In this document: piece by piece, positions 1 to 64,000 of the stretch
Position numbering within the stretch: position 1 is the first letter of the stretch
Layout: every line of letters begins with the position of its first letter
Assembly (NCBI RefSeq): GCF_020514235.1
Contig: NZ_VTLB01000004.1
Location: forward strand, 62,001 to 126,000
Reading direction: 5' to 3'
Length of the DNA stretch: 64,000 nucleotides
Source of the DNA: Synechococcus sp. MU1617
GTDB taxonomy: Bacteria > Cyanobacteriota > Cyanobacteriia > PCC-6307 > Cyanobiaceae
Position numbers and translations under genes: made by a program
Notes under the pieces: generated by a model
Databases searched by the model: none
Told to the model about the DNA's origin: nothing
What the model saw: only the letters and a program-made list of their open reading frames with translations

Positions 1-863
1 GTGCAGCCCTCGACCTGAACAACCGATTCGCGATGCGGCGGATCGAAGGGGGCGGTGAACGGTTTGAGCTGATTATTGAGGGATCGGAGGGGAGCCACCT
101 CCGCGGTGGTCCAGAAAACCTCGTCTACCGCGCGGCCCAACGGGTGTGGAAAGCGGCTGGCCTGGAACCCGTTGCCCTTGAGGCACGGGTGCGTCTTGCC
201 GTGCCGCCGGCACGGGGGCTGGGCAGCAGTGCCACGGCCATCGTGGCGGGATTAATGGGAGCCAATGCCCTCGTCGGTGAGCCCCTCTCCAAGGAGAAGC
301 TGCTCGAGCTGGCCATCGACATCGAAGGGCACCCCGACAATGTTGTTCCCTCCCTTCTGGGGGGCCTCTGCATGACCGCAAAGGCCGCCTCTCAGCGCTG
401 GCGCGTGGTGCGTTGCGAATGGGCGCCAAGCGTGAAGGCCGTCGTGGCGATTCCATCGATTCGCCTGAGCACCAGCGAAGCCCGCCGGGCCATGCCCAAG
501 GCCATTCCCGTTGGCGATGCTGTTGTCAACCTGGGTGCCTTGACGCTTCTGCTGCAGGGACTGCGCACCGGAAATGGTGATCTGATCTCCGACGGCATGC
601 ACGATCGTTTGCACGAGCCTTACCGCTGGCGGCTGATCAAAGGCGGTGACGAGGTCAAACAGGCGGCCATGGACGCGGGAGCCTGGGGCTGCGCCATCAG
701 CGGAGCCGGACCAAGCGTCCTGGCTCTTTGTGAGGAAGACAAGGGCCCAGCCGTCAGTCGCGCCATGGTCAAAGCCTGGGAAGCGGCAGGAGTCGCCAGC
801 CGCGCACCGGTGCTGAATTTGCAGACGTCAGGCAGCCACTGGCAACCGGCCGAGGATGAGTAG
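1..863 (+). CDS. thrB: homoserine kinase, 5' end cut by the window edge
   Basis: GHMP-family kinase that phosphorylates L-homoserine with ATP in threonine synthesis; cytoplasmic. Reading frame is open from base 3 (AALDLNNRF...), so the true start lies upstream of the window and the first ATG at 33 is internal. The GHMP ATP-binding glycine/serine loop PPARGLGSSATA is near the visible N terminus, followed by EGHPDN and, close to the C terminus, the ISGAGPSVLAL glycine motif typical of the family. About 287 codons are visible, so only the first few dozen residues are missing. A hairpin terminator follows before ndhD. Family assignment is secure; exact length unknown. Confidence 0.93.
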   Translation, partial: AALDLNNRFAMRRIEGGGERFELIIEGSEGSHLRGGPENLVYRAAQRVWKAAGLEPVALEARVRLAVPPARGLGSSATAIVAGLMGANALVGEPLSKEKLLELAIDIEGHPDNVVPSLLGGLCMTAKAASQRWRVVRCEWAPSVKAVVAIPSIRLSTSEARRAMPKAIPVGDAVVNLGALTLLLQGLRTGNGDLISDGMHDRLHEPYRWRLIKGGDEVKQAAMDAGAWGCAISGAGPSVLALCEEDKGPAVSRAMVKAWEAAGVASRAPVLNLQTSGSHWQPAEDE

Positions 864-872
864 ATCCACCTA

Positions 873-905
873 AACAGGGCATTCAGCCCTGTTAGCTTTG
901 TTAAA
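873..905 (+). terminator. hairpin terminator after thrB
   Basis: Perfect 8-bp inverted repeat AACAGGGC / GCCCTGTT with a 5-nt loop (ATTCA), followed by a T-rich stretch. It sits 9 nt after the thrB stop and before ndhD. The tail is short of a true T-run, so termination may be partial. Confidence 0.6.
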
Positions 906-920
906 GATTGCGGACATGGA

Positions 921-2456
921 ATGGATGCTGGGTTAGCAGAGCTTGCTGTCTCGGGCAGTCCCTTCCCCTGGTTGTCATTGATTGTGCTGTTGCCGGCGGC
1001 AGCAGCGTTGGTGTTGCCACTGGTTCCGAGCAGCGAAGAAAATCCATCCCCCGCCCCGAAAATCATCACCCTGGTCGTCCTGCTGGTCGATCTCCTGTTG
1101 ATGATGGGGGTGTTGGCCACCCGCTTCGACCCCAGCACTGAAGGGCTCCAGCTGGTGGAGCGGGTGAGCTGGCTCCCAGCACTCGGCCTCGAATGGTCCC
1201 TTGGTGTTGATGGTCTTTCAGCACCTCTTGTGGTGCTCAGCGGGCTGGTCACTTTTCTGTCTGTGGCTGCCAGTTGGTCGGTGCAGCGCAAATCACGGCT
1301 GTACTTCGCCCTGATGCTGGTTCAGGCCTCGGCCCAGGGCCTGGTCTTTCTCTCGCAGGATTTCCTGCTGTTCTTCCTGGCATGGGAGCTGGAACTTGTT
1401 CCCGTCTACCTACTGATCGCTATCTGGGGCGGACAAAACCGCCAGTACGCCGCGACCAAATTCATCCTCTACACAGCCCTGGCCTCTTTGCTGATCCTGA
1501 TCAGCGGCCTGGCGCTGGCTCTTTCTGGTGACACCTTCACCTTCAACCTCACCGAACTTGCATCTCGCTCCCCCGGCGGCAGCTTTGGCTTGTTGTGTTA
1601 CGTGGGCTTCCTGATTGGCTTCGGCGTGAAACTGCCGATGTTCCCGCTCCACACCTGGCTGCCCGATGCCCACGGCGAGGCGAACGCGCCGGTGTCGATG
1701 CTGCTGGCCGGGGTACTCCTGAAAATGGGCGGCTACGCACTGCTGCGCTTCAACGTGCAGATGTTGCCGGAAGCGCACGCCACCTTGGCGCCGGCACTGG
1801 TGATCCTTGGGATCGTGAACATCGTTTATGGCGCCCTCAACGCCTTCGCCCAAGACAACGTCAAACGCAGGATCGCCTGCAGTTCCGTCAGCCACATGGG
1901 CTTTGTCCTGGTCGGTATCGGTGCCGTTGATGCCCTGGGAATCAGCGGAGCCATGCTCCAGATGGTGAGCCATGGTCTGATCGCTGCAGCAATGTTCTTC
2001 GTAACGGGTGTGTTCTACGAGCGAACCAAGACCCTCTCGATCCCCAACATGGGCGGACTGGCCAAGGCCCTGCCGATCACCTTTGCCTTCTTCCTGGCCA
2101 GCTCCCTGGCGTCACTGGCGCTGCCTGGCATGAGTGGCTTCATCAGTGAAATCACCGTGTTCCTTGGCATCACCAGCCAGGAAGCCTTCACCTCGGTGTT
2201 CCGCTCGATCACCGTGCTGATGGCCGCCATCGGTCTGGTGCTCACACCGATCTATCTCCTCTCCATGTGCCGCCGGGTGTTCTTCGGCCCCAGGATTCCT
2301 GCCCTGGCCAGCGTTGCTGACATGCGGCCCAGGGAACTGGTGATTGGCCTCAGCCTTCTGGTGCCAACCCTTGTGATCGGCATCTGGCCCCGCGTAGCCA
2401 TGGACCTTTACGAAGCCTCCACCAACGCTCTTGCCCTGCAGTTCATTGCCAGCTGA
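921..2456 (+). CDS. ndhD: NAD(P)H-quinone oxidoreductase subunit 4 (NDH-1 chain M, NdhD)
   Basis: Proton-pumping membrane subunit of the thylakoid NDH-1 complex, used in respiration and cyclic electron flow. The 511-residue product is hydrophobic throughout, with about 14 predicted membrane segments. It carries the Complex I antiporter-like signatures [20 protein letters not shown] and [12 protein letters not shown] at about residues 245-275, and a conserved charged DNVKRRIA stretch near 310. Start ATG at 921 is the first in frame. The M3 peptidase gene begins 1 nt after its stop. It is a NdhD/NuoM paralogue, but whether it is a D1 (electron flow) or D3/D4 (CO2 uptake) type cannot be decided by eye. 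Confidence 0.93.
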
Positions 2457-2457
2457 G

Positions 2458-4560
2458 ATGTCGACTGTTTCCCCCCTTCTGCGCGGCCAAGGGCTTCCCG
2501 AGTTCCGTGCCATTTCCCCAGAGCTCGTCAGTACAGACATCCCGGTTCTGCTCGCACAGCTGGATCAGGACTTCAGCGCGCTGGAGCAGGCTCTGGAGAA
2601 AGCCCTTGCAGGACCATCGAAGCTGTCCTGGGATGGGGTGATGCAACCGCTGCAGGCCATCGGCGAACGGCTGCGTTGGAGCTGGGGTGTGGTGTCACAC
2701 CTCAATGGCGTTTGCAATTCCGCTGAACTGCGCGATGCCCATGCCGCCCAGCAACCCGATGTTGTGCGCCTGAGCAACCGCCTTGGCCAAAGCCAGATTC
2801 TTCATCGGGCCTTGATGGCCCTTCAAAGCGATCCCGCCGAACCACTCAATCCAACCCAAGAGCGGATTCTGAAATCAGAGCTGCTCTCGATGCAGCAGCG
2901 CGGTGTTGGCCTCAGTGGCGACGAGAAGGAAGCCTTCAACAGCACCAGTGAACGCCTGGCCGCTCTCTCGACCCAGTTCGGCAACCACGTGCTCGATGCC
3001 ACGCAGCAGTGGACCCTGAAGCTCAGCCAAACCAGCGACGTGGAAGGCCTGCCGCAGCGGGCTTTGGAGGCGTTGGCCGCAGCAGCGCGCGAAGCAGGGG
3101 ACGCTGATGCGTCTGCGGAGTCAGGCCCCTGGCTGCTGGGACTGGACATGCCCCGCTATCTGCCCTTCCTCACCCATGCCAACAACCGATCCCTGAGAGA
3201 AAAGGCTTATCGCGCCCATGTGGGGCGGGCCAGTGAAGGAGAACTCGATAACCGGGCACTGATCGAGGAGATCCTGACCCTGAGGCGCGAACAAGCTTCC
3301 CGCCTGGGCTATGCCCATTGGGCTGACCTCAGCCTCAGCGCCAAGATGGCTGACGATGTTCCGGCCGTGGAAGCACTGCTGGACGAACTTCGTGCTGCGG
3401 CATACCCAGCAGCTGAGCAAGAGTTGCGGGATCTCCAAGCCATCGCCAGGGAGCACAAGGCCCCTGAAGCTGATGAGCTAGCTCCCTGGGATATCGCTTA
3501 CTGGTCGGAGAAGTTGCGTCAATCCCGGTATGACCTGGACCAAGAAGCGCTGCGCCCCTGGTTCCCGCTGCCGCAGGTGCTCGAAGGCCTGTTCAGCCTT
3601 TGTTCACGGCTGTTCGAGGTCGAGATCGTCGCCGCCGACGGCGAGGCACCAACCTGGAACGACGATGTGCGCTTCTTCCGGGTGAAGCGCTCCGATGGCA
3701 CACCGATCGCCGGCTTTTACCTCGACCCCTTCAGCCGCCCCGCCAGCAAGCGCGGTGGAGCTTGGATGGATGAATGCTTAGGCCTCAGCAAGAAACCCGA
3801 TGGATCTGTCGTGCTGCCGGTGGCTTACCTGGTCTGCAACCAGACCCCACCTGTGGGTGACACGCCCAGCCTGATGAGCTTCGAGGAAGTGGAGACCCTC
3901 TTCCATGAATTCGGCCATGGGCTCCAACACATGCTCACCACCGTTGAGGAACCGGAAGCAGCCGGCATCAGCAACGTGGAATGGGATGCCGTGGAACTCC
4001 CCAGCCAGTTCATGGAGAACTGGTGCCTTGATCACGCCACCTTGATGGGCATGGCGCGCCACTGGCAGACCGGTGAACCCCTGCCCGAGGAGGAATTCAA
4101 CAAGCTGCGCAGCAGCCGCACCTTCAACGCAGGCCTGGCCACCCTGCGGCAGGTTCACTTTGCTCTGAGTGACCTTCGCCTCCACAGCCAGTGGACCCCG
4201 GAACTTGGCGTTACCCCAGACGAACTGCGCCGTGAGATTGCCACCACCACCACGGTGATGGCTCCCATCCCAGAGGATCAGTTCCTCTGCGCCTTCGGCC
4301 ACATCTTCGCGGGGGGCTACTCCGCTGGGTACTACTCCTACAAATGGGCTGAGGTGCTCAGTGCCGATGCCTTCTCCGCTTTTGAGGAGGTGGGTCTGGA
4401 TCAGGAGGATCAGGTTCGCGAAACGGGAGCCCGCTTCCGCGACACCGTGCTCAGCCTCGGTGGCAGTCGCTCCCCAGCAGAAGTGTTTGAAGCCTTCCGA
4501 GGCCGTCCGGCCAGCACCGAAGCACTGATTCGCCATTCCGGCCTGGTGGCCGCGGCCTGA
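2458..4560 (+). CDS. prlC: M3 family oligopeptidase (oligopeptidase A / PrlC type)
   Basis: Cytoplasmic zinc metallopeptidase that cleaves short peptides. About 700 residues, the usual length for the thimet oligopeptidase family. The HEXXH zinc motif is HEFGH at residues 483-487, followed by the third-ligand region (ISNVEWDAVELPSQFMENW). The C-terminal GGYSAGYYSYKWAEVLSADAF block is typical of oligopeptidase A. An open frame extends 27 nt upstream into ndhD, but the ATG at 2458, one base after the ndhD stop, gives the natural N terminus. It is probably co-transcribed with ndhD; the functional link, if any, is unclear. Confidence 0.93.
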   Translation: MSTVSPLLRGQGLPEFRAISPELVSTDIPVLLAQLDQDFSALEQALEKALAGPSKLSWDGVMQPLQAIGERLRWSWGVVSHLNGVCNSAELRDAHAAQQPDVVRLSNRLGQSQILHRALMALQSDPAEPLNPTQERILKSELLSMQQRGVGLSGDEKEAFNSTSERLAALSTQFGNHVLDATQQWTLKLSQTSDVEGLPQRALEALAAAAREAGDADASAESGPWLLGLDMPRYLPFLTHANNRSLREKAYRAHVGRASEGELDNRALIEEILTLRREQASRLGYAHWADLSLSAKMADDVPAVEALLDELRAAAYPAAEQELRDLQAIAREHKAPEADELAPWDIAYWSEKLRQSRYDLDQEALRPWFPLPQVLEGLFSLCSRLFEVEIVAADGEAPTWNDDVRFFRVKRSDGTPIAGFYLDPFSRPASKRGGAWMDECLGLSKKPDGSVVLPVAYLVCNQTPPVGDTPSLMSFEEVETLFHEFGHGLQHMLTTVEEPEAAGISNVEWDAVELPSQFMENWCLDHATLMGMARHWQTGEPLPEEEFNKLRSSRTFNAGLATLRQVHFALSDLRLHSQWTPELGVTPDELRREIATTTTVMAPIPEDQFLCAFGHIFAGGYSAGYYSYKWAEVLSADAFSAFEEVGLDQEDQVRETGARFRDTVLSLGGSRSPAEVFEAFRGRPASTEALIRHSGLVAAA

Positions 4561-4562
4561 GC

Positions 4563-5150
4563 TCAGGCGCGCAAGCTGCTGCTGAGCCGTCGAATCGCGG
4601 CGGGGTGGCTGATCAGCTGCTGATGGGTCCAGACGGGGATTTCCTCACACCGGCCCAGCGGCAGAACAGCCCTCCAGCCGGGGCAGACCATCAGATCCCA
4701 GCGGCAAAAGAAACTGGAGCAGTCGACCCCAGCCAGGGCATCGGATTGGCGATTCAGGTCCCGCAGCAGGTGACTGCCCACTTTCATGTCGGCCGCACCG
4801 GCCAGTAGCGGACGGGGAATCATCTGAGCAGCCAAGGTGCCCTGCTGCGGGCTTCCCACGCTGAAGAAGCGCCGGGTGCGCTGCGCCCCCCCCAGCTCCT
4901 GCAGCCAGATTCTGCCGATCACGCCCCCCATCGAAAAACCCAGAAGATCGACCCTGGTTTCTGCACCGAAGCGCCGCTGAATGTGCTCATCCAGCCGCAA
5001 GGCCAACTGCCGCAGGGGAACCCAACCCAGACCATGGGGCAGGTGTGGCGCCAGCAACGGGAGATCAGGCTGGTCCAACCCCTGAATCAATCGGTGAAAG
5101 AGACGGGGCGAGTCCCAGAGACCATGCACCAACACCAAAGGGATGTTCAC
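4563..5150 (-). CDS. alpha/beta hydrolase, lipase-like
   Basis: 195-residue alpha/beta-hydrolase fold protein. It begins with the beta-strand/oxyanion motif PLVLVHGLWDSP and has the nucleophile elbow GFSMGG (Ser) at about residues 72-77. A C-terminal His within WTHQQLISHP could complete the triad. There is no signal peptide, so it is likely cytoplasmic. Substrate is unknown; the family includes triacylglycerol lipase-like and acyltransferase-like enzymes. Its ATG overlaps the folB stop by 4 nt (ATGA), so it is the last gene of the tamB-glk-proA-folB operon. It is convergent with the M3 peptidase, with a 2-nt gap. Confidence 0.75.
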   Translation of the reverse strand: MNIPLVLVHGLWDSPRLFHRLIQGLDQPDLPLLAPHLPHGLGWVPLRQLALRLDEHIQRRFGAETRVDLLGFSMGGVIGRIWLQELGGAQRTRRFFSVGSPQQGTLAAQMIPRPLLAGAADMKVGSHLLRDLNRQSDALAGVDCSSFFCRWDLMVCPGWRAVLPLGRCEEIPVWTHQQLISHPAAIRRLSSSLRA

Positions 5151-5518
5151 AGGGCTGATTGACCGCCATGGCGCGAGCGTTCCACAAACACCCGACCGTT
5201 AAATCCCGGAACCGGTGCAGCACATTTGGTCAACCGCAACCACATCGGCATGGGCCCGTAGAGGGTTTCCAGCCGATCCAACATCTGCTCGCTGAAGTGC
5301 TCGATCGTTAGGCAACGAACCTGCTGGGACAACCCTTGCAGGGCCTGAATCGCCACGCTGTAGTCGAGGCTCTGGCTCAGGTCGTCGGCCACGGCAGCAG
5401 CCTTCAAATCAAGCTGAACACTGAAATCAAGGTTGAACCATTGGCCATCCCGGCGTTCGTGTTCCAACACCCCGACATGGGCCCACAACCGCAGCTCCCG
5501 CAGACCGATGCAATCCAT
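5147..5518 (-). CDS. folB: dihydroneopterin aldolase
   Basis: Converts 7,8-dihydroneopterin to 6-hydroxymethyl-dihydropterin in folate synthesis. 123 residues, the normal size. The family signatures are visible: LRELRLWAHVGVLEHERRDGQWFNLDF at the N terminus, SQSLDYSVAIQAL in the middle, and the catalytic-region glutamate in TIEHFSEQMLDRL. The start shares one base with the proA stop, and its stop overlaps the downstream hydrolase start, so translational coupling across the operon is likely. Confidence 0.9.
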   Translation of the reverse strand: MDCIGLRELRLWAHVGVLEHERRDGQWFNLDFSVQLDLKAAAVADDLSQSLDYSVAIQALQGLSQQVRCLTIEHFSEQMLDRLETLYGPMPMWLRLTKCAAPVPGFNGRVFVERSRHGGQSAL

Positions 5519-6825
5519 CAGAGCGGCCGATCGATATGGGTGAAAACGCGGCTGCCGTTGGCATAGTCGGCAGCGATGTGCCCCTCGCCCCGCAACCGAT
5601 AGCGGTAGGTCACCAGCCCCTCAAGGCCAACGGGTCCCCGGGGAGGCAGGGTCTGGGTGCTGATGCCCACCTCAGCGCCGAATCCATAACGGAACCCATC
5701 GGCGAAGCGGCTGGAACAGTTGTGATAAACCCCGGCGCTATCCACCGCCGCAAGAAAACGATCAGCCGCCTGGGCATCCTCCGTCAGGATCACTTCGGTG
5801 TGACGTGAGCCATAGGAACGGATGTGATCGGTGGCTGCCTCGAGATCGTCCACCAGCTTCACCGCCAGGATCAGATCCAAATACTCCGTGCTCCAGTCCT
5901 CCTCGGTGGCAGCTTCTGCCACGCCGAGGGCGACGCTCGCGGCATCACCCCGCAGCTGCACCCCGGCAGCGGCGAATGCCGGCAGCGCAGCGGTAAGGAA
6001 AGGCTGGGCAATGGAGCGGTGCACCAGCAAGGTCTCGATGGCGTTGCAGGCGGCGGGGTACTGGCTCTTGCTGTCCACCGCCACCCGAACGGCTTTATCG
6101 ACGTCGGCGGCAGCATCCACGTAGAGATGGCACACCCCATCGGCATGGCCCAGCACAGGAATGCGGGTGTTGTCCTGGATGAAGCGCACCAGCTCGTTGC
6201 TTCCCCTGGGGATGATCAGATCCACGAGCCCATCGAGATGCAACAACGCCAGGCTTTCCTGTCGTGTTGTAAGCAGCGCCAGGGCATCGGCAGACACCGG
6301 ACTGGCCGCCAGGCCTGCCTGTAGGGCGTCCATCACAGCCTCATTGGTGCAGCGGGCCTCACTGCCCCCTTTCAACAGAGCACCGTTGCCCGAACGGATC
6401 GCCAGCGAGGCGATCTGCATCACAGCATCAGGCCTGGCTTCAAAGATCACACCCACCACCCCAAGCGGCACGGAGACCCGTTCCAGCACCAAGCCCTGGT
6501 CCAGCTCCCGGTGCAACTGACGACAGCCCAGCGGATCACTGAGGCTGGCCACCTTGCGAACGCCATCAATCGCCGCGGCCAACTTGGTGTCATCCAGCTT
6601 CAGCCGAGCCATCAGAGCCGGCGACAGCCCATCGGCCGCAGAGCGTTCGAGGTCTTCACGGTTGGCCGCGAGGATGGTTGATGCGCGGTCGGTCAGCGCG
6701 TCCGCCATCGCCTGGAGCGCCAGGGCCCGTTGGCCGTCATCGGTCTGCCCAAGATCAACAGCAGCACGGCGGACAGCCGCGGCACGCTGCAACAGCGCGG
6801 CGGAGGGCTCTGGAACGCTGGACAT
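5518..6825 (-). CDS. proA: gamma-glutamyl phosphate reductase
   Basis: NADPH-dependent reductase of the aldehyde dehydrogenase superfamily that makes glutamate-5-semialdehyde for proline. 435 residues from the ATG at 6825 (MSSVPEPSA...). A longer open frame reaches 7101 but would overlap glk and encodes no homologous sequence there. Visible marks are [20 protein letters not shown], the substrate region LKGGSEA, and the catalytic-cysteine stretch [15 protein letters not shown]. It lies between glk (8 nt upstream) and folB (1-nt overlap). Confidence 0.95.
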
Positions 6826-6833
6826 CAACGCAA

Positions 6834-7742
6834 TCAATCTGGAGCCATCATCCCGTTCAGCCGCTGCAGAGCGAGCCGCGCTGCCCCCAGGCGTCCAGCA
6901 CCATTGCCGAGGCAGGCGGCCTCGATCCGCAACCCCTCCCGTGAGACGGCCTGAACCCGAGACTCCACCTCTCGACGCACCGATGGCAAAAAGTGGCGGG
7001 CGGCACCCGCCAGTCCGCCACCCAACAGAACCAACTGCGGTGTGAACACGTACACCAGCGAAGCAACGCCACAGCCGAGGCGCTCGCCGTAACGGCTCCA
7101 AACCTCCAGAGCCGCCGGATCACCGGCATCAGCCTCTGCACTGAGCTCGCGGGGATCGCGATCACACAACCGCCGCAACCCCGTGATGCTGGCGAACTGC
7201 TCCAGTGAGCCACGGTTGCCGCTGTTGCAGGCCGGACCATCGGGCTGCACCCCAATCAGACCGGGTTCCGCTGCAGCACCGTTGTGGCCAGTAAATAGCT
7301 CACCTCTCAAAAGCACTCCCCCCCCCACACCGGTTCCGAGGGTCAGCAGCACCACATCATCAACACCACGGGCAGCACCGAGCCAGGCCTCTCCGACCAC
7401 CGCACAGTTGCCGTCATTGGCAAGGGTGACCCGACGATTAAGCCTGGACTCCAGCCAATCCGCCAGCGGCACGTCCTCCCAGCCAGGCAGGTTGATGCAT
7501 ACCCGGGCCACCCGGGCCGCCACATCCATCGGACCAGGGAGTCCGATGCCGACCGCCTCAGCCGCATGCTCCGGGTCAATCTGTTCAATGGCTTCACAGA
7601 GGGCCATCGTCACGGCGCCAGGCACTGCGGGCTGAGGCGTGGGCACTTGCGCCTCCGCTAGCACCGTGCCGTCAGCACGAATCCGAGCCAGCTTGATCGC
7701 CGTGCCCCCGAGATCCACCCCAATCACCTGCGCGTCAGGCAT
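6834..7742 (-). CDS. glk: ROK-family sugar kinase (glucokinase-like) with a degenerate zinc motif
   Basis: Actin-fold sugar kinase, probably glucokinase feeding glucose into central metabolism. 302 residues. The phosphate-binding loop [11 protein letters not shown] is at residues 7-17, the catalytic Asp is in ANDGN (D110), and the second nucleotide loop [10 protein letters not shown] at 134-143. The ROK zinc motif CxCGxxGCxE is only partly kept: residues 172-181 read [10 protein letters not shown], so two of three cysteines are serine. It starts 3 nt after the tamB stop. Glucose specificity is inferred from the family, not shown. Confidence 0.8.
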
Positions 7743-7745
7743 CCC

Positions 7746-10700
7746 TTAGAACCGGAAGAACACCTGCAACTGGCTCTGCCAGGTGCCATTGGCATCCATG
7801 GCCGCAGACACAGACGTGGTCGGCGTCAGCCGATAGGAGACCGTGGCCTGCGGAGGGACATCGGTTGTGTTCGGTGCCATCAGAACAGAGAGGTCGAACT
7901 TGTCGGTCAACGCCACACCGAACTCCGTTACCACTGTGAGTGTTGGCGAAATCTGGCCGGAGGTGCGCTCCTTCTCTGATTTCACATCGGGGTTGACGTA
8001 GGTCGGGAAAATCGCCACCTGGAGGCGCTGCCCCATGGCATCGGTCAAGGTGCCCAGCACCGGTGAGAGCAGCGACTGACTCAGCATCGTGGCCAAAGCA
8101 GCACCACCGTTTCCGCCCAAAGAGGCCAGGGAATTACCACCGATCAGACCCAACAGCTGCTGCTCGCTCATCGGCGGTGTGCTGCGTAGAACAAGATTTT
8201 CTTTGTCAACCAGACGGTTGGCCGGCCCCGTGGCCTGGACCATGACCTTCACCAAGCGGAGCTGACCACCCTCGGCATAAGCGCTGCCCGTGCCATTGGA
8301 AGCAAATAGGTTGGCACTGGTGATCTGATCGCTGGTGCCCGCGCTGACGGTGTCGGAGACCCTGGCTTGCATGGCGATATCCACGTAGGGCACCAGACCC
8401 AGCGAGGGAGTGAACACCGCTGCATTCGCCGCCTGCGGATCCAAACGCAGTGGAGCAAGGGGAGGGATCCAGATCCTGCCGGACTTGAGCCGGATCAAGC
8501 CTCGCGCCTCCAGAGAGGGATCCAAGGGGCCGTTCAACGTGACGGTGCCTCCCCCTTTGAAGCTGATCCAAGGGGGCATCAGCACCTCGATATCAGGGCC
8601 CAGGGCCAGTCGAAGATTTTCAAAGCGGATGGCCGGCAGTGTCGGCATGAACCGTTGCAGCTGATCCGGACCTTGGATGGATCGGTTGGGGCCCATCAGG
8701 ACCAGAGGTTCCTGGAAGTCCCACTTCTCCGCCAGGAGTTGCATCACCGATTCGGAACCGGGCTGTACCTCCTTTGAGGGGCCCTCAACACCGGTGGAAA
8801 CCAGGGTTTTAAGTCCGCGCTGCCGCAGCCGTCCGAAGAATCCGGACTGAGGCCGAAGCGTTCCTCGCGACAGGGCCAGATTTCCAGAGAGAACGGGTTG
8901 CACCAAGGCACCAGAAACCTGCAGTTCGCCATCGGCCTGGAACTGCACGATCGGCTGACGAATCTGACCCTTGCTGAGTTGCAAGGTGAGCGGTGAAGCG
9001 CCGCTCTGGGGGGTGAACAAGCCAAGGGTTCCTGAACCGCGCAGCGATCCGCCGCGGCCCACTTCGGCCTCCAGTCGTTGCACCAAGACGCGATCGAAAT
9101 CGAACAGGATCGAGGCATTGATCCGGCTCAGCTCCTGTTCACCGATGCTGAGATCTCCATTGCTAACCACCACAAAGCCATTGGCTTGGGGTTGGTTCAA
9201 AGGCCCGCGCAGCAGCAGCCGCAGATTGGTGCTCCCCTGCTTAACGGTGAACGAATCCCCGGCGAGGAGCGTCAACACGCCAAGGGCATCCCCATGGCTG
9301 TCCAGCCTCAGATTCAGATCGGCTTCGGGATCAAAGGGAACCGTGCCAGACACATTGACGGCTTCTTTGCTCTCGCCTCCCTTCAAGGACAGATCCAGTC
9401 GAATTAACTCACGATCAACAACGAGTGATCGCTGCTCCAACTGCAGGGGCTGCCCCGCCAGGCTGGCGGAATCGAGCACCAGATCGGAAACCAGCAGAGG
9501 AGCCGCTCCGCTGAGGTCGTAGCGGCCGCGGATGCCAACGCTGCCGCGGAGCTGCGGCGGTACAGGAGCCAACAACGCCAGCAGCGAGATCGGAACCTGC
9601 AGCAGGGAAAGGTCACCGGATCCTCCGAGCAGCGGGCCGCGAAGCGTTGCAACCACCGGTTCAAGCTGAAGTGCTTTGACCTGGTCATCACCCTCAATCC
9701 ATAGATGCGCCTTGGCGATCAGATCGGCTTTCAGACGTTTTGAATTGGGCCCCTCGATCGTTCCAGACAGATTGACCCGCCCTTCCAGGCGATCCAGATC
9801 TGGGCCCTTGCGGGGATGAGTCAGGGCATAGGCCTCGAGAGCCCGGTGCGATTGCGCCAGTGCTCGCAACTGACCATCAAGCGAGCCGCCGAAGGTGTTG
9901 ATGAACAGGGTTCCGAGGTCCTCAGCACGCCCGGGGGCCAAACCCGGATGGGGGTCGCTCCCTCTCAACTGACGGGCCAGCAGCGTCAGCCAGGTCACAT
10001 CCAGGCCTTCGGCCTTGATTGAGCTGTGCATCCGCCCACCCAGATGGCCACGGGCCTTCAGCCTGATGCTGCCCTGCAAGGGCGTGAGCGCTGCATCGGC
10101 TTTAAAACGGCCATTGCTCAAGGAGCCCTCCACCTCGAGGCTCTGCATGGCAACCCCCGCCATCGAGGGGTCAGCGATTGCGGCAGACCCCCGGATCGCA
10201 AGGGGGGCCATGGCAAGACTCCCGGCACCCGTGAGCTGACCTGCCACCGCTTTGGGCTGGGTGACCGGCGGAAGGATGAAACGCAGACCATCGATGTTGA
10301 ATCCCGCTGCACGCCACCGGTAGCGGCGTTGATCCCCAGCCGGAGCCAGTCCGTCCAAGCGCAACTGCCCCTCACCCCGACGCAAGCGCACGGTCTTGGG
10401 CCAAGCATCGGCATCGAGCTCAGCCACGAGCCTGCCAGGTACAGCGGGAGGCTGGGGCGCCATCGCCAGGCGAGCACCGCGACCGAGTTCGCCGTTGAGG
10501 CTGCCTTGCCAGCGCTCAGGAACCTGCAATACCCCGACGCGGGGGTGATCCAGCATCAGGCTGATGTCGGGCTGCAGCGCCGACAGCAGACCGTTCACGC
10601 GACCCCGCGCCGCCACCTGACCCCCCAACGGCGTACCAATCAAGGGGGTGAAGCGGCTCAGGTTGAGAGGTTTGAGTTCAAAGCCGCTCTGAAGTTCACC

Positions 10701-12194
10701 GACTTGAAGCCGCCCCTGCGCCAGCTGCAAAGGCAGGCGCGCTTCGGCCCGCAACACCGGACTGGTGAAGCGATCCAGCACGAGGGCGGAATCATCCGTG
10801 GACCATCGGGTCTGCAACGACCATTGGTCCAGCAGAGGGTTGGCCGCCTGGCCAAGCTTCAGGCTCAGCTCCGGTGAGGCCAACGCACCACTGACGTCGA
10901 AGGCTCCAAGGATCGGAGCGGCTTGGCCCAATCCAGCCTGCAAGGTCGGCACCGCAGACCAGAAGCGGGGATCGATCTGCAACTCTGAACTGCGCAGATC
11001 CAGCTTGGATCCGATCGTTCCGACCAGCCCGAACTTCAGTCCCGGGGCACTGAGGCGAAGGCTGTCCACGGCAACAGACGGTTGCTGCACTTGCAACCAG
11101 GGGGTGCGCCCCTGAGCCTCCAGCGTCAGGGCCTTGTTCAGCCCCGTGGCCTCAGGCAATTTGATCTGTCCATCGGCACTCCACTGGGGCTCCTCCCAGG
11201 GGCCCTGGATCCTGAGCTTCAACCGGTCTTTGCTTGCGGGGCTGAGATCTGTGCTGCGCACGTCAGCGCGGAGATCAAAACTCTTGTTCAAGGCAACGGA
11301 GCCTGAGGCCCGAGCCTCAAAGGCTGAGAAACGCAGTGTGGAGGGCTCCAGCGTCAGTCGATCGCCCTTGCAAGCGACGCTGAGGCGACGGCTGTTCAGC
11401 GAAGCAAGCTTGAGACGATTGAGGCTGAGCCCACCTCGGCAGTTCAAAGAGCCATCGGCCCAGCCGATCCGAACATCTCCCTCCAACGTCCCTGAGGCGT
11501 CCAGATCCTGAGCGGGTGCGATGACGGCTCCCAACGGTTTCAGGTTGAGCCGATCCATCCGAGTTCGCAGCCTGAAGCTCGGGCGATCCCAATGGCCTTG
11601 TCCGTCCAGCCGCAGCGCCCCTTCAGCGCCGACCCAGCGAAGTTCCGATGCGGTGCTGAAAAAGGCTTCCCCGAGCCGAACCGCGCCCCGGCTGCGAAGT
11701 TCAAGGGTCTGCTGCTGTGGACCGAAACGAAGCTTGGCGGGGTCGGCCAACCGGTACTGCACTCCAAGTCGCGGCAGGGCGCCGTCGCCGCTCAGCTCAC
11801 CAAAGGTCCAGTAACGACCAGCCTCATTGGCCTGCAACTGGCCGCGCAGCTTGTGCAGTGTGATCTGCAGAACCGGCTGCAGACGCCGAAGACTCGCCAG
11901 GGGAGCAAGGCTGACCTCCAGCCCCGCCAGGCTCAGCTCTGAGCGATCCGCCGCCGACGGCAAGATCCGACTCGGCCCAATGGCGATCCCCAAGCCCAAG
12001 GGGCGAAGTCCCTCGTAGGGACCAATGTCCACTTTGTGGCCCAGAGGACCCGAAAGCGTGCGCTCCAAACCAGGGCGCACGCGGCTCAGGACGCGTTCCG
12101 CAGCACGGTCAAGGGCGATTAAGCCTGCGGCTCCACCCCCTATCAGAACGAAACTTCCAGCAACCAACAAGGTCCTGCGCCGCGTTTTCCCCAT
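7746..12194 (-). CDS. tamB: TamB-like translocation/assembly protein (DUF490)
   Basis: 1,482-residue AsmA/TamB-family protein expected to span the periplasm and help move lipids or assemble proteins at the outer membrane. An N-terminal membrane anchor (about residues 8-28, LLVAGSFVLIGGGAAGLIAL) is followed by a long beta-rich repetitive body. The conserved DUF490/TamB C-terminal domain runs over the last ~400 residues and ends in an aromatic LQVFFRF, similar to outer-membrane beta-signal ends. It is the first gene of the tamB-glk-proA-folB-hydrolase cluster and is divergent from the Ycf51-like gene. Confidence 0.88.
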   Translation of the reverse strand: MGKTRRRTLLVAGSFVLIGGGAAGLIALDRAAERVLSRVRPGLERTLSGPLGHKVDIGPYEGLRPLGLGIAIGPSRILPSAADRSELSLAGLEVSLAPLASLRRLQPVLQITLHKLRGQLQANEAGRYWTFGELSGDGALPRLGVQYRLADPAKLRFGPQQQTLELRSRGAVRLGEAFFSTASELRWVGAEGALRLDGQGHWDRPSFRLRTRMDRLNLKPLGAVIAPAQDLDASGTLEGDVRIGWADGSLNCRGGLSLNRLKLASLNSRRLSVACKGDRLTLEPSTLRFSAFEARASGSVALNKSFDLRADVRSTDLSPASKDRLKLRIQGPWEEPQWSADGQIKLPEATGLNKALTLEAQGRTPWLQVQQPSVAVDSLRLSAPGLKFGLVGTIGSKLDLRSSELQIDPRFWSAVPTLQAGLGQAAPILGAFDVSGALASPELSLKLGQAANPLLDQWSLQTRWSTDDSALVLDRFTSPVLRAEARLPLQLAQGRLQVGELQSGFELKPLNLSRFTPLIGTPLGGQVAARGRVNGLLSALQPDISLMLDHPRVGVLQVPERWQGSLNGELGRGARLAMAPQPPAVPGRLVAELDADAWPKTVRLRRGEGQLRLDGLAPAGDQRRYRWRAAGFNIDGLRFILPPVTQPKAVAGQLTGAGSLAMAPLAIRGSAAIADPSMAGVAMQSLEVEGSLSNGRFKADAALTPLQGSIRLKARGHLGGRMHSSIKAEGLDVTWLTLLARQLRGSDPHPGLAPGRAEDLGTLFINTFGGSLDGQLRALAQSHRALEAYALTHPRKGPDLDRLEGRVNLSGTIEGPNSKRLKADLIAKAHLWIEGDDQVKALQLEPVVATLRGPLLGGSGDLSLLQVPISLLALLAPVPPQLRGSVGIRGRYDLSGAAPLLVSDLVLDSASLAGQPLQLEQRSLVVDRELIRLDLSLKGGESKEAVNVSGTVPFDPEADLNLRLDSHGDALGVLTLLAGDSFTVKQGSTNLRLLLRGPLNQPQANGFVVVSNGDLSIGEQELSRINASILFDFDRVLVQRLEAEVGRGGSLRGSGTLGLFTPQSGASPLTLQLSKGQIRQPIVQFQADGELQVSGALVQPVLSGNLALSRGTLRPQSGFFGRLRQRGLKTLVSTGVEGPSKEVQPGSESVMQLLAEKWDFQEPLVLMGPNRSIQGPDQLQRFMPTLPAIRFENLRLALGPDIEVLMPPWISFKGGGTVTLNGPLDPSLEARGLIRLKSGRIWIPPLAPLRLDPQAANAAVFTPSLGLVPYVDIAMQARVSDTVSAGTSDQITSANLFASNGTGSAYAEGGQLRLVKVMVQATGPANRLVDKENLVLRSTPPMSEQQLLGLIGGNSLASLGGNGGAALATMLSQSLLSPVLGTLTDAMGQRLQVAIFPTYVNPDVKSEKERTSGQISPTLTVVTEFGVALTDKFDLSVLMAPNTTDVPPQATVSYRLTPTTSVSAAMDANGTWQSQLQVFFRF

Positions 12195-12260
12195 CAGACG
12201 CGGCGGTCACCCCGGAATCTCGCGCAATATAAGGAGACTGTTTTCAGTCCACCAGACCCA

Positions 12261-12698
12261 ATGTCCTTCGATCAGCTGCTGCTTACTGCCGCTCCTTGGC
12301 TTGGTTGGTCTGGACTTGGGCTCGGAGCGCTGACAGCCGTTGCCTTCCTGACCAATTGGGGCATTCGGTTTCGGCTGGTCGGTGTGAGCAGCTTCACCCT
12401 GCTGCTGGCCGTGAGTTGCTGGGCGTTCGGCGTGAGCTACACACCGCCAGTAGTGGTGGAGGGTGCGGTACGTGCACCGATCGTGTTCGACAACGGCAAC
12501 GACCTCGTAGTGGCGCAGGTTCCCGCCGACCTGGCCCCAACCACAGTTCAAGCCACCCTGGAGCAATTGGAGGGCAACCTGCGCGGCTCCGGTCGGTCCA
12601 GCAGCACTGTGCTGGTGCGGTTGCGGGGCATCCAGGCGGAGGGCGATGGGCTTGGACGCCCCGTCATCCTGGGCGAGGTGAGCAAGACCTTGCGTTGA
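12261..12698 (+). CDS. Ycf51-like membrane protein (DUF2518)
   Basis: 145 residues with two N-terminal membrane helices (about 12-32 and 37-55), then a soluble beta-rich domain (YTPPVVVEGAVRAPIVFDNGNDLVVAQVP...). The architecture and sequence look like the cyanobacterial/plastid Ycf51 family, whose function is not established. Its stop overlaps the next start (TGATG), so the two are probably co-expressed. Family call is by recognition. Confidence 0.65.
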   Translation: MSFDQLLLTAAPWLGWSGLGLGALTAVAFLTNWGIRFRLVGVSSFTLLLAVSCWAFGVSYTPPVVVEGAVRAPIVFDNGNDLVVAQVPADLAPTTVQATLEQLEGNLRGSGRSSSTVLVRLRGIQAEGDGLGRPVILGEVSKTLR

Positions 12699-13099
12699 TG
12701 CCGGACTTCAACGACGCGATTAAGGAGCTCCCCCAGTCGTTTCGCAGGGAAAAACAGGAACTGGATCGGGCCGGCATCAACCGCTGGTCCAGCATCTGTG
12801 ACTTAACAGATGTGCAGCTAAGCCAACTCGCTCGCAGTGGCCAGGCTTCGGCCCGAAACCTGAAACGGCTGAGGGGCATGGCCAACTTGGTCTGCAGTTT
12901 GGATTTGCCTCCCCAGGACGCCGCGCTGCTGATGCATGCGGGCATTGCCACACCCGCTGCTCTGGCGGCATGCACCCCCGAACGTCTCGTCCGCCAGACC
13001 GGGCGGCTGGAGCGCAGCCTTGGAACCAAACGGCCTGTCGTGGTGGATCTGCAGGTGGCCGGCGATTGGATCCGACGCGCCAGGCAACTGGGGAACTGA
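12698..13099 (+). CDS. DUF4332-type helix-hairpin-helix protein
   Basis: 133-residue cytoplasmic protein starting at the ATG that overlaps the previous stop by 1 nt. It is alpha-helical, with two helix-hairpin-helix-like modules: LDRAGINRWSSICDLTDVQLSQLA and LLMHAGIATPAALAACTPERL. Such repeats resemble DUF4332, a DNA-binding-like fold. No catalytic motif is visible and the role is unknown. It pairs with the Ycf51-like gene as a two-gene unit. Confidence 0.65.
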   Translation: MPDFNDAIKELPQSFRREKQELDRAGINRWSSICDLTDVQLSQLARSGQASARNLKRLRGMANLVCSLDLPPQDAALLMHAGIATPAALAACTPERLVRQTGRLERSLGTKRPVVVDLQVAGDWIRRARQLGN

Positions 13100-13145
13100 C
13101 CCCAGCAGCCCTGCCTTGGCATCCAATCCTGCGTATGAACCGTGT

Positions 13146-13427
13146 ATGAGCTTGAAACTCCTACGCACGGCTCTGGTCGCACTGGCCCTGCTCGGGTCAC
13201 CTTTGCTCGTGGTTGCCGCTGACTCGGATTTGCTCAACAGCGTCAAGCGCAATCCTGAAAAGGCGAAGGCAATGTGCCGCACGTTCCGGCAGATGAACGC
13301 CAACGGCCGGTCGCCGTTCTCCAAGGCGTACATCAACCAGGTCGCTGCCAGTGAGAACCTGAGTTTTCAGGATGCAGAAATTCTCATGACCTACACGGTG
13401 GGGATGCATTGCGACGATGTCCGCTGA
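13146..13427 (+). CDS. small exported hypothetical protein
   Basis: 93 residues. A clear Sec signal peptide (MSLKLLRTALVALALLGSPLLVVAA, cleavage near residue 25) is followed by a short, mostly helical domain with two cysteines (KAMCRTFRQMN and GMHCDDVR) that could form a disulfide in the periplasm or lumen. The ATG at 13146 is chosen over a longer open frame because it gives a proper signal peptide. The last 11 nt overlap the CocE hydrolase gene. No family recognised. Confidence 0.7.
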   Translation: MSLKLLRTALVALALLGSPLLVVAADSDLLNSVKRNPEKAKAMCRTFRQMNANGRSPFSKAYINQVAASENLSFQDAEILMTYTVGMHCDDVR

Positions 13428-15021
13428 GACAAGCGGAATTGCCTGCCGCCCTGCGGCACTCACCCTGTCCGATGGCGTCGTGCTGCAGTCACGGCTTTGG
13501 CATCCCAATCGTGAAGGTCCCTGGCCTGCCCTGCTGATGCGGCAGCCCTACGGAAACCGCATCGCCTCAACCGTCACCTACGCCCACCCCAGCTGGTGGG
13601 CCTCCCATGGATTCCTGGTGGTCGTTCAAGACGTACGGGGACAAGGGGAGTCGGAAGGCAGCTTCGGAGGGTTTGGTCAGGAAACAGCCGACACCAGCGC
13701 TACCCACGCTTGGGTGCGGCAGCTGCCGGAATGCAATGGTCGCTTGGGGGTCTACGGGTTTTCGTATCAGGGACTGACCCAGCTCACTGCCGCTGAGTCA
13801 GCCCCACCACCGGATTGCACCGCCCCAGCAATGACCGGGTTGGACGAACGACGCCACTGGAGTTGTGAGGGCGGTGCCCACTGGTGGCACCTGGGCCTTG
13901 GCTGGGGGCTCCAGCTCGCCGCCCTCCAGGCCCAGCGACGCGGAGATGCAACGGCTTGGCTGGAGATCCGCCGCAGCCTGGAGGAGAACCACTATCTGCG
14001 GGACGGGCTTTCACTGCTGCGACGCCATGACCCCGATGGCATGGCCTTGCGCTGGTTACAAAGCGACCCCAACAACGATCAGCAGTGGATGGTTCATCGC
14101 CCCCCGGAGAGCTGGCTTCAACGGCCGATGCTGTTGATCGGTGGATGGTGGGATCCGCATTTGGTGGGTCTTTTGGACCTCTGGCATCGCAGCCAGGTCG
14201 CCGGCGGCCAGCCATCCCTTCACATTGGGCCGGCCACTCACCTGGAGTGGTGGCCGGAAACCCAACAGCTGATGCTGCAGTTTTTCCAACAGCATCTGCA
14301 GAAGCGCCCCCTGCAGGAGCCGAAGCCCAACCACCAGCTCTGGAACATCACACAGCATCAGTGGGACGCGATCCCCGCACCCGGCACCAGCGGGCCGGCG
14401 TCATGGGGTCTGAGGAGCCATGGACTGGCCTGCATCGATCCGAGCGAGGGTGCCCTCGTGGCGGATGGGGAAGGAGAGGGAAGCGTGGTCATCGTGCATG
14501 ACCCCTGGCGACCGGTCCCGGCCATCGGTGGACACCTTGGGATAACCCCTGGCCCCGCGGACCGCATGGCCGTCGATCAACGCAGCGACGTCGCGACTTT
14601 CACCTCTCCAACCCTGGTTGACGAGCTTCTTCTGTCGGGTCAACCGTTGCTGCTGCTGAACGCCGAGGCGGACCAGCCCGGATTTGATCTGTGTATCAGC
14701 CTGTCGCGCCTGCCTGCGGACGCCAACAGCGTTGAACAACTGAGCACGGGAATCGTGCGGGTTCGAGGAGAGGAGGCGTTGCAGCCGGCCAGACGCACCG
14801 TGACCCTCCAGCCGCTGCACGCGACCCTGGCCAAAGGCGATCGACTGCGGATCTCCGTTGCCGCAGCAGCTTGGCCCGCCATTGGCGTCAACCCGGGCCA
14901 CGACGCCGTGCCCTGCGGAGCACCAAGCCCAGAGCATCGTGTGGTGACGCTGACACTGGAACTTACTGACTCCACCCTGCAGCTGAACCCCTTTGATTCC
15001 GGCAGACTGAAGCTCGACTGA
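13417..15021 (+). CDS. CocE/NonD family hydrolase (X-Pro dipeptidyl-peptidase S15 type)
   Basis: 534-residue alpha/beta hydrolase. The N-terminal domain has RQPYGNR, the strand VVVQDVRGQGESEG, and the nucleophile elbow YGFSYQGLTQ (Ser at about 115). The middle has IGGWWDPHLVGLLDLW (Asp) and IGPATHLEW (His), completing the S15 triad pattern. The C-terminal ~200 residues form the jelly-roll domain of the family. Members hydrolyse esters or X-Pro peptides; the substrate here cannot be told. There is no signal peptide. Confidence 0.85.
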   Translation: MSAETSGIACRPAALTLSDGVVLQSRLWHPNREGPWPALLMRQPYGNRIASTVTYAHPSWWASHGFLVVVQDVRGQGESEGSFGGFGQETADTSATHAWVRQLPECNGRLGVYGFSYQGLTQLTAAESAPPPDCTAPAMTGLDERRHWSCEGGAHWWHLGLGWGLQLAALQAQRRGDATAWLEIRRSLEENHYLRDGLSLLRRHDPDGMALRWLQSDPNNDQQWMVHRPPESWLQRPMLLIGGWWDPHLVGLLDLWHRSQVAGGQPSLHIGPATHLEWWPETQQLMLQFFQQHLQKRPLQEPKPNHQLWNITQHQWDAIPAPGTSGPASWGLRSHGLACIDPSEGALVADGEGEGSVVIVHDPWRPVPAIGGHLGITPGPADRMAVDQRSDVATFTSPTLVDELLLSGQPLLLLNAEADQPGFDLCISLSRLPADANSVEQLSTGIVRVRGEEALQPARRTVTLQPLHATLAKGDRLRISVAAAAWPAIGVNPGHDAVPCGAPSPEHRVVTLTLELTDSTLQLNPFDSGRLKLD

Positions 15022-15032
15022 TCGTTTGTGGT

Positions 15033-15743
15033 TTGAAGCTCTCCGCTGCTCTGCTGGCCATCGCTCTGTCAGCTCCCATGGGGTTGATCAGTCCCGCAGC
15101 AGCGGAGCAACTCACCAGAACCGAACTCAGTCCTGCCCAAGCGACAGCGGCGGCTGAACTGCTGCTGGAGGCGCTCAAAAACCGCCAAGGAGACGTCATG
15201 CATGACGCTCTCGCCGCCCCGGTTCAGGTCAGTGTTGATGTGAAGAGCGTCCAGGCACGCCTGGACCAACGCGTGGCCATTAATGCAACCCGCGTCGTCA
15301 GCGTGATCCCTGGCTACAACACGACAACCGTTGACGCTGTGGTGACCACTGCATCCGGTGATGAAGGGATGCTGATGGTGCTGGATGAGGACGGCAAGCT
15401 GCTCGCCTGGAAGTGGACCGAACAGATCCAACCGATCGAGACAACAGCCCTCGACTTCACCCGCGACCTAGCGGCAGGACGCTGGGTTGCAGCGCGATCC
15501 AAGATGTCCCTGCAGCTGCAGGAAGAGCTAGCCCCGGGCGACCTGGAGCGCAAATGGACCAAGCTCAGCCAGGTGTCAGGCGGGTTCCGCAAGGTCAAAG
15601 ACGCCGTGATCGCCCATCAAGGCGGCGATCAGCAGCTCGTGCTGGTGGCAGTTGCCTTCGGCAAGGCCACAACCAACCTGTTTGTGATCTTTGACGAAAG
15701 CGGTCGGATCATCAACGTCGACATTTCCCGAGACTTCGTCTGA
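15033..15743 (+). CDS. exported DUF3887-like protein, TTG start
   Basis: 236 residues with an N-terminal signal peptide (MKLSAALLAIALSAPMGLISPAAA), so it is exported. Two similar alpha+beta halves follow (LLLEALKNRQGDVMHDALAAPVQ... and ALDFTRDLAAGRWVAARSKMS...), resembling the DUF3887 / NTF2-like fold, which often binds small ligands. TTG at 15033 is the only plausible start between the upstream stop at 15021 and the signal peptide. The role is unknown. Confidence 0.65.
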   Translation: MKLSAALLAIALSAPMGLISPAAAEQLTRTELSPAQATAAAELLLEALKNRQGDVMHDALAAPVQVSVDVKSVQARLDQRVAINATRVVSVIPGYNTTTVDAVVTTASGDEGMLMVLDEDGKLLAWKWTEQIQPIETTALDFTRDLAAGRWVAARSKMSLQLQEELAPGDLERKWTKLSQVSGGFRKVKDAVIAHQGGDQQLVLVAVAFGKATTNLFVIFDESGRIINVDISRDFV

Positions 15744-15803
15744 TCATCAACGGATCTGTTTCGTAAAACAGGCTTAACATCGCGCCCAATTCTCAGATCT
15801 CCC

Positions 15804-18101
15804 ATGGGTGTCGCCGCAGTCCTCGACTGGATGGTGCAGGACGGCGAACGGTTGGCGAATTGTCGCCATGACCACCCGTTTGCGGTGCTTGGTCCTCAAC
15901 CCTCAGAGCAGGGTTGGACCGTGCGGATGTGGATGCCGGAAGCCCAAACGGTCACCCTTCTTCAGGCTGGCGAAGAGATCGCCATGACCACCCCGAACCA
16001 CCCCTGGGTGTTCGAGGCACAGCTCAACAGAGATCCTGGCTGCACCTACAGGGTCAGGGTTGAACGCGGCGGGATCGTGCACGAACAGAACGATCCCTGG
16101 GCCTTCCGTGGTGAATGGATGGGCGAAATGGATCGCCACCTGTTTGCTGAGGGCAACCATCACCACATCTGGCAAAAGATGGGTGCCCACCTCACCGAGC
16201 GTGAAGGCATCACTGGTGTGATGTTCTGCCTTTGGGCTCCCAATGCTCTGAGCGTCTCCGTCATCGGAGATCTGAACTCCTGGGACGGACGTCACCACCC
16301 CATGCAGCAGCGAGTTGGGGGGATCTGGGAACTGTTCATTCCCGGACTCGAGGAGGGACATCTCTACAAGTACGAAATCCGTACCCAAGACGGCCACTGC
16401 TACCAAAAGGCTGATCCTTACGGCTTCCAGCACGAGGTTCGCCCGGACAACAGCTCCGTTGTGGCTCGTCTGGGCGGATTTCAGTGGTCCGATCAGGGCT
16501 GGATGCAGAAGCGCGACAGCAGCAACGCGCTCGATCAACCGATCTCGGTGTATGAAATGCACCTGGGCAGCTGGATTCACGCCTCAGCGGAAGAGCCCTG
16601 GATACAACCCGACGGCACCCCTCGCCCGCCCGTACCCGCGGCGGAGATGAAGCCTGGCGCTCGGCTGCTCACCTACGCAGAGCTCGCCGATCGCCTGATT
16701 CCTTATGTGAAGGAAAGGGGATTCACCCACATCGAGGTGATGCCGATCACCGAACACCCCTTCGATGGCTCCTGGGGCTATCAAGTAACGGGTTGGTATG
16801 CACCCACCAGCCGCTATGGAACGCCTGACGAATTCCGAGCGTTTGTGGATCGCTGCCACGCCGAAGGCATCGGTGTGATCATCGACTGGGTTCCGGGCCA
16901 TTTTCCGAAGGATGCCCATGGCTTGGCCTTCTTTGATGGCGAACACCTCTATGAACACAGTGATCCCCGGATCGGGGAACACAAGGAATGGGGAACGCTG
17001 ATCTTCAATTACAGCCGTAACGAGGTTCGTAACTTCCTTGTTGCCAACCTCATCTTCTGGTTCGAGCAGTTCCACATCGATGGCATCCGCGTGGATGCCG
17101 TGGCCTCGATGCTCTACCGCGACTACCTGCGCCCCGATGGGGAATGGCTCCCCAACGAGAACGGCGGTCGGGAGAACACCGAAGCTGTGCGTTTCCTTCA
17201 GCAGGCCAACCACGTGCTGTTCCAGCACTTCCCAGGCGCCCTCTCCATCGCAGAGGAATCAACAACCTGGCCGATGGTGACGCAGCCCACGGATAGCGGC
17301 GGTCTCGGGTTCAACCTCAAATGGAACATGGGTTGGATGCACGACATGCTCGATTACTTCGAGCTGGACCCGTGGTTCCGCCAGTTCCACCAGAACAACA
17401 TCACCTTCTCGATCTGGTACACCTACACCGAGAACTTCATGCTTGCGCTGAGCCACGATGAAGTGGTGCACGGCAAAAGCCATCTCCTGCACAAAATGCC
17501 GGGAGATGACTGGCAGAAGTACGCCAACACCAGGGCGTTGCTGGCCTACATGTGGACGCACCCCGGCAAGAAGACGATCTTCATGGGGATGGAGTTCGGC
17601 CAGCGCGCTGAATGGAATGTTTGGGGGGATCTGGAGTGGGATCTGCTCAACTACGAGCCCCACAAGGGCATCCAGCGGTTGGTGGATGATCTCAACGTTC
17701 TCTACAAGGCAGAACCGGCCCTCTGGCGGGACGACTTCGACCAGTTCGGCTTCCAGTGGATCGATTGCAACGACAACCGCCACTCCGTGATCAGCTTCAT
17801 GCGTCGGGAGAGTGCCAGCGGCACCTGGCTGGTGGTGGTGGCGAACTTCACGCCCCAAAGCCACTCCCACTACCGCGTGGGCGTTCCCCTCTCCGGCTTC
17901 TACGAGGAGATCTTCAACTCCGATGCAGCGAAGTACGGCGGAAGCAACCTCGGCAACATGGGCGGCAAACCAACAGACGAGTGGGGCATCCACGGCTACG
18001 AGAACTCCCTGGACCTCTGCCTGCCGCCGCTGAGCCTGATGGTGTTCAAGCACGACCCGAAACGCAGCCTGAGCAGCAGCGTTCCGGACAACATCGTGTG
18101 A
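15804..18101 (+). CDS. glgB: 1,4-alpha-glucan branching enzyme
   Basis: GH13 enzyme that forms alpha-1,6 branches in glycogen, the carbon store of this organism. 765 residues with two N-terminal CBM48-like modules (residues ~1-215), the (beta/alpha)8 catalytic domain and a C-terminal beta domain. GH13 landmarks are [25 protein letters not shown] (nucleophile Asp), [10 protein letters not shown] (acid/base Glu) and [12 protein letters not shown]. The length matches long-form bacterial GlgB. It appears to be monocistronic, upstream of hemE with an 81-nt gap. Confidence 0.97.
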
Positions 18102-18182
18102 CGAACGTGATGACAAAGAGGGGGTAAAGCTCTAGCCAAGGCCTGGATTCGGGTAGGTTTTCGGCTGACCTGACCGGGCTTG

Positions 18183-19241
18183 ATGAGCGACTCTTTACCC
18201 CTGCTCCTGCGTGCTGCGCGAGGTGAATCGGTGGAGCGTCCTCCGGTGTGGATGATGCGCCAAGCCGGTCGCTACATGAAGATCTACCGGGATCTACGGG
18301 ACAAGTACCCCAGCTTCCGTGAGCGTTCCGAAAACCCCGATCTCTCCTATGAGATCTCCATGCAGCCGTTTCACGCCTTCAAGCCCGATGGCGTGATCCT
18401 GTTCTCGGACATCCTCACGCCCCTGCCGGGGATGGGAATTGAATTCGACATCATCGAGAGCAAAGGCCCCCAGATCGGCGATCCAATCCGGAGCATGGCC
18501 CAGGTGGATGCTCTGCGCCCGCTGAACCCAGCCGAATCAATGCCTTTTGTGGGTGAGGTGCTGGGTCGTCTCCGACAAAGCGTTGGCAACGAAGCAGCTG
18601 TCCTCGGATTCGTTGGTGCCCCCTGGACCCTGGCTGCCTACGTGGTGGAGGGCAAGAGCAGCAAGAACTACGCGGTGATCAAGGCCATGGCCTTCCGCGA
18701 ACCCGAGATCCTGCACAAGCTGCTCGACCACTTTGCAGAGTCGATCGCCAATTACCTGCGTTATCAGATTGATTCCGGCGCCCAGGTGGTGCAAATGTTT
18801 GATTCCTGGGCTGGTCAACTAAGCCCGGCGGACTACGACACCTTCGCTGCGCCCTATCAGAAAAAGGTGGTGGATCTGGTCAAGCAGACGCACCCCGACA
18901 CCCCCTTCATCCTCTATATCTCCGGCAGTGCCGGCGTGATCGAGCGGATGGCCAACACTGGTGTTGACATCATTTCTCTGGATTGGACCGTGGACATGGC
19001 TGAAGCCCTGGCACGTCTGCCGGAGCACATCGGTGTTCAGGGCAATGTGGATCCCGGCCTTCTGTTCGGCACCCCGGAGGCGATTGAGGCCCGCATCGAT
19101 GACTGCGTGCGCAAGGCCCGCGGCCGGAAGCACATCCTCAACCTCGGCCACGGAATCCTTCCGGGTACTCCGGAAGAGAACGGTGAAGCCTTCTTCCGGT
19201 CCGGCAAGAGCGTGATGGACCGTCTCGGGGCTGTCGTTTGA
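18183..19241 (+). CDS. hemE: uroporphyrinogen decarboxylase
   Basis: Converts uroporphyrinogen III to coproporphyrinogen III for heme and chlorophyll synthesis. 352 residues from the ATG at 18183 ([15 protein letters not shown]). The N-terminal signature [13 protein letters not shown] and the [12 protein letters not shown] substrate region are present, and [14 protein letters not shown] lies near the C terminus. A TTG one codon upstream is in frame but unlikely. The stop overlaps the next gene's TTG start. Confidence 0.96.
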
Positions 19242-20257
19242 CCCGCATCCTGGTGACCGGCGCCAGTGGATGCGTCGGTCAGTACATCTCCCGATGGCTG
19301 CTGGACCACTCCGATGCGGAGCTGCTGCTCTGGCTGAGGGACCCCGCCAAACTCACCGCTGTTCCAGCAGACCATCCTCGTATCCGCCTTTTGGTGGGGG
19401 ACCTGCGGGACACCGACCGTTTTGCCCAGGAGCTGGCATCGGTGAACCGGGTAATTCACACCGCCACTGCCTGGGGTGACCCCGAGCGGGCCGAGCAGGT
19501 GAATGTGGTGGCGGTGAAACGGATGCTGGCTCTTCTGGATCCCAGCAAGCTGGAGCAGATCATTTATTTCTCAACGGCCAGCGTGCTCGATCGGCACCTG
19601 CGCCCCCTGCCTGAAGCGCTGGCCTACGGCACGGAATACATCCAAACCAAGGCTCGCTGCCTCAGGGATCTTGAGCAGCACCACCTGGCCAGCAAAATCG
19701 TCGCGGTGTTTCCCACCTTGGTATTCGGCGGACGGGTTGACGGCACCAGCCCCTTCCCCACCAGTTACCTCACCGAGGGTTTGGCTGAAGCCAGCCGTTG
19801 GCTCTGGCTGGCCCGTTGGCTTCGGGTGGATGCGAGCTTCCACTTCATCCATGCCGAAGACATCGCCCGCATCTGTGGTCTGTTGGCCACACGCCCCCAT
19901 GAACCGAACCGTGAACCTGGGCAAGGCGCCCTGCGCCGAGTGGTGATGGGGCAACCAGCGATCTCGGTGAACGACACCGTGAAAACGCTCTGCCGATGGC
20001 GTGGTGTGGCCCGAACCCCTGGCATTCCTCTCTGGCCATGGCTGATCGAGACGCTGATCCACGTTCTGCCAATCGAAGTGAATGCCTGGGACCGGTTCAG
20101 CATTCGACAACGCCACTTCATTCACGACCCGGTGACGCAGCCGGAACGTTTCGGTGGCAGCAGTCATGCCCCTGACTTGGCAACAGTTCTTAGCGATTCC
20201 GGCCTACCCAATCGCGGAACCCCTAGACCCGCGCGTAAGGTCTTTGTATCGACCTAG
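19238..20257 (+). CDS. NAD(P)-dependent epimerase/dehydratase (extended SDR), TTG start
   Basis: 339 residues with the Rossmann nucleotide-binding motif [10 protein letters not shown] at 7-16, a strand ending VIHTATAWG, and the extended-SDR catalytic region (FSTASVLD, then YIQTKARC, i.e. YxxxK). The C-terminal half is substrate-binding and not diagnostic. The TTG at 19238 overlaps the hemE stop by 4 nt (TTGA). Its 3' end runs to 8 nt before petE. Substrate unknown; the family includes sugar and steroid/flavonoid-type reductases. Confidence 0.82.
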
Positions 20258-20264
20258 CACTTTC

Positions 20265-20624
20265 ATGCGCTCCGTGATCCGCACCATTGCAGCTGCTTGC
20301 TGCGCATTCCTGATGCTGATCGGCCTCAACGTCGGCAGTGCTCAAGCCGCCACCGTTGAAGTGAAGCTCGGCACCGACGGCGGCATGCTCGCCTTTGAGC
20401 CCGCCACCGTGAACATCAAGGCTGGCGACACCGTCAAGTTCGTCAACAACAAACTGGCTCCTCACAACGCTGTTTTCGAGGGCCACGATGAGTACAGCCA
20501 TTCCGATCTCGCCTTCAACCCCGGCGAAGCTTGGGAAGAAACCTTCGCTACCGCTGGCACCTACGACTTCTACTGCGAGCCCCACCGTGGTGCTGGCATG
20601 GTCGGCAAAGTGATCGTTGAGTGA
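20265..20624 (+). CDS. petE: plastocyanin
   Basis: Copper electron carrier from cytochrome b6f to photosystem I in the thylakoid lumen. 119 residues: signal peptide to about residue 27 (ending GSAQAA), then the mature cupredoxin domain. Copper ligands are visible as His in LAPHNAVF and the C-terminal [10 protein letters not shown] set (Cys, His, Met). The ATG at 20265 fits the signal peptide; an upstream extension would run into the SDR gene. A strong terminator follows at 20672. It is adjacent to petJ, which encodes the alternative carrier. Confidence 0.97.
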
Positions 20625-20671
20625 TACCAGGATTTCTCACGAAATCACCGGAAACTTCAAACTCAACTCAT

Positions 20672-20716
20672 AACCCTGAGCTGTGTATCAACCACAGCTC
20701 AGGGTTCTTTTTTTTG
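20672..20716 (+). terminator. strong intrinsic terminator after petE
   Basis: Perfect 14-bp stem AACCCTGAGCTGTG / CACAGCTCAGGGTT with a 7-nt loop, followed by C and an 8-T run. It lies 47 nt after the petE stop and separates petE from petJ, so the two electron carriers are transcribed apart. Confidence 0.95.
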
Positions 20717-20756
20717 TTGGCAACGATGGATACCTTGGGGCATTGAAGGGGTTGCG

Positions 20757-21125
20757 ATGGCACGCGTATCAGGTCTGATCCTGACGTTGCTGTTGATCGT
20801 TGGCGCGGCAGGTCTGCTGTCTGCGCCGGCAATGGCGGTCGACGGCGCTGCTTTGGAGCGAGGCGAGCAGATTTTCAACAGCAACTGTGCGGCTTGTCAC
20901 ATGGGGGGCGGCAATGTGATCCGCGCCAACCGAACACTGAAAATCAGCGACTTGAACAACCATGTGGAGGCCTACTCCAGTTCCCCGCTGGAGGCCCTGG
21001 AGCATGAGATCGAGGATGGGCTAAACGCCATGCCCAGCTATGCCGACAAACTGAGTGAAGAGGACATCATTGCGGTGGCCACCTATGTCGAACAACGGGC
21101 CGAATTGGGCTGGTCCAGGCGATGA
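20757..21125 (+). CDS. petJ: cytochrome c6 (soluble cytochrome c553)
   Basis: Lumenal heme protein that can replace plastocyanin between cytochrome b6f and photosystem I. 122 residues: signal peptide to about residue 27 (LSAPAMA), heme-binding CAACH, and an axial Met in NAMPSYADKL. The C-terminal helix EEDIIAVATYVEQRAELGW is typical of c6. The ATG lies about 40 nt after the petE terminator. Its stop overlaps the Nif11 gene start by 4 nt. A second c6-like gene lies at 32086. Confidence 0.95.
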   Translation: MARVSGLILTLLLIVGAAGLLSAPAMAVDGAALERGEQIFNSNCAACHMGGGNVIRANRTLKISDLNNHVEAYSSSPLEALEHEIEDGLNAMPSYADKLSEEDIIAVATYVEQRAELGWSRR

Positions 21126-21379
21126 GTCGTGAAGCTCTTCGAGATTTTCTGCGGGCTGTGGAGCATCACCAGGGCTTGCGGCGCGATGCGGCCCAATGCA
21201 GTAATGACGATCAACTGTTAGCCCTGGCACGCCGCCATGGGTTCAATGTGATCCAGCGGGATCTTTGCGACGACGCCCGGGAATCAGCCATCACCCGCTG
21301 GTTCGAAACCAGCCGGATCCAGCACTCTTTCCAACCAACACCCTCTCAATCACCACCGTCTCAATCACCACAGTCCTGA
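21122..21379 (+). CDS. small Nif11-domain protein
   Basis: 85 residues. The N-terminal ~65 residues fit the Nif11 pattern (REALRDFLRAVEHHQGLRRDAAQC..., then ALARRHGFNV). The C-terminal tail is a low-complexity SQSPP repeat encoded by a 15-bp tandem repeat. There is no Gly-Gly cleavage site and no Cys-rich core, so it does not look like a lanthipeptide precursor. ATG overlaps the petJ stop (ATGA) and its own stop overlaps the next ATG (TGATG), so the three genes are probably translationally coupled. Role unknown. Confidence 0.7.
   Translation: MSREALRDFLRAVEHHQGLRRDAAQCSNDDQLLALARRHGFNVIQRDLCDDARESAITRWFETSRIQHSFQPTPSQSPPSQSPQS
21344..21373 (+). repeat. 15-bp tandem duplication in the Nif11 gene tail
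   Basis: Two adjacent 15-nt units beginning TCTCAATCACCAC differ at one base. In frame they encode SQSPP twice. This is a replication-slippage signature at the end of the gene and keeps the frame. Confidence 0.85.
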
Positions 21380-21774
21380 TGGCCGTTGTCACCCTGCTCA
21401 GTGATTTCATCGACGGCACCAGCATGGCCCTGGCAGAAGACACCGATGCCGCCGATCTGAACGCCTTCATGACCGCCAATCAAGGCCGGCTCTGGGCGAG
21501 CGTGCAGCAGCGCCGGCGGCAGCGACGACAAACGATCGAACGGCGTGGTCCGGGAACGGTTTACTTTGCCGCGGACACCCCAGGAGCTGCGGCCGTGGAG
21601 CGTTATCTCAGCAGTGACACGGGCTCAGCAGAGGAAGCTGCAGCGATGCAGGCCATGAAGACCGCTGGGGTGGAGATCGCCCCCCATGTGGGAGCAGACC
21701 GTGAACGCGATGCCCTGCTCAACGGCCAATTGAGAGGCCTGACGGCCCAGGCCAAGGCCGAGGGTTTTGGTTGA
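21379..21774 (+). CDS. hypothetical protein downstream of petJ-nif11
   Basis: 131 residues from the ATG that overlaps the Nif11 stop by 1 nt. Largely helical and charged, with a basic stretch WASVQQRRRQRRQTIERR, then a small alpha/beta-looking region (GTVYFAADTPGAAAVERYL). No membrane segment after the hydrophobic first few residues and no motif recognised. An in-frame extension upstream to 21265 is open but would lie inside the Nif11 gene. Confidence 0.55.
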   Translation: MAVVTLLSDFIDGTSMALAEDTDAADLNAFMTANQGRLWASVQQRRRQRRQTIERRGPGTVYFAADTPGAAAVERYLSSDTGSAEEAAAMQAMKTAGVEIAPHVGADRERDALLNGQLRGLTAQAKAEGFG

Positions 21775-21778
21775 ACCC

Positions 21779-22072
21779 ATGGGCGATGCAGCGATGACAC
21801 TCCCTGACAACCCGCTTGGCCTCCATAGTTTTGACGCACTGGTCGAATGGACCGTTTCCTATCTCCACTTCAAACATGCCCTGGAGGTGATTGCCTTCAC
21901 CCCAGAGACCGCCACGCCTTATCTCAATCGCTTCAGCGAGTTCAGCATCCGCTACGCCACTGAGATGAAAAAGCAGGACATCCTGGAGGCCCGCCTTCCC
22001 AAAGAGATGCGGGAGACCATCGAAGCCGAAAACTCTCACCGTGCTCTTCTGCGTGAACTGCTCAACGGCTGA
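21779..22072 (+). CDS. conserved-looking hypothetical, small helical protein
   Basis: 97 residues from the ATG at 21779; alternatives are TTG at 21767 (overlapping the previous stop) or ATG at 21794. Helical, acidic and soluble, with no motif I can name (SFDALVEWTVSYLHFKHALEV, then ATEMKKQDILEARLPKEMR). It is the last gene of the petJ-nif11-hypothetical run and is convergent with the small leftward gene at 22085. Start is uncertain. Confidence 0.55.
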   Translation: MGDAAMTLPDNPLGLHSFDALVEWTVSYLHFKHALEVIAFTPETATPYLNRFSEFSIRYATEMKKQDILEARLPKEMRETIEAENSHRALLRELLNG

Positions 22073-22084
22073 TTAAGCAGCGGA

Positions 22085-22288
22085 CTAGGCCTGCTTGGCC
22101 GCCTGCAACACAGCCAGATAGAGGTCCTCGTCGATTTCCCGGATGTCGTACTCCGTGGGTTTCACCCCGTGGTGGTGCTCATGCACCACCATCCAACAGC
22201 TGCGTTCCAGCTCACCGCCAGCCGTTGCAGCGAGGGCCAAGCCCTGCTGCACGAGGGAATCCACCAGCGGCTGATCAGGCATTGGCAT
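22085..22288 (-). CDS. small conserved hypothetical protein
   Basis: 67 residues from the ATG at 22288 (MPMPDQPLVDSLVQQG...). Contains a striking MVVHEHHHGVKPTEYDIREIDEDLYLAVLQA segment whose His cluster could bind metal, but no family is known to me. An upstream ATG at 22420 is in frame, but the extra 44 residues look unlike coding sequence and abut the clpB start. It is divergent from clpB. Confidence 0.55.
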   Translation of the reverse strand: MPMPDQPLVDSLVQQGLALAATAGGELERSCWMVVHEHHHGVKPTEYDIREIDEDLYLAVLQAAKQA

Positions 22289-22425
22289 CAAAAGTTCGGC
22301 AAACTCTAAAAAGACGCCCCGGTTTGCCGCCCCCTGGAGTGAGGACCGATCCAAAGGCTTCGGTTTGCCCCCACTGAAGACGGAACAAGCCCCATACGGT
22401 GAACCCAGTTTGAAACGCATCCGAG

Positions 22426-25014
22426 ATGCAACCCACGGCGGAACAGTTCACTGAACAAGCCTGGGCCGCCATCGTCGCCGCCCAGCAACTGGCGCAGAGC
22501 GCCAAGCATCAGCAACTTGAAACGGAGCATCTGCTGCTTGCGCTGTTGCAGCAGAACGGTCTGGCTGGACGCATTCTCAGCAAAGCAGGGGTCGACGTTG
22601 GCACGTTCCAGGCGGCCGTCGACAGCCATCTAAGGCAGCAGCCCAGTCTTGGCTCTCCACCGGAATCCGTTTTTCTGGGACGATCGCTCAACAGCTGCCT
22701 GGATCGAGCCGAAACAGCCCGCGATGGATTCAGTGACAGCTACATCGCCATCGAACATCTGTTGCTGGCCTTGGCCGACGATGACCGCTGCGGCAGGCAA
22801 CTGCTCAGCCAGGCGGGCGTTGACACCAGCAAACTCAAAGAAGCCATTACAGCTGTGCGAGGCAACCAGACGGTGACCGATCAGAACCCGGAAGGGACCT
22901 ATGAATCGCTTGAGAAGTACGGACGGGACCTGACGGCAGCAGCCCGTGAAGGCAAGCTGGACCCTGTGATCGGTCGCGACGAAGAGATCCGGCGCACCAT
23001 CCAAATCCTCAGCCGGCGCACCAAAAACAACCCCGTGCTGATCGGCGAACCAGGAGTCGGAAAGACCGCCATTGTTGAAGGTCTGGCGCAGCGAATCGTG
23101 AATGGCGATGTGCCCCAGGCCTTGCAGAACCGTCAGCTGATCGCCCTCGACATGGGTGCCCTGATCGCCGGTGCGAAATACCGCGGTGAGTTCGAGGAGC
23201 GGCTCAAAGCTGTGCTCAAAGAGGTCACCTCCTCGGAAGGCCAGATCGTGCTGTTCATCGATGAAATCCACACGGTGGTAGGCGCTGGAGCCACCGGTGG
23301 AGCGATGGATGCCAGCAATCTGCTCAAGCCGATGCTGGCCCGGGGGGAACTGCGCTGCATTGGCGCAACCACCCTCGACGAGCACCGCCAGCACATCGAA
23401 AAAGACCCTGCTCTAGAGCGACGCTTCCAGCAGGTGCTGGTGGATCAACCCACTGTGGAAGACACGATTTCAATCCTGCGGGGTCTGAAAGAGCGTTACG
23501 AGGTGCACCACGGCGTCCGCATCGCCGACAGTGCCCTGGTGGCGGCGGCTGTTTTGAGCAGCCGCTACATCGCCGATCGCTTTCTGCCCGACAAGGCAAT
23601 CGATCTGGTGGATGAATCAGCCGCTCGCCTGAAGATGGAGATCACCTCCAAACCGGAGGAGATCGATGAAATCGATCGCAAGATTCTGCAGCTGGAGATG
23701 GAGAAGCTCTCCCTCGGCCGTGAATCCGACAGTGCCAGTCAAGAACGGCTGCAACGGATCGAACGGGAGCTAGCGGACCTGGGCGAACAGCAAAGTTCTC
23801 TGAATGCCCAATGGCAGCAGGAGAAAGGCGCAATCGATGAGCTGTCGTCGCTCAAAGAGGAGATCGAACGGGTGCAGCTGCAGGTGGAACAGGCCAAACG
23901 CAGCTACGACCTCAACAAAGCGGCGGAACTGGAATACGGCACCCTGGCCTCGCTGCAGAAGCAGTTGCTCGAGCAGGAAGCCCAAATCGCCTCAGAGGAG
24001 CCTGGCGAGAAAGGCTTGCTGCGGGAGGAGGTGAGTGAAGACGACATCGCCGAGGTGATCGCCAAGTGGACCGGAATCCCTGTGGCGCGGCTGGTGCAGA
24101 GCGAAATGGAAAAGCTGCTGCAGCTAGAGGATGACCTGCATCAGCGGGTGATCGGCCAGCACCAGGCCGTTACCGCCGTCGCGGATGCAATTCAACGGTC
24201 CAGGGCTGGTCTGAGCGATCCGAACCGCCCCATCGCCAGCTTCCTGTTTCTCGGCCCCACCGGTGTCGGCAAGACGGAACTCTCCAAAGCGCTCGCCAAC
24301 CGGCTGTTCGACAGCGATGACGCCATGGTGCGCATCGACATGTCGGAGTACATGGAGAAGCACACCGTGAGCCGTTTGATCGGTGCGCCTCCCGGCTACG
24401 TGGGATATGAGGCTGGTGGCCAGCTCACCGAAGCGGTACGCCGTCGGCCCTACGCCGTGATCCTGTTCGACGAGGTGGAGAAAGCCCACCCGGATGTCTT
24501 CAACGTGATGCTGCAGATCCTCGATGACGGTCGCGTCACCGATGGGCAGGGCCGCACCGTGGACTTCACCAACACCGTGCTGATTCTCACCAGCAACATC
24601 GGCAGCCAGTCGATCCTTGAGCTGGCCGGCGATCCCGAGCAGCATGGAGCGATGGAAAGCCGGGTGAATGAAGCTCTCCGGGCCCACTTCCGGCCGGAAT
24701 TCCTCAATCGCCTCGACGATCAGATCATTTTCCACAGCCTCAGGCGGGAGGAACTGCGCCAGATCGTCACCCTCCAGGTGGAACGTCTGCGCCAACGGCT
24801 GGCTGAGCGCAAGCTGGAGCTCAGCCTGAGTGATGGGGCCGCCGACTGGCTCGCCAACGCCGGATATGACCCCGTCTACGGGGCACGACCGCTCAAACGG
24901 GCTGTACAACGCGAACTGGAGACACCCATTGCCAAGGCGATCCTGGCGGGTCGTTACAGCGAGGGACAAGCGATCAGCGTGGAGCTGGAATCGGACGCGT
25001 TAGCCCTGCGCTGA
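22426..25014 (+). CDS. clpB: ATP-dependent chaperone ClpB
   Basis: Hsp100 disaggregase acting with DnaK. 862 residues: Clp N-domain (1-145, [11 protein letters not shown]), first AAA+ module with Walker A GEPGVGKT, a long coiled-coil middle domain (about 400-520, which marks ClpB rather than ClpA/C), second AAA+ module with GPTGVGKT, and a C-terminal D2-small domain. ATG at 22426 gives the usual N terminus. Cyanobacteria often have two ClpB proteins; which one this is cannot be decided here. Confidence 0.96.
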
Positions 25015-25476
25015 AAACCAAGAGGGAACCGCGCTGTACGTGGCCGCATTACTGCTGTTCTCCCTCGCCTCCACGGCGTAGCAACAGGTGCGACCACCAT
25101 CCCGCTCCTGCAGCAGCTCGTTGGCCCAGGTCCAGATCAAGGCCGCCGTGGCCTCCATGCCCACGTTTTCCATCACACGGAGATCAATGGCCTCGAGATC
25201 GTGCAGCCGCTGCCATTCCGCCAGCAGTGGATCGTCGACATTGACCAGAAAGGTGTGGTCGAACTGCTGCCGCAAGCGTTGTTCGAAGGGGCGAAGGCTG
25301 GAGAAATCAACAACAAAACCACAGGCATCCAGCTCCGTTGCGGCGAACCAGAGGTTGAAACTGCGGCTGTACCCATGCACGAAGCGGCAATGGCCTTGGT
25401 GGCGCCACTGCCGGTGACAGCAGGGATAGCCGCTGAAGGCTTTGGTGCAGCTGTAGGGGGTCGGAGAAACGAGCAA
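25000..25476 (-). CDS. 6-carboxytetrahydropterin synthase-like protein (QueD/PTPS family)
   Basis: 158 residues if started at the TTG at 25476. T-fold pterin enzyme family: [24 protein letters not shown] matches the zinc/catalytic N-terminal block, [13 protein letters not shown] and FDHTFLVN the middle, and [13 protein letters not shown] with AVEAREN the C-terminal Glu region. The usual HGH zinc motif reads HGYS. The family works in queuosine or pterin synthesis. There is no ATG near the expected N terminus; the frame is open to an ATG at 25569, which would overlap hisIE. It is convergent with clpB, overlapping by 15 nt. Confidence 0.7.
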
Positions 25477-25543
25477 GGGGTGAAAACACGGAATGGAGCA
25501 CGCTGCGGGAAGATTCAGGCGTTGCCCGAATGTCCGAGGCCTG

Positions 25544-26212
25544 ATGCAGCCCCTCAGCCCCGCCTTCATTGACCAACTCCGTTTTAACGAAGCGGGGCTT
25601 ATTCCAGCTGTGGCCCAGGACTGGCTGGACGGTGCTGTGCTGATGGTGGCCTGGATGAACCGGGACGCGATTGAAGCAACCCTGCGCAGCGGTGAGGTGC
25701 ATTACTGGAGCCGTTCACGCCAGGAGCTTTGGCACAAGGGGGGCACCAGCGGCCACATCCAGACGATGCGGGAGATCCGCTACGACTGTGATGCCGACGT
25801 GCTGCTGGTGACCGTGGAGCAGGCAGGGGATGTGGCCTGCCACACCGGTTCCCGCAGCTGTTTTTACGAAAACAGCGATGCTCGATCTGCAGGAGGAGCA
25901 GAGGCTTTAGCTCCGCCAACGGATGCCTGCACCGAATTGTTCAGGGTGATCGAGGGGAGACGCGAGCAACCGGAGGAAGGCAGTTACACCAACAAGCTGC
26001 TGGCGGGGGGAGACAACAGCATCCTCAAGAAAATCGGGGAGGAGAGTGCTGAATTCGTGATGGCCTGCAAAGACGACAACGCCGCCGAGATCGCCGGGGA
26101 GGCTGCAGACATCGTCTTCCACATGCAGGTGGCCCTGGCCCACCACGGCGTGAGCTGGCGACAGGTGCAGGAAGTGCTGGCAGCGCGACGGGGTGCCCCG
26201 CGCCGGCACTAA
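25544..26212 (+). CDS. hisI: bifunctional phosphoribosyl-AMP cyclohydrolase / phosphoribosyl-ATP pyrophosphatase
   Basis: HisIE fusion for steps 2 and 3 of histidine synthesis. 222 residues from the ATG at 25544. The cyclohydrolase domain (1-115) has VLMVAWMNRDA, WHKGGTSGHIQ and the metal-binding CHTGSRSCFY. The pyrophosphatase domain (about 125-215) has the GSYTNKLL and KKIGEESAEFVMA helices with a MazG-like Glu pattern. hisG lies elsewhere in the window at 49529. Confidence 0.95.
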   Translation: MQPLSPAFIDQLRFNEAGLIPAVAQDWLDGAVLMVAWMNRDAIEATLRSGEVHYWSRSRQELWHKGGTSGHIQTMREIRYDCDADVLLVTVEQAGDVACHTGSRSCFYENSDARSAGGAEALAPPTDACTELFRVIEGRREQPEEGSYTNKLLAGGDNSILKKIGEESAEFVMACKDDNAAEIAGEAADIVFHMQVALAHHGVSWRQVQEVLAARRGAPRRH

Positions 26213-26865
26213 GGCAGGCAGGGGCTGTCGCTGCTGATCACCACTTCATCGCCAAGCTCCACGGTGTCCAACAACACCCCCATGGTGAGTCGACCGGTGT
26301 TGATGCAACCGCCAGTCACCGCTTTGCCGATCCTGGACTCATCATTGGTGCCATGAATGGCGAAGCTGTACCAGCGGAAGACACCGTCGTAGGTGTTAAA
26401 GCGAAAGGGCTGATCTGTGGCCGGCACAGGAGCCAGGCTGATGTAACCGATGCCGTATTCACCGGTTTCTCCATCACCTTTGAAGTCGATGGAGTTCATG
26501 TTGGTGAAGAGGCTCTCGCGCAACTCCTCCTCTGTTTTTCCAGATTGCTCCACCAGGGAGGGATTCATCTCGAAGCGGTCGTTGCTGAGGATCGCGTTGA
26601 CCTGAAACGTTCCGAGCGGCGTAACACCCTCTTCAAAGATGGTGCCTTCACAACCGATGCCATGGCGACCATGGCCAACGGTGAAACGCAACGGTCCCTC
26701 AGCACGATCCAACACACCTTCACTAGCTGCTGGATTGCTGCCGTCTAGCTGGATCCGAATCGGTTCCCGAACCTGTGGGTCCTGCTGGGGCAGGCTGTTG
26801 TTGGAACGACAGCCCACCAGGCTCACCAGCAGGCCGGCCAGCGCCAGAGAACGAATCAGGTTCAT
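26209..26865 (-). CDS. L,D-transpeptidase-like (YkuD fold) lipoprotein
   Basis: 218 residues. The lipobox LVGC (Cys19) predicts a lipoprotein in the periplasm. The C-terminal domain carries FAIHGTNDESRIGKAVTGGCINTG, the HGT ... GCI active-site pattern of YkuD L,D-transpeptidases. The usual Ser before Gly-Cys is Gly here (TGGC). It probably modifies peptidoglycan or anchors proteins; activity is inferred from the motif. It is convergent with hisIE, overlapping by 4 nt. Confidence 0.75.
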   Translation of the reverse strand: MNLIRSLALAGLLVSLVGCRSNNSLPQQDPQVREPIRIQLDGSNPAASEGVLDRAEGPLRFTVGHGRHGIGCEGTIFEEGVTPLGTFQVNAILSNDRFEMNPSLVEQSGKTEEELRESLFTNMNSIDFKGDGETGEYGIGYISLAPVPATDQPFRFNTYDGVFRWYSFAIHGTNDESRIGKAVTGGCINTGRLTMGVLLDTVELGDEVVISSDSPCLP

Positions 26866-26911
26866 GGATCGACCACGACTGCCGGCAGCATGCCGCGCCC
26901 GAATGGTGACG

Positions 26912-27577
26912 TCACTCAGGTGATTCGGATTCGGCCGGTTCGTTGGGCCTTCGAAACGTCGAACCGAAACGGGTGGTCTGCTCCATCACCCAGGCCAACG
27001 TGAGGCGATCCCGCTCCGATGGCACCAACACCGGACGTTCACCTTGGCTAATCGCCATGACATCGGTGGGCTCAGAACTGTGGCCCCAGAGCCCGAAGGC
27101 GTGGCCCAGTTCGTGCAGGGCCGTGGCCTGCAATGCATCAGCCCGAAGCCCTGGTGACACCATCACCTTCACCCGGGGCTCAAGCCTTCGGCGGCCCTGC
27201 CGCTGCACGTCCACAACCTGAAGTTGTGTGCGTCCGTTGCTGGCCCGCCACACCCCAGCCACCTGGCGACGGGCCGGACGCTGCCGATGAATCAAGACGT
27301 TGGCCTGTTCAGGACTGGTCACCAGCGTGAGAGGAACCAGTGCGCCCCAGGTGGTCAGCGCCGAGGAGACCTGATCAAGCCAGCGTTGGTCCCAACGGTT
27401 GGCTGGTGTGGCAGAAGCGGGCTGAATCCAGATGCACCAGTGCTTCAACACCGGCGGGCCCAAAGAGGTGCTGGCGATGGACGAGGCATAGCCCGGCCGC
27501 AGGCCTGGAGCCTGGCGTTCCAAAGCCACCTGCAACGTTCGAACCTGCTGTTGTGGAGGACAGAGCTCGGGCTGCAT
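26912..27577 (-). CDS. metzincin-like zinc protease (matrixin/M10 type)
   Basis: 221 residues. ATALHELGHAFGLWGHSSEPTDVM contains the extended zinc motif HExxHxxGxxxH and a following Met-turn (DVM), the metzincin hallmark. The N-terminal half (WIQPASATPANRWDQRWLDQVSSALTTW) resembles the start of matrixin domains. No obvious signal peptide is seen, so location is uncertain. Start ATG at 27577 overlaps the DUF2214 stop by 1 nt. Substrate unknown. Confidence 0.75.
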   Translation of the reverse strand: MQPELCPPQQQVRTLQVALERQAPGLRPGYASSIASTSLGPPVLKHWCIWIQPASATPANRWDQRWLDQVSSALTTWGALVPLTLVTSPEQANVLIHRQRPARRQVAGVWRASNGRTQLQVVDVQRQGRRRLEPRVKVMVSPGLRADALQATALHELGHAFGLWGHSSEPTDVMAISQGERPVLVPSERDRLTLAWVMEQTTRFGSTFRRPNEPAESESPE

Positions 27578-28068
27578 CAGGAGGCGGGAAGACCAACACC
27601 ACGGGCCATCAGGGTCGCCATCAAGGGGATGCTGGCGAAGCCCACCAATTCAACGTTGATGATCCAAGCCAGACGGGTCGCGAGAGCTTCGCTCACCTTC
27701 GGCAGCTCACCCTTGCGCAGCGGAATCGCCCAGAGGATGTAGGTGATCGTGGGGTAAAGCGACAGACCCCCTACCGAGAGGTACAAGCCAACCTTCCACC
27801 AGAACAACGGATTCTGGGTGTAAAACTCAGCTCCCTGGCCGAAGTGGATCACCCGCAGGATTCCACTCACGAGAAGAGCCAGGGCAGCGATGCCATAAAC
27901 GATGTCGGTGATCACCATCGCCGTGGCTTCCTGGCGATTGGGATCAGCTTTGATCAGCTTCCGCTCCAGCACCAGGGCGCCAAAACAGAGCATGAAACTG
28001 AGGTAGTGAACGTAGGCAACGCCAGCGTTTTTGGCGATGTCGGACGTGAGAGCGACGGCCAGGGGCAT
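27577..28068 (-). CDS. DUF2214 family membrane protein
   Basis: 163 residues from the ATG at 28068, with about four membrane helices (VAYVHYLSFMLCFGALVLER, VYGIAALALLVSGILRV, FWWKVGLYLSVGGLSLYPTI, VELVGFASIPLMATLMA). His in VAYVHYL and in RVIHFGQG recall the conserved histidines of this family, which may bind heme or a cofactor; that is inference. A GTG at 28104 is an alternative start. Coupled to the protease gene downstream. Confidence 0.75.
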   Translation of the reverse strand: MPLAVALTSDIAKNAGVAYVHYLSFMLCFGALVLERKLIKADPNRQEATAMVITDIVYGIAALALLVSGILRVIHFGQGAEFYTQNPLFWWKVGLYLSVGGLSLYPTITYILWAIPLRKGELPKVSEALATRLAWIINVELVGFASIPLMATLMARGVGLPAS

Positions 28069-28248
28069 GGGCGAAGCAGAGGAAGGTGCGGCGACCTTAG
28101 CCACCCAATTGAATTAACAATGAAAGATTCACTTCATCAACAAGAAGAAAGAGTGAAATAGCGCACAAAGTATTAATTCGGGAGTCTTTATTATGACCAC
28201 CAGAAAAAAACACTTTGGTTCTAGGTTCAATTCAGCCGTATCGCCATC
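28069..28248. promoter_or_regulatory. AT-rich divergent promoter region (DUF2214 / sigma factor)
   Basis: 180 nt without a gene between divergently transcribed DUF2214 and the sigma factor. The composition is visibly more A+T-rich than the surroundings. A TATTAT hexamer at about 28188 could serve as a -10 box for the sigma gene, but no convincing -35 element is seen. Confidence 0.35.
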
Positions 28249-29175
28249 ATGACGAGTTCTCTGAGTGCTTTTCTCGGCGAAATTGGTCGCCATCAACTGC
28301 TCACTCCAGAGCAGGAACTCATGATGGGGAGAAAGGTTCAGGCGATGGTCGCCATCACAGAACGCTGTCATCTGGCTGGCGGCAGTGGCCCAGCCTGTGA
28401 GTACAGCGATGAAGAAAAAGGTGTGATTCGCCGTGGCGAACGGGCCAAAAATCAGATGATTACGTCCAACCTTCGTCTTGTTGTCAATCTAGCCAAGCGT
28501 TATCAGGGCAAAGGTCTGGATCTGCTCGATCTGATTCAGGTGGGAACCCTGGGCCTGACCCGTGCCGTCGAGAAATACGACCCCACCCGCGGCCATCGTT
28601 TCTCCACCTATGCCTACTGGTGGATTCGGCAGGGCCTGAACCGAGCGCTCTCCACCCAAAGCCGCACGATTCGCATTCCCGTGAATGTGAACGAAAAGCT
28701 CACCAAATTGCGGGCCGCCAAGGCACGCTTGATGCAGCGAAACGGCCTCAGCCCCAGCGGTGAACAACTGGCGGAGTTCATGGAGATCCCCATCGCTGAG
28801 GTGGAAGATCTGCTGGCCTGTGAACTGCGCAGCGTCACCGTGAGCCTGCAGGGTGTTGTGAAATCAAAATCGGATCCCTCCGAGCTGGTGGATGTGCTGC
28901 CCAGCGAGGAGCTACCGCCGATGGAACGGGCCGAGATCGATGAACGCACCGCATCGGTCTGGTCCTTGCTGGCCAAAGCCAATCTCACCCCGAAAGAACA
29001 CACCGTCGTAACCCTGCGCTTTGGGCTGGATGGCACCAACGAATGGCGCACTCTCGCTGAAGTGGCTCGCCATATGAACTGTTCACGGGAGTATTGCCGT
29101 CAGGTGGTGCAGCGGGCCCTGCGCAAACTGCGCAAGACGGGACTTCAGAGCGGACTCGTGGAATCCACACCCTGA
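28249..29175 (+). CDS. group 2 RNA polymerase sigma-70 factor
   Basis: 308 residues. Regions: 1.2 (SSLSAFLGEIGRHQLLTPEQEL), 2.1-2.4 (NLRLVVNLAKRYQGKGLDLLDLIQVG, then GHRFSTYAYWWIRQGLNRAL), 3 (RIPVNVNEKLTKLRAAKARL) and the 4.2 helix-turn-helix (TLAEVARHMNCSREYCRQVVQRALRKL). It lacks the long N-terminal region of the primary sigma, so it is a non-essential group 2 factor. The upstream 180-nt gap is AT-rich compared with its neighbours and is a likely promoter region for this gene. Confidence 0.93.
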   Translation: MTSSLSAFLGEIGRHQLLTPEQELMMGRKVQAMVAITERCHLAGGSGPACEYSDEEKGVIRRGERAKNQMITSNLRLVVNLAKRYQGKGLDLLDLIQVGTLGLTRAVEKYDPTRGHRFSTYAYWWIRQGLNRALSTQSRTIRIPVNVNEKLTKLRAAKARLMQRNGLSPSGEQLAEFMEIPIAEVEDLLACELRSVTVSLQGVVKSKSDPSELVDVLPSEELPPMERAEIDERTASVWSLLAKANLTPKEHTVVTLRFGLDGTNEWRTLAEVARHMNCSREYCRQVVQRALRKLRKTGLQSGLVESTP

Positions 29176-29242
29176 ACATCGGCCCGCCCCGCTGGCGTCC
29201 TGCGAAGGAACTGGGGAGAGTGGGTCCAACCGGTTCCCTTGC

Positions 29243-29608
29243 ATGACTGACCATGCTGCGCGTACCACCGTTGAAGCCGACGTGCTTGAACGGGAGGTGA
29301 TCGACGAAACCCTGCTGCGGCGCCTGTTGCAACGGGCCGGCAGAGGTCTTGCCGCCCCAGCCCTGGAAGCCCTGGAGTTGATGCTTGACCCCGAGACACC
29401 CTCAGCCGCACGGCTGACGATGCTCGCTGCCCTGAGCTACCTCCTGATGCCAGCCGACCTGATTCCAGACCTGCTGCCGGTGGCCGGTTTCAGTGATGAT
29501 CTGGTGGCGCTTACGGCCATGGTTGGTTTGTGGAGCAATCACGTCACTCCAGCAATCCGGATGCGGGCTCGACGCAAACTGGATCGCTGGTTTCCCCTGG
29601 CGCACTGA
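29243..29608 (+). CDS. YkvA-like DUF1232 protein
   Basis: 121 residues. The core LTMLAALSYLLMPADLIPDLLPVAGFSDDLVALTAMVG is the DUF1232 signature, a membrane-associated hydrophobic stretch with the conserved Pro-x-Asp-x-Ile-Pro-Asp pattern. The N-terminal 55 residues are helical and charged. Function of the family is unknown. It lies 67 nt downstream of the sigma factor gene and could share its transcript. Confidence 0.8.
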   Translation: MTDHAARTTVEADVLEREVIDETLLRRLLQRAGRGLAAPALEALELMLDPETPSAARLTMLAALSYLLMPADLIPDLLPVAGFSDDLVALTAMVGLWSNHVTPAIRMRARRKLDRWFPLAH

Positions 29609-29632
29609 ATCGCTGAACTAAATCGCTGATCA

Positions 29633-29953
29633 ATGTCTGGCTGGACCCCTGAATTTGAAGCGGATCTCACTCTGCTGCTGAAGGACTGGTTGAAGCAGCA
29701 AGGGCGCACGCAGGCCGACCTGCGCCGAAACTTGCGCGCTGTGTCGACCCGAATGCCCGCTCTGCTTGAGGTGCTGGAGCGAGAACACAAACTGCGTGGA
29801 CTGGCTGGACTGGCTGATCGGCTTTGCAGCGTTGAAGCCGAATGGCATGGCCAGCCCTCAAGCGACAGTGCCGGTGTCGCAACAGCGGATGACGATCCGT
29901 TCGGCCAACTTGATCTTCTTTTGCAGGAAATTCGAGACGACTGCACCGATTAG
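29633..29953 (+). CDS. hypothetical acidic helical protein
   Basis: 106 residues, soluble. Helical N-terminal part (TPEFEADLTLLLKDWLKQQGRTQADLRRNL), a middle helix LEVLEREHKLRGLAGLADRL, and an acidic tail. No motif recognised. Its position after the DUF1232 gene (24-nt gap) suggests the same operon. Confidence 0.6.
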   Translation: MSGWTPEFEADLTLLLKDWLKQQGRTQADLRRNLRAVSTRMPALLEVLEREHKLRGLAGLADRLCSVEAEWHGQPSSDSAGVATADDDPFGQLDLLLQEIRDDCTD

Positions 29954-29993
29954 GGGCCGACACGGGCAAAGTGGTGGCTCAGACATCGCCGCG

Positions 29994-30236
29994 ATGACGC
30001 CTACTCAACTCCTCAGCGCCTCTTTTCTGTTGATGATGTCGGTGTTCAGCGGTTCCTCGGCCTTTGCGCAAACCGAGGGGTGGCTGCGGGGACCGGGCAG
30101 CACTACAGGAAAAGACAGCAAAATTGAAGCCGATTGCGTCACGGCAGAAGACGGCTCGGTCACCTGCGACACCAAGGTGGTCAACCCGGCCAGCGACACC
30201 AAAGCTCGCCCTTACTACAACCCCTTCAACGACTGA
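29994..30236 (+). CDS. small exported hypothetical protein
   Basis: 80 residues. Signal peptide (LLSASFLLMMSVFSGSSAFA) to about residue 25, then a short mature part with two cysteines (ADCVTAEDGSVTCDTKVV) that may form a disulfide, and an aromatic tail PYYNPFND. ATG at 29994 is chosen because it starts the signal peptide; upstream in-frame sequence overlaps the preceding gene. Role unknown. Five nt before psiE. Confidence 0.6.
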   Translation: MTPTQLLSASFLLMMSVFSGSSAFAQTEGWLRGPGSTTGKDSKIEADCVTAEDGSVTCDTKVVNPASDTKARPYYNPFND

Positions 30237-30241
30237 ACCCC

Positions 30242-30736
30242 GTGAGTGAACCCACTCGTTCCAAGAGAAGTTTCCTCGGTTTCGTTGATGCTGGTGAGCG
30301 TGAAGTCGCCCGACTGCTCACCCTGATCACGGCTGTGGTGATCAGCGCCGCCATCATCAAGCTGATGATTTCCTTGGGCTCCAAGTTGCTGACTGGGTCA
30401 GCTGCAACGTGGTTGGGTGATGACCTGATCAAGATCCTCGGCGATCTCCTCACCGTTTTGATCGCACTGGAGGTGCTGCAAAACATCACCAGTTACCTCA
30501 GGCGCCACGTGGTGCAGATCGAACTTGTTCTGGTCACCGCGCTGACGGCAGTTGCTCGAAAGGTGATCGTGTTGCCCTCGGGCGCTGAAAACAAACCCCA
30601 ACTTCTGGTAGGCCTTGGCATCGCAGTCGTCTCACTTTCAGCCGCTTACTGGTTGGTGAAGCGTGCCAATGCCACTCCCTCCCGTAAGCGACTGGGACGG
30701 GGAGGATCAGCCACCAAGCTTGATTTCCCAGACTGA
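30242..30736 (+). CDS. psiE: PsiE-like phosphate-starvation-inducible membrane protein, GTG start
   Basis: 164 residues from the GTG at 30242. Four hydrophobic segments (LLTLITAVVISAAIIKLMISL, ILGDLLTVLIALEVLQNI, IELVLVTALTAVARKVIVL, LLVGLGIAVVSLSAAYWLV) with the PsiE-type Glu-Val-Leu-Gln motif in helix 2. PsiE is induced by phosphate limitation in other bacteria; the function is not known. It ends 10 nt before repeat copy A. Confidence 0.75.
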   Translation: MSEPTRSKRSFLGFVDAGEREVARLLTLITAVVISAAIIKLMISLGSKLLTGSAATWLGDDLIKILGDLLTVLIALEVLQNITSYLRRHVVQIELVLVTALTAVARKVIVLPSGAENKPQLLVGLGIAVVSLSAAYWLVKRANATPSRKRLGRGGSATKLDFPD

Positions 30737-30746
30737 GGTTTGACGA

Positions 30747-31211
30747 GCCGAAAGGAAGGCCGCCCTTCCAGGTGGAAAGACGGCCTAACTCGCTCGTTTG
30801 CGCATAGCAATCGACCTCAACTTCAGTGTCTGATGCCTTGGAAAATCTTCTCCAGCAATGGAACTGAGACAGGAAGGTCGAAGCGTCTGGCTCAAGGCAC
30901 CCTGGGGCCATCGGGTCCAGGTGTGAAGCGGCTCTCCTGCGGGGCACCTACGAACGATGCTGAGGGGAGTCGACTGGCTGGACGCTCTTCGTTGTCGCGC
31001 CAGACGAATCGCTTACGAATGGGTGGAAACTGTTGGAGCAGGGGCCAGAAAGTCAGTCTGCTTCTGGGGTTTGCTCAGGTGGAGTGTCTGCCGTCATGGG
31101 CTCCTCCGATCTCGATGCACTCACTCTCGTCAGCGATGAAGCCGGCGGCAATCAGCTGTCGTGCTCATTGCCTTTTTGGGCAAGTCCAACCCATGGTGGG
31201 AGTGGTGTGCC
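30747..31211 (+). repeat. ~470-nt dispersed repeat, copy A (possible structured RNA)
   Basis: Gene-free stretch between psiE and the leftward Nif11-cupin gene. It aligns along its length with 54943-55420 (copy B). Best block: 31032-31134 versus 55238-55341, about 93 of 100 positions by hand; a 27-nt block near 31147 is identical. The 5' edge carries an imperfect 13-bp hairpin (30757-30786) with a tetraloop. Open frames exist but differences between copies are not concentrated at third codon positions, so coding is unlikely. Orientation is arbitrary, set by the hairpin end. Confidence 0.75.
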
Positions 31212-31742
31212 TCAGCGGGCTGAAGTGGCATCCCAGTGCAAGGCAAGCCAGAGGGTTCCAGGATCGGGATCCGTGCGCTCAACCCTGTGGCGTTGATGGG
31301 GCGGAATCAAAAGATGATCCCCAGGGCTGAGATCCACAATTCGATCGGGGTTCTGCAGGGCAACACAGGCGCTTCCCCGCAACACAAGCACCCATTCGTG
31401 ATCGGACTGGTCCATCCATTCGTCATGAGGTGACAGGTAGCCGTTGGATGCAATCAGCAGCAATCTCCACGTCTCGGCAGACGCCAACACCCGCGTTGAT
31501 TCTTCACCGGGAGGAGGGCACGGGGTCGCCAGCAGGTTGGCTTCTCCACCCGGCGCGTGGTCACGCTCACCCCAGCGCCGACCGATGTTGAAGCCCCAGG
31601 ATTGGGCCAACTGAACGACCTGGTTGTGATCAGCACAAGCCGCCAGCTGATCATGGCTGCTGGAGTCGTTCTGCACACGCTCCGCAAGGAGCTGAAGTTG
31701 GGAAATCTTGTTGAGGAAACGGATCAGATCCTGCTCCGCCAT
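31212..31742 (-). CDS. Nif11 domain-cupin fusion protein
   Basis: 176 residues from the ATG at 31742. Residues 1-60 are Nif11-like (EQDLIRFLNKISQLQLLAERVQ..., then VVQLAQSWGFNIG). Residues ~85-170 form a cupin barrel (SDHEWVLVLRGSACVALQNPD, then LSPGDHLLIPPHQRHRVERT), whose His/Glu residues fit cupin motifs 1 and 2 and could bind a metal. Nif11 domains usually precede peptide tails or stand alone, so this fusion is unusual. Alternative start at 31754. Its stop abuts repeat A. Confidence 0.75.
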   Translation of the reverse strand: MAEQDLIRFLNKISQLQLLAERVQNDSSSHDQLAACADHNQVVQLAQSWGFNIGRRWGERDHAPGGEANLLATPCPPPGEESTRVLASAETWRLLLIASNGYLSPHDEWMDQSDHEWVLVLRGSACVALQNPDRIVDLSPGDHLLIPPHQRHRVERTDPDPGTLWLALHWDATSAR

Positions 31743-31832
31743 GGGGACCACCACACAGCTTCAACAGTGATCCTGACAACAGACCAAATCAGAGATGGAC
31801 GCAAAAGTCAGAAGATCCTGACCTTCTGTTTC

Positions 31833-32066
31833 ATGCCGTCTGCAACCAAGGCACTCACCATCGGAGATCTGGAAGCTGGATTCTCGACCTACTGCCAGGC
31901 CCTTCGTCGCCTTGTTGCCGATGGACGCGACCTCAACGCCATTCGCCGGACGGTCTGCTGGGATTACCTCAACAGGTTGCACACCTCGCTTCCGAAGGAC
32001 TACCGCTCTCCCGACGAACTGATCCAGCGGTACCAAAAGGAAGCATCACCTGCTCAAGCAGACTGA
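31833..32066 (+). CDS. DUF3136 family small protein, copy 1
   Basis: 77 residues from the ATG at 31833. LTIGDLEAGFSTYCQALRRLVADGR, then IRRTVCWDYLNRLHTSLPKDYRSPDELI, matches a second gene in the window at 51472 along its whole length. This is the picocyanobacterial DUF3136 pattern with invariant Tyr-Cys and Val-Cys-Trp. Function unknown. It lies between the divergent Nif11-cupin gene and the c6-like cytochrome. Confidence 0.75.
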   Translation: MPSATKALTIGDLEAGFSTYCQALRRLVADGRDLNAIRRTVCWDYLNRLHTSLPKDYRSPDELIQRYQKEASPAQAD

Positions 32067-32085
32067 TCAAAGCCACACCATCCTT

Positions 32086-32442
32086 GTGCTGAGCCAAGTC
32101 CTGCGCTGCTGCATTGGTGCGTTTCTAGTTCTGCTGCTGAGCCTTGGATCGAGCGGAACATCGCGTGCAGCCGCGGCGGACACCAGCCCCGGCGCTCTGT
32201 TGTTCGAACAGCATTGCGCTGGATGCCACATCAACGGGGGCAACATCATTCGCCGTGGGAAAAACCTGAAGCTCAAGACCCTCGAGCGTGATGAGATTGC
32301 AACGGCGACGGCCATCGCAGCCATCGCCCGGGAAGGGCGAGGCCAGATGAGCGGTTATGCCGACGTTCTTGGGACTGATGGGGACCAGCTCGTGGCCGAA
32401 TGGATTCTCATCCAGGCTCAGAACGCTTGGACCCAGGGATAA
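32086..32442 (+). CDS. c6-like monoheme cytochrome c (c6B/c6C type), GTG start
   Basis: 118 residues. Signal peptide to about residue 30 (IGAFLVLLLSLGSSGTSRAAA), heme motif CAGCH, then the INGGNIIRRGKNLKLKTL stretch typical of the c6B/c6C group, and a putative axial Met in GQMSGYADVLG. It differs clearly from petJ at 20757, so it is a separate lumenal or periplasmic electron carrier of unknown partner. GTG at 32086 is the best start; no ATG is available. It starts 19 nt after DUF3136. Confidence 0.82.
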   Translation: MLSQVLRCCIGAFLVLLLSLGSSGTSRAAAADTSPGALLFEQHCAGCHINGGNIIRRGKNLKLKTLERDEIATATAIAAIAREGRGQMSGYADVLGTDGDQLVAEWILIQAQNAWTQG

Positions 32443-32687
32443 ACCTCGAGCGCCGTCCAAATCCTCTGCTTCCAATAGATGTCGTCCTCAACCAGCTTGC
32501 GAACAACGTCGATGTTGTCTGCTTCGAAGATTCCGAAAACGTGGGTACTTCCTTCGGTGGGACCAAGTGTGACCAGCGTCCCCTGCTCTTTCAGAGCCTG
32601 AAGACGAGCAAGGTGCTCATCACGATAAGGAGCACGCTTCTCAAGAGCATCCGTGCAGTAAGTGCCCCACAAGACGAAACGTGCCAT
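32418..32687 (-). CDS. YciI-like protein
   Basis: 89 residues from the ATG at 32687. Ferredoxin-like YCII fold: MARFVLWGTYCTDALEKRAPYRDEHLARLQAL (with the conserved His), then LVTLGPTEGSTHVFGIFEADN, and DDIYWKQRIWTALEVYPWVQ. A longer start at 32735 is possible but unlike the family. Catalytic role unknown. The 3' end overlaps the convergent c6-like cytochrome gene by 25 nt. Confidence 0.82.
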   Translation of the reverse strand: MARFVLWGTYCTDALEKRAPYRDEHLARLQALKEQGTLVTLGPTEGSTHVFGIFEADNIDVVRKLVEDDIYWKQRIWTALEVYPWVQAF

Positions 32688-32785
32688 AGCGAAGGATGAA
32701 ACAACGAAGAACTTTTCAGTGAAAAATGATGGCATAACGACTTGAACAAAGGCTATGTTGTAAAGGTTGATTTCTCTCGAAAGCG

Positions 32786-33157
32786 ATGCTCACTGGGAGC
32801 GACCTTCTCAATAAAGTCAAGGACCTGGGTGACGTCAGCAAGTCTGATCTTGTTCGTGCCTGTGGCTATGTCTCAAACAAAAAGGATGGTGCTGAACGTC
32901 TGAATTTCACCGCTTTTTATGAAGCACTGCTGGAGGCCAAAGGCGTCAGCCTTGGTGTAGGTGGTGTTGGCGGCGTGGGCAAAGGCGGCCGCAAACTCAG
33001 CTATGTGGCCACTGTGCAAGGCAACGGCAATCTGCTCATCGGCAAGGCCTATACAGCGCTGCTCGACCTGAAGCCTGGAGATGAATTTGAAATCAAACTG
33101 GGTCGCAAACAAATCCGTCTAACACCTGTAGGTGCCACTGACGAAGACGAAGAGTGA
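32786..33157 (+). CDS. cyAbrB-type transcriptional regulator
   Basis: 123 residues. cyAbrB proteins are cyanobacteria-specific DNA-binding regulators of carbon/nitrogen balance. The N-terminal LTGSDLLNKVKDLGDVSKSDLVRACGYVS and C-terminal AbrB-like region (YVATVQGNGNLLIGKAYTALLDLKPGDEFEIKLGRKQIRL) are characteristic. A glycine-rich linker (GVGGVGGVGKGG) separates them. A strong terminator follows at 33179. Confidence 0.92.
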   Translation: MLTGSDLLNKVKDLGDVSKSDLVRACGYVSNKKDGAERLNFTAFYEALLEAKGVSLGVGGVGGVGKGGRKLSYVATVQGNGNLLIGKAYTALLDLKPGDEFEIKLGRKQIRLTPVGATDEDEE

Positions 33158-33178
33158 TTGAACCTTTGAAAGCAGTGC

Positions 33179-33206
33179 AACCCCGGCCAAAGCCGGGGTT
33201 TTTTCA
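33179..33206 (+). terminator. strong intrinsic terminator after cyAbrB
   Basis: Perfect 9-bp stem AACCCCGGC / GCCGGGGTT with loop CAAA and a T-run. It lies 22 nt after the cyAbrB stop and may also stop trpA transcripts arriving from the right in part. Confidence 0.95.
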
Positions 33207-33229
33207 TGGCTTGACCCGGATGGCAGCCA

Positions 33230-34045
33230 CTAGGGCTGATCGGCGGCGGCACGCAACTCAGCGCAAAAACGACCAGCTTCCTGAGCAATCTCTCCTGGCG
33301 ATGCTGCAGCCATCCTTTTCACAAGTGCGCTGCCCACAATCGCTCCATCGGCACCCCAGCCCCGAACCTGACGTACCTGCTCCGCACCAGAGATCCCGAA
33401 ACCAACAGCAACAGGAACCGGCGAGGTTTGTTTGAGTTGCTGGACCAAACCTTCAACCCTGCTTTCCATCTGAGCTCGCTCGCCGGTGACACCGGTGACA
33501 CTCACCAGGTAAGTGAAACCTCGGCTGCATGTCGCAATCCGACCCATCCGATCTTGGGGGGTGGTAGGTGCAACCAAGAGCACCAAATCCAAGCCATGAC
33601 GCTCTGCGATTGTCGACAACCGCTCCGCCTCTTCGAGGGGTAGATCAGGCACCACCAAACCCGCCGCTCCAGCCTCCGCTGCAGACTGGCAAAACGCCTC
33701 CATCCCCACATTGAGCAGTGGATTGGAATACGTGAACAGGATCACGGGAATCTGCAGCTGCCCTTTCAACGACCGAAGCATGTCCAAAACACCCGTAGGG
33801 GTGGTTCCGGCAGCAAGGGCACGGGAAGCAGCAGCCTGAATGACCGGCCCGTCAGCGAGTGGGTCGCTATACGGCATTCCCAGTTCCACCATGTCAGCCC
33901 CTGCGCTTTGCAGACTGAGGAGCACATCAGCGGTGACTGCGAGATCCGGATCGCCGGCCATCAGGAATGGCATCAAGGCGAGGCGACCGTCCTGCTTCAG
34001 CTGCTCAAAGCGCTGGGCGATGGAAGAGGACTGCTGATTGGGCAT
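33230..34045 (-). CDS. trpA: tryptophan synthase alpha chain
   Basis: Cleaves indole-glycerol phosphate in tryptophan synthesis, working with TrpB. 271 residues from the ATG at 34045. The catalytic Glu lies in [16 protein letters not shown] together with the catalytic Asp. [12 protein letters not shown] and LVSVTGVTG are standard TIM-barrel signatures, with [10 protein letters not shown] binding phosphate. It is downstream of DUF3007 and ndhL on the same strand. Confidence 0.97.
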
Positions 34046-34079
34046 CTCGGTCAACCGACCAGGAACAAACTTCGGAAGC

Positions 34080-34436
34080 CTATGAGTCGACGGGGGCATC
34101 ACCGTCCGTGGGAACCGAAGCGTCCGCTCCAATCTTGCGCAGCAGTTCCTGCTGTTCCTCCTCGGGGAGAGCGTCAAAACGGGCTTGAAGCGCCTCAGCT
34201 TCCTCTTTGTCGTAGACCTCGCGGTAGCGACGCCGCTGGTCCATGTAGGTCATCTGGCCGGTGACCACACGAAACAGGTAAGAACTTGTCCACACCACCA
34301 CAATCACAACAAGCAGGGCCTCAGCAGCAATCCCTGCCGAAAACCCCTCAAAGCCTGCAGCCTGAAAGCCGACCTGCCCAAGCCCTCCAAGCAGGAGGAC
34401 TGCAAGTCCGATCAGAAGAACCTTGCCACGCGTCAA
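34080..34436 (-). CDS. DUF3007 membrane protein, TTG start
   Basis: 118 residues with two membrane helices ([20 protein letters not shown] and [17 protein letters not shown] region), then a charged C-terminal tail ([23 protein letters not shown]). This is the cyanobacterial DUF3007 family, often near ndhL. TTG at 34436 is preceded by AAGGAG about 10 nt upstream. It lies 1 nt after the ndhL stop. Possibly connected with NDH-1 by position only. Confidence 0.78.
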
Positions 34437-34437
34437 T

Positions 34438-34689
34438 TCAGACGTCTCCTTGCCCGCTCAGCCGGAAATTGAGGAAGGGGGCAAACAGGATCATCCCCGG
34501 GAAAAAGAAGAAGACCATTCCATAGATCCCCAGACGCTCCAGCTTGCCCATGCGATGCCAACGCTTGTTCATCCACGCGTAGAGGGCGAGTGGAATCACA
34601 ACGAGATACAGGCCGCCCAGAACGATGTAGGCCAACAGAGCCAACAACGTGTCCTGTGGGACTTGAGAAAGCAGGGACGATAGGTCCAA
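34438..34689 (-). CDS. ndhL: NAD(P)H-quinone oxidoreductase subunit L, TTG start
   Basis: 83-residue NDH-1 subunit specific to oxygenic phototrophs. Two membrane helices ([25 protein letters not shown] and [20 protein letters not shown]) with [12 protein letters not shown] between them. The TTG at 34689 is the only start giving the family N terminus. Together with ndhD at 921 the window holds two NDH-1 subunits at separate loci. Confidence 0.92.
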
Positions 34690-34728
34690 GACTTGGGGAC
34701 AGCTTGGGGAAATCTAAGATGTCTGGGC

Positions 34729-34814
34729 GGGGGCATGGCGGAATCGGTAGACGCACGCGACTTAAAATCGCTTGGGCCGAAAGGCCTGTGGGGGTTCAAG
34801 TCCCCCTGCCCCCA
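34729..34814 (+). tRNA. tRNA-Leu (anticodon UAA)
   Basis: 86 nt. Acceptor stem GGGGGCA / TGCCCCC, anticodon loop CTTAAAA with UAA, long variable arm (TTGGGCCGAAAGGCCTG) as expected for leucine, and T-loop GGTTCAAGTCC. An encoded CCA directly follows (34815-34817). It is convergent with the thioredoxin-like gene. Confidence 0.95.
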
Positions 34815-34824
34815 CCACCCGCCA

Positions 34825-35127
34825 TCAAGACGGCAGCAACTCGGCGAGCTTGGTGCGGAAATCTCCCTTGGGCATGCCGCCCTTCAGTTCTCCTTCGATC
34901 GAAAAATCTCCATCAGGATCGTTTACCAGCAGATAGGTGGGCCAGCCCATCCCCTCCTTGTTGGGGTATTGCTTGAGAAGGATCTTCCGATATTTCCGAT
35001 ACATCTCCGTGTCCTGCAGCATCACGGAGATGAAGCTGCAGCCGAGTTCCTCGGCCACCTTGCCGTCGTAGTGACTCATGCGGTGACAGGTGCCGCAATC
35101 TTCAGAGCTGAACTTGATCAGATGCAT
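34825..35127 (-). CDS. thioredoxin-like protein with CGTC active site
   Basis: 100 residues from the ATG at 35127. [17 protein letters not shown] places the CxxC pair at residues 11 and 14, with Thr where thioredoxin has Pro. [12 protein letters not shown] contains the cis-Pro region. Small, cytoplasmic, probably a thiol-disulfide carrier or peroxide-related redox partner. The first 26 nt overlap the 3' end of pyrC, so it is probably translated from the same message. Confidence 0.85.
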
Positions 35128-36148
35128 CGGCGACGGCCCAAGACAAGATCTCTCCAGCATGGAAAGGAACCAGCCCATTCACAAGTTCCGGCACAAGATG
35201 GTCACGACGTTGCAACGTGATCTGACGGCTGTTGACCGGAAGGTTGTAGAAGGCCGGCCCATTCAGACTGGCGAAGGTTTCGAGATTGGCCAGAGCGCCT
35301 TCCTCATCAAAAACCTGGGCATAGCTCTCCAAAGCGAAGGGTGCATTGAAGATGCCGGCGCATCCGCATGCACTTTCCTTGGATGCCCGCTCGTGCGGTG
35401 CCGTGTCGGTGCCGAGAAAGAAGCGTGGGTCGCCGCTGGTTGCCGCACGGCGCAGGGCCTGTCGGTGACACTCCCGCTTGGCCACGGGGAGGCAATAAAA
35501 ATCACTCCGCAAACCGCCAGCAAACATCGCGTTGCGGTTGATGTGGAGATGGTGGGGGGTGATGGTGGCGGCGAGATGACGATCCGCTGAGCTGACGTAC
35601 TGCACCGCTTGCTCGGTGGTGATGTGCTCGAACACAACCTTCAGCTCGGGATGGCGGTCCCGTAGCGGTGCCAGATGGCGTTCGATGAACACCGCCTCAC
35701 GGTCGAAGATGTCGATCTCGCTATCCGTGACTTCACCATGGATCAGCAAGGGCATGCCGATCCGGGCCATCGTTTCCAGCACAGGATCGATCTGCAGCAG
35801 ATCCGTCACCCCTGCTGCGGAATTGGTGGTGGCGTTGGCGGGATAAAGCTTGGCCGCGGCAAACACGCCCTCTCGAAACCCCGTCTCCAGCTCGGCAGGG
35901 GCAATCGAATCCGTGAGATACGCCGTCATCAGGGGCGTGAACTCCAGATCAGCGGGACACGACGCCTGAATGCGGTCGCGGTAAGCCCGTGCAGAAGCGA
36001 CCGTGGTCACCGGGGGACGCAGGTTGGGCATCACGATGGCCCGCTGAAAACGGCGGGCTGTATGGGCCACAACCTGGTTCAGCATCTCTCCATCGCGGAG
36101 ATGAACGTGCCAATCATCTGGAGCGATGATCGAGATCTGATCAGACAT
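35102..36148 (-). CDS. pyrC: dihydroorotase
   Basis: Zinc enzyme of pyrimidine synthesis. 348 residues, class II type. The metal pair is in [10 protein letters not shown], the carbamylated Lys lies in [17 protein letters not shown], further metal His residues are in LIHGEV and FEHITT, and the catalytic Asp in FLGTDTAPH. The first gene base overlaps the bicA stop by 8 nt. Confidence 0.97.
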
Positions 36149-37790
36149 TCAGCGGCAAACCGTTCACGGCAAGGCGCAAGGCATCAAGGCGATCACCACT
36201 GATGTGGCTTTGGGGGAGCCGTTCCAACAGCTTCAGCTTCTGAAGACGCTTCTCCGTGCTGCCCGTTGCACCTACCAGGAACACTTGACGTCCTTCTTCA
36301 ATCGCTTCCTTGACGGCATTCTCGAGGGCGATCGCAGCGGTGACCCCCAGGTGTGACACCTCGGAGAGGTCGAAGACCACCGCCTGGCAATTGCCGATGG
36401 CGTTGTGCTCGCGCGAGATGGCCTTGGCCACGCCGAAGATCATCGGACCGGCGAGCTGAAACAACAAAACCTTGCCGGAGGCCTGATCCAGCAACATCTG
36501 CTCTTCATCGGTCAGCTCCACATCGTCATCGGCGGTGCTGATCGTTTTCACTTTTCTGGACTGCAATGCACTCATCCGATCAATGGTGAGCACATTGGCC
36601 ACGAAAACACCGATGCCAACTGCAGTGATGAGATCCACCAGCACCGTGAGCGCAATCACGCCGTAGGTGATCACGGCCGCTTTCACCGAGAGATGGTGGG
36701 CCCTTTGGAGGAAATCCCAATCGATGATGTCGATGCCCACCTTCAGGGCGATGCCCGCCAGCACAGCGAGGGGAATCGTGGATGCGAGAGGGGCAGCGGC
36801 CAGGACGACCACCATCAAAATCACCGCCCGGACAATGCCCGACAGGGCCGATCGTCCACCGGCCTGAATATTGACCACGGTGCCCATGGTGGCTCCCGCT
36901 CCAGGCAGTCCTCCAAACACCCCCGAAGCAATGTTGGCCAGTCCCTGGCCCACCAATTCTTTGTTTGAGTTGTGCTCAGTGCGGGTGAGGCTGTCTGCCA
37001 CAACAGACGTGAGCAGCGCATCGATGCAGCCGAGCATGCCCAGCACAGCTGCATCCACGAACATCAAACGCAGCTGTCCACCCGAAAAGGTGGGCACATG
37101 CAGGCTGGGAAGCTCAGCGTTGAAAGGCGGAATGGTCTTGAGGCCAGCGTCGTGGAACAAAGTCATCGACAGAACCGTTCCCAACACCAGAGCCAGCAGC
37201 TGCGGCGGACAGAAACGCTTCACGCTGGCTGGGGTGAACCAGAGGATCGCGACGGTGATCAAAGCCAGCGCCAGCTCCATCGGCTGAATACCAGCAATCA
37301 AGCCCGGCAGGTTGGACAGGGTTCCCATCACCCCGCCCGATACGGTCTGCCCCAGGAAGGCGGGCAGCTGGAGAATCACCAAGATCGCTCCAATCCCCGA
37401 CATGAAGCCGGAGATCACCGTATAAGGCATCTGTGTGACGTATCGACCCAGACGGAAGACGCCGAAGAGGATTTGGAACAGACCCGCCAGGATGACCACG
37501 GTGAAGGCCATGGCCATCGCCGTTTCCTTGTCCGGAGCGGTGGCGGTGAAGCTCAGGATCACCGAGGTGAACACCACCGTCATCGGGCCGGTGGGTTCGG
37601 AGATCAAGGTGGGCGTTCCGCCGAAAAGAGACGCCACCAAGCCGATGATCACGGCCCCCCAAAGCCCAGGGGCAGGGTCACCCGTTGCGGCAACCCCGAA
37701 GGCCAGGGCCATCGGCAGAGCAATCACCGCGGCGGTCACGCCACCAAAGGCGTCACCCCGCAGGTTGCTGGTGCTGATCCGGTTCAACAA
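36141..37790 (-). CDS. bicA: SulP-family anion transporter, BicA-type bicarbonate permease
   Basis: 549 residues. SulP core of many membrane helices ([61 protein letters not shown]) and a C-terminal STAS domain (about 440-545, [24 protein letters not shown]). In marine Synechococcus BicA imports HCO3- with Na+. Bicarbonate rather than sulfate is inferred from close likeness to BicA and from the divergent Ca/Na antiporter gene next door. It precedes pyrC on the same strand. Confidence 0.87.
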
Positions 37791-37870
37791 GGTTTCTTAT
37801 CTATTACCCAGGTGAGAGACCTTAGGTTGATTCCCTTCAAAGCACAATCCCCGTACACCTGATCTAGCCC

Positions 37871-38971
37871 ATGCCTGAATTTCTCCAGGCCTCGATCCAA
37901 GTGCTGCTTGGCATCGGACTGCTGTTCGGTGGCGGAGAGCTGTTCGTTCAGGGTTCCGTCGCCATGGCGGTGATCTTCGGCATCCCCCAGCTCGTGATTG
38001 GCCTCACGGTGGTTTCCCTGGGCACCAGCGCACCGGAACTGTTCGTGAGTTTGAGTTCGGTGCTGCAGGGGGCTGACGCCCTCGCCGTGAGCAATGTGGT
38101 GGGCAGCAACATCTTCAACGTAATGGTGGTGCTGGGCAGCAGCGCCCTTGTGCTGCCCTTGCGCGTCGAAAGCCGTCTTGTGAGGCGCGATGTGCCTCTG
38201 ATGATTGCGATCTCGGCGGCGGTCTGGGGCATGGCCTCCGCAGGACGGGTCACCTGGCAAGCGGGCCTGGCGTTGCTGTTGGGGCTCGTGATCAACACCA
38301 TCTGGGAGATCCGCACCGCCCGTGAACAACCGGACGACAGCGGCAGCGCTGAACCCGAAATCAGTGTCGAAGCAAGCAAAGGTGGATTGATCCCCGCCTC
38401 AGTGCGATTAATTGCCGGCATCACCGTTCTCTCTATCGGATCAAGGGTTCTGGTGAATGGCGCGGTGAGCGCCGCAACCCTTCTGGGAGTAAGTGAGGCA
38501 GTGATCGGTCTGACGATCGTTTCAGCCGGAACGTCGATGCCTGAATTGATCACGTCCCTGGTGGCGGCCCTTCGCGGACGCACCGATCTGGCCATCGGCA
38601 ACGTGGTGGGCAGCTGCCTGTTGAACCTGATGCTGGTGCTGGGCTGCGGAGCTGTAGCAGCAGCTGGCAACGGACTTGAAATCAACCCGGAACTGATTCA
38701 GGACGACTTGCCGGTAATGCTGCTCACCAGCCTGGCCTGCATGCCGATCTTTTGGACGAAAGGTCGCATCTCGCGCGTGGAAGGAGGGCTACTTCTCGGC
38801 CTCTATGTGCTGTATCTAGTCGACAATGTTTTGCCCCGAACGGCTATGGCCAGCTGGGCCGATGAATTTCGCCTTGTGATGCTCTGCGCTGTAATTCCAA
38901 TCGTGATGATCGTGATTTTCACTCAGGCGGTTTTTTATTGGCGGAACAACCAGAACAGCCCATCCATTTAA
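37871..38971 (+). CDS. Ca2+/Na+ antiporter (YrbG family)
   Basis: 366 residues, 10-11 membrane helices with the duplicated CaCA repeats: VSLGTSAPELFVSLSSVLQGADALAVSNVVGSNIFN in the first half and VSAGTSMPELITSLVAALRGRTDLAIGNVVGSCLLN in the second. It exchanges Na+ for Ca2+ (or H+). It is divergent from bicA with an 80-nt gap, so it may support the Na+ gradient that drives bicarbonate uptake; this link is inferred from position. Confidence 0.92.
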   Translation: MPEFLQASIQVLLGIGLLFGGGELFVQGSVAMAVIFGIPQLVIGLTVVSLGTSAPELFVSLSSVLQGADALAVSNVVGSNIFNVMVVLGSSALVLPLRVESRLVRRDVPLMIAISAAVWGMASAGRVTWQAGLALLLGLVINTIWEIRTAREQPDDSGSAEPEISVEASKGGLIPASVRLIAGITVLSIGSRVLVNGAVSAATLLGVSEAVIGLTIVSAGTSMPELITSLVAALRGRTDLAIGNVVGSCLLNLMLVLGCGAVAAAGNGLEINPELIQDDLPVMLLTSLACMPIFWTKGRISRVEGGLLLGLYVLYLVDNVLPRTAMASWADEFRLVMLCAVIPIVMIVIFTQAVFYWRNNQNSPSI

Positions 38972-38979
38972 ATCAATAC

Positions 38980-39603
38980 CTAGAAAGCAATTGCTTTTTG
39001 GCTATTGGCCGCCACATGGTCCAACTCATCTTTGGCAATTAATTCGATTACATCTCGAAGAGTTTTTGGCTCGCGTTCATCGCGGGCAGCCCACATATTT
39101 CCCTCTTTTTTCCAATAGGCTGTCGCAATCGGCGTTACGGGCTGTTGCAACCACTCTTCTGGCTGCTCCAAAAGCATGCGCCGGTACGTTTTGACAGCTT
39201 CGGCCTCAACAGCTTCTCCAAGCAAAGAGGCCAACTCGTGATCCAACAAGGTAGTAAGAGCAAATATCCAATAAACAAGGACAGCCACATGCCTTGCCAC
39301 AAAGCGATCTATCCATAAAGACAATCCACCAAGATCACGAGAAAAAATGTCTTCATGCGTCTGCTCATTACTGTCCTGCCGACGTGCCAGCTCCAGAGTC
39401 TTACGGATAGCACCGCTCTGATCAAGGCCAATCGTTTCAAGGTAATGACAAGCACTTTCCTCAGCCGTATAGGCCGTGCGAGCAATAATCTCTAAAGATG
39501 CTGCCCGACGAGCATCAGCTGCAGGCCAAAGAAGACTGAGCAACTGCTCGCCTAATTCAATCAAAAAATGAGCAAAATCAGCCTTATGACCTCGGGTCTG
39601 CAT
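38980..39603 (-). CDS. plastoquinol terminal oxidase-like diiron protein (PTOX/AOX family)
   Basis: 207 residues from the ATG at 39603 (GTG at 39615 alternative). It follows the PTOX pattern: LEIIAR (E38), SNEQTH (E80, H83), GEAVEAEAVKTY (E130) and KDELDH (E193, H196) give all six diiron ligands, and WIDRFVARHVAVLVYW matches the plastid IMMUTANS block. PTOX oxidises plastoquinol with O2 as a safety valve. The gene is visibly lower in GC than its flanks, and cyanophages carry PTOX, so transfer is possible. Divergence from typical PTOX is considerable. Confidence 0.75.
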   Translation of the reverse strand: MQTRGHKADFAHFLIELGEQLLSLLWPAADARRAASLEIIARTAYTAEESACHYLETIGLDQSGAIRKTLELARRQDSNEQTHEDIFSRDLGGLSLWIDRFVARHVAVLVYWIFALTTLLDHELASLLGEAVEAEAVKTYRRMLLEQPEEWLQQPVTPIATAYWKKEGNMWAARDEREPKTLRDVIELIAKDELDHVAANSQKAIAF

Positions 39604-39702
39604 GAATGATTCCACGTCATATATATCGATCTAATCGTGGTCTAGATCGCCACATATGCATTGTCTTGCACCTTTCATACTGTCGAAAGGATTGCCGGAC
39701 CA

Positions 39703-41061
39703 CTACATCGTCACGAACTCCTCTGAAACGGAGGGATGCAGCGCCATCGTGCGATCGAAATCAGCCTTTGTGGCGCCCATCCCCACGGCAACCGCCGCCA
39801 TCTGAATGATTTCCGCGGCTTGCTCACCAACCATGTGGCAGCCCAGCACCCGATCGGTTTGCTTCTCCACCACCAACTTGAGCAGACAGCGGGGGCCGGA
39901 AGCGGGCAACGCCCGCGCCATGGAACGAAAGCGGGCGCGGTGCACAACTACGCCGTCCACGCCATGGCGTTCGATGGCCTGTTCTTCCGATAAACCAACG
40001 GTCGCTAGCTCTGGATCGCTGAACACAGCACTGGCCACCAGATCGTGGTCCACCTGCCGCTGACGCGAGCCAAAGATGCTGTCGGCGAAAGCACGACCTT
40101 CATCAATGGCCACAGGCGTGAGATTGACCCGATCGGTGACATCGCCGACGGCATGGATGTGGGGAACCGAAGTGCAGGAGTTGGCATCGACCCTGATGCG
40201 GCCGTTGTCCACCGCAACTCCAGCAGCGTCCAGCCCAAGATCCGCAAGCCAGGGGCGACGGCCAGTGGCCATCAGCACACCCCCGCAATCCAAGGTCTGA
40301 CCATTCCCCAGCTGCGCCGTCAGCGCCCCGGGATCTCCCTCCACGGCCACCAGCGTTTGCTCCAACAGCACCTCGATGCCCTGCTCACGCATGCCACCCA
40401 GCACGGCATCGGCCAACTCGACATCAAAACCGCGCAGCAAGCGAGGACCACGCACCACCTGGGTGACCGCCACACCAAGGCCCCGCAGGATGCAGGCGAA
40501 TTCGCAGGCAATAAAGCCTGCGCCCACCACAACCACTGCGGGAGGGACATCCTCCAGCAAAAACATGTCGTCACTGACCCAGGTGTGTTCAACCCCTGGA
40601 ATCTCCGGCCGGGCCGGACGGCCACCCACTGCCACCAGAAATCGTGGGGCTGAAAGCTCCTTTTGAACGGACCCGCCGCGTTGATCGGAAATGCCGATGC
40701 GATCTGCTGCCGTGAAGCGTCCCCAACCGGAGATCAACTGAACGCCGGCCTTCTCCAGAAATCCGAGATGGAGCGCATTGAGCCGATCCACTTCAGCGCG
40801 CACCCGACGCAGGAGATCAGGCACATCCGACCGCACCGAACCGATCTCAAGGCCGTAGGCCGAGGCATCCGCCAGTTGATGGCGGGCCTGGGCGCCGTAC
40901 ACCAAAAGCTTCTTGGGAACACAGCCGCGGATCACGCAGGTGCCGCCGACGCGATCTCCCTCCACGATCGCGACGCGGGCTCCATGACGGGCCGCGCGTT
41001 TCGCAGCGGCCAGCCCACCGGACCCCGCCCCAAGAACAATCAGATCCAGATCAGCGCCCAT
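39703..41061 (-). CDS. gor: glutathione reductase-like pyridine nucleotide-disulfide oxidoreductase
   Basis: 452 residues. FAD motif VLGAGSGGLAAAKRAA at the N terminus, redox-active pair GGTCVIRGCVPKK (residues ~39-50), NAD(P) motif VVVGAGFIACEFACIL, FAD motif HAVGDVTDRVNLTPVA, and the C-terminal active-site HPSVSEEF. It reduces glutathione disulfide, keeping the thiol pool reduced. The upstream neighbour on the other strand is a GST-like gene, also glutathione-linked. Confidence 0.93.
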   Translation of the reverse strand: MGADLDLIVLGAGSGGLAAAKRAARHGARVAIVEGDRVGGTCVIRGCVPKKLLVYGAQARHQLADASAYGLEIGSVRSDVPDLLRRVRAEVDRLNALHLGFLEKAGVQLISGWGRFTAADRIGISDQRGGSVQKELSAPRFLVAVGGRPARPEIPGVEHTWVSDDMFLLEDVPPAVVVVGAGFIACEFACILRGLGVAVTQVVRGPRLLRGFDVELADAVLGGMREQGIEVLLEQTLVAVEGDPGALTAQLGNGQTLDCGGVLMATGRRPWLADLGLDAAGVAVDNGRIRVDANSCTSVPHIHAVGDVTDRVNLTPVAIDEGRAFADSIFGSRQRQVDHDLVASAVFSDPELATVGLSEEQAIERHGVDGVVVHRARFRSMARALPASGPRCLLKLVVEKQTDRVLGCHMVGEQAAEIIQMAAVAVGMGATKADFDRTMALHPSVSEEFVTM

Positions 41062-41176
41062 AACAGAAGGGTGCTCGAGACGACGGGCGTCATCGTAAAG
41101 ATGGCGTTATGGTCCGGGGAAGGGGGTCATAAAGGCCCAAGACGAGTCGGTCGTATTTCAACCGCGTCCTTAAATC

Positions 41177-41422
41177 ATGAACCGTTCTTCCAAGCGCCGC
41201 AGGCAGCCGCCTGAACCTGAGCTGCGCCTCAAACGATCGCAACGCCGCGAGATCGTGATGATGATCACCAGCGACGACATGAAACTACGGCTGAAGCAGT
41301 TGGCTGATCAGGGCCGCCAGCAGGACTGTCTGGCGCTGATGCACGAACTGGGCGACTGGCAGTCCTATGGACGGGCCACGCTTGCGCCGATCCTGCATGC
41401 CCCTTTCATCGGAATCAGCTGA
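41177..41422 (+). CDS. small basic hypothetical protein
   Basis: 81 residues with a very basic N terminus (MNRSSKRRRQPPEPELRLKRSQRREI), then a short helical part (MKLRLKQLADQGRQQDCLALMHELGDW). Soluble and possibly nucleic-acid-binding; no family recognised. Its 3' end overlaps the GST-like gene by 26 nt, so translation may be coupled. Confidence 0.6.
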   Translation: MNRSSKRRRQPPEPELRLKRSQRREIVMMITSDDMKLRLKQLADQGRQQDCLALMHELGDWQSYGRATLAPILHAPFIGIS

Positions 41423-42629
41423 ACCCCTGAGCTGGTCGGAACTGGCCAGCCTGGCGACGCCGGAACCGAATCGGATTGAAGGGCCGACCAGTGCCCAGGC
41501 CACGTTGCGCCTGTTCGGACAGCCTGAATCCAACGTGATGGTCACGCTGTACCGCGACCACCACGCCTGGTGCCCCTACTGCCAAAAAATCTGGCTCTGG
41601 CTGGAGTTCATGCGCATCCCCTACCGGATCCGCAAAGTCACCATGCGCTGCTACGGCCCTAAGGAGCCGTGGTTCCTGGAGAAAGTGCCTTCGGGGATGT
41701 TGCCGGCCCTGGAGCTCAACGGGCGGCTGATCACCGAAAGCGACGACATCCTGTTGGCCCTCGAACAGCAGTTCGGCCCCCTCGGCATGGCGATGACAGC
41801 GCCGGAAGCTCTGGAGCTGCGCCGCCTTGAACGGCTGCTGTTTCAGGCCTGGTGCATCTGGCTGTGTTCACCACGGCTGAGTCCGAGGCAACAGGTTCTG
41901 GCCCGAGAGCAGTTTCAAGACATCGCCCGGCGCTTCGAACGGGAGCTGAACCAGGACGGAGGACCGTGGCTGCGGGGCCCGGAGCCGCAGACCGTGGATC
42001 TGATCTTTGTTCCCTACGTGGAACGGATGAATGCCTCGCTGGCTTACTACAAGGGATACAGGCTGAGGGCTGAGCATCCAGCCATTGACCGCTGGTTCCG
42101 CGCCCTGGAACAACTGGAGACCTACCGCGGCACCCAAAGCGACTTCCACACCCATGCCCATGACCTGCCTCCCCAGATGGGCGGCTGCTGGTCGGACGAT
42201 GGAGCAGACGCGCAACGCTTGGCAGAAAGGATCGACCGAGGTGATGGCCTTGGTGAGGACGAAGCCTGCTGGGATGCGGACCATCAAGCCAATCAGAACG
42301 TCATCGCCCTTAGCCGGGTGCTGCGTCACCAGCAACGGCTTCGGGACGTGAATCCCATGGGTCCTGCAGACTTTGATCAGCCCCTGCGCTGTGCCCTCAC
42401 CCGGTTGGTCCGCAACACGCCCTGCCCCCCTCCAGCGGGGAGTGCCGCCGGGCTCCGCTATCTGCGCGATCGCATTTCGGTTCCAAGGGACATGCCGCTC
42501 CCGGCAGCGCGTCTGCTGCGTCAGGCCCTCGAAGCCACCGCCCAGCTGGATGGGCCTGAACAAGCCAAGCCTCTGCCGGTGCGGGATCGCTTTGATCAGG
42601 ATCCCCGACCCTTCTTAATTGGGTCATAG
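41397..42629 (+). CDS. glutathione S-transferase-like protein with a long C-terminal extension
   Basis: 410 residues from the ATG at 41397. A thioredoxin-fold N-terminal domain carries the CPYC active site (LYRDHHAWCPYCQKIWLWLEF), PSGMLPALELNGRLITESDDIL for glutathione binding, and a helical GST C-domain. Normal GSTs are ~220 residues, so the last ~160 (MGGCWSDDGADAQRLAERIDR onwards) form an extra region of unknown role. Cys-type GST activity, for example glutaredoxin-like reduction, is possible. Confidence 0.82.
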   Translation: MPLSSESAEPLSWSELASLATPEPNRIEGPTSAQATLRLFGQPESNVMVTLYRDHHAWCPYCQKIWLWLEFMRIPYRIRKVTMRCYGPKEPWFLEKVPSGMLPALELNGRLITESDDILLALEQQFGPLGMAMTAPEALELRRLERLLFQAWCIWLCSPRLSPRQQVLAREQFQDIARRFERELNQDGGPWLRGPEPQTVDLIFVPYVERMNASLAYYKGYRLRAEHPAIDRWFRALEQLETYRGTQSDFHTHAHDLPPQMGGCWSDDGADAQRLAERIDRGDGLGEDEACWDADHQANQNVIALSRVLRHQQRLRDVNPMGPADFDQPLRCALTRLVRNTPCPPPAGSAAGLRYLRDRISVPRDMPLPAARLLRQALEATAQLDGPEQAKPLPVRDRFDQDPRPFLIGS

Positions 42630-42652
42630 TGCGGGGGCGTTAAAGCTGAGTC

Positions 42653-43321
42653 GTGCCCCTGCGACTGCCCGCCTACCAACCGATCCCAGCCCCCGATCGG
42701 GGGACCGATCTGATTGAAGTGTCGGCGGCGCAGCTGCAGCCGACCCAGTGGTGTGTGGGACTGGCGGAGATCTGGTCGCGCGAAAAGGATTTCGCCCAGG
42801 ACAGCCGTCAGCAGCGTCTCGACTACCTGCGCGGCAAACCGGTCCCTTTAATTCGGTCTGCCGATGGCGCCATGTGGATGCTGGACCGGCACCACCGGCT
42901 GCGGGGTCTAATCGGCATTGACCCAGGTGCCTCCACCTGGGCCTACGTGGTGCAGGAGCTCCCAACCGCCGACCGAAGCGCTGTGCTGGCCTATCTGCAC
43001 AACCAGGGCTGGCTCTACCTCTACGACGGGCGAGGCAACGGCCCCCACCCGGTCGAGCAGCTGCCCAAAAGCCTACTGGGGCTGGACGACGATCCCTACC
43101 GGAGCCTCGTGTGGAAGTTAAAGCAGGAGGGGTGGATCAAGCCTCAGCCCCTGATCCCATATCACGAGTTTCGTTGGGGTGCCTGGCTGCGCAGTCGCCC
43201 CTTACCCCCCTTCAGCTCCAGGCGGCTGGACCCAGCGCTCGCAGCTGCACGCCAGCTGGTGTGCTCTGCAGCTGCACATGACATGCCGGGCTGGAAAGGC
43301 GATAAGAAAGCCTGCCGCTGA
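42653..43321 (+). CDS. ParB-like nuclease-fold protein, GTG start
   Basis: 222 residues. DLIEVSAAQLQPTQWCVGLAEIWSREKDF, then GKPVPLIRSADGAMWMLDRHHRLRGL, has the ParB N-terminal fold and the conserved Asp-Arg-His-His. It resembles the ParB-like PF08857 group rather than chromosomal ParB; there is no partner ParA nearby. Role unknown. It is convergent with dnaA (6-nt gap). Confidence 0.7.
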   Translation: MPLRLPAYQPIPAPDRGTDLIEVSAAQLQPTQWCVGLAEIWSREKDFAQDSRQQRLDYLRGKPVPLIRSADGAMWMLDRHHRLRGLIGIDPGASTWAYVVQELPTADRSAVLAYLHNQGWLYLYDGRGNGPHPVEQLPKSLLGLDDDPYRSLVWKLKQEGWIKPQPLIPYHEFRWGAWLRSRPLPPFSSRRLDPALAAARQLVCSAAAHDMPGWKGDKKACR

Positions 43322-43327
43322 TCAGCG

Positions 43328-44722
43328 CTAGCGCTTCTTGCGTGAATCAATCTGCAGCAGATCCTTCACTTTCTGCACCTGACCGGCGAGCTGGGGATCG
43401 GAGGCCAGTTTTTTCTCCACCTGCTCGATCGCGTACATCACCGTGGTGTGGTCCTTTCCGCCGAAGTTGTCGCCGATCCTCGGCAGGCTGAGGTCGGTGC
43501 CCTGGCGCATGAGGTACATCCCCACCTGACGGGCCTGGCTCACGGCACGGCGTCGGGTGCTGCTGCACATCTCCTCAGCCGTGACATCAAACACTTCAGA
43601 CACCTTGTCGATCACCTGTTGCGGCGTGACCTCCACCCCCTGCCCCGTGGGGTCGAGCATCGGCGCCACCGATTCGACGGTCATCGGCAACCCTGTGATT
43701 GAGGCGAAGGCCACAGCCCGGGTCAGGGCACCTTCCAACTCGCGGATGTTCGAGGTGAAGCGGCCGGCGATGTACTGGATCAGATCACGGGGCAGCGACA
43801 TGCGCTCCTGCTCCGCTTTCTTCTGAAGGATCGCCATGCGTGTCTCCAGGTCAGGCGACTGAATGTCAGCGATCAGTCCCATCTGGAACCGGGAGATCAA
43901 ACGCTGCTGCAACCGCGGAATCTGACTAGGGGGACGATCACTGGCGATCACCACCTGACGGCCTGCCTCGTGCAGGGCATTGAAGGTGTGGAAGAACTCC
44001 TCCTGGGTGTACTCCTTGCCTTCGATGAATTGAATGTCATCCACCAGGATCAGATCAGCGGCGCGATAGCGATCGCGAAAGGCCTGCATCCCGTCCTTAC
44101 GGATGGCCTGGATCAGATCATTGGTGAAGGTTTCGGTGGAGACGTAGGCCACCCGAGCCCCGGGATCGATTTCCAGCCGGTAGTGGCCGATGGCTTGCAT
44201 CAGGTGGGTTTTTCCCAGGCCCACACCGCCGCAGATGAACAGGGGGTTGAACTCCCGGCCCGGTGCTTCGGCCACAGCCAGAGCCGCCGCATGGGCCATC
44301 CGGCTGTTGGGACCGACCACGAAACGGCCGAACACATATCGGGGATTGAGCCCGGGAAGGTAGCGCCGTTGGGAGCCGTTCCGGCCCGGAGCCGACGCCG
44401 ACTCCTGAGCCGCTGCCGGCGGAGCCGCATCAGCAGCTGAGGCCTCATCGGTGGCGTCCGGCGGCGGCAGGGCTGTTTCTGCCAGAACCGTCACCTGAAC
44501 GGGCTGACCGCTGATGCTGCTAGCCATCTCGGCGATCGTGGGCAGCAGCTGCTCACGCAGACGAACGCTGGCGAAGGGATTCGGGGCCAGAAGCTTCAGC
44601 TCACCATTGGCAAAGCCGCTGCAACCCGTGGGGCGAATGAAGGTCTCGAAGGTGGGCTTGCTCAGCTTGGCCTGCAACCCATCCCGCACCTTGATCCAGA
44701 GCTCTTCGCCCGTCTGCGCCAA
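43328..44722 (-). CDS. dnaA: chromosomal replication initiator DnaA
   Basis: 464 residues. Domain I (1-85), a proline/alanine-rich linker ([23 protein letters not shown]), the AAA+ ATPase with Walker A GVGLGKTH and Walker [12 protein letters not shown], and the C-terminal DNA-binding domain IV with the signature [15 protein letters not shown] and [14 protein letters not shown]. DnaA unwinds the origin in most bacteria. No DnaA-box cluster or dnaN is seen beside it, so this locus is not recognisable as the origin. Confidence 0.97.
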
Positions 44723-44805
44723 AACCGCCCATCGCCCGAGCGCTGAATCTACGCATGCCGATCCGCTCAGGCCGTCTTAAATGCATCAGCACACATCTCG
44801 TCGTG

Positions 44806-45933
44806 ATGCCCAACGCCCAGCATTGGCTCGCCATCGCCCTGGCCGGAAGCGCACTCTCCGGTTGCAGCCTGGTGAGAGACCAGCTGGGCCTGACGCCCAA
44901 GCCACCGATGACAGCGCCGCCGGTGGTGCACGATCAGCCCCGCAGTGCTCCGCTGCAGCCTGGGGAAAACGTGATCGTGAAGGCGGTGGATCGTGTCGGA
45001 CCGGCAGTGGTGCGCATCGATGTGGTGAAGGAGATCTCGAATCCCTTCGGAGGGATTTTCGGCATGGGTCCCTCCAGCCAGCGACAGCAGGGCCAAGGCT
45101 CCGGCTTCATCACCCGGGCCAGCGGGCTGATCTTCACCAATGAGCATGTGGTCCGTGGTGCGGATCAGGTGGCGGTGACCCTTCCGGACGGACGCAGTTT
45201 CAAGGGCAAGGTTCTCGGCACCGACCCCCTCACCGACGTGGCGGTGGTGAAAGTAGTGGCCGACAACCTGCCAGTGGCGGCCCTGGGTAATTCCGACCAG
45301 CTCAAGCCGGGGGAATGGGCCATTGCAATCGGCAACCCCTTCGGCCTGAACAACACCGTGACCGCAGGCATCATCAGCGCCGTTGGCCGCCTGAATGCGA
45401 TCGGTGACGGCCAACGGGTTCCCTACATCCAGACTGATGCAGCGGTGAACCCCGGCAACAGCGGCGGCCCCCTGATCAATGCCACCGGTCAGGTGATCGG
45501 CATCAACACTGCAATCCGTACTGCGCCCGGTGGCGGCTTGAGTTTTGCGGTTCCGATCAACCTGGCCAAGCGGATCGCACAACAGATCGTCAGCACCGGT
45601 CAGGCCTCCCATCCCTTCATCGGCGTGCAGCTGATGAACCTCACGCCGCAGCTGGCGCGAGAAATCAATGCCACCAACAGCGCCTGCACGGTTCCCGAGC
45701 TGAATGGCGTTTTGGTCAAAGATGTGGTCAAGGGCACGCCGGCCGCTGCTGCAGGCATCCGCCAGTGCGATCTGATTCTCAAGGTGGAGAACAACCCCGT
45801 TCAAACACCCACCGAAGTGCAACTCGCCGTTGACCGCGGCCAGGTGGGGGAACCAATGCAGCTCACCCTCCAGCGCAACGGAGAGGAGCTGACCGTGCAG
45901 GTGCGCCCGCGAGAACTGCCTCGCAATAACTGA
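44806..45933 (+). CDS. HtrA/DegP-type serine protease
   Basis: 375 residues from the ATG at 44806 (longer frame from 44755 is possible). A lipobox-like GSALSGC near the N terminus suggests a membrane-anchored, exported protein. The trypsin-like triad is visible: TNEHVV (His), LTDVAVVKV (Asp), NPGNSGGPL (Ser). A single PDZ domain follows (GVLVKDVVKGTPAAAAGIRQCDLILKVEN). Cyanobacterial HhoA/HhoB/HtrA proteins remove damaged lumenal and periplasmic proteins; which paralogue this is remains open. Confidence 0.93.
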   Translation: MPNAQHWLAIALAGSALSGCSLVRDQLGLTPKPPMTAPPVVHDQPRSAPLQPGENVIVKAVDRVGPAVVRIDVVKEISNPFGGIFGMGPSSQRQQGQGSGFITRASGLIFTNEHVVRGADQVAVTLPDGRSFKGKVLGTDPLTDVAVVKVVADNLPVAALGNSDQLKPGEWAIAIGNPFGLNNTVTAGIISAVGRLNAIGDGQRVPYIQTDAAVNPGNSGGPLINATGQVIGINTAIRTAPGGGLSFAVPINLAKRIAQQIVSTGQASHPFIGVQLMNLTPQLAREINATNSACTVPELNGVLVKDVVKGTPAAAAGIRQCDLILKVENNPVQTPTEVQLAVDRGQVGEPMQLTLQRNGEELTVQVRPRELPRNN

Positions 45934-45934
45934 G

Positions 45935-46576
45935 ATGGTGCAGATCGTCGTGATGGCCCGCTGGCCATCACCCGGCCGATGCAAACGCCGCTTGAGCCGT
46001 GATCTCAACAATGAGCTGGGCTTGTCCAACAGCAGCGAGCGCGCCACAAGGATTCAGCGGCGGCTCACGCAGCACACCGCTGCGGTGGTGCGCGGCCTCG
46101 CCGGCGCAATGGAGATCGAGCCGGTGCTGGCGGTGAGCGGGCTCGGGCCCCGTGCGGCCGATCGCTGGGGGCAGCAGCTGGGGCTGAGGAAGGTGCGGCT
46201 TCAGGGGAGGGGGCAACTCGGCACCCGATTGCGACGGCAGTTGATGCACAGCCATCGCCATCACAGGCCCTGCCTTGTGATCGGCACGGATCTGCCCGAA
46301 CTCAATCCCGATGACGTGAAGCAGGCCGTTGAGCACTTGGAACGGCATGATCTGGTGATGGGACCAGCCTCCGATGGGGGGTACTGGCTGCTGGGAATCG
46401 GCGCATCCCTGATCCGCTGCCCGCAGCATTGGCCGCTGATCGGCATTCCCTGGGGCGGCCCGACCGTGCTGGAAGCAACGCTGAGGGAGGTGCGCAGGCA
46501 ACAGCTCTCATGCGCCTTCGTTCCCCAACGGAATGATCTGGATCACTGGAGCGATCTGAGGCCATGGCAGGGCTGA
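45935..46576 (+). CDS. TIGR04282-type glycosyltransferase (DUF2064, arsenosugar biosynthesis)
   Basis: 213 residues. The N-terminal MVQIVVMARWPSPGRCKRRL nucleotide-sugar loop and LVIGTDLPELNPDDVKQAVEHL with LVMGPASDGGYWLLGI are typical of this GT-A-like family. It starts 1 nt after the protease stop and overlaps the next gene by 13 nt. The pair with the TIGR04283 glycosyltransferase is the usual arrangement in arsenosugar pathways; no arsenic methyltransferase is in the window. Confidence 0.82.
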   Translation: MVQIVVMARWPSPGRCKRRLSRDLNNELGLSNSSERATRIQRRLTQHTAAVVRGLAGAMEIEPVLAVSGLGPRAADRWGQQLGLRKVRLQGRGQLGTRLRRQLMHSHRHHRPCLVIGTDLPELNPDDVKQAVEHLERHDLVMGPASDGGYWLLGIGASLIRCPQHWPLIGIPWGGPTVLEATLREVRRQQLSCAFVPQRNDLDHWSDLRPWQG

Positions 46577-47253
46577 GTGTTGTCATTCCAACCCTGGAGG
46601 AAGCCAGCAGGCTGCCGCTGCTGCTGGCGGATCTGCGGCGATGGCCGGGGGAGTTGGAGGTGATCGTCTCTGACGGCGGGAGCAGGGATCAAACCCGAGA
46701 GGTGGCGCTGCTGGCCGGTGCCACCGTGCTCGACAGCCCGAAAGCCGGACGTGGGCCACAGCTGCGCTGGGGCATTGACCACAGCACCCATGCCTGGGTG
46801 CTGGTGCTGCATGCCGACAGCCGACTCCCGGGGACTTGGCATCAAAAGGTAGGGACGGTTCTGAACACGCCGGAGGCTCACCTGAGCGCCTGGCACTTCG
46901 ACTTCAACGTGGATGCGGAGAGGCGGCCGATGCTGTGGCTGCTGGAGCGAATGGTGAACCTGCGCAGCCGTTGGCTGCAGCGTCCCTATGGCGATCAGGG
47001 CCTGTTGATTCAGCGCCACCTGTATGAGCGCGTCGGCGGCTACCGGCCCCTGGCGCTGATGGAAGACCTGGACCTGGTGGAACGCCTGAGCAAGGTCGCG
47101 CCCCTGCGCTCATTGAACTGTGCCCTGATCACCAGCGGGGAGCGTTGGCAGAAGCGGAGCGTGCTGGTGCAGGCCTGGCGCAATGCCCGGCTGCGCTGTC
47201 TCTGGCGTCAGGGCCGATCAACGGAGCAGCTGTTGCGGATCTACCGGCGCTGA
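46564..47253 (+). CDS. TIGR04283-type family 2 glycosyltransferase (arsenosugar biosynthesis)
   Basis: 229 residues. GT2 fold: LSVVIPTLEEASRLPLLLADL, the metal-binding VIVSDGGSRDQT and a second acidic motif LHADSRLP. The C-terminal GYRPLALMEDLDLVERLSK holds the catalytic-region acids. Overlaps the TIGR04282 gene, forming a probable two-gene unit. The exact sugar acceptor is unknown. Confidence 0.82.
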   Translation: MAGLSVVIPTLEEASRLPLLLADLRRWPGELEVIVSDGGSRDQTREVALLAGATVLDSPKAGRGPQLRWGIDHSTHAWVLVLHADSRLPGTWHQKVGTVLNTPEAHLSAWHFDFNVDAERRPMLWLLERMVNLRSRWLQRPYGDQGLLIQRHLYERVGGYRPLALMEDLDLVERLSKVAPLRSLNCALITSGERWQKRSVLVQAWRNARLRCLWRQGRSTEQLLRIYRR

Positions 47254-47262
47254 AGGATCCGA

Positions 47263-47766
47263 TCAGTTGGCATACCAGAAGGCACAGCGATGGTCCTGGG
47301 GCTCGAGATCCCAGCCCTGGCCCTGGTAGAAGCTGACAACGCCCGGATCCGCGAACAGGCTGACCCGCTCGGTTCCCATCTGATCGAGAGCCTCGAGGAT
47401 GTAGGTCATCATTTGCTTGCCCAGACCATTTCCCTGGTAGAGGGGATGCACGGCGACGTCCCAGACGGTGGCTTCAAAAACACCATCCCCAGTGCAGCGC
47501 GCAAAACCCACCAGACGGGGCACCCGGGGGTCGTGCCGCCAGAGCCCCACTTTGAGCAGGCTGTGGCTGAGCGCTTTACGCACCCGGCGAATCGGCCGGC
47601 GACTCCAGCCCACCGCTTCCAGCAACTGCTCGAGCTCCACCAGATCGAAGGGGTACTCCTGGCTGAACACCAAGGTGATCTGGTCATTGGCGCAGGTGCA
47701 GAGACGCGCCCCCTGGCCGTACTGCTCCAACAGCGACTCAGCTGGGATGGGGAGAGGAGCGATCAC
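47263..47766 (-). CDS. GNAT-family N-acetyltransferase (Ycf52-like)
   Basis: 167 residues. The acetyl-CoA binding site is visible as VWDVAVHPLYQGNGLGKQMMTYIL (motif A), and VSLFADPGVVSFYQGQGWD is motif B. Similar to Ycf52/NSI-like acetyltransferases in plastids and cyanobacteria. The ATG overlaps the ABC transporter stop by 4 nt, making it the third gene of the hisG-ABC-GNAT operon. Confidence 0.8.
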   Translation of the reverse strand: MIAPLPIPAESLLEQYGQGARLCTCANDQITLVFSQEYPFDLVELEQLLEAVGWSRRPIRRVRKALSHSLLKVGLWRHDPRVPRLVGFARCTGDGVFEATVWDVAVHPLYQGNGLGKQMMTYILEALDQMGTERVSLFADPGVVSFYQGQGWDLEPQDHRCAFWYAN

Positions 47767-49529
47767 AGACGCGCCAACCCCCGTTCCTGCAACTCGGCGA
47801 GCTGGGCATAGAGCCCACCTCGGGCCCTGAGCTCGCGATGAGTGCCCTCCTCGATCAGCTCGCCCCGGCGCAGCACAAGGATGCGATCCGAGGCTTCCAC
47901 CGTGGCGAGGCGATGGGCGATAACGATGGCTGTGCGCTTTTGCAGAAGACGATCGAGATCAGCCTGGAGCGTCGCCTCCGTTGAAGGGTCCATGAAGGCG
48001 GTGGCTTCATCCATCACCAACACCGTTGGATTGCGGATCGCCACCCGAGCCACCGCCAGCAATTGACGCTCACCTGAGGAGAGATTGCCGCCCCGCTCGC
48101 GCAGCTCTGTCTCCAGTCCGTTGGGAAGCTTGGCCAACAGGTCGTTGAGACCAAGCTCAGCACAGACCTGAGCCAGCTCTCGATCGCTCACGGAAGCATT
48201 GAGCCGCAGATTGTCGGCCACATTGCCGCTGAACAGGAACGTGTCCTGAAGCACGACGCCCAGCTCACGACGAAGATCCACCATCGGGATCGTGCGGATG
48301 TCCCTTCCATCAAGAAGAATGCGCCCCTGCTGGGGTTCATAAAGGCGGCACAGCAAACGAATAATCGTGCTTTTGCCGGAGCCCGTGGGGCCCACCAGCG
48401 CCACATGCTCACCGGGGGCGATTCGGAAGGAAAGGTTGCGGAGGATCGGATCATCCGGCCTGTAGCCAAAGCTCACGTTCTCAAAGATCACCTCGCCACC
48501 ACCACCCGTCAGGTGAGGGCGAGCGCCCTTGGCCTCGGCGATCTCGAGGGGCTGCTCCATCAACTCGCCAATGCGTTCAACAGCCGTCAGCCCACCCTGA
48601 ATCTGGGTGAAACGCTCCGCCAGCTGCCGCAGAGGGTCGAACAGACGCTGAGAAGCAAGGATGAATGTGGTGAGGGTGCCTAGGCCCATCGCACTATTGG
48701 TCACCATCAAGCCACCAAGTGCCAGAACGAGGGCAATGGCTGCCAGAGCCACCCATTCCAAGAAGGCTGAAATGCTGCTGTCGTAAAAGATCGTTCCGTT
48801 CACAGCGCTGCGATAGTTCTTGCCTGTGCTCAGGAAGCGGGCGCTGTTGACCGTTTCACGGCCATACATCTGAACCACCTCGAGGCCCTGAAGGTTCTCT
48901 TGGAAATCGGCATTGAGCTGGGAGAGCTCCTCACGCACGCGGTAATTGGCCTTCCGGTAACGGCGCTGCAGCCAAAGCACGGCCAAGGTGACGGGCACCT
49001 GCGTGAACAACAACAGCAGCCCCAGCCTCCACTCGATCAACAGCATCGTTGAGGCCAGAACCAACAGGCTCACCAGATCACTGAGCACCCCGACGGCGCC
49101 ACTGGCAAACACCTCAGCCAGGGCATCCACATCGCTGGTCAGCCTTGTGAGCAACTTGCCCACCGGCATGCGGTCGTGAAAGCGAAGGGACAGCGACAGT
49201 GAATGTTCGAAAAGGTCATCGCGGATGCGCGCGGTGAGCCGTTGACCGACGGCCTGGATGCTGAAGGTCTGCACGCCCTGCAGGCCGAGCCGCAGCAACA
49301 CCGAGACGAAATAGAGCCAGATGATTGCGGACAGACTCAATCCCGACAACCAGGGAAGACTGGGCTCTCCGCGAAGGACGCTGACGGACTGCCCAAGCAG
49401 GACAGGCTGCAGTGCTCCCGCAAAGGCCAAGGGAAGCAGCAGAAGCAGGGCGACCAGAAGACGCCGGCGATCCCGCACGAGATACCGGCCCAGACGACGA
49501 ACCCGGCGCCAGTCCGCGACAGCTCCCAT
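47763..49529 (-). CDS. ABC exporter, fused membrane and ATPase domains
   Basis: 588 residues: six membrane helices (1-310), then a nucleotide-binding domain with Walker A GPTGSGKST, signature LSSGERQLLAVARV, Walker B VLVMDEATAFMD and H-loop IAHRLAT. Type IV (MsbA-like) half-transporter, functioning as a dimer. Substrate is unknown. Start shares one base with the hisG stop. Confidence 0.93.
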   Translation of the reverse strand: MGAVADWRRVRRLGRYLVRDRRRLLVALLLLLPLAFAGALQPVLLGQSVSVLRGEPSLPWLSGLSLSAIIWLYFVSVLLRLGLQGVQTFSIQAVGQRLTARIRDDLFEHSLSLSLRFHDRMPVGKLLTRLTSDVDALAEVFASGAVGVLSDLVSLLVLASTMLLIEWRLGLLLLFTQVPVTLAVLWLQRRYRKANYRVREELSQLNADFQENLQGLEVVQMYGRETVNSARFLSTGKNYRSAVNGTIFYDSSISAFLEWVALAAIALVLALGGLMVTNSAMGLGTLTTFILASQRLFDPLRQLAERFTQIQGGLTAVERIGELMEQPLEIAEAKGARPHLTGGGGEVIFENVSFGYRPDDPILRNLSFRIAPGEHVALVGPTGSGKSTIIRLLCRLYEPQQGRILLDGRDIRTIPMVDLRRELGVVLQDTFLFSGNVADNLRLNASVSDRELAQVCAELGLNDLLAKLPNGLETELRERGGNLSSGERQLLAVARVAIRNPTVLVMDEATAFMDPSTEATLQADLDRLLQKRTAIVIAHRLATVEASDRILVLRRGELIEEGTHRELRARGGLYAQLAELQERGLARL

Positions 49530-50179
49530 CAGCTGAAGCTCCCGACGGGTGTTGCTGCGCGAATCGCTTCGACGATGGATGACAGGGGACCGTTGTCCAG
49601 GCGAATGGACAGGGGATGCCCCACCAATCGAGCCGTGGACTGGAAGAGGTCTTCAATGGCAATCAAGCCGTTGTCCCGCAGGGTTCGACCGGTGGCCACC
49701 AGGTCGACAATCGCTTCCGACATTCCCGTGATTGGCCCCAGCTCCACCGAGCCATTGAGGTGCACCAACTCAACGGGAAGGTCGAGGGCATCAAAATATT
49801 CCCGAGCGCAGTGGGTGAATTTGCTGGCCACCCGGCAATGGGGGGGCAGATCAGCGGCACGGGTGTAACCACTGCTCTCTTGGACCGCCACAGCCATGCG
49901 GCAGCCGCCAAAGCCAAGGTCCACCAATTGCGCGACGGGCAGCTGGTGCTCCTTGAGCACGTCGTAACCCACGACCCCCAGCTGTGCTTGGCCATAGGCC
50001 ACATAGGTGGGCACATCTCCGTTGCGAACCAGCAGGGCCCTAGCGCGCCCGCAAGGGGTGGGCACCATCAGCTGACGGTTGTCCTTGTCCAGAACAGCGG
50101 AGAAATCAAGACCAGCGGCTGCAAAGCGGGCCACCGAGTCTTTGAGCAGCGCTCCTTTGGCCAACGCGACGGTGATCAT
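49529..50179 (-). CDS. hisG: ATP phosphoribosyltransferase, short form
   Basis: First enzyme of histidine synthesis. 216 residues, the HisG-short form that lacks the C-terminal regulatory domain and normally needs the HisZ subunit. [13 protein letters not shown] at the N terminus and [23 protein letters not shown] with the PRPP-binding loop are diagnostic. It heads the hisG-ABC-GNAT operon. Confidence 0.96.
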
Positions 50180-50219
50180 GGGTCCAGCGCTGACCGGTTA
50201 ACCAGGCAGGACTTTAACG

Positions 50220-50969
50220 ATGCATTCCTCACTTCATGCCTTACCGGTGCTCCAGGACAACGTGATCTGGATCTGGGTGAGGGGCGCGGAGGCCGTGGTG
50301 ATCGACCCCGCCGTTGCGCCGCCGGTGCAGGCGTGGCTGGAAGAACGGCGGTTGAACCTGGCCGCCGTTTTGCAGACCCATCACCATGCCGACCACATCG
50401 GCGGCACACCGGACTTGCTGAACCGTTGGCCCCAAGCTTCGGTGATTGCCTCCGCTGATGACCGGGAGCGGATTCCGTTCCAGACCATGCCGGTGCGGGA
50501 TGGGGACCACATCACTGTTCTTGGGGAAGAGGTGGAGGTGCTGGATGTAGCGGCCCACACCAGAGCCCACATCGCTTTCTTCATCCCGAACGCGGAGGGC
50601 GACGAGATCGGACCCTTGCTGTTCTGCGGGGACACGCTGTTCAGCGGGGGCTGCGGCCGCTTGTTTGAAGGCAGCGCTGAACAGATGCATCAGGCTCTAC
50701 AGAAGCTGGCCGAACTTCCCGAGGCCACGAAGGTGTGTTGTGCCCACGAGTACACCGAGTCCAATCTGCAATGGGCCGTTGAGCAACGCCCCAACGACAC
50801 GGTTTTGGCTGATCGTTACCAAGAGGTGCAGAGCCTTCGCGCCAAAGGCGCCCTAAGCCTGCCCAGCAGCATCGGCGTGGAACGCCGCACCAACCTGTTT
50901 ATGCAGGCCAGTTCAGCCGCGGAGTTGGCCGTGCTGCGCCAGGACAAGGATCAGTGGCGGCCGGCATGA
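50220..50969 (+). CDS. gloB: hydroxyacylglutathione hydrolase (glyoxalase II)
   Basis: 249 residues, metallo-beta-lactamase fold. The dinuclear metal motif [10 protein letters not shown] (THxHxDH), the later AHTRAHIAF His, [17 protein letters not shown] Asp, and CCAHEYT His are all present, as is the C-terminal glutathione-binding region. It hydrolyses S-lactoylglutathione in methylglyoxal detoxification. Confidence 0.95.
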
Positions 50970-51033
50970 GCGATGGCGAAGAACGGGATCACCAACGGCG
51001 ATGATCGTGGTGACTGCTGTTCAGAAGCACCCC

Positions 51034-51426
51034 ATGAGCGCCAAGGCCATCACCACTCAAGACGCCCCTGCACCGGTTGGGCCTTACAACCAAGCGGTGC
51101 TTGCCGGCGAGTGGCTCTATTGCTCCGGGCAGATTCCACTGGATCCAGCCACCGGCGAGATGGTGGGCAACGGTGATGTGGCGGCGGAAACACATCAGGT
51201 GCTGAACAACCTCTGTGCTGTGTTGAAGGAAGCCGGCGCTACCCCTGCTCAGGTGGTGCGCACCACGGTCTTCTTGGCCGACCTGGGCGATTTCCAAACC
51301 GTCAATGGCATCTATGCCGAGGTGTTTGGTAAGGGGGTCAGCCCAGCTCGCGCCTGCGTGCAGGTGGCGGCCCTCCCCAAGGGAGCACGGGTGGAAATCG
51401 ACTGCGTCGCCTGGCTCGGCAGCTGA
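51034..51426 (+). CDS. ridA: RidA family reactive intermediate deaminase
   Basis: 130 residues from ATG 51034 (another in-frame ATG at 51001). Signatures are APVGPYNQAVLAGEWLYCSGQIPLDPATGE, DLGDFQTVNGIYAEVF and PARACVQVAALPKGARVEID, with the catalytic Arg in the PARACV stretch. The family removes reactive enamine/imine products. It starts 64 nt after gloB. Confidence 0.93.
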   Translation: MSAKAITTQDAPAPVGPYNQAVLAGEWLYCSGQIPLDPATGEMVGNGDVAAETHQVLNNLCAVLKEAGATPAQVVRTTVFLADLGDFQTVNGIYAEVFGKGVSPARACVQVAALPKGARVEIDCVAWLGS

Positions 51427-51471
51427 GCCTGACCCTCGGGGGCATAGGTTGGAACTGGTTTCAGTGGTCCT

Positions 51472-51699
51472 ATGCCTCAGGCGAAACTCACCATCGGTGA
51501 ACTAGAGGCGGGATATCCGATGTATTGCAAGGCGCTGCGGCGTCTCCTCCAGCAAGGAAAAACTGCACAGGACATTGAGCGCACCGTCTGCTGGGGGCAC
51601 CTAGAAACGCTGAACCGCTGCCTGCCAACCCGCTACAAATCGCCCTCCTACCTGCTGGCCCTGATCCGACGCGATCTGGAGAATCCAAAAGAAGATTAA
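51472..51699 (+). CDS. DUF3136 family small protein, copy 2
   Basis: 75 residues. LTIGELEAGYPMYCKALRRLL, then ERTVCWGHLETLNRCLPTRYKSPSYLL, is a paralogue of the gene at 31833 and shares its Tyr-Cys and Val-Cys-Trp positions. Conserved among picocyanobacteria; no known function. It lies in a short-gene stretch between ridA and the tRNA-Ala. Confidence 0.78.
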   Translation: MPQAKLTIGELEAGYPMYCKALRRLLQQGKTAQDIERTVCWGHLETLNRCLPTRYKSPSYLLALIRRDLENPKED

Positions 51700-51797
51700 G
51701 ACCAGTCATCTCAGCGTTTTCCCAGCTTTCTCGTGGCAAACGCTTCAATTTGAACTGAAAAGAAGCGTTAAACCAGGCTTAGAAACAAGGTCCTGGC

Positions 51798-52010
51798 ATG
51801 ACCCGCTGTATTTTTCGCAAACCCCAACGAAGGCTCAAGCTGAGTCAGGGGCTGGCTGTGATCACAGTGATCCTGGGGGCGGCCCTGGTCCTAGAACTGC
51901 AGGCAGAGCCGAATCCCAACCAGCCCACGGTTGAGGCATCGCCCCTACTCGGAGAAAGCGTGAAAATAAAGGGATGGATGTTGAACAGCTGGAGCAACTC
52001 GCTGCGGTGA
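51798..52010 (+). CDS. small membrane hypothetical protein
   Basis: 70 residues with one hydrophobic segment (LAVITVILGAALVLELQA) after a basic N terminus (RKPQRRLKLSQG). No motif. Its 3' end overlaps the next small ORF by 37 nt. Coding support is weak; it may be a short membrane peptide. Confidence 0.4.
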   Translation: MTRCIFRKPQRRLKLSQGLAVITVILGAALVLELQAEPNPNQPTVEASPLLGESVKIKGWMLNSWSNSLR

Positions 52011-52156
52011 TCGTGACGGCAGGGCTGGTGGCAGGAAATTTCCTGTTGTTCACCCCCTGGCGCAATGGGGAGGATCCACGGCAACAACGTCCTGAAAGCT
52101 TGATGCCTCAGAACGAGTCAGTTCATCGCTCTGAACAGGCTGGTTTCCCGAGCTGA
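51974..52156 (+). CDS. small membrane hypothetical protein
   Basis: 60 residues with one hydrophobic segment (LAAVIVTAGLVAGNFLLFTPW) and a polar tail. ATG 51974 follows an AAAGGG that could act as a weak ribosome-binding site. No family recognised; overlaps the preceding ORF in another frame. Confidence 0.4.
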   Translation: MDVEQLEQLAAVIVTAGLVAGNFLLFTPWRNGEDPRQQRPESLMPQNESVHRSEQAGFPS

Positions 52157-52322
52157 TCAGGGCTGGTTTTACACATCGTCCAAGGGGAGCATGCCAATGG
52201 AGGGCTCCCAGTTACAGAATTGCCCTCGGCTACAAACCAGCTCACACGCATCCCTATTTGGGGGAGTCACTCCAGCAACTGAATCCAAGTGCTTGGATTC
52301 GTGATCTCCTTAGGGTGCTTTG
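52157..52322. other. gene-free stretch with an inverted repeat
   Basis: 166 nt without an open frame. It ends with a 9-bp inverted repeat GAATCCAAG / CTTGGATTC around a 2-nt centre at 52281-52300, just before the small gene at 52323. There is no T-run, so it could be an operator or a 5' UTR hairpin. Nothing else is recognised. Confidence 0.4.
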
Positions 52323-52565
52323 ATGCACCCACTTGAGCTGTTCGATCGCTTTCGTCGCTGGTTTGGCTGGGTTGCGCCAGGTCGCCAGCGTTGGGATCGC
52401 AATGCTGAGCAAGTGGCCCCGGATCGCTCTGATGACTGGCTCTTGGAGCCCCCAAGCCTGGAAGAGGCGCGTTTGTTATTTCCTCAATTGGATGAGGAGC
52501 GAGCCTTGCTTCGCTACCAGCAACTCCGCCTAAAAATGCGGGAGCGTGACGGCCGCGGTTTTTGA
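52323..52565 (+). CDS. small basic/acidic hypothetical protein
   Basis: 80 residues from the ATG at 52323. MHPLELFDRFRRWFGWVAPG is amphipathic, and LLEPPSLEEARLLFPQLDEERALLRYQQLRLKMRERDGRGF is helical. No family recognised; the aromatic-rich N-terminal helix could bind a membrane. A tRNA-Ala follows on the other strand. Confidence 0.55.
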   Translation: MHPLELFDRFRRWFGWVAPGRQRWDRNAEQVAPDRSDDWLLEPPSLEEARLLFPQLDEERALLRYQQLRLKMRERDGRGF

Positions 52566-52623
52566 TCACCCAGCCCACTTGCTTCTGCCATGAATGAGGC
52601 CTCCACCGCCCGGGTCAAGCAAC

Positions 52624-52649
52624 AAAAAAGCCCTCGGAACACCGAGAGC
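52624..52649 (-). terminator. intrinsic terminator after tRNA-Ala
   Basis: On the minus strand the stem GCTCTCGG / CCGAGGGC with one mismatch and loop TGTT is followed by a six-T run. It lies 17 nt downstream of the tRNA-Ala 3' end. Confidence 0.8.
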
Positions 52650-52665
52650 TCTCTTGATCACGAAA

Positions 52666-52738
52666 TGGAGCCAAGGAGACTCGAACTCCTGACCCCCTGC
52701 ATGCCATGCAGGTGCTCTACCAGCTGAGCTATGGCCCC
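52666..52738 (-). tRNA. tRNA-Ala (anticodon GGC)
   Basis: 73 nt. Acceptor stem GGGGCCA / TGGCTCC (one G-U pair), D-arm AGCTCAGCTGGTAGAGC, anticodon stem CCTGC / GCAGG around loop ATGGCAT (anticodon GGC), and T-arm with GTTCGAGTC. CCA is not encoded. Confidence 0.96.
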
Positions 52739-52798
52739 ATGTCGACGTGGTGGCTTCAGAACCGCCGTCGTCGGGATAGATCTTACACCGCGAGAGCC

Positions 52799-53422
52799 TT
52801 AGACCTGCCTCCAGACAGCAACCAAGCGACCCTGCACCTCCACCTGTTCGGCGGGGAGCTCAATCGGTTGATAGGCAGGGTTGGCAGCTTCAAGAACCAC
52901 CGTCGCCCCCTGGCGATGAAAGTGCTTGAGCGTGGTGCCGCTGCCGGCAACCAGAGCACTCACCACGGTGCCGTTGCGAAGCCGCTGGGGATCCTGAACC
53001 GGCTCCATCAACACCACATCACCATCGGCGATGTGGGAGTCGACCATCGAATCTCCGTTCACCGTCAGGGCAAACAGGCCACGGGTCTCCAGCACCGGTG
53101 CCAGGTCGAGATGCTCCTGAACATCATCAAAAGCCGTCACAAGGCCACCCGCCGCAACTGCGCCAAGCACAGGAATCCCAGCGACACCGACCATGTCGCC
53201 CAAGAGCTGCAAGGTGCGCGCCTGGCCTTCCTGCCAGGTGATCCATCCCTTCTGCTGAAGATGGCGCAACCGACTCTGGATCGGCGCAGGAGAGCGCAGC
53301 CCCATCGCCTGCATCATCTGGCGGATGGAAGGGCTGTGGCGATGGCTGCCGATGTAGTCCGCCAGCCAGTCGTAAAGCTCTTGCTGAGCAGTGGTGAGGG
53401 GCTCCTGGGGGGCACGGGTCAC
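52799..53422 (-). CDS. lexA: LexA repressor
   Basis: 207 residues from the GTG at 53422. The N-terminal winged helix-turn-helix (SPSIRQMMQAMGLRSPAPIQSRL) is followed by the peptidase domain with a cleavage-site Ala-Gly pair (A91-G92, in VAAGGLV), the catalytic Ser125 (GDSMVDS) and Lys166 (TTLKHF). A longer TTG-start frame to 53476 is open, but an operator-like box at 53443-53455 lies inside it, so the shorter start is preferred. It represses DNA-damage genes and probably itself. Confidence 0.93.
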   Translation of the reverse strand: MTRAPQEPLTTAQQELYDWLADYIGSHRHSPSIRQMMQAMGLRSPAPIQSRLRHLQQKGWITWQEGQARTLQLLGDMVGVAGIPVLGAVAAGGLVTAFDDVQEHLDLAPVLETRGLFALTVNGDSMVDSHIADGDVVLMEPVQDPQRLRNGTVVSALVAGSGTTLKHFHRQGATVVLEAANPAYQPIELPAEQVEVQGRLVAVWRQV

Positions 53423-53442
53423 CGCAAGAAAAGGTTCGGGCA

Positions 53443-53455
53443 ATACATTTGTACC
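53443..53455 (-). promoter_or_regulatory. LexA-box-like operator in the lexA promoter
   Basis: On the minus strand GGTACAAATGTAT matches the cyanobacterial LexA box RGTAC-N3-DGTWC except at the last base (T for C). It sits 21 nt upstream of the GTG start, where autoregulation would need it. The binding consensus is recalled from the literature on cyanobacterial LexA. Confidence 0.65.
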
Positions 53456-53489
53456 GTTCCTTGTCCTGCGCCGCAAGCTCGGGCTCAGT

Positions 53490-53714
53490 TCAAACCAGCT
53501 TCCACACCGCAGCGTCGGGAATGCTTGGTGCCAGGTTCAGGTCTTTGGGCTCCTTAAACACCACACGCCATTCCGGAACCCGGCAGGAGACGTAACCGGG
53601 ATGTTCAATCAGCAGCCCAGGCTCCTCGGTTGTGCTGGCCACCCAGCCAGACATCCAGTGGCCCTCCTCAGAGAGTCCACCTTTGAACCAAACCCAGCAG
53701 CGTTCCTTACGCAT
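53490..53714 (-). CDS. small hypothetical protein
   Basis: 74 residues, soluble, rich in Trp (VWFKGGLSEEGHWMSGWVAS and PEWRVVFKEPKDLN). No membrane segment or catalytic motif. It lies 67 nt from lexA on the same strand. No family recognised. Confidence 0.55.
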   Translation of the reverse strand: MRKERCWVWFKGGLSEEGHWMSGWVASTTEEPGLLIEHPGYVSCRVPEWRVVFKEPKDLNLAPSIPDAAVWKLV

Positions 53715-53725
53715 GGCGATTCACT

Positions 53726-54040
53726 TCAGCGGTTTTTGTAAGTCTCAAGCTGTTGCGGACAGGCCGCCATCAGATATCCCATCAACTGTCCGGTGATGCG
53801 GGACTTTTCCTGATCATTCGGTGCAGTGGGGACGTCCTCGTAACGCATCGAGGTGTCGCGCTCAAACATGGTTTTGAGCTCAGGATCTGGCAACGCATAA
53901 AAGGCATCCACACCCATCTCACAGATTTTTTCAGCCGTCCATCGGGCAATGGTGCTCTGCTGTTTTTTGTCGGTGGCCTGATCAGCCGACGCTGCCACCG
54001 CATGGGCGGTGACGATCAACGGCACCAACCAACGGCGCAT
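53726..54040 (-). CDS. exported hypothetical protein, formerly downstream of argF
   Basis: 104 residues from ATG 54040. Signal peptide (MRRWLVPLIVTAHAVAASA), then a helical mature part with two Cys (AEKICEMGVDAFY and MAACPQQLETYK). Five nt upstream lies the stop codon of the argF 3' relic, so in an ancestor this gene was directly downstream of argF in one operon. Function unknown. Confidence 0.65.
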   Translation of the reverse strand: MRRWLVPLIVTAHAVAASADQATDKKQQSTIARWTAEKICEMGVDAFYALPDPELKTMFERDTSMRYEDVPTAPNDQEKSRITGQLMGYLMAACPQQLETYKNR

Positions 54041-54045
54041 CAACG

Positions 54046-54100
54046 TCACAGACCACCCATCAACACTGCCAACAAGGCCTGCTGCGCATGCAGGCGGTTT
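54046..54100 (-). pseudogene. argF: relic of the argF 3' end (last 17 codons plus stop)
   Basis: The minus strand encodes NRLHAQQALLAVLMGGL then TGA, exactly the C terminus of the intact argF at 55963. Five codons differ, all synonymously, and the stop is TGA instead of TAG; 7 of 54 nt differ. Homology stops abruptly one base beyond the Asn codon. The synonymous-only divergence means the two ends evolved as working genes before coming together, so it is a displaced, not a decayed, copy. Confidence 0.9.
54080..54100. repeat. direct repeat, left copy (possible att core)
   Basis: 21 nt beginning TGCTGCGCATGCAGG, identical to 55997-56017. Contains the near-palindrome CTGC-GCAT-GCAG. To the right the two copies are unrelated; to the left they stay homologous with scattered changes. 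This fits a recombination core. Confidence 0.7.
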
Positions 54101-54173
54101 GAAGGACTCATTACCTGGTATGGCAGCGGTTCTGCAGGTTGCTGCATCTCGGCAAGTAGCAAAGCAGAGCAAC

Positions 54174-54187
54174 TGAGGTCGACCTCA
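54174..54187. repeat. 14-bp perfect palindrome
   Basis: TGAGGTCGACCTCA is its own reverse complement. It lies in the gene-free sequence between the argF relic and repeat fragment C and could be a protein-binding site; no other evidence. Confidence 0.5.
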
Positions 54188-54255
54188 GAATCCTTGCACC
54201 CTCAGCCCGCGTGGAGAGGGAACCCGCTGTCTTTCGTGCCCAAACAACTGCAATG

Positions 54256-54303
54256 GAGCGCATTGCCTTCTGAGGTGAATCAGCCGATTGTGTGGCAGCT
54301 GTG
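54256..54303 (+). repeat. fragment C of the dispersed repeat (3' tail)
   Basis: The 35-nt block from 54261 (CATTGCCTTCTG onwards) matches the tail of copy B at about 55373 with four differences, including the GAATC-GCCGATTGTG palindromic part. Weaker similarity reaches back to about 54203. Only the 3' end of the repeat is present. Confidence 0.6.
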
Positions 54304-54319
54304 TTGATTGCTGGCCGTC

Positions 54320-54532
54320 ATGCGTCTCACCGCAGCTGAAAGGCGTTTTGCCCTCACTTCGTTTGCCGTCAAGGCGGCGATCTTTTGGATTGCTCAGTTG
54401 GTGATCTGTGTGTTGGACCCGCGGCGACTGGTGTGCGGCTTCGTGGAGAAGGGGTTTCTGCCCTGCCTAATTAGCTTCGCGGTGATGGATTTTCTGGTGA
54501 TCCCGCAGCTACGGCGTCGCTGGGACCGCTAA
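54320..54532 (+). CDS. small two-helix membrane protein in the argF-flanked segment
   Basis: 70 residues from ATG 54320 (TTG 54308 alternative). Two hydrophobic segments (SFAVKAAIFWIAQLVICVL and LPCLISFAVMDFLVIPQL) with a basic end (RRRWDR). No homologue recognised. It lies directly after repeat fragment C. Confidence 0.5.
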   Translation: MRLTAAERRFALTSFAVKAAIFWIAQLVICVLDPRRLVCGFVEKGFLPCLISFAVMDFLVIPQLRRRWDR

Positions 54533-54774
54533 CACCGTTGCCAAAACCAACCCATCACAGGCTGAGCATCCACTTGCAATGCAGGTGTGGAGGAGTGGGT
54601 TCAGCGCACGAGAGACGAGGCCATCCGTGAAGAGAGTTGAAAAGGGTTGCCCGTCAACTCGCCAAACAAGGGCGTGAGCCAGTATTGGCTTGATGCGACG
54701 AAAGCATGTCGCAAGGACGCAAAGCTCATCGGTGTGACCCACCAACCAATCAGCCCAACTGACTCTCCGAACTG
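54533..54774. other. gene-free stretch in the argF-flanked segment
   Basis: 242 nt between two small ORFs. I see no convincing coding frame on the plus strand. A minus-strand frame from 54924 to 54601 is open but antisense to the coiled-coil ORF and unconvincing. A TGCGAC / GTCGCA inverted repeat lies near 54696-54715. Confidence 0.4.
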
Positions 54775-54942
54775 ATGACTGAACCGTCGCAGCCCAGGGC
54801 GCTGACCTACACAGAAATGATGAATGGAGGCCGTCAGCAGCTCGAACATGAGGAACACATTCGTGAGCAGGAGCTGCAGCAGAGGCTCAATGAGCTTGAG
54901 CGCGATGTCGATCACTTGGAGCAAGCGCTTGAGGGCAGCTAG
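54775..54942 (+). CDS. 55-residue coiled-coil protein
   Basis: Short ORF from ATG 54775 to TAG 54942. After MTEPSQPRALTYTEMMNGGR the rest is one charged amphipathic helix (HEEHIREQELQQRLNELERD, then VDHLEQALEG) with leucines at heptad-like spacing, so a coiled coil or oligomerisation helix. No homologue recognised. It ends exactly where repeat copy B begins. Confidence 0.5.
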   Translation: MTEPSQPRALTYTEMMNGGRQQLEHEEHIREQELQQRLNELERDVDHLEQALEGS

Positions 54943-55425
54943 CCGCCAAAGAGGAAGGCCGCCCCTCCCGATGGAAAGACGGCCTAGCTCGCTCGTTTAT
55001 GCATTGCAGTCGACCTAATCAGTGAAGCTGTATCCGTGAAGCGAAGTGCTTATCGAAGGACAGTGAACTGAAAGAGAAAGGTCGAAGCGTCTGGCTAGTG
55101 GCAACCCTGGGGCCATTTTGTCCAGGTGTGAAGCGGGACTCCTACGGGGCACCTAGACGGACGGTGCAGAGGAGTGTCGACTGATCAGACGCACATCAGT
55201 GTCGTCACAGACGAGGCGCTCACGGTTGGGTTGAAAAGTTGGAGCAGGGGCCAGAAAAGTCAGGCTGCTTCTGCTGTTTGCTCAGGTGGAGTGTCGGCCG
55301 TCATGGGCTCCTCCGATCTCGATGCACACACTCTCGGCAGCCGTGGAGCACCCGGCAATCAGCTGTCGTGCTCATTGCCTTCTGGGGCGAATCGGCCGAT
55401 TGTGGGAACGGCGTGCTGTGCACAG
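54943..55425 (+). repeat. ~470-nt dispersed repeat, copy B (possible structured RNA)
   Basis: Gene-free stretch that aligns with copy A at 30747-31211. The 5' hairpin is at 54956-54985, with the loop changed from AGGT to CGAT and the stem mostly kept. Shared blocks include GGTCGAAGCGTCTGGCT, a CCTGG...CCAGG stem, and AGGTG...CACCT. The 3' tail holds a 12-bp palindrome AATCGGCCGATT and matches fragment C. An open frame runs through it into DUF427 but copy A does not support coding. Confidence 0.75.
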
Positions 55426-55476
55426 TGGATGGATGGCCTTCTTAGGGTCAATTCCACAATGCTCGACACAGAAATC

Positions 55477-55761
55477 ATGCAGGCGACCTTGAACGGCACG
55501 GTGCTTGCTGAGAGCGACGACATCGTGATGGTGGATGGCAATCCCTACTTCCCCCGTGAAGCGATGAATGCGGAGTTCTTTCGTGACTCGAGACTCACCA
55601 CCGTCTGCGGCTGGAAGGGAACGGCCCGTTACTGGGATGTGGTGGTTGGCGATCAAGTGATCACCAATGTGGTGTGGGCCTACGACTGCCCAAAGCCCGA
55701 TGCCGAAAAGATCCGCGAGCGCTTTGCCTTCTACCGAAACAAGGGTGTGACGCTGGTCTGA
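55477..55761 (+). CDS. DUF427 family protein
   Basis: 94 residues from ATG 55477 (55459 also possible). MQATLNGTVLAESDDIVMVDGNPYFPREAM, CGWKGTARYWDVVVGDQ and VVWAYDCPKPDAEKIRERFAFY match the DUF427 fold with its conserved Trp-Lys-Gly motif. The in-frame upstream extension to 55174 runs through repeat B and is discounted. A terminator follows. Confidence 0.85.
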   Translation: MQATLNGTVLAESDDIVMVDGNPYFPREAMNAEFFRDSRLTTVCGWKGTARYWDVVVGDQVITNVVWAYDCPKPDAEKIRERFAFYRNKGVTLV

Positions 55762-55836
55762 TCAGCACTGCAACACGATGGTGGGGTGCTTCAGGCAGAA
55801 GCAACAACTCAACCCGGCTTTATTCACACTTAGCCC

Positions 55837-55859
55837 CCGTCAGCAATGGCGGTTTTTTT
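55837..55859 (+). terminator. intrinsic terminator after DUF427
   Basis: Six-bp stem CCGTCA / TGGCGG (one T-G pair) closed by a GCAA tetraloop and followed by seven T. It lies 75 nt after the DUF427 stop. Between it and argF only unassigned sequence remains. Confidence 0.75.
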
Positions 55860-55962
55860 AGTAGTGGCGTCGTGAACGTTGGTAATCCAATGACTTCTGC
55901 GCTGGTTTGTAAGGACCCCAGCCCAGACCCCTCGCCCTCTCTTGCTGGCAGCGGCTTAAGCC

Positions 55963-56919
55963 CTACAAACCACCCATCAACACCGCCAACAGAGCTTGCT
56001 GCGCATGCAGGCGGTTTTCCGCTTGATCAAAAATGCGGCTCGCCGTTCCTTCCATCACCTCAGCGCTGATTTCCTCACCGCGATGGGCCGGCAGGCAGTG
56101 CAAAACAATCGCATCGGCTGCCGCCTTGTCCATCAGGCCTTGATCCACACAGAAGCCAGCGAAGGCCTGCTCCCGCTGCGCCTGTTCGGCTTCCTGACCC
56201 ATGGAAGCCCAAACATCGGTATAGACGGCCTGGGCACCCGCCACCGCTTCACCTGGATCGCTCACCACCTCAATCGAGGCACCATGCTGCGCCAGGGATT
56301 GGGCCTGTTCAAGCACGCCCGGCAACGGCTCGAAGCCCTCAGGGCAGCCGATCCGCACATTCACCCCCAACAACGCACCGCAGAGCATCAAGGAATGAGC
56401 AACGTTGTTTCCATCACCCACATACGCCAGGGTCTGGCCGGCAAGCGCACCATGAGCTTCCTGCATGGTGAGGAAGTCCGCCAGGGCCTGGCAGGGATGC
56501 TCCAGATCGGTGAGGGCATTGATCACCGGCACCGAAGCCCAGTGGGCGTAGTCCACCAGTTCCTGCTGAGCGAAGGTGCGAATCGCCAGCACATCGCAGT
56601 AACGGCTGAGAACCCTGGCCGTGTCTTCAAGCGGCTCGCCGCGGCCGAGCTGGGTGACAGAAGGATTGAGATCCACCGTCTGGCCGCCGAGGCGGGCCAT
56701 GGCCACCTGAAAACTCACACGGGTTCGAGTGGAGGCCTTGCTGAAAATCAGACCCAGCACACGGTTACCGAGATCGATCCGACGATCGCCGCTCTTCAGT
56801 TGTGCGGCTAGGTCCAGCAACGCTGCTGTTTCCTCAGCCGAACAATCCGCTGAGGAGAGGAAGTCACGTCCGCACAGCGGAGACAGGACAGCAGCAACGC
56901 CCGCAGAAGCGGTAGCCAT
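55963..56919 (-). CDS. argF: ornithine carbamoyltransferase
   Basis: Condenses ornithine and carbamoyl phosphate to citrulline in arginine synthesis. 318 residues, full length. Carbamoyl-phosphate loop FSKASTRTRVSFQ, DLEHPCQALADFL and the ornithine motif VLHCLPAHRGEEI are present. The C-terminal 17 residues are duplicated at 54046-54100, so the 3' end of this gene was probably supplied by an incoming sequence. Confidence 0.96.
   Translation of the reverse strand: MATASAGVAAVLSPLCGRDFLSSADCSAEETAALLDLAAQLKSGDRRIDLGNRVLGLIFSKASTRTRVSFQVAMARLGGQTVDLNPSVTQLGRGEPLEDTARVLSRYCDVLAIRTFAQQELVDYAHWASVPVINALTDLEHPCQALADFLTMQEAHGALAGQTLAYVGDGNNVAHSLMLCGALLGVNVRIGCPEGFEPLPGVLEQAQSLAQHGASIEVVSDPGEAVAGAQAVYTDVWASMGQEAEQAQREQAFAGFCVDQGLMDKAAADAIVLHCLPAHRGEEISAEVMEGTASRIFDQAENRLHAQQALLAVLMGGL
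55997..56017. repeat. direct repeat, right copy (possible att core)
   Basis: Partner of 54080-54100, inside the argF coding region 11 to 18 codons before its stop. Identity is perfect over 21 nt and ends where the relic leaves argF homology. Confidence 0.7.
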
Positions 56920-56964
56920 CGCGACGGTTCAAAGGACTGTTATCGGGGATGAGGGCCGCTGCCG

Positions 56965-58839
56965 TCAAGCGGTCACTCCAGACGGCAGCACACTCGCCTC
57001 GAGCATCTGCTTGAGGTCATCCCCCTCGATCACCTCTTTTTCAAGGATCTTCTGGGCGATCGTCTCGAGTAGCGCCATGTTTTCCCGCAGGATCGTGAGG
57101 GCGTCGTCGTGGGCCTGGTCCACTAGCCCGCGGACTTCCTTATCAATGGCCTGGGCCGTGGCATCACTCACCGAACGGCGCGGGTTGTTGCCTCCCCCAA
57201 GGAAACGGCCACCGCCCTGCTTGTCGTAGGCCAGAGGCCCCAGGGTGTCGCTCATGCCGTAAGTGCCCACCATCTGCTCGGCCAGATCCGTGGCCCGCTG
57301 CAGGTCGTTGGCAGCGCCCGTGGTGATTTTGCCGAAGACGATCTCCTCAGCGGAGCGGCCTCCAAGAAGCGTGGCGATCTGACCTTGCAGTTCTTCCTTG
57401 GAGTTGAGGAAGCGCTCTTCCGTGGGGAGCTGCAGGGTGTAGCCCAGGGCACTCATGCCGCGGGGGACGATCGAAATCTTGGCAACCTTGCTGCCACCAG
57501 GCATGAGATGGCCCACGATCGCGTGGCCCACCTCGTGATAAGCAACCACTTTCTTTTCGTCGTCCTGCAGGACGCGGCTCTTCTTCTCCAGACCCGCCAC
57601 AACGCGCTCGATCGCTTCACCGAGATCTTGCTGCTCGACGCTGGTGCGCTGGGCACGAGCTGCAAGCAGCGCGGCTTCATTGACGAGGTTGGCGAGATCA
57701 GCGCCAGCAAAACCGCTGGTGGCCTGGGCCACGCTGTCGAGGTCAACGCCTGCAGCCAGCTTCACTTTCTTGGCGTAGATCTCGAGGATGGTCTTGCGGC
57801 CGGAGAGATCGGGGCGATCGACCAGAACTTGCCGGTCGAAACGACCCGGGCGCAGCAGCGCCGCATCCAACACTTCGGGTTGGTTGGTGGCCGCAAGAAC
57901 GATCACCGGCTTGTCCTGCGCTGCGAAGCCATCCATCTCGGTGAGCAGCTGATTAAGGGTCTGCTCCCGTTCGTCGTTGCCGCCGACAACGCCCATAGAC
58001 CCCGAGCGGCTCTTGCCGATGGCGTCGAGTTCGTCAATGAAGATGATGCAGGGCGCTTTTTTCTTCGCTTCTTCAAACAAATCGCGCACGCGAGCGGCAC
58101 CGGCTCCGACGAAGAGCTCGACGAATTCCGAACCGGAAATAATGAAGAACGGCACCTCGGCTTCGCCCGCAACAGCCTTGGAGAGCAGGGTCTTGCCGGT
58201 GCCAGGGGGGCCGACGAGCAGCACACCCTTGGGGATGCGAGCACCAATCTCGGTGTAACGCTCAGGACGCTTGAGGAAGTCGACGATCTCAGTCAGCTCC
58301 TGCTTCGCCTCATCCACGCCAGCCACATCGGCGAAGGTGATCCGCGACTCCTCATCGGGCACATAGACCTTGGCCTTGCTCTTGGTGAAGCTCAAAGCAC
58401 CCTGTGCACCACCGCCCATCGAGCGGCGGGCGAAGAATTGCAGCACCAGGATGAAGATCAGGGGGGGCACCACCCAACTGAGAATGGTGGTGAAGATATT
58501 GGGCTTCTTCGGAGGTGCTGCTGCGAATTCAACGCCCTTGGTCTCCAGGCGTTGCGGCAAATCCATGTCGAAGATCGGCGTGGTGGCCAGCACCGGAGGC
58601 GTGCCTTCCTCGGGATCACTCAGCTCATAGCGGATCTGATCCTGGGTAATGAAGGCCCGCTTCACCGCACCGTCATTCACCTGATCAATGAACAGGGAGT
58701 AGGGCACCCGCGGCACCTGCTGCATGCCGTTGGTGGGGAGGAAGCTGCTGGCCAGCAGCAGCACACCGAAACCAATCAGCACCAGGTTGATGATCCCGAA
58801 GCGACGGTTCGGCTGGTTGTCGTCCTGGCGGATCGGCAT
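56965..58839 (-). CDS. ftsH: ATP-dependent zinc metalloprotease FtsH
   Basis: Membrane-bound AAA+ protease; in cyanobacteria FtsH complexes remove damaged D1 protein of photosystem II. 624 residues: two N-terminal membrane helices (about 15-35 and 110-130), Walker A GPPGTGKT, Walker [13 protein letters not shown], second region of homology [15 protein letters not shown], and the zinc site HEVGH. The length and the lumenal loop fit thylakoid FtsH. Confidence 0.97.
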
Positions 58840-58895
58840 GGATGGCCTGAAAGTCCAATCACGCTACGAGGGATCACTGGCAATCAACGGGTGTA

Positions 58896-58919
58896 AGAAC
58901 CGAACGGCTCCTAGGTTCT
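58896..58919. promoter_or_regulatory. inverted repeat upstream of the SRAP gene
   Basis: AGAACC and GGTTCT, exact inverted repeats 12 nt apart, end 4 nt before the SRAP start codon. It does not match the LexA box, but its place suggests an operator or a leader hairpin. Confidence 0.35.
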
Positions 58920-58923
58920 GCAG

Positions 58924-59580
58924 ATGTGTGGTCGCTATTGCCTCGACACGCCTCGCGCGGAATTGCAGCAGCTGCTGGGCAGCTGGCTGCGGCCGGACGA
59001 CAGCGCCTGGTTGGAGCATTACGCCCCCCGCGAGCTGATCCGTCCCCATGAACCGGTGCTGGCGGTGCGGCGGGAGCACGGTGAAGACCGTCTCGCCCAC
59101 ATGCTTTGGGGCCTCCTGCCGGGCTGGGTCAAAGACCCGTTGCAAGCGCCGCGACCGATCAATGCCCGCGCTGAAACCATTGCGGAGAAAGCCTCTTTTC
59201 GCGGTCCATGGCGTCATCACCGCTGCCTTCTGCCCAGCACGGGCTTTTTTGAAAAAGGACACCTGATCCATCGCAGAGACCGGCAGCTGTTCTGGTTGGC
59301 CGGTGTCTGGGACCGCTGGATCGGACCCGATGGCAGTGAAGTGGAGACCTGCTGCGTGATCACGACGCGGCCCAACAGCCTGGTCGCTCCGTTGCACGAT
59401 CGAATGCCGGTGATCATTCCCGATGGCTTGGAGAGCGTCTGGCTCGAACCCGGTGATGGGGCCCACCGACGCGCCCTCGAGCCGATGCTCACGCCATCAC
59501 CAGCGGAGCCATGGGACTGCAGAGCACTGAAGCCAGCTGCCCCTGCAAACAAGCACCAGCAACTCTCCTTGCTTGATTGA
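58924..59580 (+). CDS. SRAP/HMCES-type protein (YedK family)
   Basis: 218 residues. The catalytic Cys2 is exposed by removal of Met (MCGRY). Other active-site residues are in PINARAETI (Asn), LLPSTGFFEK (Glu) and LHDRMPVI (His). SRAP proteins bind abasic sites in single-stranded DNA and form a thiazolidine crosslink, shielding the lesion. In bacteria they often belong to the SOS regulon; lexA lies 5.5 kb away. Confidence 0.93.
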   Translation: MCGRYCLDTPRAELQQLLGSWLRPDDSAWLEHYAPRELIRPHEPVLAVRREHGEDRLAHMLWGLLPGWVKDPLQAPRPINARAETIAEKASFRGPWRHHRCLLPSTGFFEKGHLIHRRDRQLFWLAGVWDRWIGPDGSEVETCCVITTRPNSLVAPLHDRMPVIIPDGLESVWLEPGDGAHRRALEPMLTPSPAEPWDCRALKPAAPANKHQQLSLLD

Positions 59581-59637
59581 ACAAGGCTTGACAGCCGTGG
59601 CTGGCTGCCGACCCTGGGAGCAGCAGCAGTATCCAAG

Positions 59638-60345
59638 GTGCTGGTGGGTCTGGTTCAGCGGCTCCTGCAGCGTGATGACACGCAGCTGAAGCTGCTGCTG
59701 CTCTTCACCCTGATCGCCACCGTGGGCTTCGCCTTTCCTCGCTTGGACTGGGTGACCTACATCGGCTACACCCTTGTTGCCTTGTTGCTGACGCAGGTGA
59801 TGGTGGGGAGCAGCAAGGCACCGGATTGGAGTGATGCCCTGTATCGGAGTCTGGGGCTGATGGCCGTGGTGACCATGTGGCTCTGGCTGCTCACGCCCCT
59901 GGAGCTGATCTACAGCGGTATGCCGTTGGCCCTGAGCTGGAGTGTGCTTGTGGGCTGGAGCGTGATCCGCCTAGTGACACGCTTCGCCAGCACCAGACGC
60001 GTCACCGAGGCGCTGCTGATGGGTGCCACGGCCGGATACCTACACATCGGGCTCGTCGCCGGCCTGGTGATGAGTGCCCTGGAAACGATCCAACCGGGCA
60101 GCTTCCAACCCCTGGAGATGACGAACGTTGGCGATTCAAGTGTTCTGGCCAACGCCCGCATCTTTTCAGCACTGAACTACTACGCCTTCGTTTGCCTCAC
60201 CACCGTGGGCTTCGGGGACATCAGCCCGATGCTCCCCCTGTCACGGATGGTGAGCGTGGCCACCAGCGTTGCCGGACCGCTCTACCTCGCGGCCGTGATG
60301 GGCGTTCTGATCGGCCGCTATGCCAACAGCCTTGAACGCCGGTGA
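59638..60345 (+). CDS. potassium-channel-like protein with TVGFGD filter
   Basis: 235 residues with about six membrane helices. The C-terminal pore loop AFVCLTTVGFGDISPMLPLSRM carries the K+ selectivity filter TVGFGD, flanked by two helices. The N-terminal 140 residues lack the voltage-sensor arginine pattern in clear form. No RCK/TrkA domain. The start at 59638 is a GTG (preceding base reading AAGGTG); other starts are possible. Confidence 0.85.
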   Translation: MLVGLVQRLLQRDDTQLKLLLLFTLIATVGFAFPRLDWVTYIGYTLVALLLTQVMVGSSKAPDWSDALYRSLGLMAVVTMWLWLLTPLELIYSGMPLALSWSVLVGWSVIRLVTRFASTRRVTEALLMGATAGYLHIGLVAGLVMSALETIQPGSFQPLEMTNVGDSSVLANARIFSALNYYAFVCLTTVGFGDISPMLPLSRMVSVATSVAGPLYLAAVMGVLIGRYANSLERR

Positions 60346-60447
60346 ACCAAACAGCAACAAATCAACTTGAGCACTCACATCCTGGATCTATGAAAGGTGA
60401 TCCATTAAAACTGATCGATTAAAACAACTCCAGAGGCCTCAAATCGA

Positions 60448-60903
60448 TTACCAGACAAGAGCTGCCAAGCCAACACCATAAAGAACGCCACTGCAAAGCA
60501 GACCCAGGAACCAAGCCAAGGATCGAGCAAAAGGCACATTAAAAAGATAGGCACTGATGTAAACAATTCGAAGGGCTGGATGTGCCCAGGCAACTACAAC
60601 AGTGATGAACGGAAGGCTTTGTCCGTTCAAAACAGCAACGACAGCAAGCAGTGCTGCAGGGGCATGGATGGTGAAGGCTTCAAAACTGTTTTGCTGTGCC
60701 CAACTAGCGCGCTTGCCCCAAGCCGGAAAGCGATCAAACATCGACCGAAGAGCCGCCAGATCCTTGATTTCAAGGCTTGCGCTGAATCGAGCGATGTAAA
60801 GCAGGATGATGCTGATCAGCAGCGTGGCGAACGACAGCACCAACGACCACAGATAAGGCTCTGCACTCGACACCATCGATTGCGACAAATCTGACATCAA
60901 CAT
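60448..60903 (-). CDS. MAPEG family membrane protein
   Basis: 151 residues, four membrane helices. The MAPEG family binds glutathione and eicosanoid-like or lipid substrates. The motif WAQQNSFEAFTIHAPAALLAVVAVLNG with Glu and Asn-Ser, and HPALRIVYISAYLFNVPFARSLAWFLGL, are typical. It looks less GC-rich than its left neighbours. ATG 60903; an internal ATG at 60897 is also possible. Confidence 0.85.
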   Translation of the reverse strand: MLMSDLSQSMVSSAEPYLWSLVLSFATLLISIILLYIARFSASLEIKDLAALRSMFDRFPAWGKRASWAQQNSFEAFTIHAPAALLAVVAVLNGQSLPFITVVVAWAHPALRIVYISAYLFNVPFARSLAWFLGLLCSGVLYGVGLAALVW

Positions 60904-60952
60904 TCACAAATCAAGGTTCTTTAAGGCTAGAGGCCTCGGCAGCAAAAGCAAC

Positions 60953-61357
60953 TTAATTTGATGTATCGCGGAGGCTTGCGATGAACGCAGCCACGCAAAT
61001 ACCCCATATCACTCCTTTAACAATAATCCCATTAACATCTTCAATGGGATGATCTGGTCGAAACGTTGACCCACGTAGATAGGCTTCCAGATGCGCGAAG
61101 AAGGGCACGAACATTCCTCCTGCCGAATATCCCCAAGCACCAGCCAAATAAATCGTGGACTGTGCAAGCTTGGCCGTGCATGCAGCAGCAGCAAGGATCA
61201 GCAAAACTCCCGACCCATAATCCTCAAGCATCGTTGTTGCATTGATCGAAAAGTAATCAATGCCTCGACGTGCTGTTTCTCCAAGTATAAAAATTGTTCC
61301 CATGGCATAGGCCATGGCCTGAGTGCCCTTCATGCATTCATTGGATTCAAATTTCAT
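60953..61357 (-). CDS. hypothetical membrane protein, lower GC
   Basis: 134 residues from ATG 61357 (61333 alternative). Four hydrophobic stretches (AMAYAMGTIFILGET, GVLLILAAAACTAKLAQSTIYLAGAWGYSAGGMFVPFF, IIVKGVIWGICVAAFIASL). No family recognised. Base composition is visibly lower in GC than most of the window, as for the PTOX-like gene, and it pairs with the MAPEG gene. Confidence 0.6.
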   Translation of the reverse strand: MKFESNECMKGTQAMAYAMGTIFILGETARRGIDYFSINATTMLEDYGSGVLLILAAAACTAKLAQSTIYLAGAWGYSAGGMFVPFFAHLEAYLRGSTFRPDHPIEDVNGIIVKGVIWGICVAAFIASLRDTSN

Positions 61358-61494
61358 TGTGAGGCCTGATGTCGAGTTGTGCATGCAAATCACGTTGCAC
61401 AGCTGCATCGTTCGAGAAAAATCCGATCGTTCCCCTTACAAGACCCCAAAGTTGTCTTGCAGCCGAGGGAAAGACTCACAGAAGAGGACTGAAC

Positions 61495-62559
61495 TCAGGA
61501 GCCGCTGCGCCAACGGAGCAGCCAGTCGTGCCCCAGCGGCTCGCACTGATGCCACCTCCCCTGCAGCGCTTGATCCATGGAGCTGAAGTCCAGATCTCCT
61601 AGAGGGGTGCGGGCCGCCATGCCCCCCATCAGCTTCGGAGCCACCACCGCCGCAATCTCCTGCACACAGCCCTGCCGGATCGCCGCGGCCGCCAACTCAG
61701 GGCCGCACTCCCAGAGCACCTGGTTGCAACCACGCCCCGCCAGAGCCTCCATCAGCTGCATCGGTTCACAGGCTGAAAGTTCAAGTCCCTCAAGGCCAGA
61801 AGGGAGATGCTGGGGATCGGCATCGGGACCGTGGGCCACGAGGGTCGGGGCGATAGCGGTGTCCCAGAGCTGGGCCTGATCCGGAAGATCCAAGCTGCGG
61901 CTCAGCACCACCCGCAACGGTTCTGGCGAACGTCTGCCGCGACTAGTCAGCAGCGGATTATCAGCACGAACCGTACCGCCACCAACGATCACTGCATCCA
62001 TGCCACTGCGCAGCCGATGCACCCAATCGCGGGCGTATGGGCCGCTGATCCATTGGCTGGCCCCATTGGGCAAAGCGGTGCGGCCGTCCAAGCTCATGGC
62101 CCACTTCAGAATCCCGAACGGGCGGCCGGTACGAACGCGGTGCAGGAAAGCCCGGTTCTGCTGGCGGGCCTCCTCGCGCAGCACACCACTGATCACCTCC
62201 AGACCCGCCTCACGCAGCTGACGAATGCCGCCCCCATCCACTCGGGGGTCCGGGTCCTCCAGAGCGATCACAACCCTACGAATGCCCGCCTGAAGCACCG
62301 CCTCACTGCAAGGGGGCGTGCGGCCGTGGTGGCAACAGGGTTCCAGGGTGACCACAAGGGTTCCGTCTCGGGCCGCATCCCCGGCCTGCCGCAACGCACC
62401 CACCTCGGCATGGGCGGCACCGGCCCGCGCGTGAAAGCCGTCGCCAACAAGGCGCCCATCGCGATCAAGAACCACGGCCCCCACGAGAGGGTTGGGACTG
62501 GTGTGTCCTTCAGCTAGGGCGGCCAGGGCCAGGGCTCGCCGCATCCAGAGCTCCCACAT
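61495..62559 (-). CDS. ribD: bifunctional riboflavin deaminase/reductase
   Basis: Performs the deamination and reduction steps of riboflavin synthesis. 354 residues from ATG 62559, which overlaps the upstream stop (TGATG). The zinc site is in GAAHAEVGAL and EPCCHHGRTPPC. The C-terminal reductase domain has RPFGILKWAMSLDG, SGPYARDWVHRLRSGMDAVIVGGGT and the NADPH-binding region. The longer frame to 62592 is rejected in favour of the overlap. Confidence 0.94.
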   Translation of the reverse strand: MWELWMRRALALAALAEGHTSPNPLVGAVVLDRDGRLVGDGFHARAGAAHAEVGALRQAGDAARDGTLVVTLEPCCHHGRTPPCSEAVLQAGIRRVVIALEDPDPRVDGGGIRQLREAGLEVISGVLREEARQQNRAFLHRVRTGRPFGILKWAMSLDGRTALPNGASQWISGPYARDWVHRLRSGMDAVIVGGGTVRADNPLLTSRGRRSPEPLRVVLSRSLDLPDQAQLWDTAIAPTLVAHGPDADPQHLPSGLEGLELSACEPMQLMEALAGRGCNQVLWECGPELAAAAIRQGCVQEIAAVVAPKLMGGMAARTPLGDLDFSSMDQALQGRWHQCEPLGHDWLLRWRSGS

Positions 62560-63047
62560 CAGCTGAGAGGCAACTCCTGCAGCGAGCGCCATTCCCCGAC
62601 GACATATGGAGGGATCGGCAACTCAGTGAACACACCCGGCAACGCCAAGCGCAGCGGTCGGTTGTTGCTGAGATCGTTCAGCAAGGGATCAAGGGCAAAT
62701 TCAGCCGCTGCGTCGCGGCCATCGGTGGCCAGCACCGAATTGGCCAAGGTGATGTCGTCCAGCTGCCATTCGCGGCGACCCGCCAACACCTGGAGGGTCA
62801 CCGGATGATCAAGCCTCAGCTTTCCGGGATAGCCCACCACGCGCAGCACCACCGGCTGGCCTGGAGGGCCTTCGCGGTAGGCCACCGCCTGCCAGCTGTC
62901 GTAATCGAGATCCCGCAGACTCTCAAGCGAACGAACCATGGCGACGCCTGCCTCACTCTCATGCTGGTGCACCTGGGCCCAGGCCATGCCCGGCGTAAGC
63001 AGCAAGAGCCCAAGGGCGGCCATGAAACAGCAGAGCAAACGGCGCAT
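62559..63047 (-). CDS. DUF3122 exported protein
   Basis: 162 residues with a signal peptide (LLCCFMAALGLLLLTPGMAWA) and a mature domain SLESLRDLDYDSWQAVAYREGPPGQPVVLRVVGYPGKLRLDHPVTL, a pattern seen in the cyanobacterial DUF3122 family. Function unknown. The stop overlaps the ribD start, so the two are co-transcribed. Confidence 0.8.
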   Translation of the reverse strand: MRRLLCCFMAALGLLLLTPGMAWAQVHQHESEAGVAMVRSLESLRDLDYDSWQAVAYREGPPGQPVVLRVVGYPGKLRLDHPVTLQVLAGRREWQLDDITLANSVLATDGRDAAAEFALDPLLNDLSNNRPLRLALPGVFTELPIPPYVVGEWRSLQELPLS

Positions 63048-63118
63048 GGGGAGGACGACAGTCCGCGAATTCTCACAACAAAACTGTCCTTCAGAGGATT
63101 TTCACTGAGAATTAATAA

Positions 63119-64000
63119 ATGGAGGTTGCTTTTAATTCGGCTCTGGGCCTTAGCGCCACCCTGGAAAGGGTTGGCTTCGAGATGGGTGTCGCCCAATTGA
63201 GCCGCGGCACTCTCCATGGCGTCGTTCGCCTGGGTGGATCGAAGCAGCTGCCGGTCTTGTCGATCCAGACCAATCAAGACCTGGTGCTTCACGGCAACCG
63301 ACGGCCTGGGGTCTTGCCCTTCACCTTGAACATCTCCGACCAGCAACCAGTGGTTCGCGGAGAAGAAACGCATCAGGGCTCTCTGCATGGGTTCCATGCA
63401 GGACTGAGCGACGTCTTTTTCCAGCTTCCCGCAGGAGCCCACATCCAAGCGGCGCTTGTCTCGCAAACGCGGTTTGAACAGCTCGCCACCGCCACCGGTG
63501 ATCACCAGACGCTGGATGTGATCCACAGATCCAACTCCGCCAACCTTCATCCCCAGCGGTTTAAAGAAATCAGCGCATTGATCCAGGCCCAGCTGATGGG
63601 AGGGGGCCAGGATGATCTGGTGGAAGTGGCGGCGCTGGAGGCCTTGTCACCCCATCATCTGCAGGGAACAGCCAGTGGTGACCTCGGCGTGAGAGCTGGG
63701 CTGATGAAAGATCTGATCGCTTGGGGGTTCGAGAACACCGGCCAAGCGATCACCCTGGACGACCTGTGCACGACGATCTTCGCCTCACGCTCCGCAATCG
63801 TTCACCACTGCCGTCAGACCTTCGGCACTGGCCCAATGGCTCTGCTCAAACAGATCCGGCTCAGCCAGGTGCATCACGCCCTCAGCTCCCCAGAGGTGCA
63901 GCACGCCATTGGCTGCTACACCGTGCAGGCGATTGCCTCACATCACGGCTTTCAGAGCCGCAATCACTTCGCCCGGGATTACCGCAACCAATTCGGCGAA
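63119..64000 (+). CDS. AraC-family transcriptional regulator, 3' end cut by the window edge
   Basis: 294 codons are visible from ATG 63119 with no stop. The C-terminal ~100 residues form the two helix-turn-helix motifs of AraC (ITLDDLCTTIFASRSAIVHHCR; then YTVQAIASHHGFQSRNHFARDY). The N-terminal ~180 residues hold a cupin-like sensory region (LVLHGNRRPGVLPFTL), ligand unknown. Only a few residues should be missing. Divergent from the DUF3122 gene, with a 71-nt gap. Confidence 0.85.
   Translation, partial: MEVAFNSALGLSATLERVGFEMGVAQLSRGTLHGVVRLGGSKQLPVLSIQTNQDLVLHGNRRPGVLPFTLNISDQQPVVRGEETHQGSLHGFHAGLSDVFFQLPAGAHIQAALVSQTRFEQLATATGDHQTLDVIHRSNSANLHPQRFKEISALIQAQLMGGGQDDLVEVAALEALSPHHLQGTASGDLGVRAGLMKDLIAWGFENTGQAITLDDLCTTIFASRSAIVHHCRQTFGTGPMALLKQIRLSQVHHALSSPEVQHAIGCYTVQAIASHHGFQSRNHFARDYRNQFGE

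Follow-up and report, generated by a model that had tools for sequence, protein, structure and literature searches.

Two repeats in Synechococcus sp. MU1617 as probable Yfr103 RNA genes: conserved fold, exchangeable leaders and copying of the unit

Introduction

A stretch of 64,000 nucleotides of the Synechococcus sp. MU1617 genome (contig NZ_VTLB01000004.1, positions 62,001 to 126,000; hereafter the window) carries two long, similar sequences, A (30747-31211) and B (54943-55425), which raise the question of what kind of element they represent and how it came to lie there twice. The initial annotation described them as an end-to-end, noncoding repeat that might be a structured RNA or a non-autonomous mobile sequence. 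We find that they are very probably genes of the Yfr103 family. The family as such is already known; the edges of the unit, its copying and homogenisation, the leader types, the reading of an upstream palindrome as a terminator and a link to Yfr8 are added here. The alignment, the covariance model, the unit edges, the leader types, the Yfr8 link and the new reading of the palindrome make the element searchable and testable across the cyanobacterial family.

Repeats A and B and their relatives

When copy A was searched against the window with blastn (E <= 1e-3), it matched itself and copy B and nothing else. Copy B was matched at 54952-55416 with 79.4% identity over 470 nt (E 3e-108), confirming that the end-to-end repeat is real, and with both copies masked the top window match reached only E 0.29. 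The unit is about 460-470 bp long, and in the alignment of its two copies 361 of the 456 ungapped columns are identical (79.2%) while 11 columns hold gaps. The best 100-column block contains 93 identities, in agreement with the earlier estimate of about 93%, whereas the longest stretch without a mismatch measures 31 nt (A 31090, B 55297) and not the 27 nt first given. Each copy had been placed directly after a stop codon, and the units indeed start 4-13 bases past one, belonging in copy A to a PsiE-family gene that ends at 30736 and in copy B to a 55-aa ORF without Pfam match that ends at 54942. The features of both copies are listed in Table 1.

Table 1. Positions of the units and their parts in the window
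Feature	Position	Strand	Basis
Copy A, whole unit, from the leftward terminator tail (probable) to the GGTGTGC end motif	30750..31210	+	nhmmer and BLAST edges, within a few bases
Copy A, imperfect palindrome (earlier "5' hairpin"), probable leftward terminator with minus-strand T-rich tail	30758..30785	-	
Copy A, CTCGCTCGTTT block, in the putative promoter stretch	30789..30799	+	alignment consensus; role inferred
Copy A, 5' leader, type A	30814..30875	+	predicted +1 at 30814, placed by the palindrome's reported location at -58..-29 (PMC5069720, available part)
Copy A, structured RNA core	30876..31172	+	R1 279.4 bits; covariation
Copy A, terminal hairpin GGCAAT..ATTGCC, then TTTTT	31147-31172	+	z -3.24
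Copy B, whole unit	54947..55416	+	99.1% over 470 bp to the G000:C1:488k copy, flanks unrelated
Copy B, imperfect palindrome, probable leftward terminator; 13 pairs, tail TCCTCTTTGG	54957..54984	-	
Copy B, 5' leader, type B	55013..55079	+	predicted +1 at 55013
Copy B, structured RNA core	55080..55379	+	R1 279.8 bits
Copy B, terminal hairpin	55354-55379	+	z -1.74
Remnant, 3' end of a further copy	54244..54299	+	nhmmer E 1.9e-5

The description as a two-copy repeat proved too narrow. The source genome (2.32 Mb in ten contigs) contains five full copies and one degenerate copy, besides a 3' remnant of 56 nt. Blastn located A, B, C1:488280-488744, C6:6048-6386 and, in two pieces, C1:393488-393822, while the degenerate copy (G000:C1:217395-217552) was detected with a covariance model. 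Across 59 genomes, the source genome included, 34 gave a blastn match, namely 33 of the 34 from the same genus, one of the two from other genera of the family and none of the 23 from other families. The covariance model, R1, which has 296 positions, revealed many additional homologues: it was positive in 210 of the 222 family genomes that are at least 95% complete, covering 30 of the 31 genera. In a class-wide sample 51 of 289 genomes were positive, all 51 from the same family, although the strict R1 filters may miss weak relatives outside it. Copy numbers per genome from the R1 surveys are lower bounds, with no more than eight candidates scored per genome in the family-wide survey and six in the class-wide one. 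Three tandem copies of the unit with identical scores are spaced at 450 bp in G129 (L358 934-2131).

A 17-nt core pattern was found in 87 stretches of the genome contigs, a good part of which occur by chance in unrelated bacteria and were not confirmed by the profile. Profile-confirmed, Synechococcus-like copies lie on L107, labelled Rubripirellula, and L153, labelled as a proteobacterium; both contigs are probably mis-binned. The CTCGCTCGTTT block is near-invariant within the genus according to the alignment consensus. At the other end of the unit, the motif GGYRTGC (31204-31210 in copy A) follows the terminal hairpin at a distance of 38-39 nt in 52 of 85 genus copies; of 2000 stretches of 75 nt drawn at random from the window, 32 contain it.

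A structured RNA core

For the analysis of the core, 81 sequences below 90% identity were collected, and 48 of these together with A and B formed the alignment A2 (50 rows). Pairs were counted on a fold obtained with RNAalifold and RIBOSUM scoring from the gap-trimmed A2, which leans towards these sequences. On this fold of 75 pairs, 88.4% of the cells pair, a value biased upward as the fold was derived from the sequences tested, and pairing falls to 37-43% of cells when the partners are slid by 1-3 columns. The double changes are the better evidence: they affect 28 pairs and 119 cells, compared with 15.8 pairs and 41.8 +/- 6.7 cells in shuffles, which ignore relatedness, and none of 500 shuffles reached any of the measures. 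The ~300-nt core is thus strongly supported as a structured RNA, the first of the two readings initially proposed. An alternative consensus fold of A2 was weak (-14.1 kcal/mol, 24 pairs).

The architecture consists of a long-range closing stem, GAAGC/GCUUC, extended by CUG/CAG; an inner stem in which the invariant CCUG-GGG-CC faces GG-AG-CAGG; a multiloop bearing hairpins; GGUGGAG..CUCC as a domain of its own; and the terminal hairpin. Two helices are invariant or nearly so and hence carry no evidence from covariation. The internal CCTGG/CCAGG and AGGTG/CACCT pairs pointed out earlier do not form part of the tested fold, and several of these columns are invariant, so that covariation cannot decide there. 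The terminal hairpin of copy A is more stable than all 200 shuffles; in copy B the tail that follows it is weak. We considered and rejected the possibility that the core is transcribed from the minus strand, which can adopt a fold of similar energy (-107.4 versus -113.4), as the wobble cells favour the plus strand (278 G.U versus 126 A.C).

In the cores of L166, L308, L310, L312, L316, L317, L171 and L355, all probably from Prochlorococcus, one hairpin loop contains an inserted block, CACCTAAATCATTGATCCTTG, which the very divergent L355 copy keeps with one change.

Probable identity with Yfr103

Genome G029, which we take to be Synechococcus CC9605, contains seven full copies, and the family-wide R1 search gave at least eight matches there. 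The palindromes of its copies are 28-30 nt long, with one of the seven off-pattern. According to the available part of PMC5069720, Synechococcus CC9605 has seven paralogous ncRNAs of the Yfr103 family, 290-328 nt in length, which together make up 55.2% of its mdRNA-Seq reads. By the same account the family is that of Prochlorococcus MIT9313, nine further strains of Synechococcus and five of Prochlorococcus have homologues, the fold is conserved, and an imperfect palindrome occupies -58 to -29 relative to the start (PMC5069720). In our collection WH7803 carries a copy, as do named Prochlorococcus records such as MIT 0701, and the palindrome sits at the left edge of the unit, on the side and in the orientation that fit Yfr103 relative to a start position that is itself predicted. 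From this start to the end of the hairpin, the RNA would be 359 nt long in copy A and 367 nt in copy B; a short-leader copy gives 323 nt, and the four other copies measured, A and B included, fall at 357-367 nt.

We consider it very likely that the repeats are Yfr103 genes, on a comparison by published description and by the presumed identity of G029 and not by sequence. What appears to be shared is a multi-copy picocyanobacterial ncRNA of about 300 nt with a conserved fold, a palindrome of about 30 nt upstream and overlapping hosts (PMC5069720, as far as available); the predicted lengths of A and B, in contrast, exceed the published 290-328 nt. The sharp-edged duplication, the leader types, the homogenisation and the leftward palindrome come from the present analysis and are absent from the part of the PMC5069720 account available to us. 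If the repeats are Yfr103, paralogues that produce more than half of the CC9605 reads lack both a functional explanation, to judge from the same part, and an Rfam family.

Rfam release 15 holds no family that matches the element, catalytic introns included. At gathering scores the window yielded two tRNAs only. Copy B at E <= 5 gave miRNA and thermoregulator models at chance level, far below their gathering scores, and eight copy-bearing loci at E <= 0.05 gave only a neighbouring glutamine-II riboswitch. This riboswitch (L045 1052-1111) lies about 180 nt upstream of a G006 copy.

A proposed dose-acting RNA with exchangeable leaders

The reading that we favour, and regard as likely, is that A and B are Yfr103 genes built as self-contained transcription units, that their RNA acts by dose as a platform for protein, and that the copies are spread and homogenised by recombination. 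Each unit would comprise, in this order, a leftward terminator, a short promoter stretch, an exchangeable 5' leader, the ~300-nt core and the terminal hairpin; a search of units A and B for a sigma-70-type promoter found none. Several genomic copies would jointly yield one very abundant RNA, whose core would fold into a compact platform that most likely serves to sequester or scaffold a protein partner, and the leaders would distinguish the paralogues. Copies would be gained, lost and made alike through recombination and gene conversion between units. Protein binding, the dose logic and recombination as the sole copying mechanism are our best guess.

The guess of a dose-dependent protein platform is made because the RNA is abundant in the published data, is encoded in multiple, homogenised copies and has no conserved open seed. 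A platform is favoured over an RNA that pairs through a common seed because, of the 84 columns conserved in at least 95% of the 50 rows, 65 lie inside helices, and the longest conserved unpaired run is at most 3 bases. 6S RNA and CsrB/RsmZ are abundant structured RNAs that act by dose via a protein. The likeness to them would be an analogy of action only; Rfam gave no match here.

The leader, which is situated between the CTCGCTCGTTT block and the core, is between 33 and about 166 nt long and falls into a few recurrent types; in this survey 1 of 90 copies was off-pattern, and some leaders thereby include a second, solo palindrome. Two genomes, G006 and G014, combine nearly identical cores with different leader types. 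This combination, together with a core that offers no conserved open seed, would fit a base-pairing regulatory RNA in which the exchangeable leader of each paralogue selects the targets and the core only stabilises the molecule. We regard this as unlikely, since leader types recur between species and are not highly diverse, and pairing would presumably not need such abundance.

The upstream palindrome and a probable link to Yfr8

The palindrome, introduced in the initial annotation as a 5' hairpin of the repeat, sits upstream of the predicted RNA start. Read on the plus strand, it is imperfect and gains no stability over shuffles (z -0.21 and 0.33, for folded stretches one base short of the full stem). 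A sequence pattern caught 29 distinct palindromes. In these, G.U pairing is exclusive to the minus strand at 68 position pairs and to the plus strand at 7, and 10 are mismatched on both; counted by sequence, 25 lean to the minus strand and 3 to the plus strand, with one tie. Because the wobble pairs fall mainly on the minus strand (68 versus 7), the palindrome looks like a leftward terminator. That the hairpin keeps its stem was correctly seen, but its plus-strand reading did not hold, the C.A mismatches being G.U pairs on the minus strand.

The palindrome of copy B passes a minus-strand terminator scan with the tail TCCTCTTTGG, for which shuffles average 0.5 such sites, whereas that of copy A fails the simple scan. 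Upstream sequence sufficed in 70 of 81 non-redundant copies, and the other 11 were dropped. Of these 70, 28 have a leftward terminator-like site in the 190 nt upstream and 2 have one in an adjoining control stretch; the corresponding numbers for rightward sites are 6 and 2. The tail of the hairpin falls at the left edge of the shared unit; other genera have a hairpin of unrelated sequence in a similar position. A site for a transcription factor has been suggested for the upstream palindrome (PMC5069720, available part); the wobble bias towards the minus strand argues for an RNA hairpin instead. The upstream hairpin is thus a probable leftward terminator at the edge of the unit.

In one genome, which we take to be a high-light Prochlorococcus, R1 matches a 113-nt stretch (34.3 bits) that overlaps Rfam Yfr8 on the same strand and ends within 10 nt of the end of a 290-nt Yfr8, an overlap checked in this one genome. 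A second locus of 256 nt in the same genome (79.2 bits) has no Rfam match. The Yfr8 model (RF02360) itself gave no match on the window at its gathering score or on copy B at E <= 5. Yfr8 (RF02360; PMC2518516, available part) resembles the element in its 3' part, which R1 matches on the same strand, in its 290-nt form and in an inverted repeat upstream, and differs in its 5' half, which R1 leaves unmatched. In high-light Prochlorococcus, Yfr8 appears to be a degenerate relative.

In MED4, Yfr9 runs antisense to Yfr8, with its end 65 nt ahead of where Yfr8 starts (Table 1 of PMC2518516), and it rises early in phage infection (PMC2518516, from the part available). By analogy, the unit may form a sense/antisense pair in which an antisense RNA arrives from the right and is stopped by the leftward terminator, an arrangement compatible with a protein platform. 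It would agree with the hairpin and T-rich tail read leftward, with the excess of leftward sites over the control, with the Yfr8 overlap, and with the tail of copy A, which ends about 64 nt before its predicted start, compared with 65 nt for MED4 Yfr9 (PMC2518516, same part). It is nevertheless rather improbable: the part of PMC5069720 at hand mentions no Yfr103 antisense transcript, a minus-strand promoter was not found in unit A or B, and a plain barrier against read-through, or the published transcription-factor site, would explain the palindrome too.

The same features could be combined into a modular, insulated cassette with a constant core, swappable leaders and a terminator that ends an antisense partner, in which recombination spreads and homogenises the units and inserts or removes the genes between them, as at copy B. 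If this were true, an RNA among the most abundant in oceanic picocyanobacteria would be a dose-tuned regulator and at the same time a joint for genome rearrangement. We offer this only as a tentative possibility beside the dose-acting platform described above.

Copying and homogenisation of the unit

Over 470 bp, copy B shares 99.1% identity with the C1:488k copy, and the flanks of the two are unrelated. Within-genome pairs that are 96-100% alike also occur in G003, G006, G009, G014, G026, G029 and G032. Core pairs of 99-100% identity with unrelated flanks are present in seven genomes, and a further pair in G029 shares one flank; homology continues past the unit on one side in some pairs of G029, G021, G006 and G014.

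Site A lies between two convergent genes, and the unit is found there in 13 of 29 genomes, the source genome included. Both flanking genes were recovered in 27 genomes. In 12 of these the unit is present and the genes are 456-859 nt apart, while in the 15 without it they meet and, by the reading of their stop codons, overlap. The C1:488k site is old, with similar flanks and a copy in G031, G019 and others; its copy in the source genome (L038) is 98% identical to copy B, compared with 94% and 92% to its positional orthologues. Among 22 genomes with at least two collected copies, 9 have a within-genome pair closer than any collected copy elsewhere. Homogenisation is patchy, because the other 13 lack such a pair. 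Concerted evolution of rRNA and tRNA genes is similar in that paralogues are more alike within than between genomes (PMC6053082, PMC5745555, in their available parts); unlike those genes, Yfr103-type copies have cores that are alike and leaders of different types.

The locus of copy B was compared with G031, in which the left part of a single stretch corresponds to window 54150-54292 (90% over 145 nt, the remnant included) and the right part to the 3' end of copy B and its flank (90% over 83 nt). The ~1.1 kb in between (window 54293-55370), which comprises a 74-aa ORF, the 55-aa ORF and most of copy B, is bracketed by two unit 3' ends in the window and absent in G031, where one unit 3' end lies between the outer flanks of copy B. 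From the sequences compared, these ~1.1 kb look like a gain or loss via recombination between two unit 3' ends, for which no transposase would be needed. The 74-aa ORF adjoins full copies in other genomes. A fresh insertion of copy B at an empty site was rejected, as G031 keeps the 3' end of a copy there and G026 has one about 340 nt upstream. None of 15 other matches to the neighbouring gene of copy B has a full copy in the position of B; in G023 and G020 full copies are located about 0.9 kb away on the other side of this gene.

Window 54048-54100 and 55965-56017 form a 53-nt repeat with 91% identity. The second of these is located at the 3' end of an ORF on the minus strand that presumably resembles ornithine carbamoyltransferase, and the scrap of that ORF's end upstream of the remnant may be another scar of rearrangement around copy B.

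The second initial reading, a non-autonomous mobile sequence, has to be weighed against these observations. A selfish element moved in trans by an enzyme, with the fold as its own replication or transposition signal, could account for the near-identical, sharp-edged pairs in unrelated flanks, the presence/absence polymorphism at site A and the tandem copies. At the edges of 12 paralogue pairs, however, neither terminal inverted repeats nor target duplications nor a transposase, as would mark a MITE or IS200/605-like element, were seen by eye, and the locus of copy B is accounted for by recombination between 3' ends. Copies also persist at the same site across species, as in the 13 genomes at site A, and the fold is kept throughout all but one of the genera. 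The phage and plasmid collections gave no match to copy B; a phage or plasmid origin was likewise rejected, three viral contigs with the 17-nt core pattern lacking the element by both profile and covariance model. The sharp edges that would suit a mobile element are real, but copy B resembles a product of homologous recombination, and we consider a selfish element distinctly improbable compared with units spread by recombination.

On L359 (G111:C1:413500-428500), two direct copies with equal scores lie 10.9 kb apart; the genes enclosed by them carry domains of the alternative oxidase, arsR, GAPDH, MFS and periplasmic-binding-protein types. Copy pairs at similar spacing occur in several genomes related to G111, and the L359 pair may possibly represent the recombination joints of an island.

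Coding potential

The earlier statement that the repeat does not look protein-coding was borne out by the reading frames. In 50 diverse cores, the median of the longest stop-free run is 39.5-56 codons across all six frames, and core lengths span 266-321 nt, differing by numbers of nucleotides not divisible by three. The double changes, moreover, preserve base pairs. A protein-coding repeat is therefore hardly conceivable, even though 14 of the 50 cores, copy A included, have some frame open over at least 95 codons.
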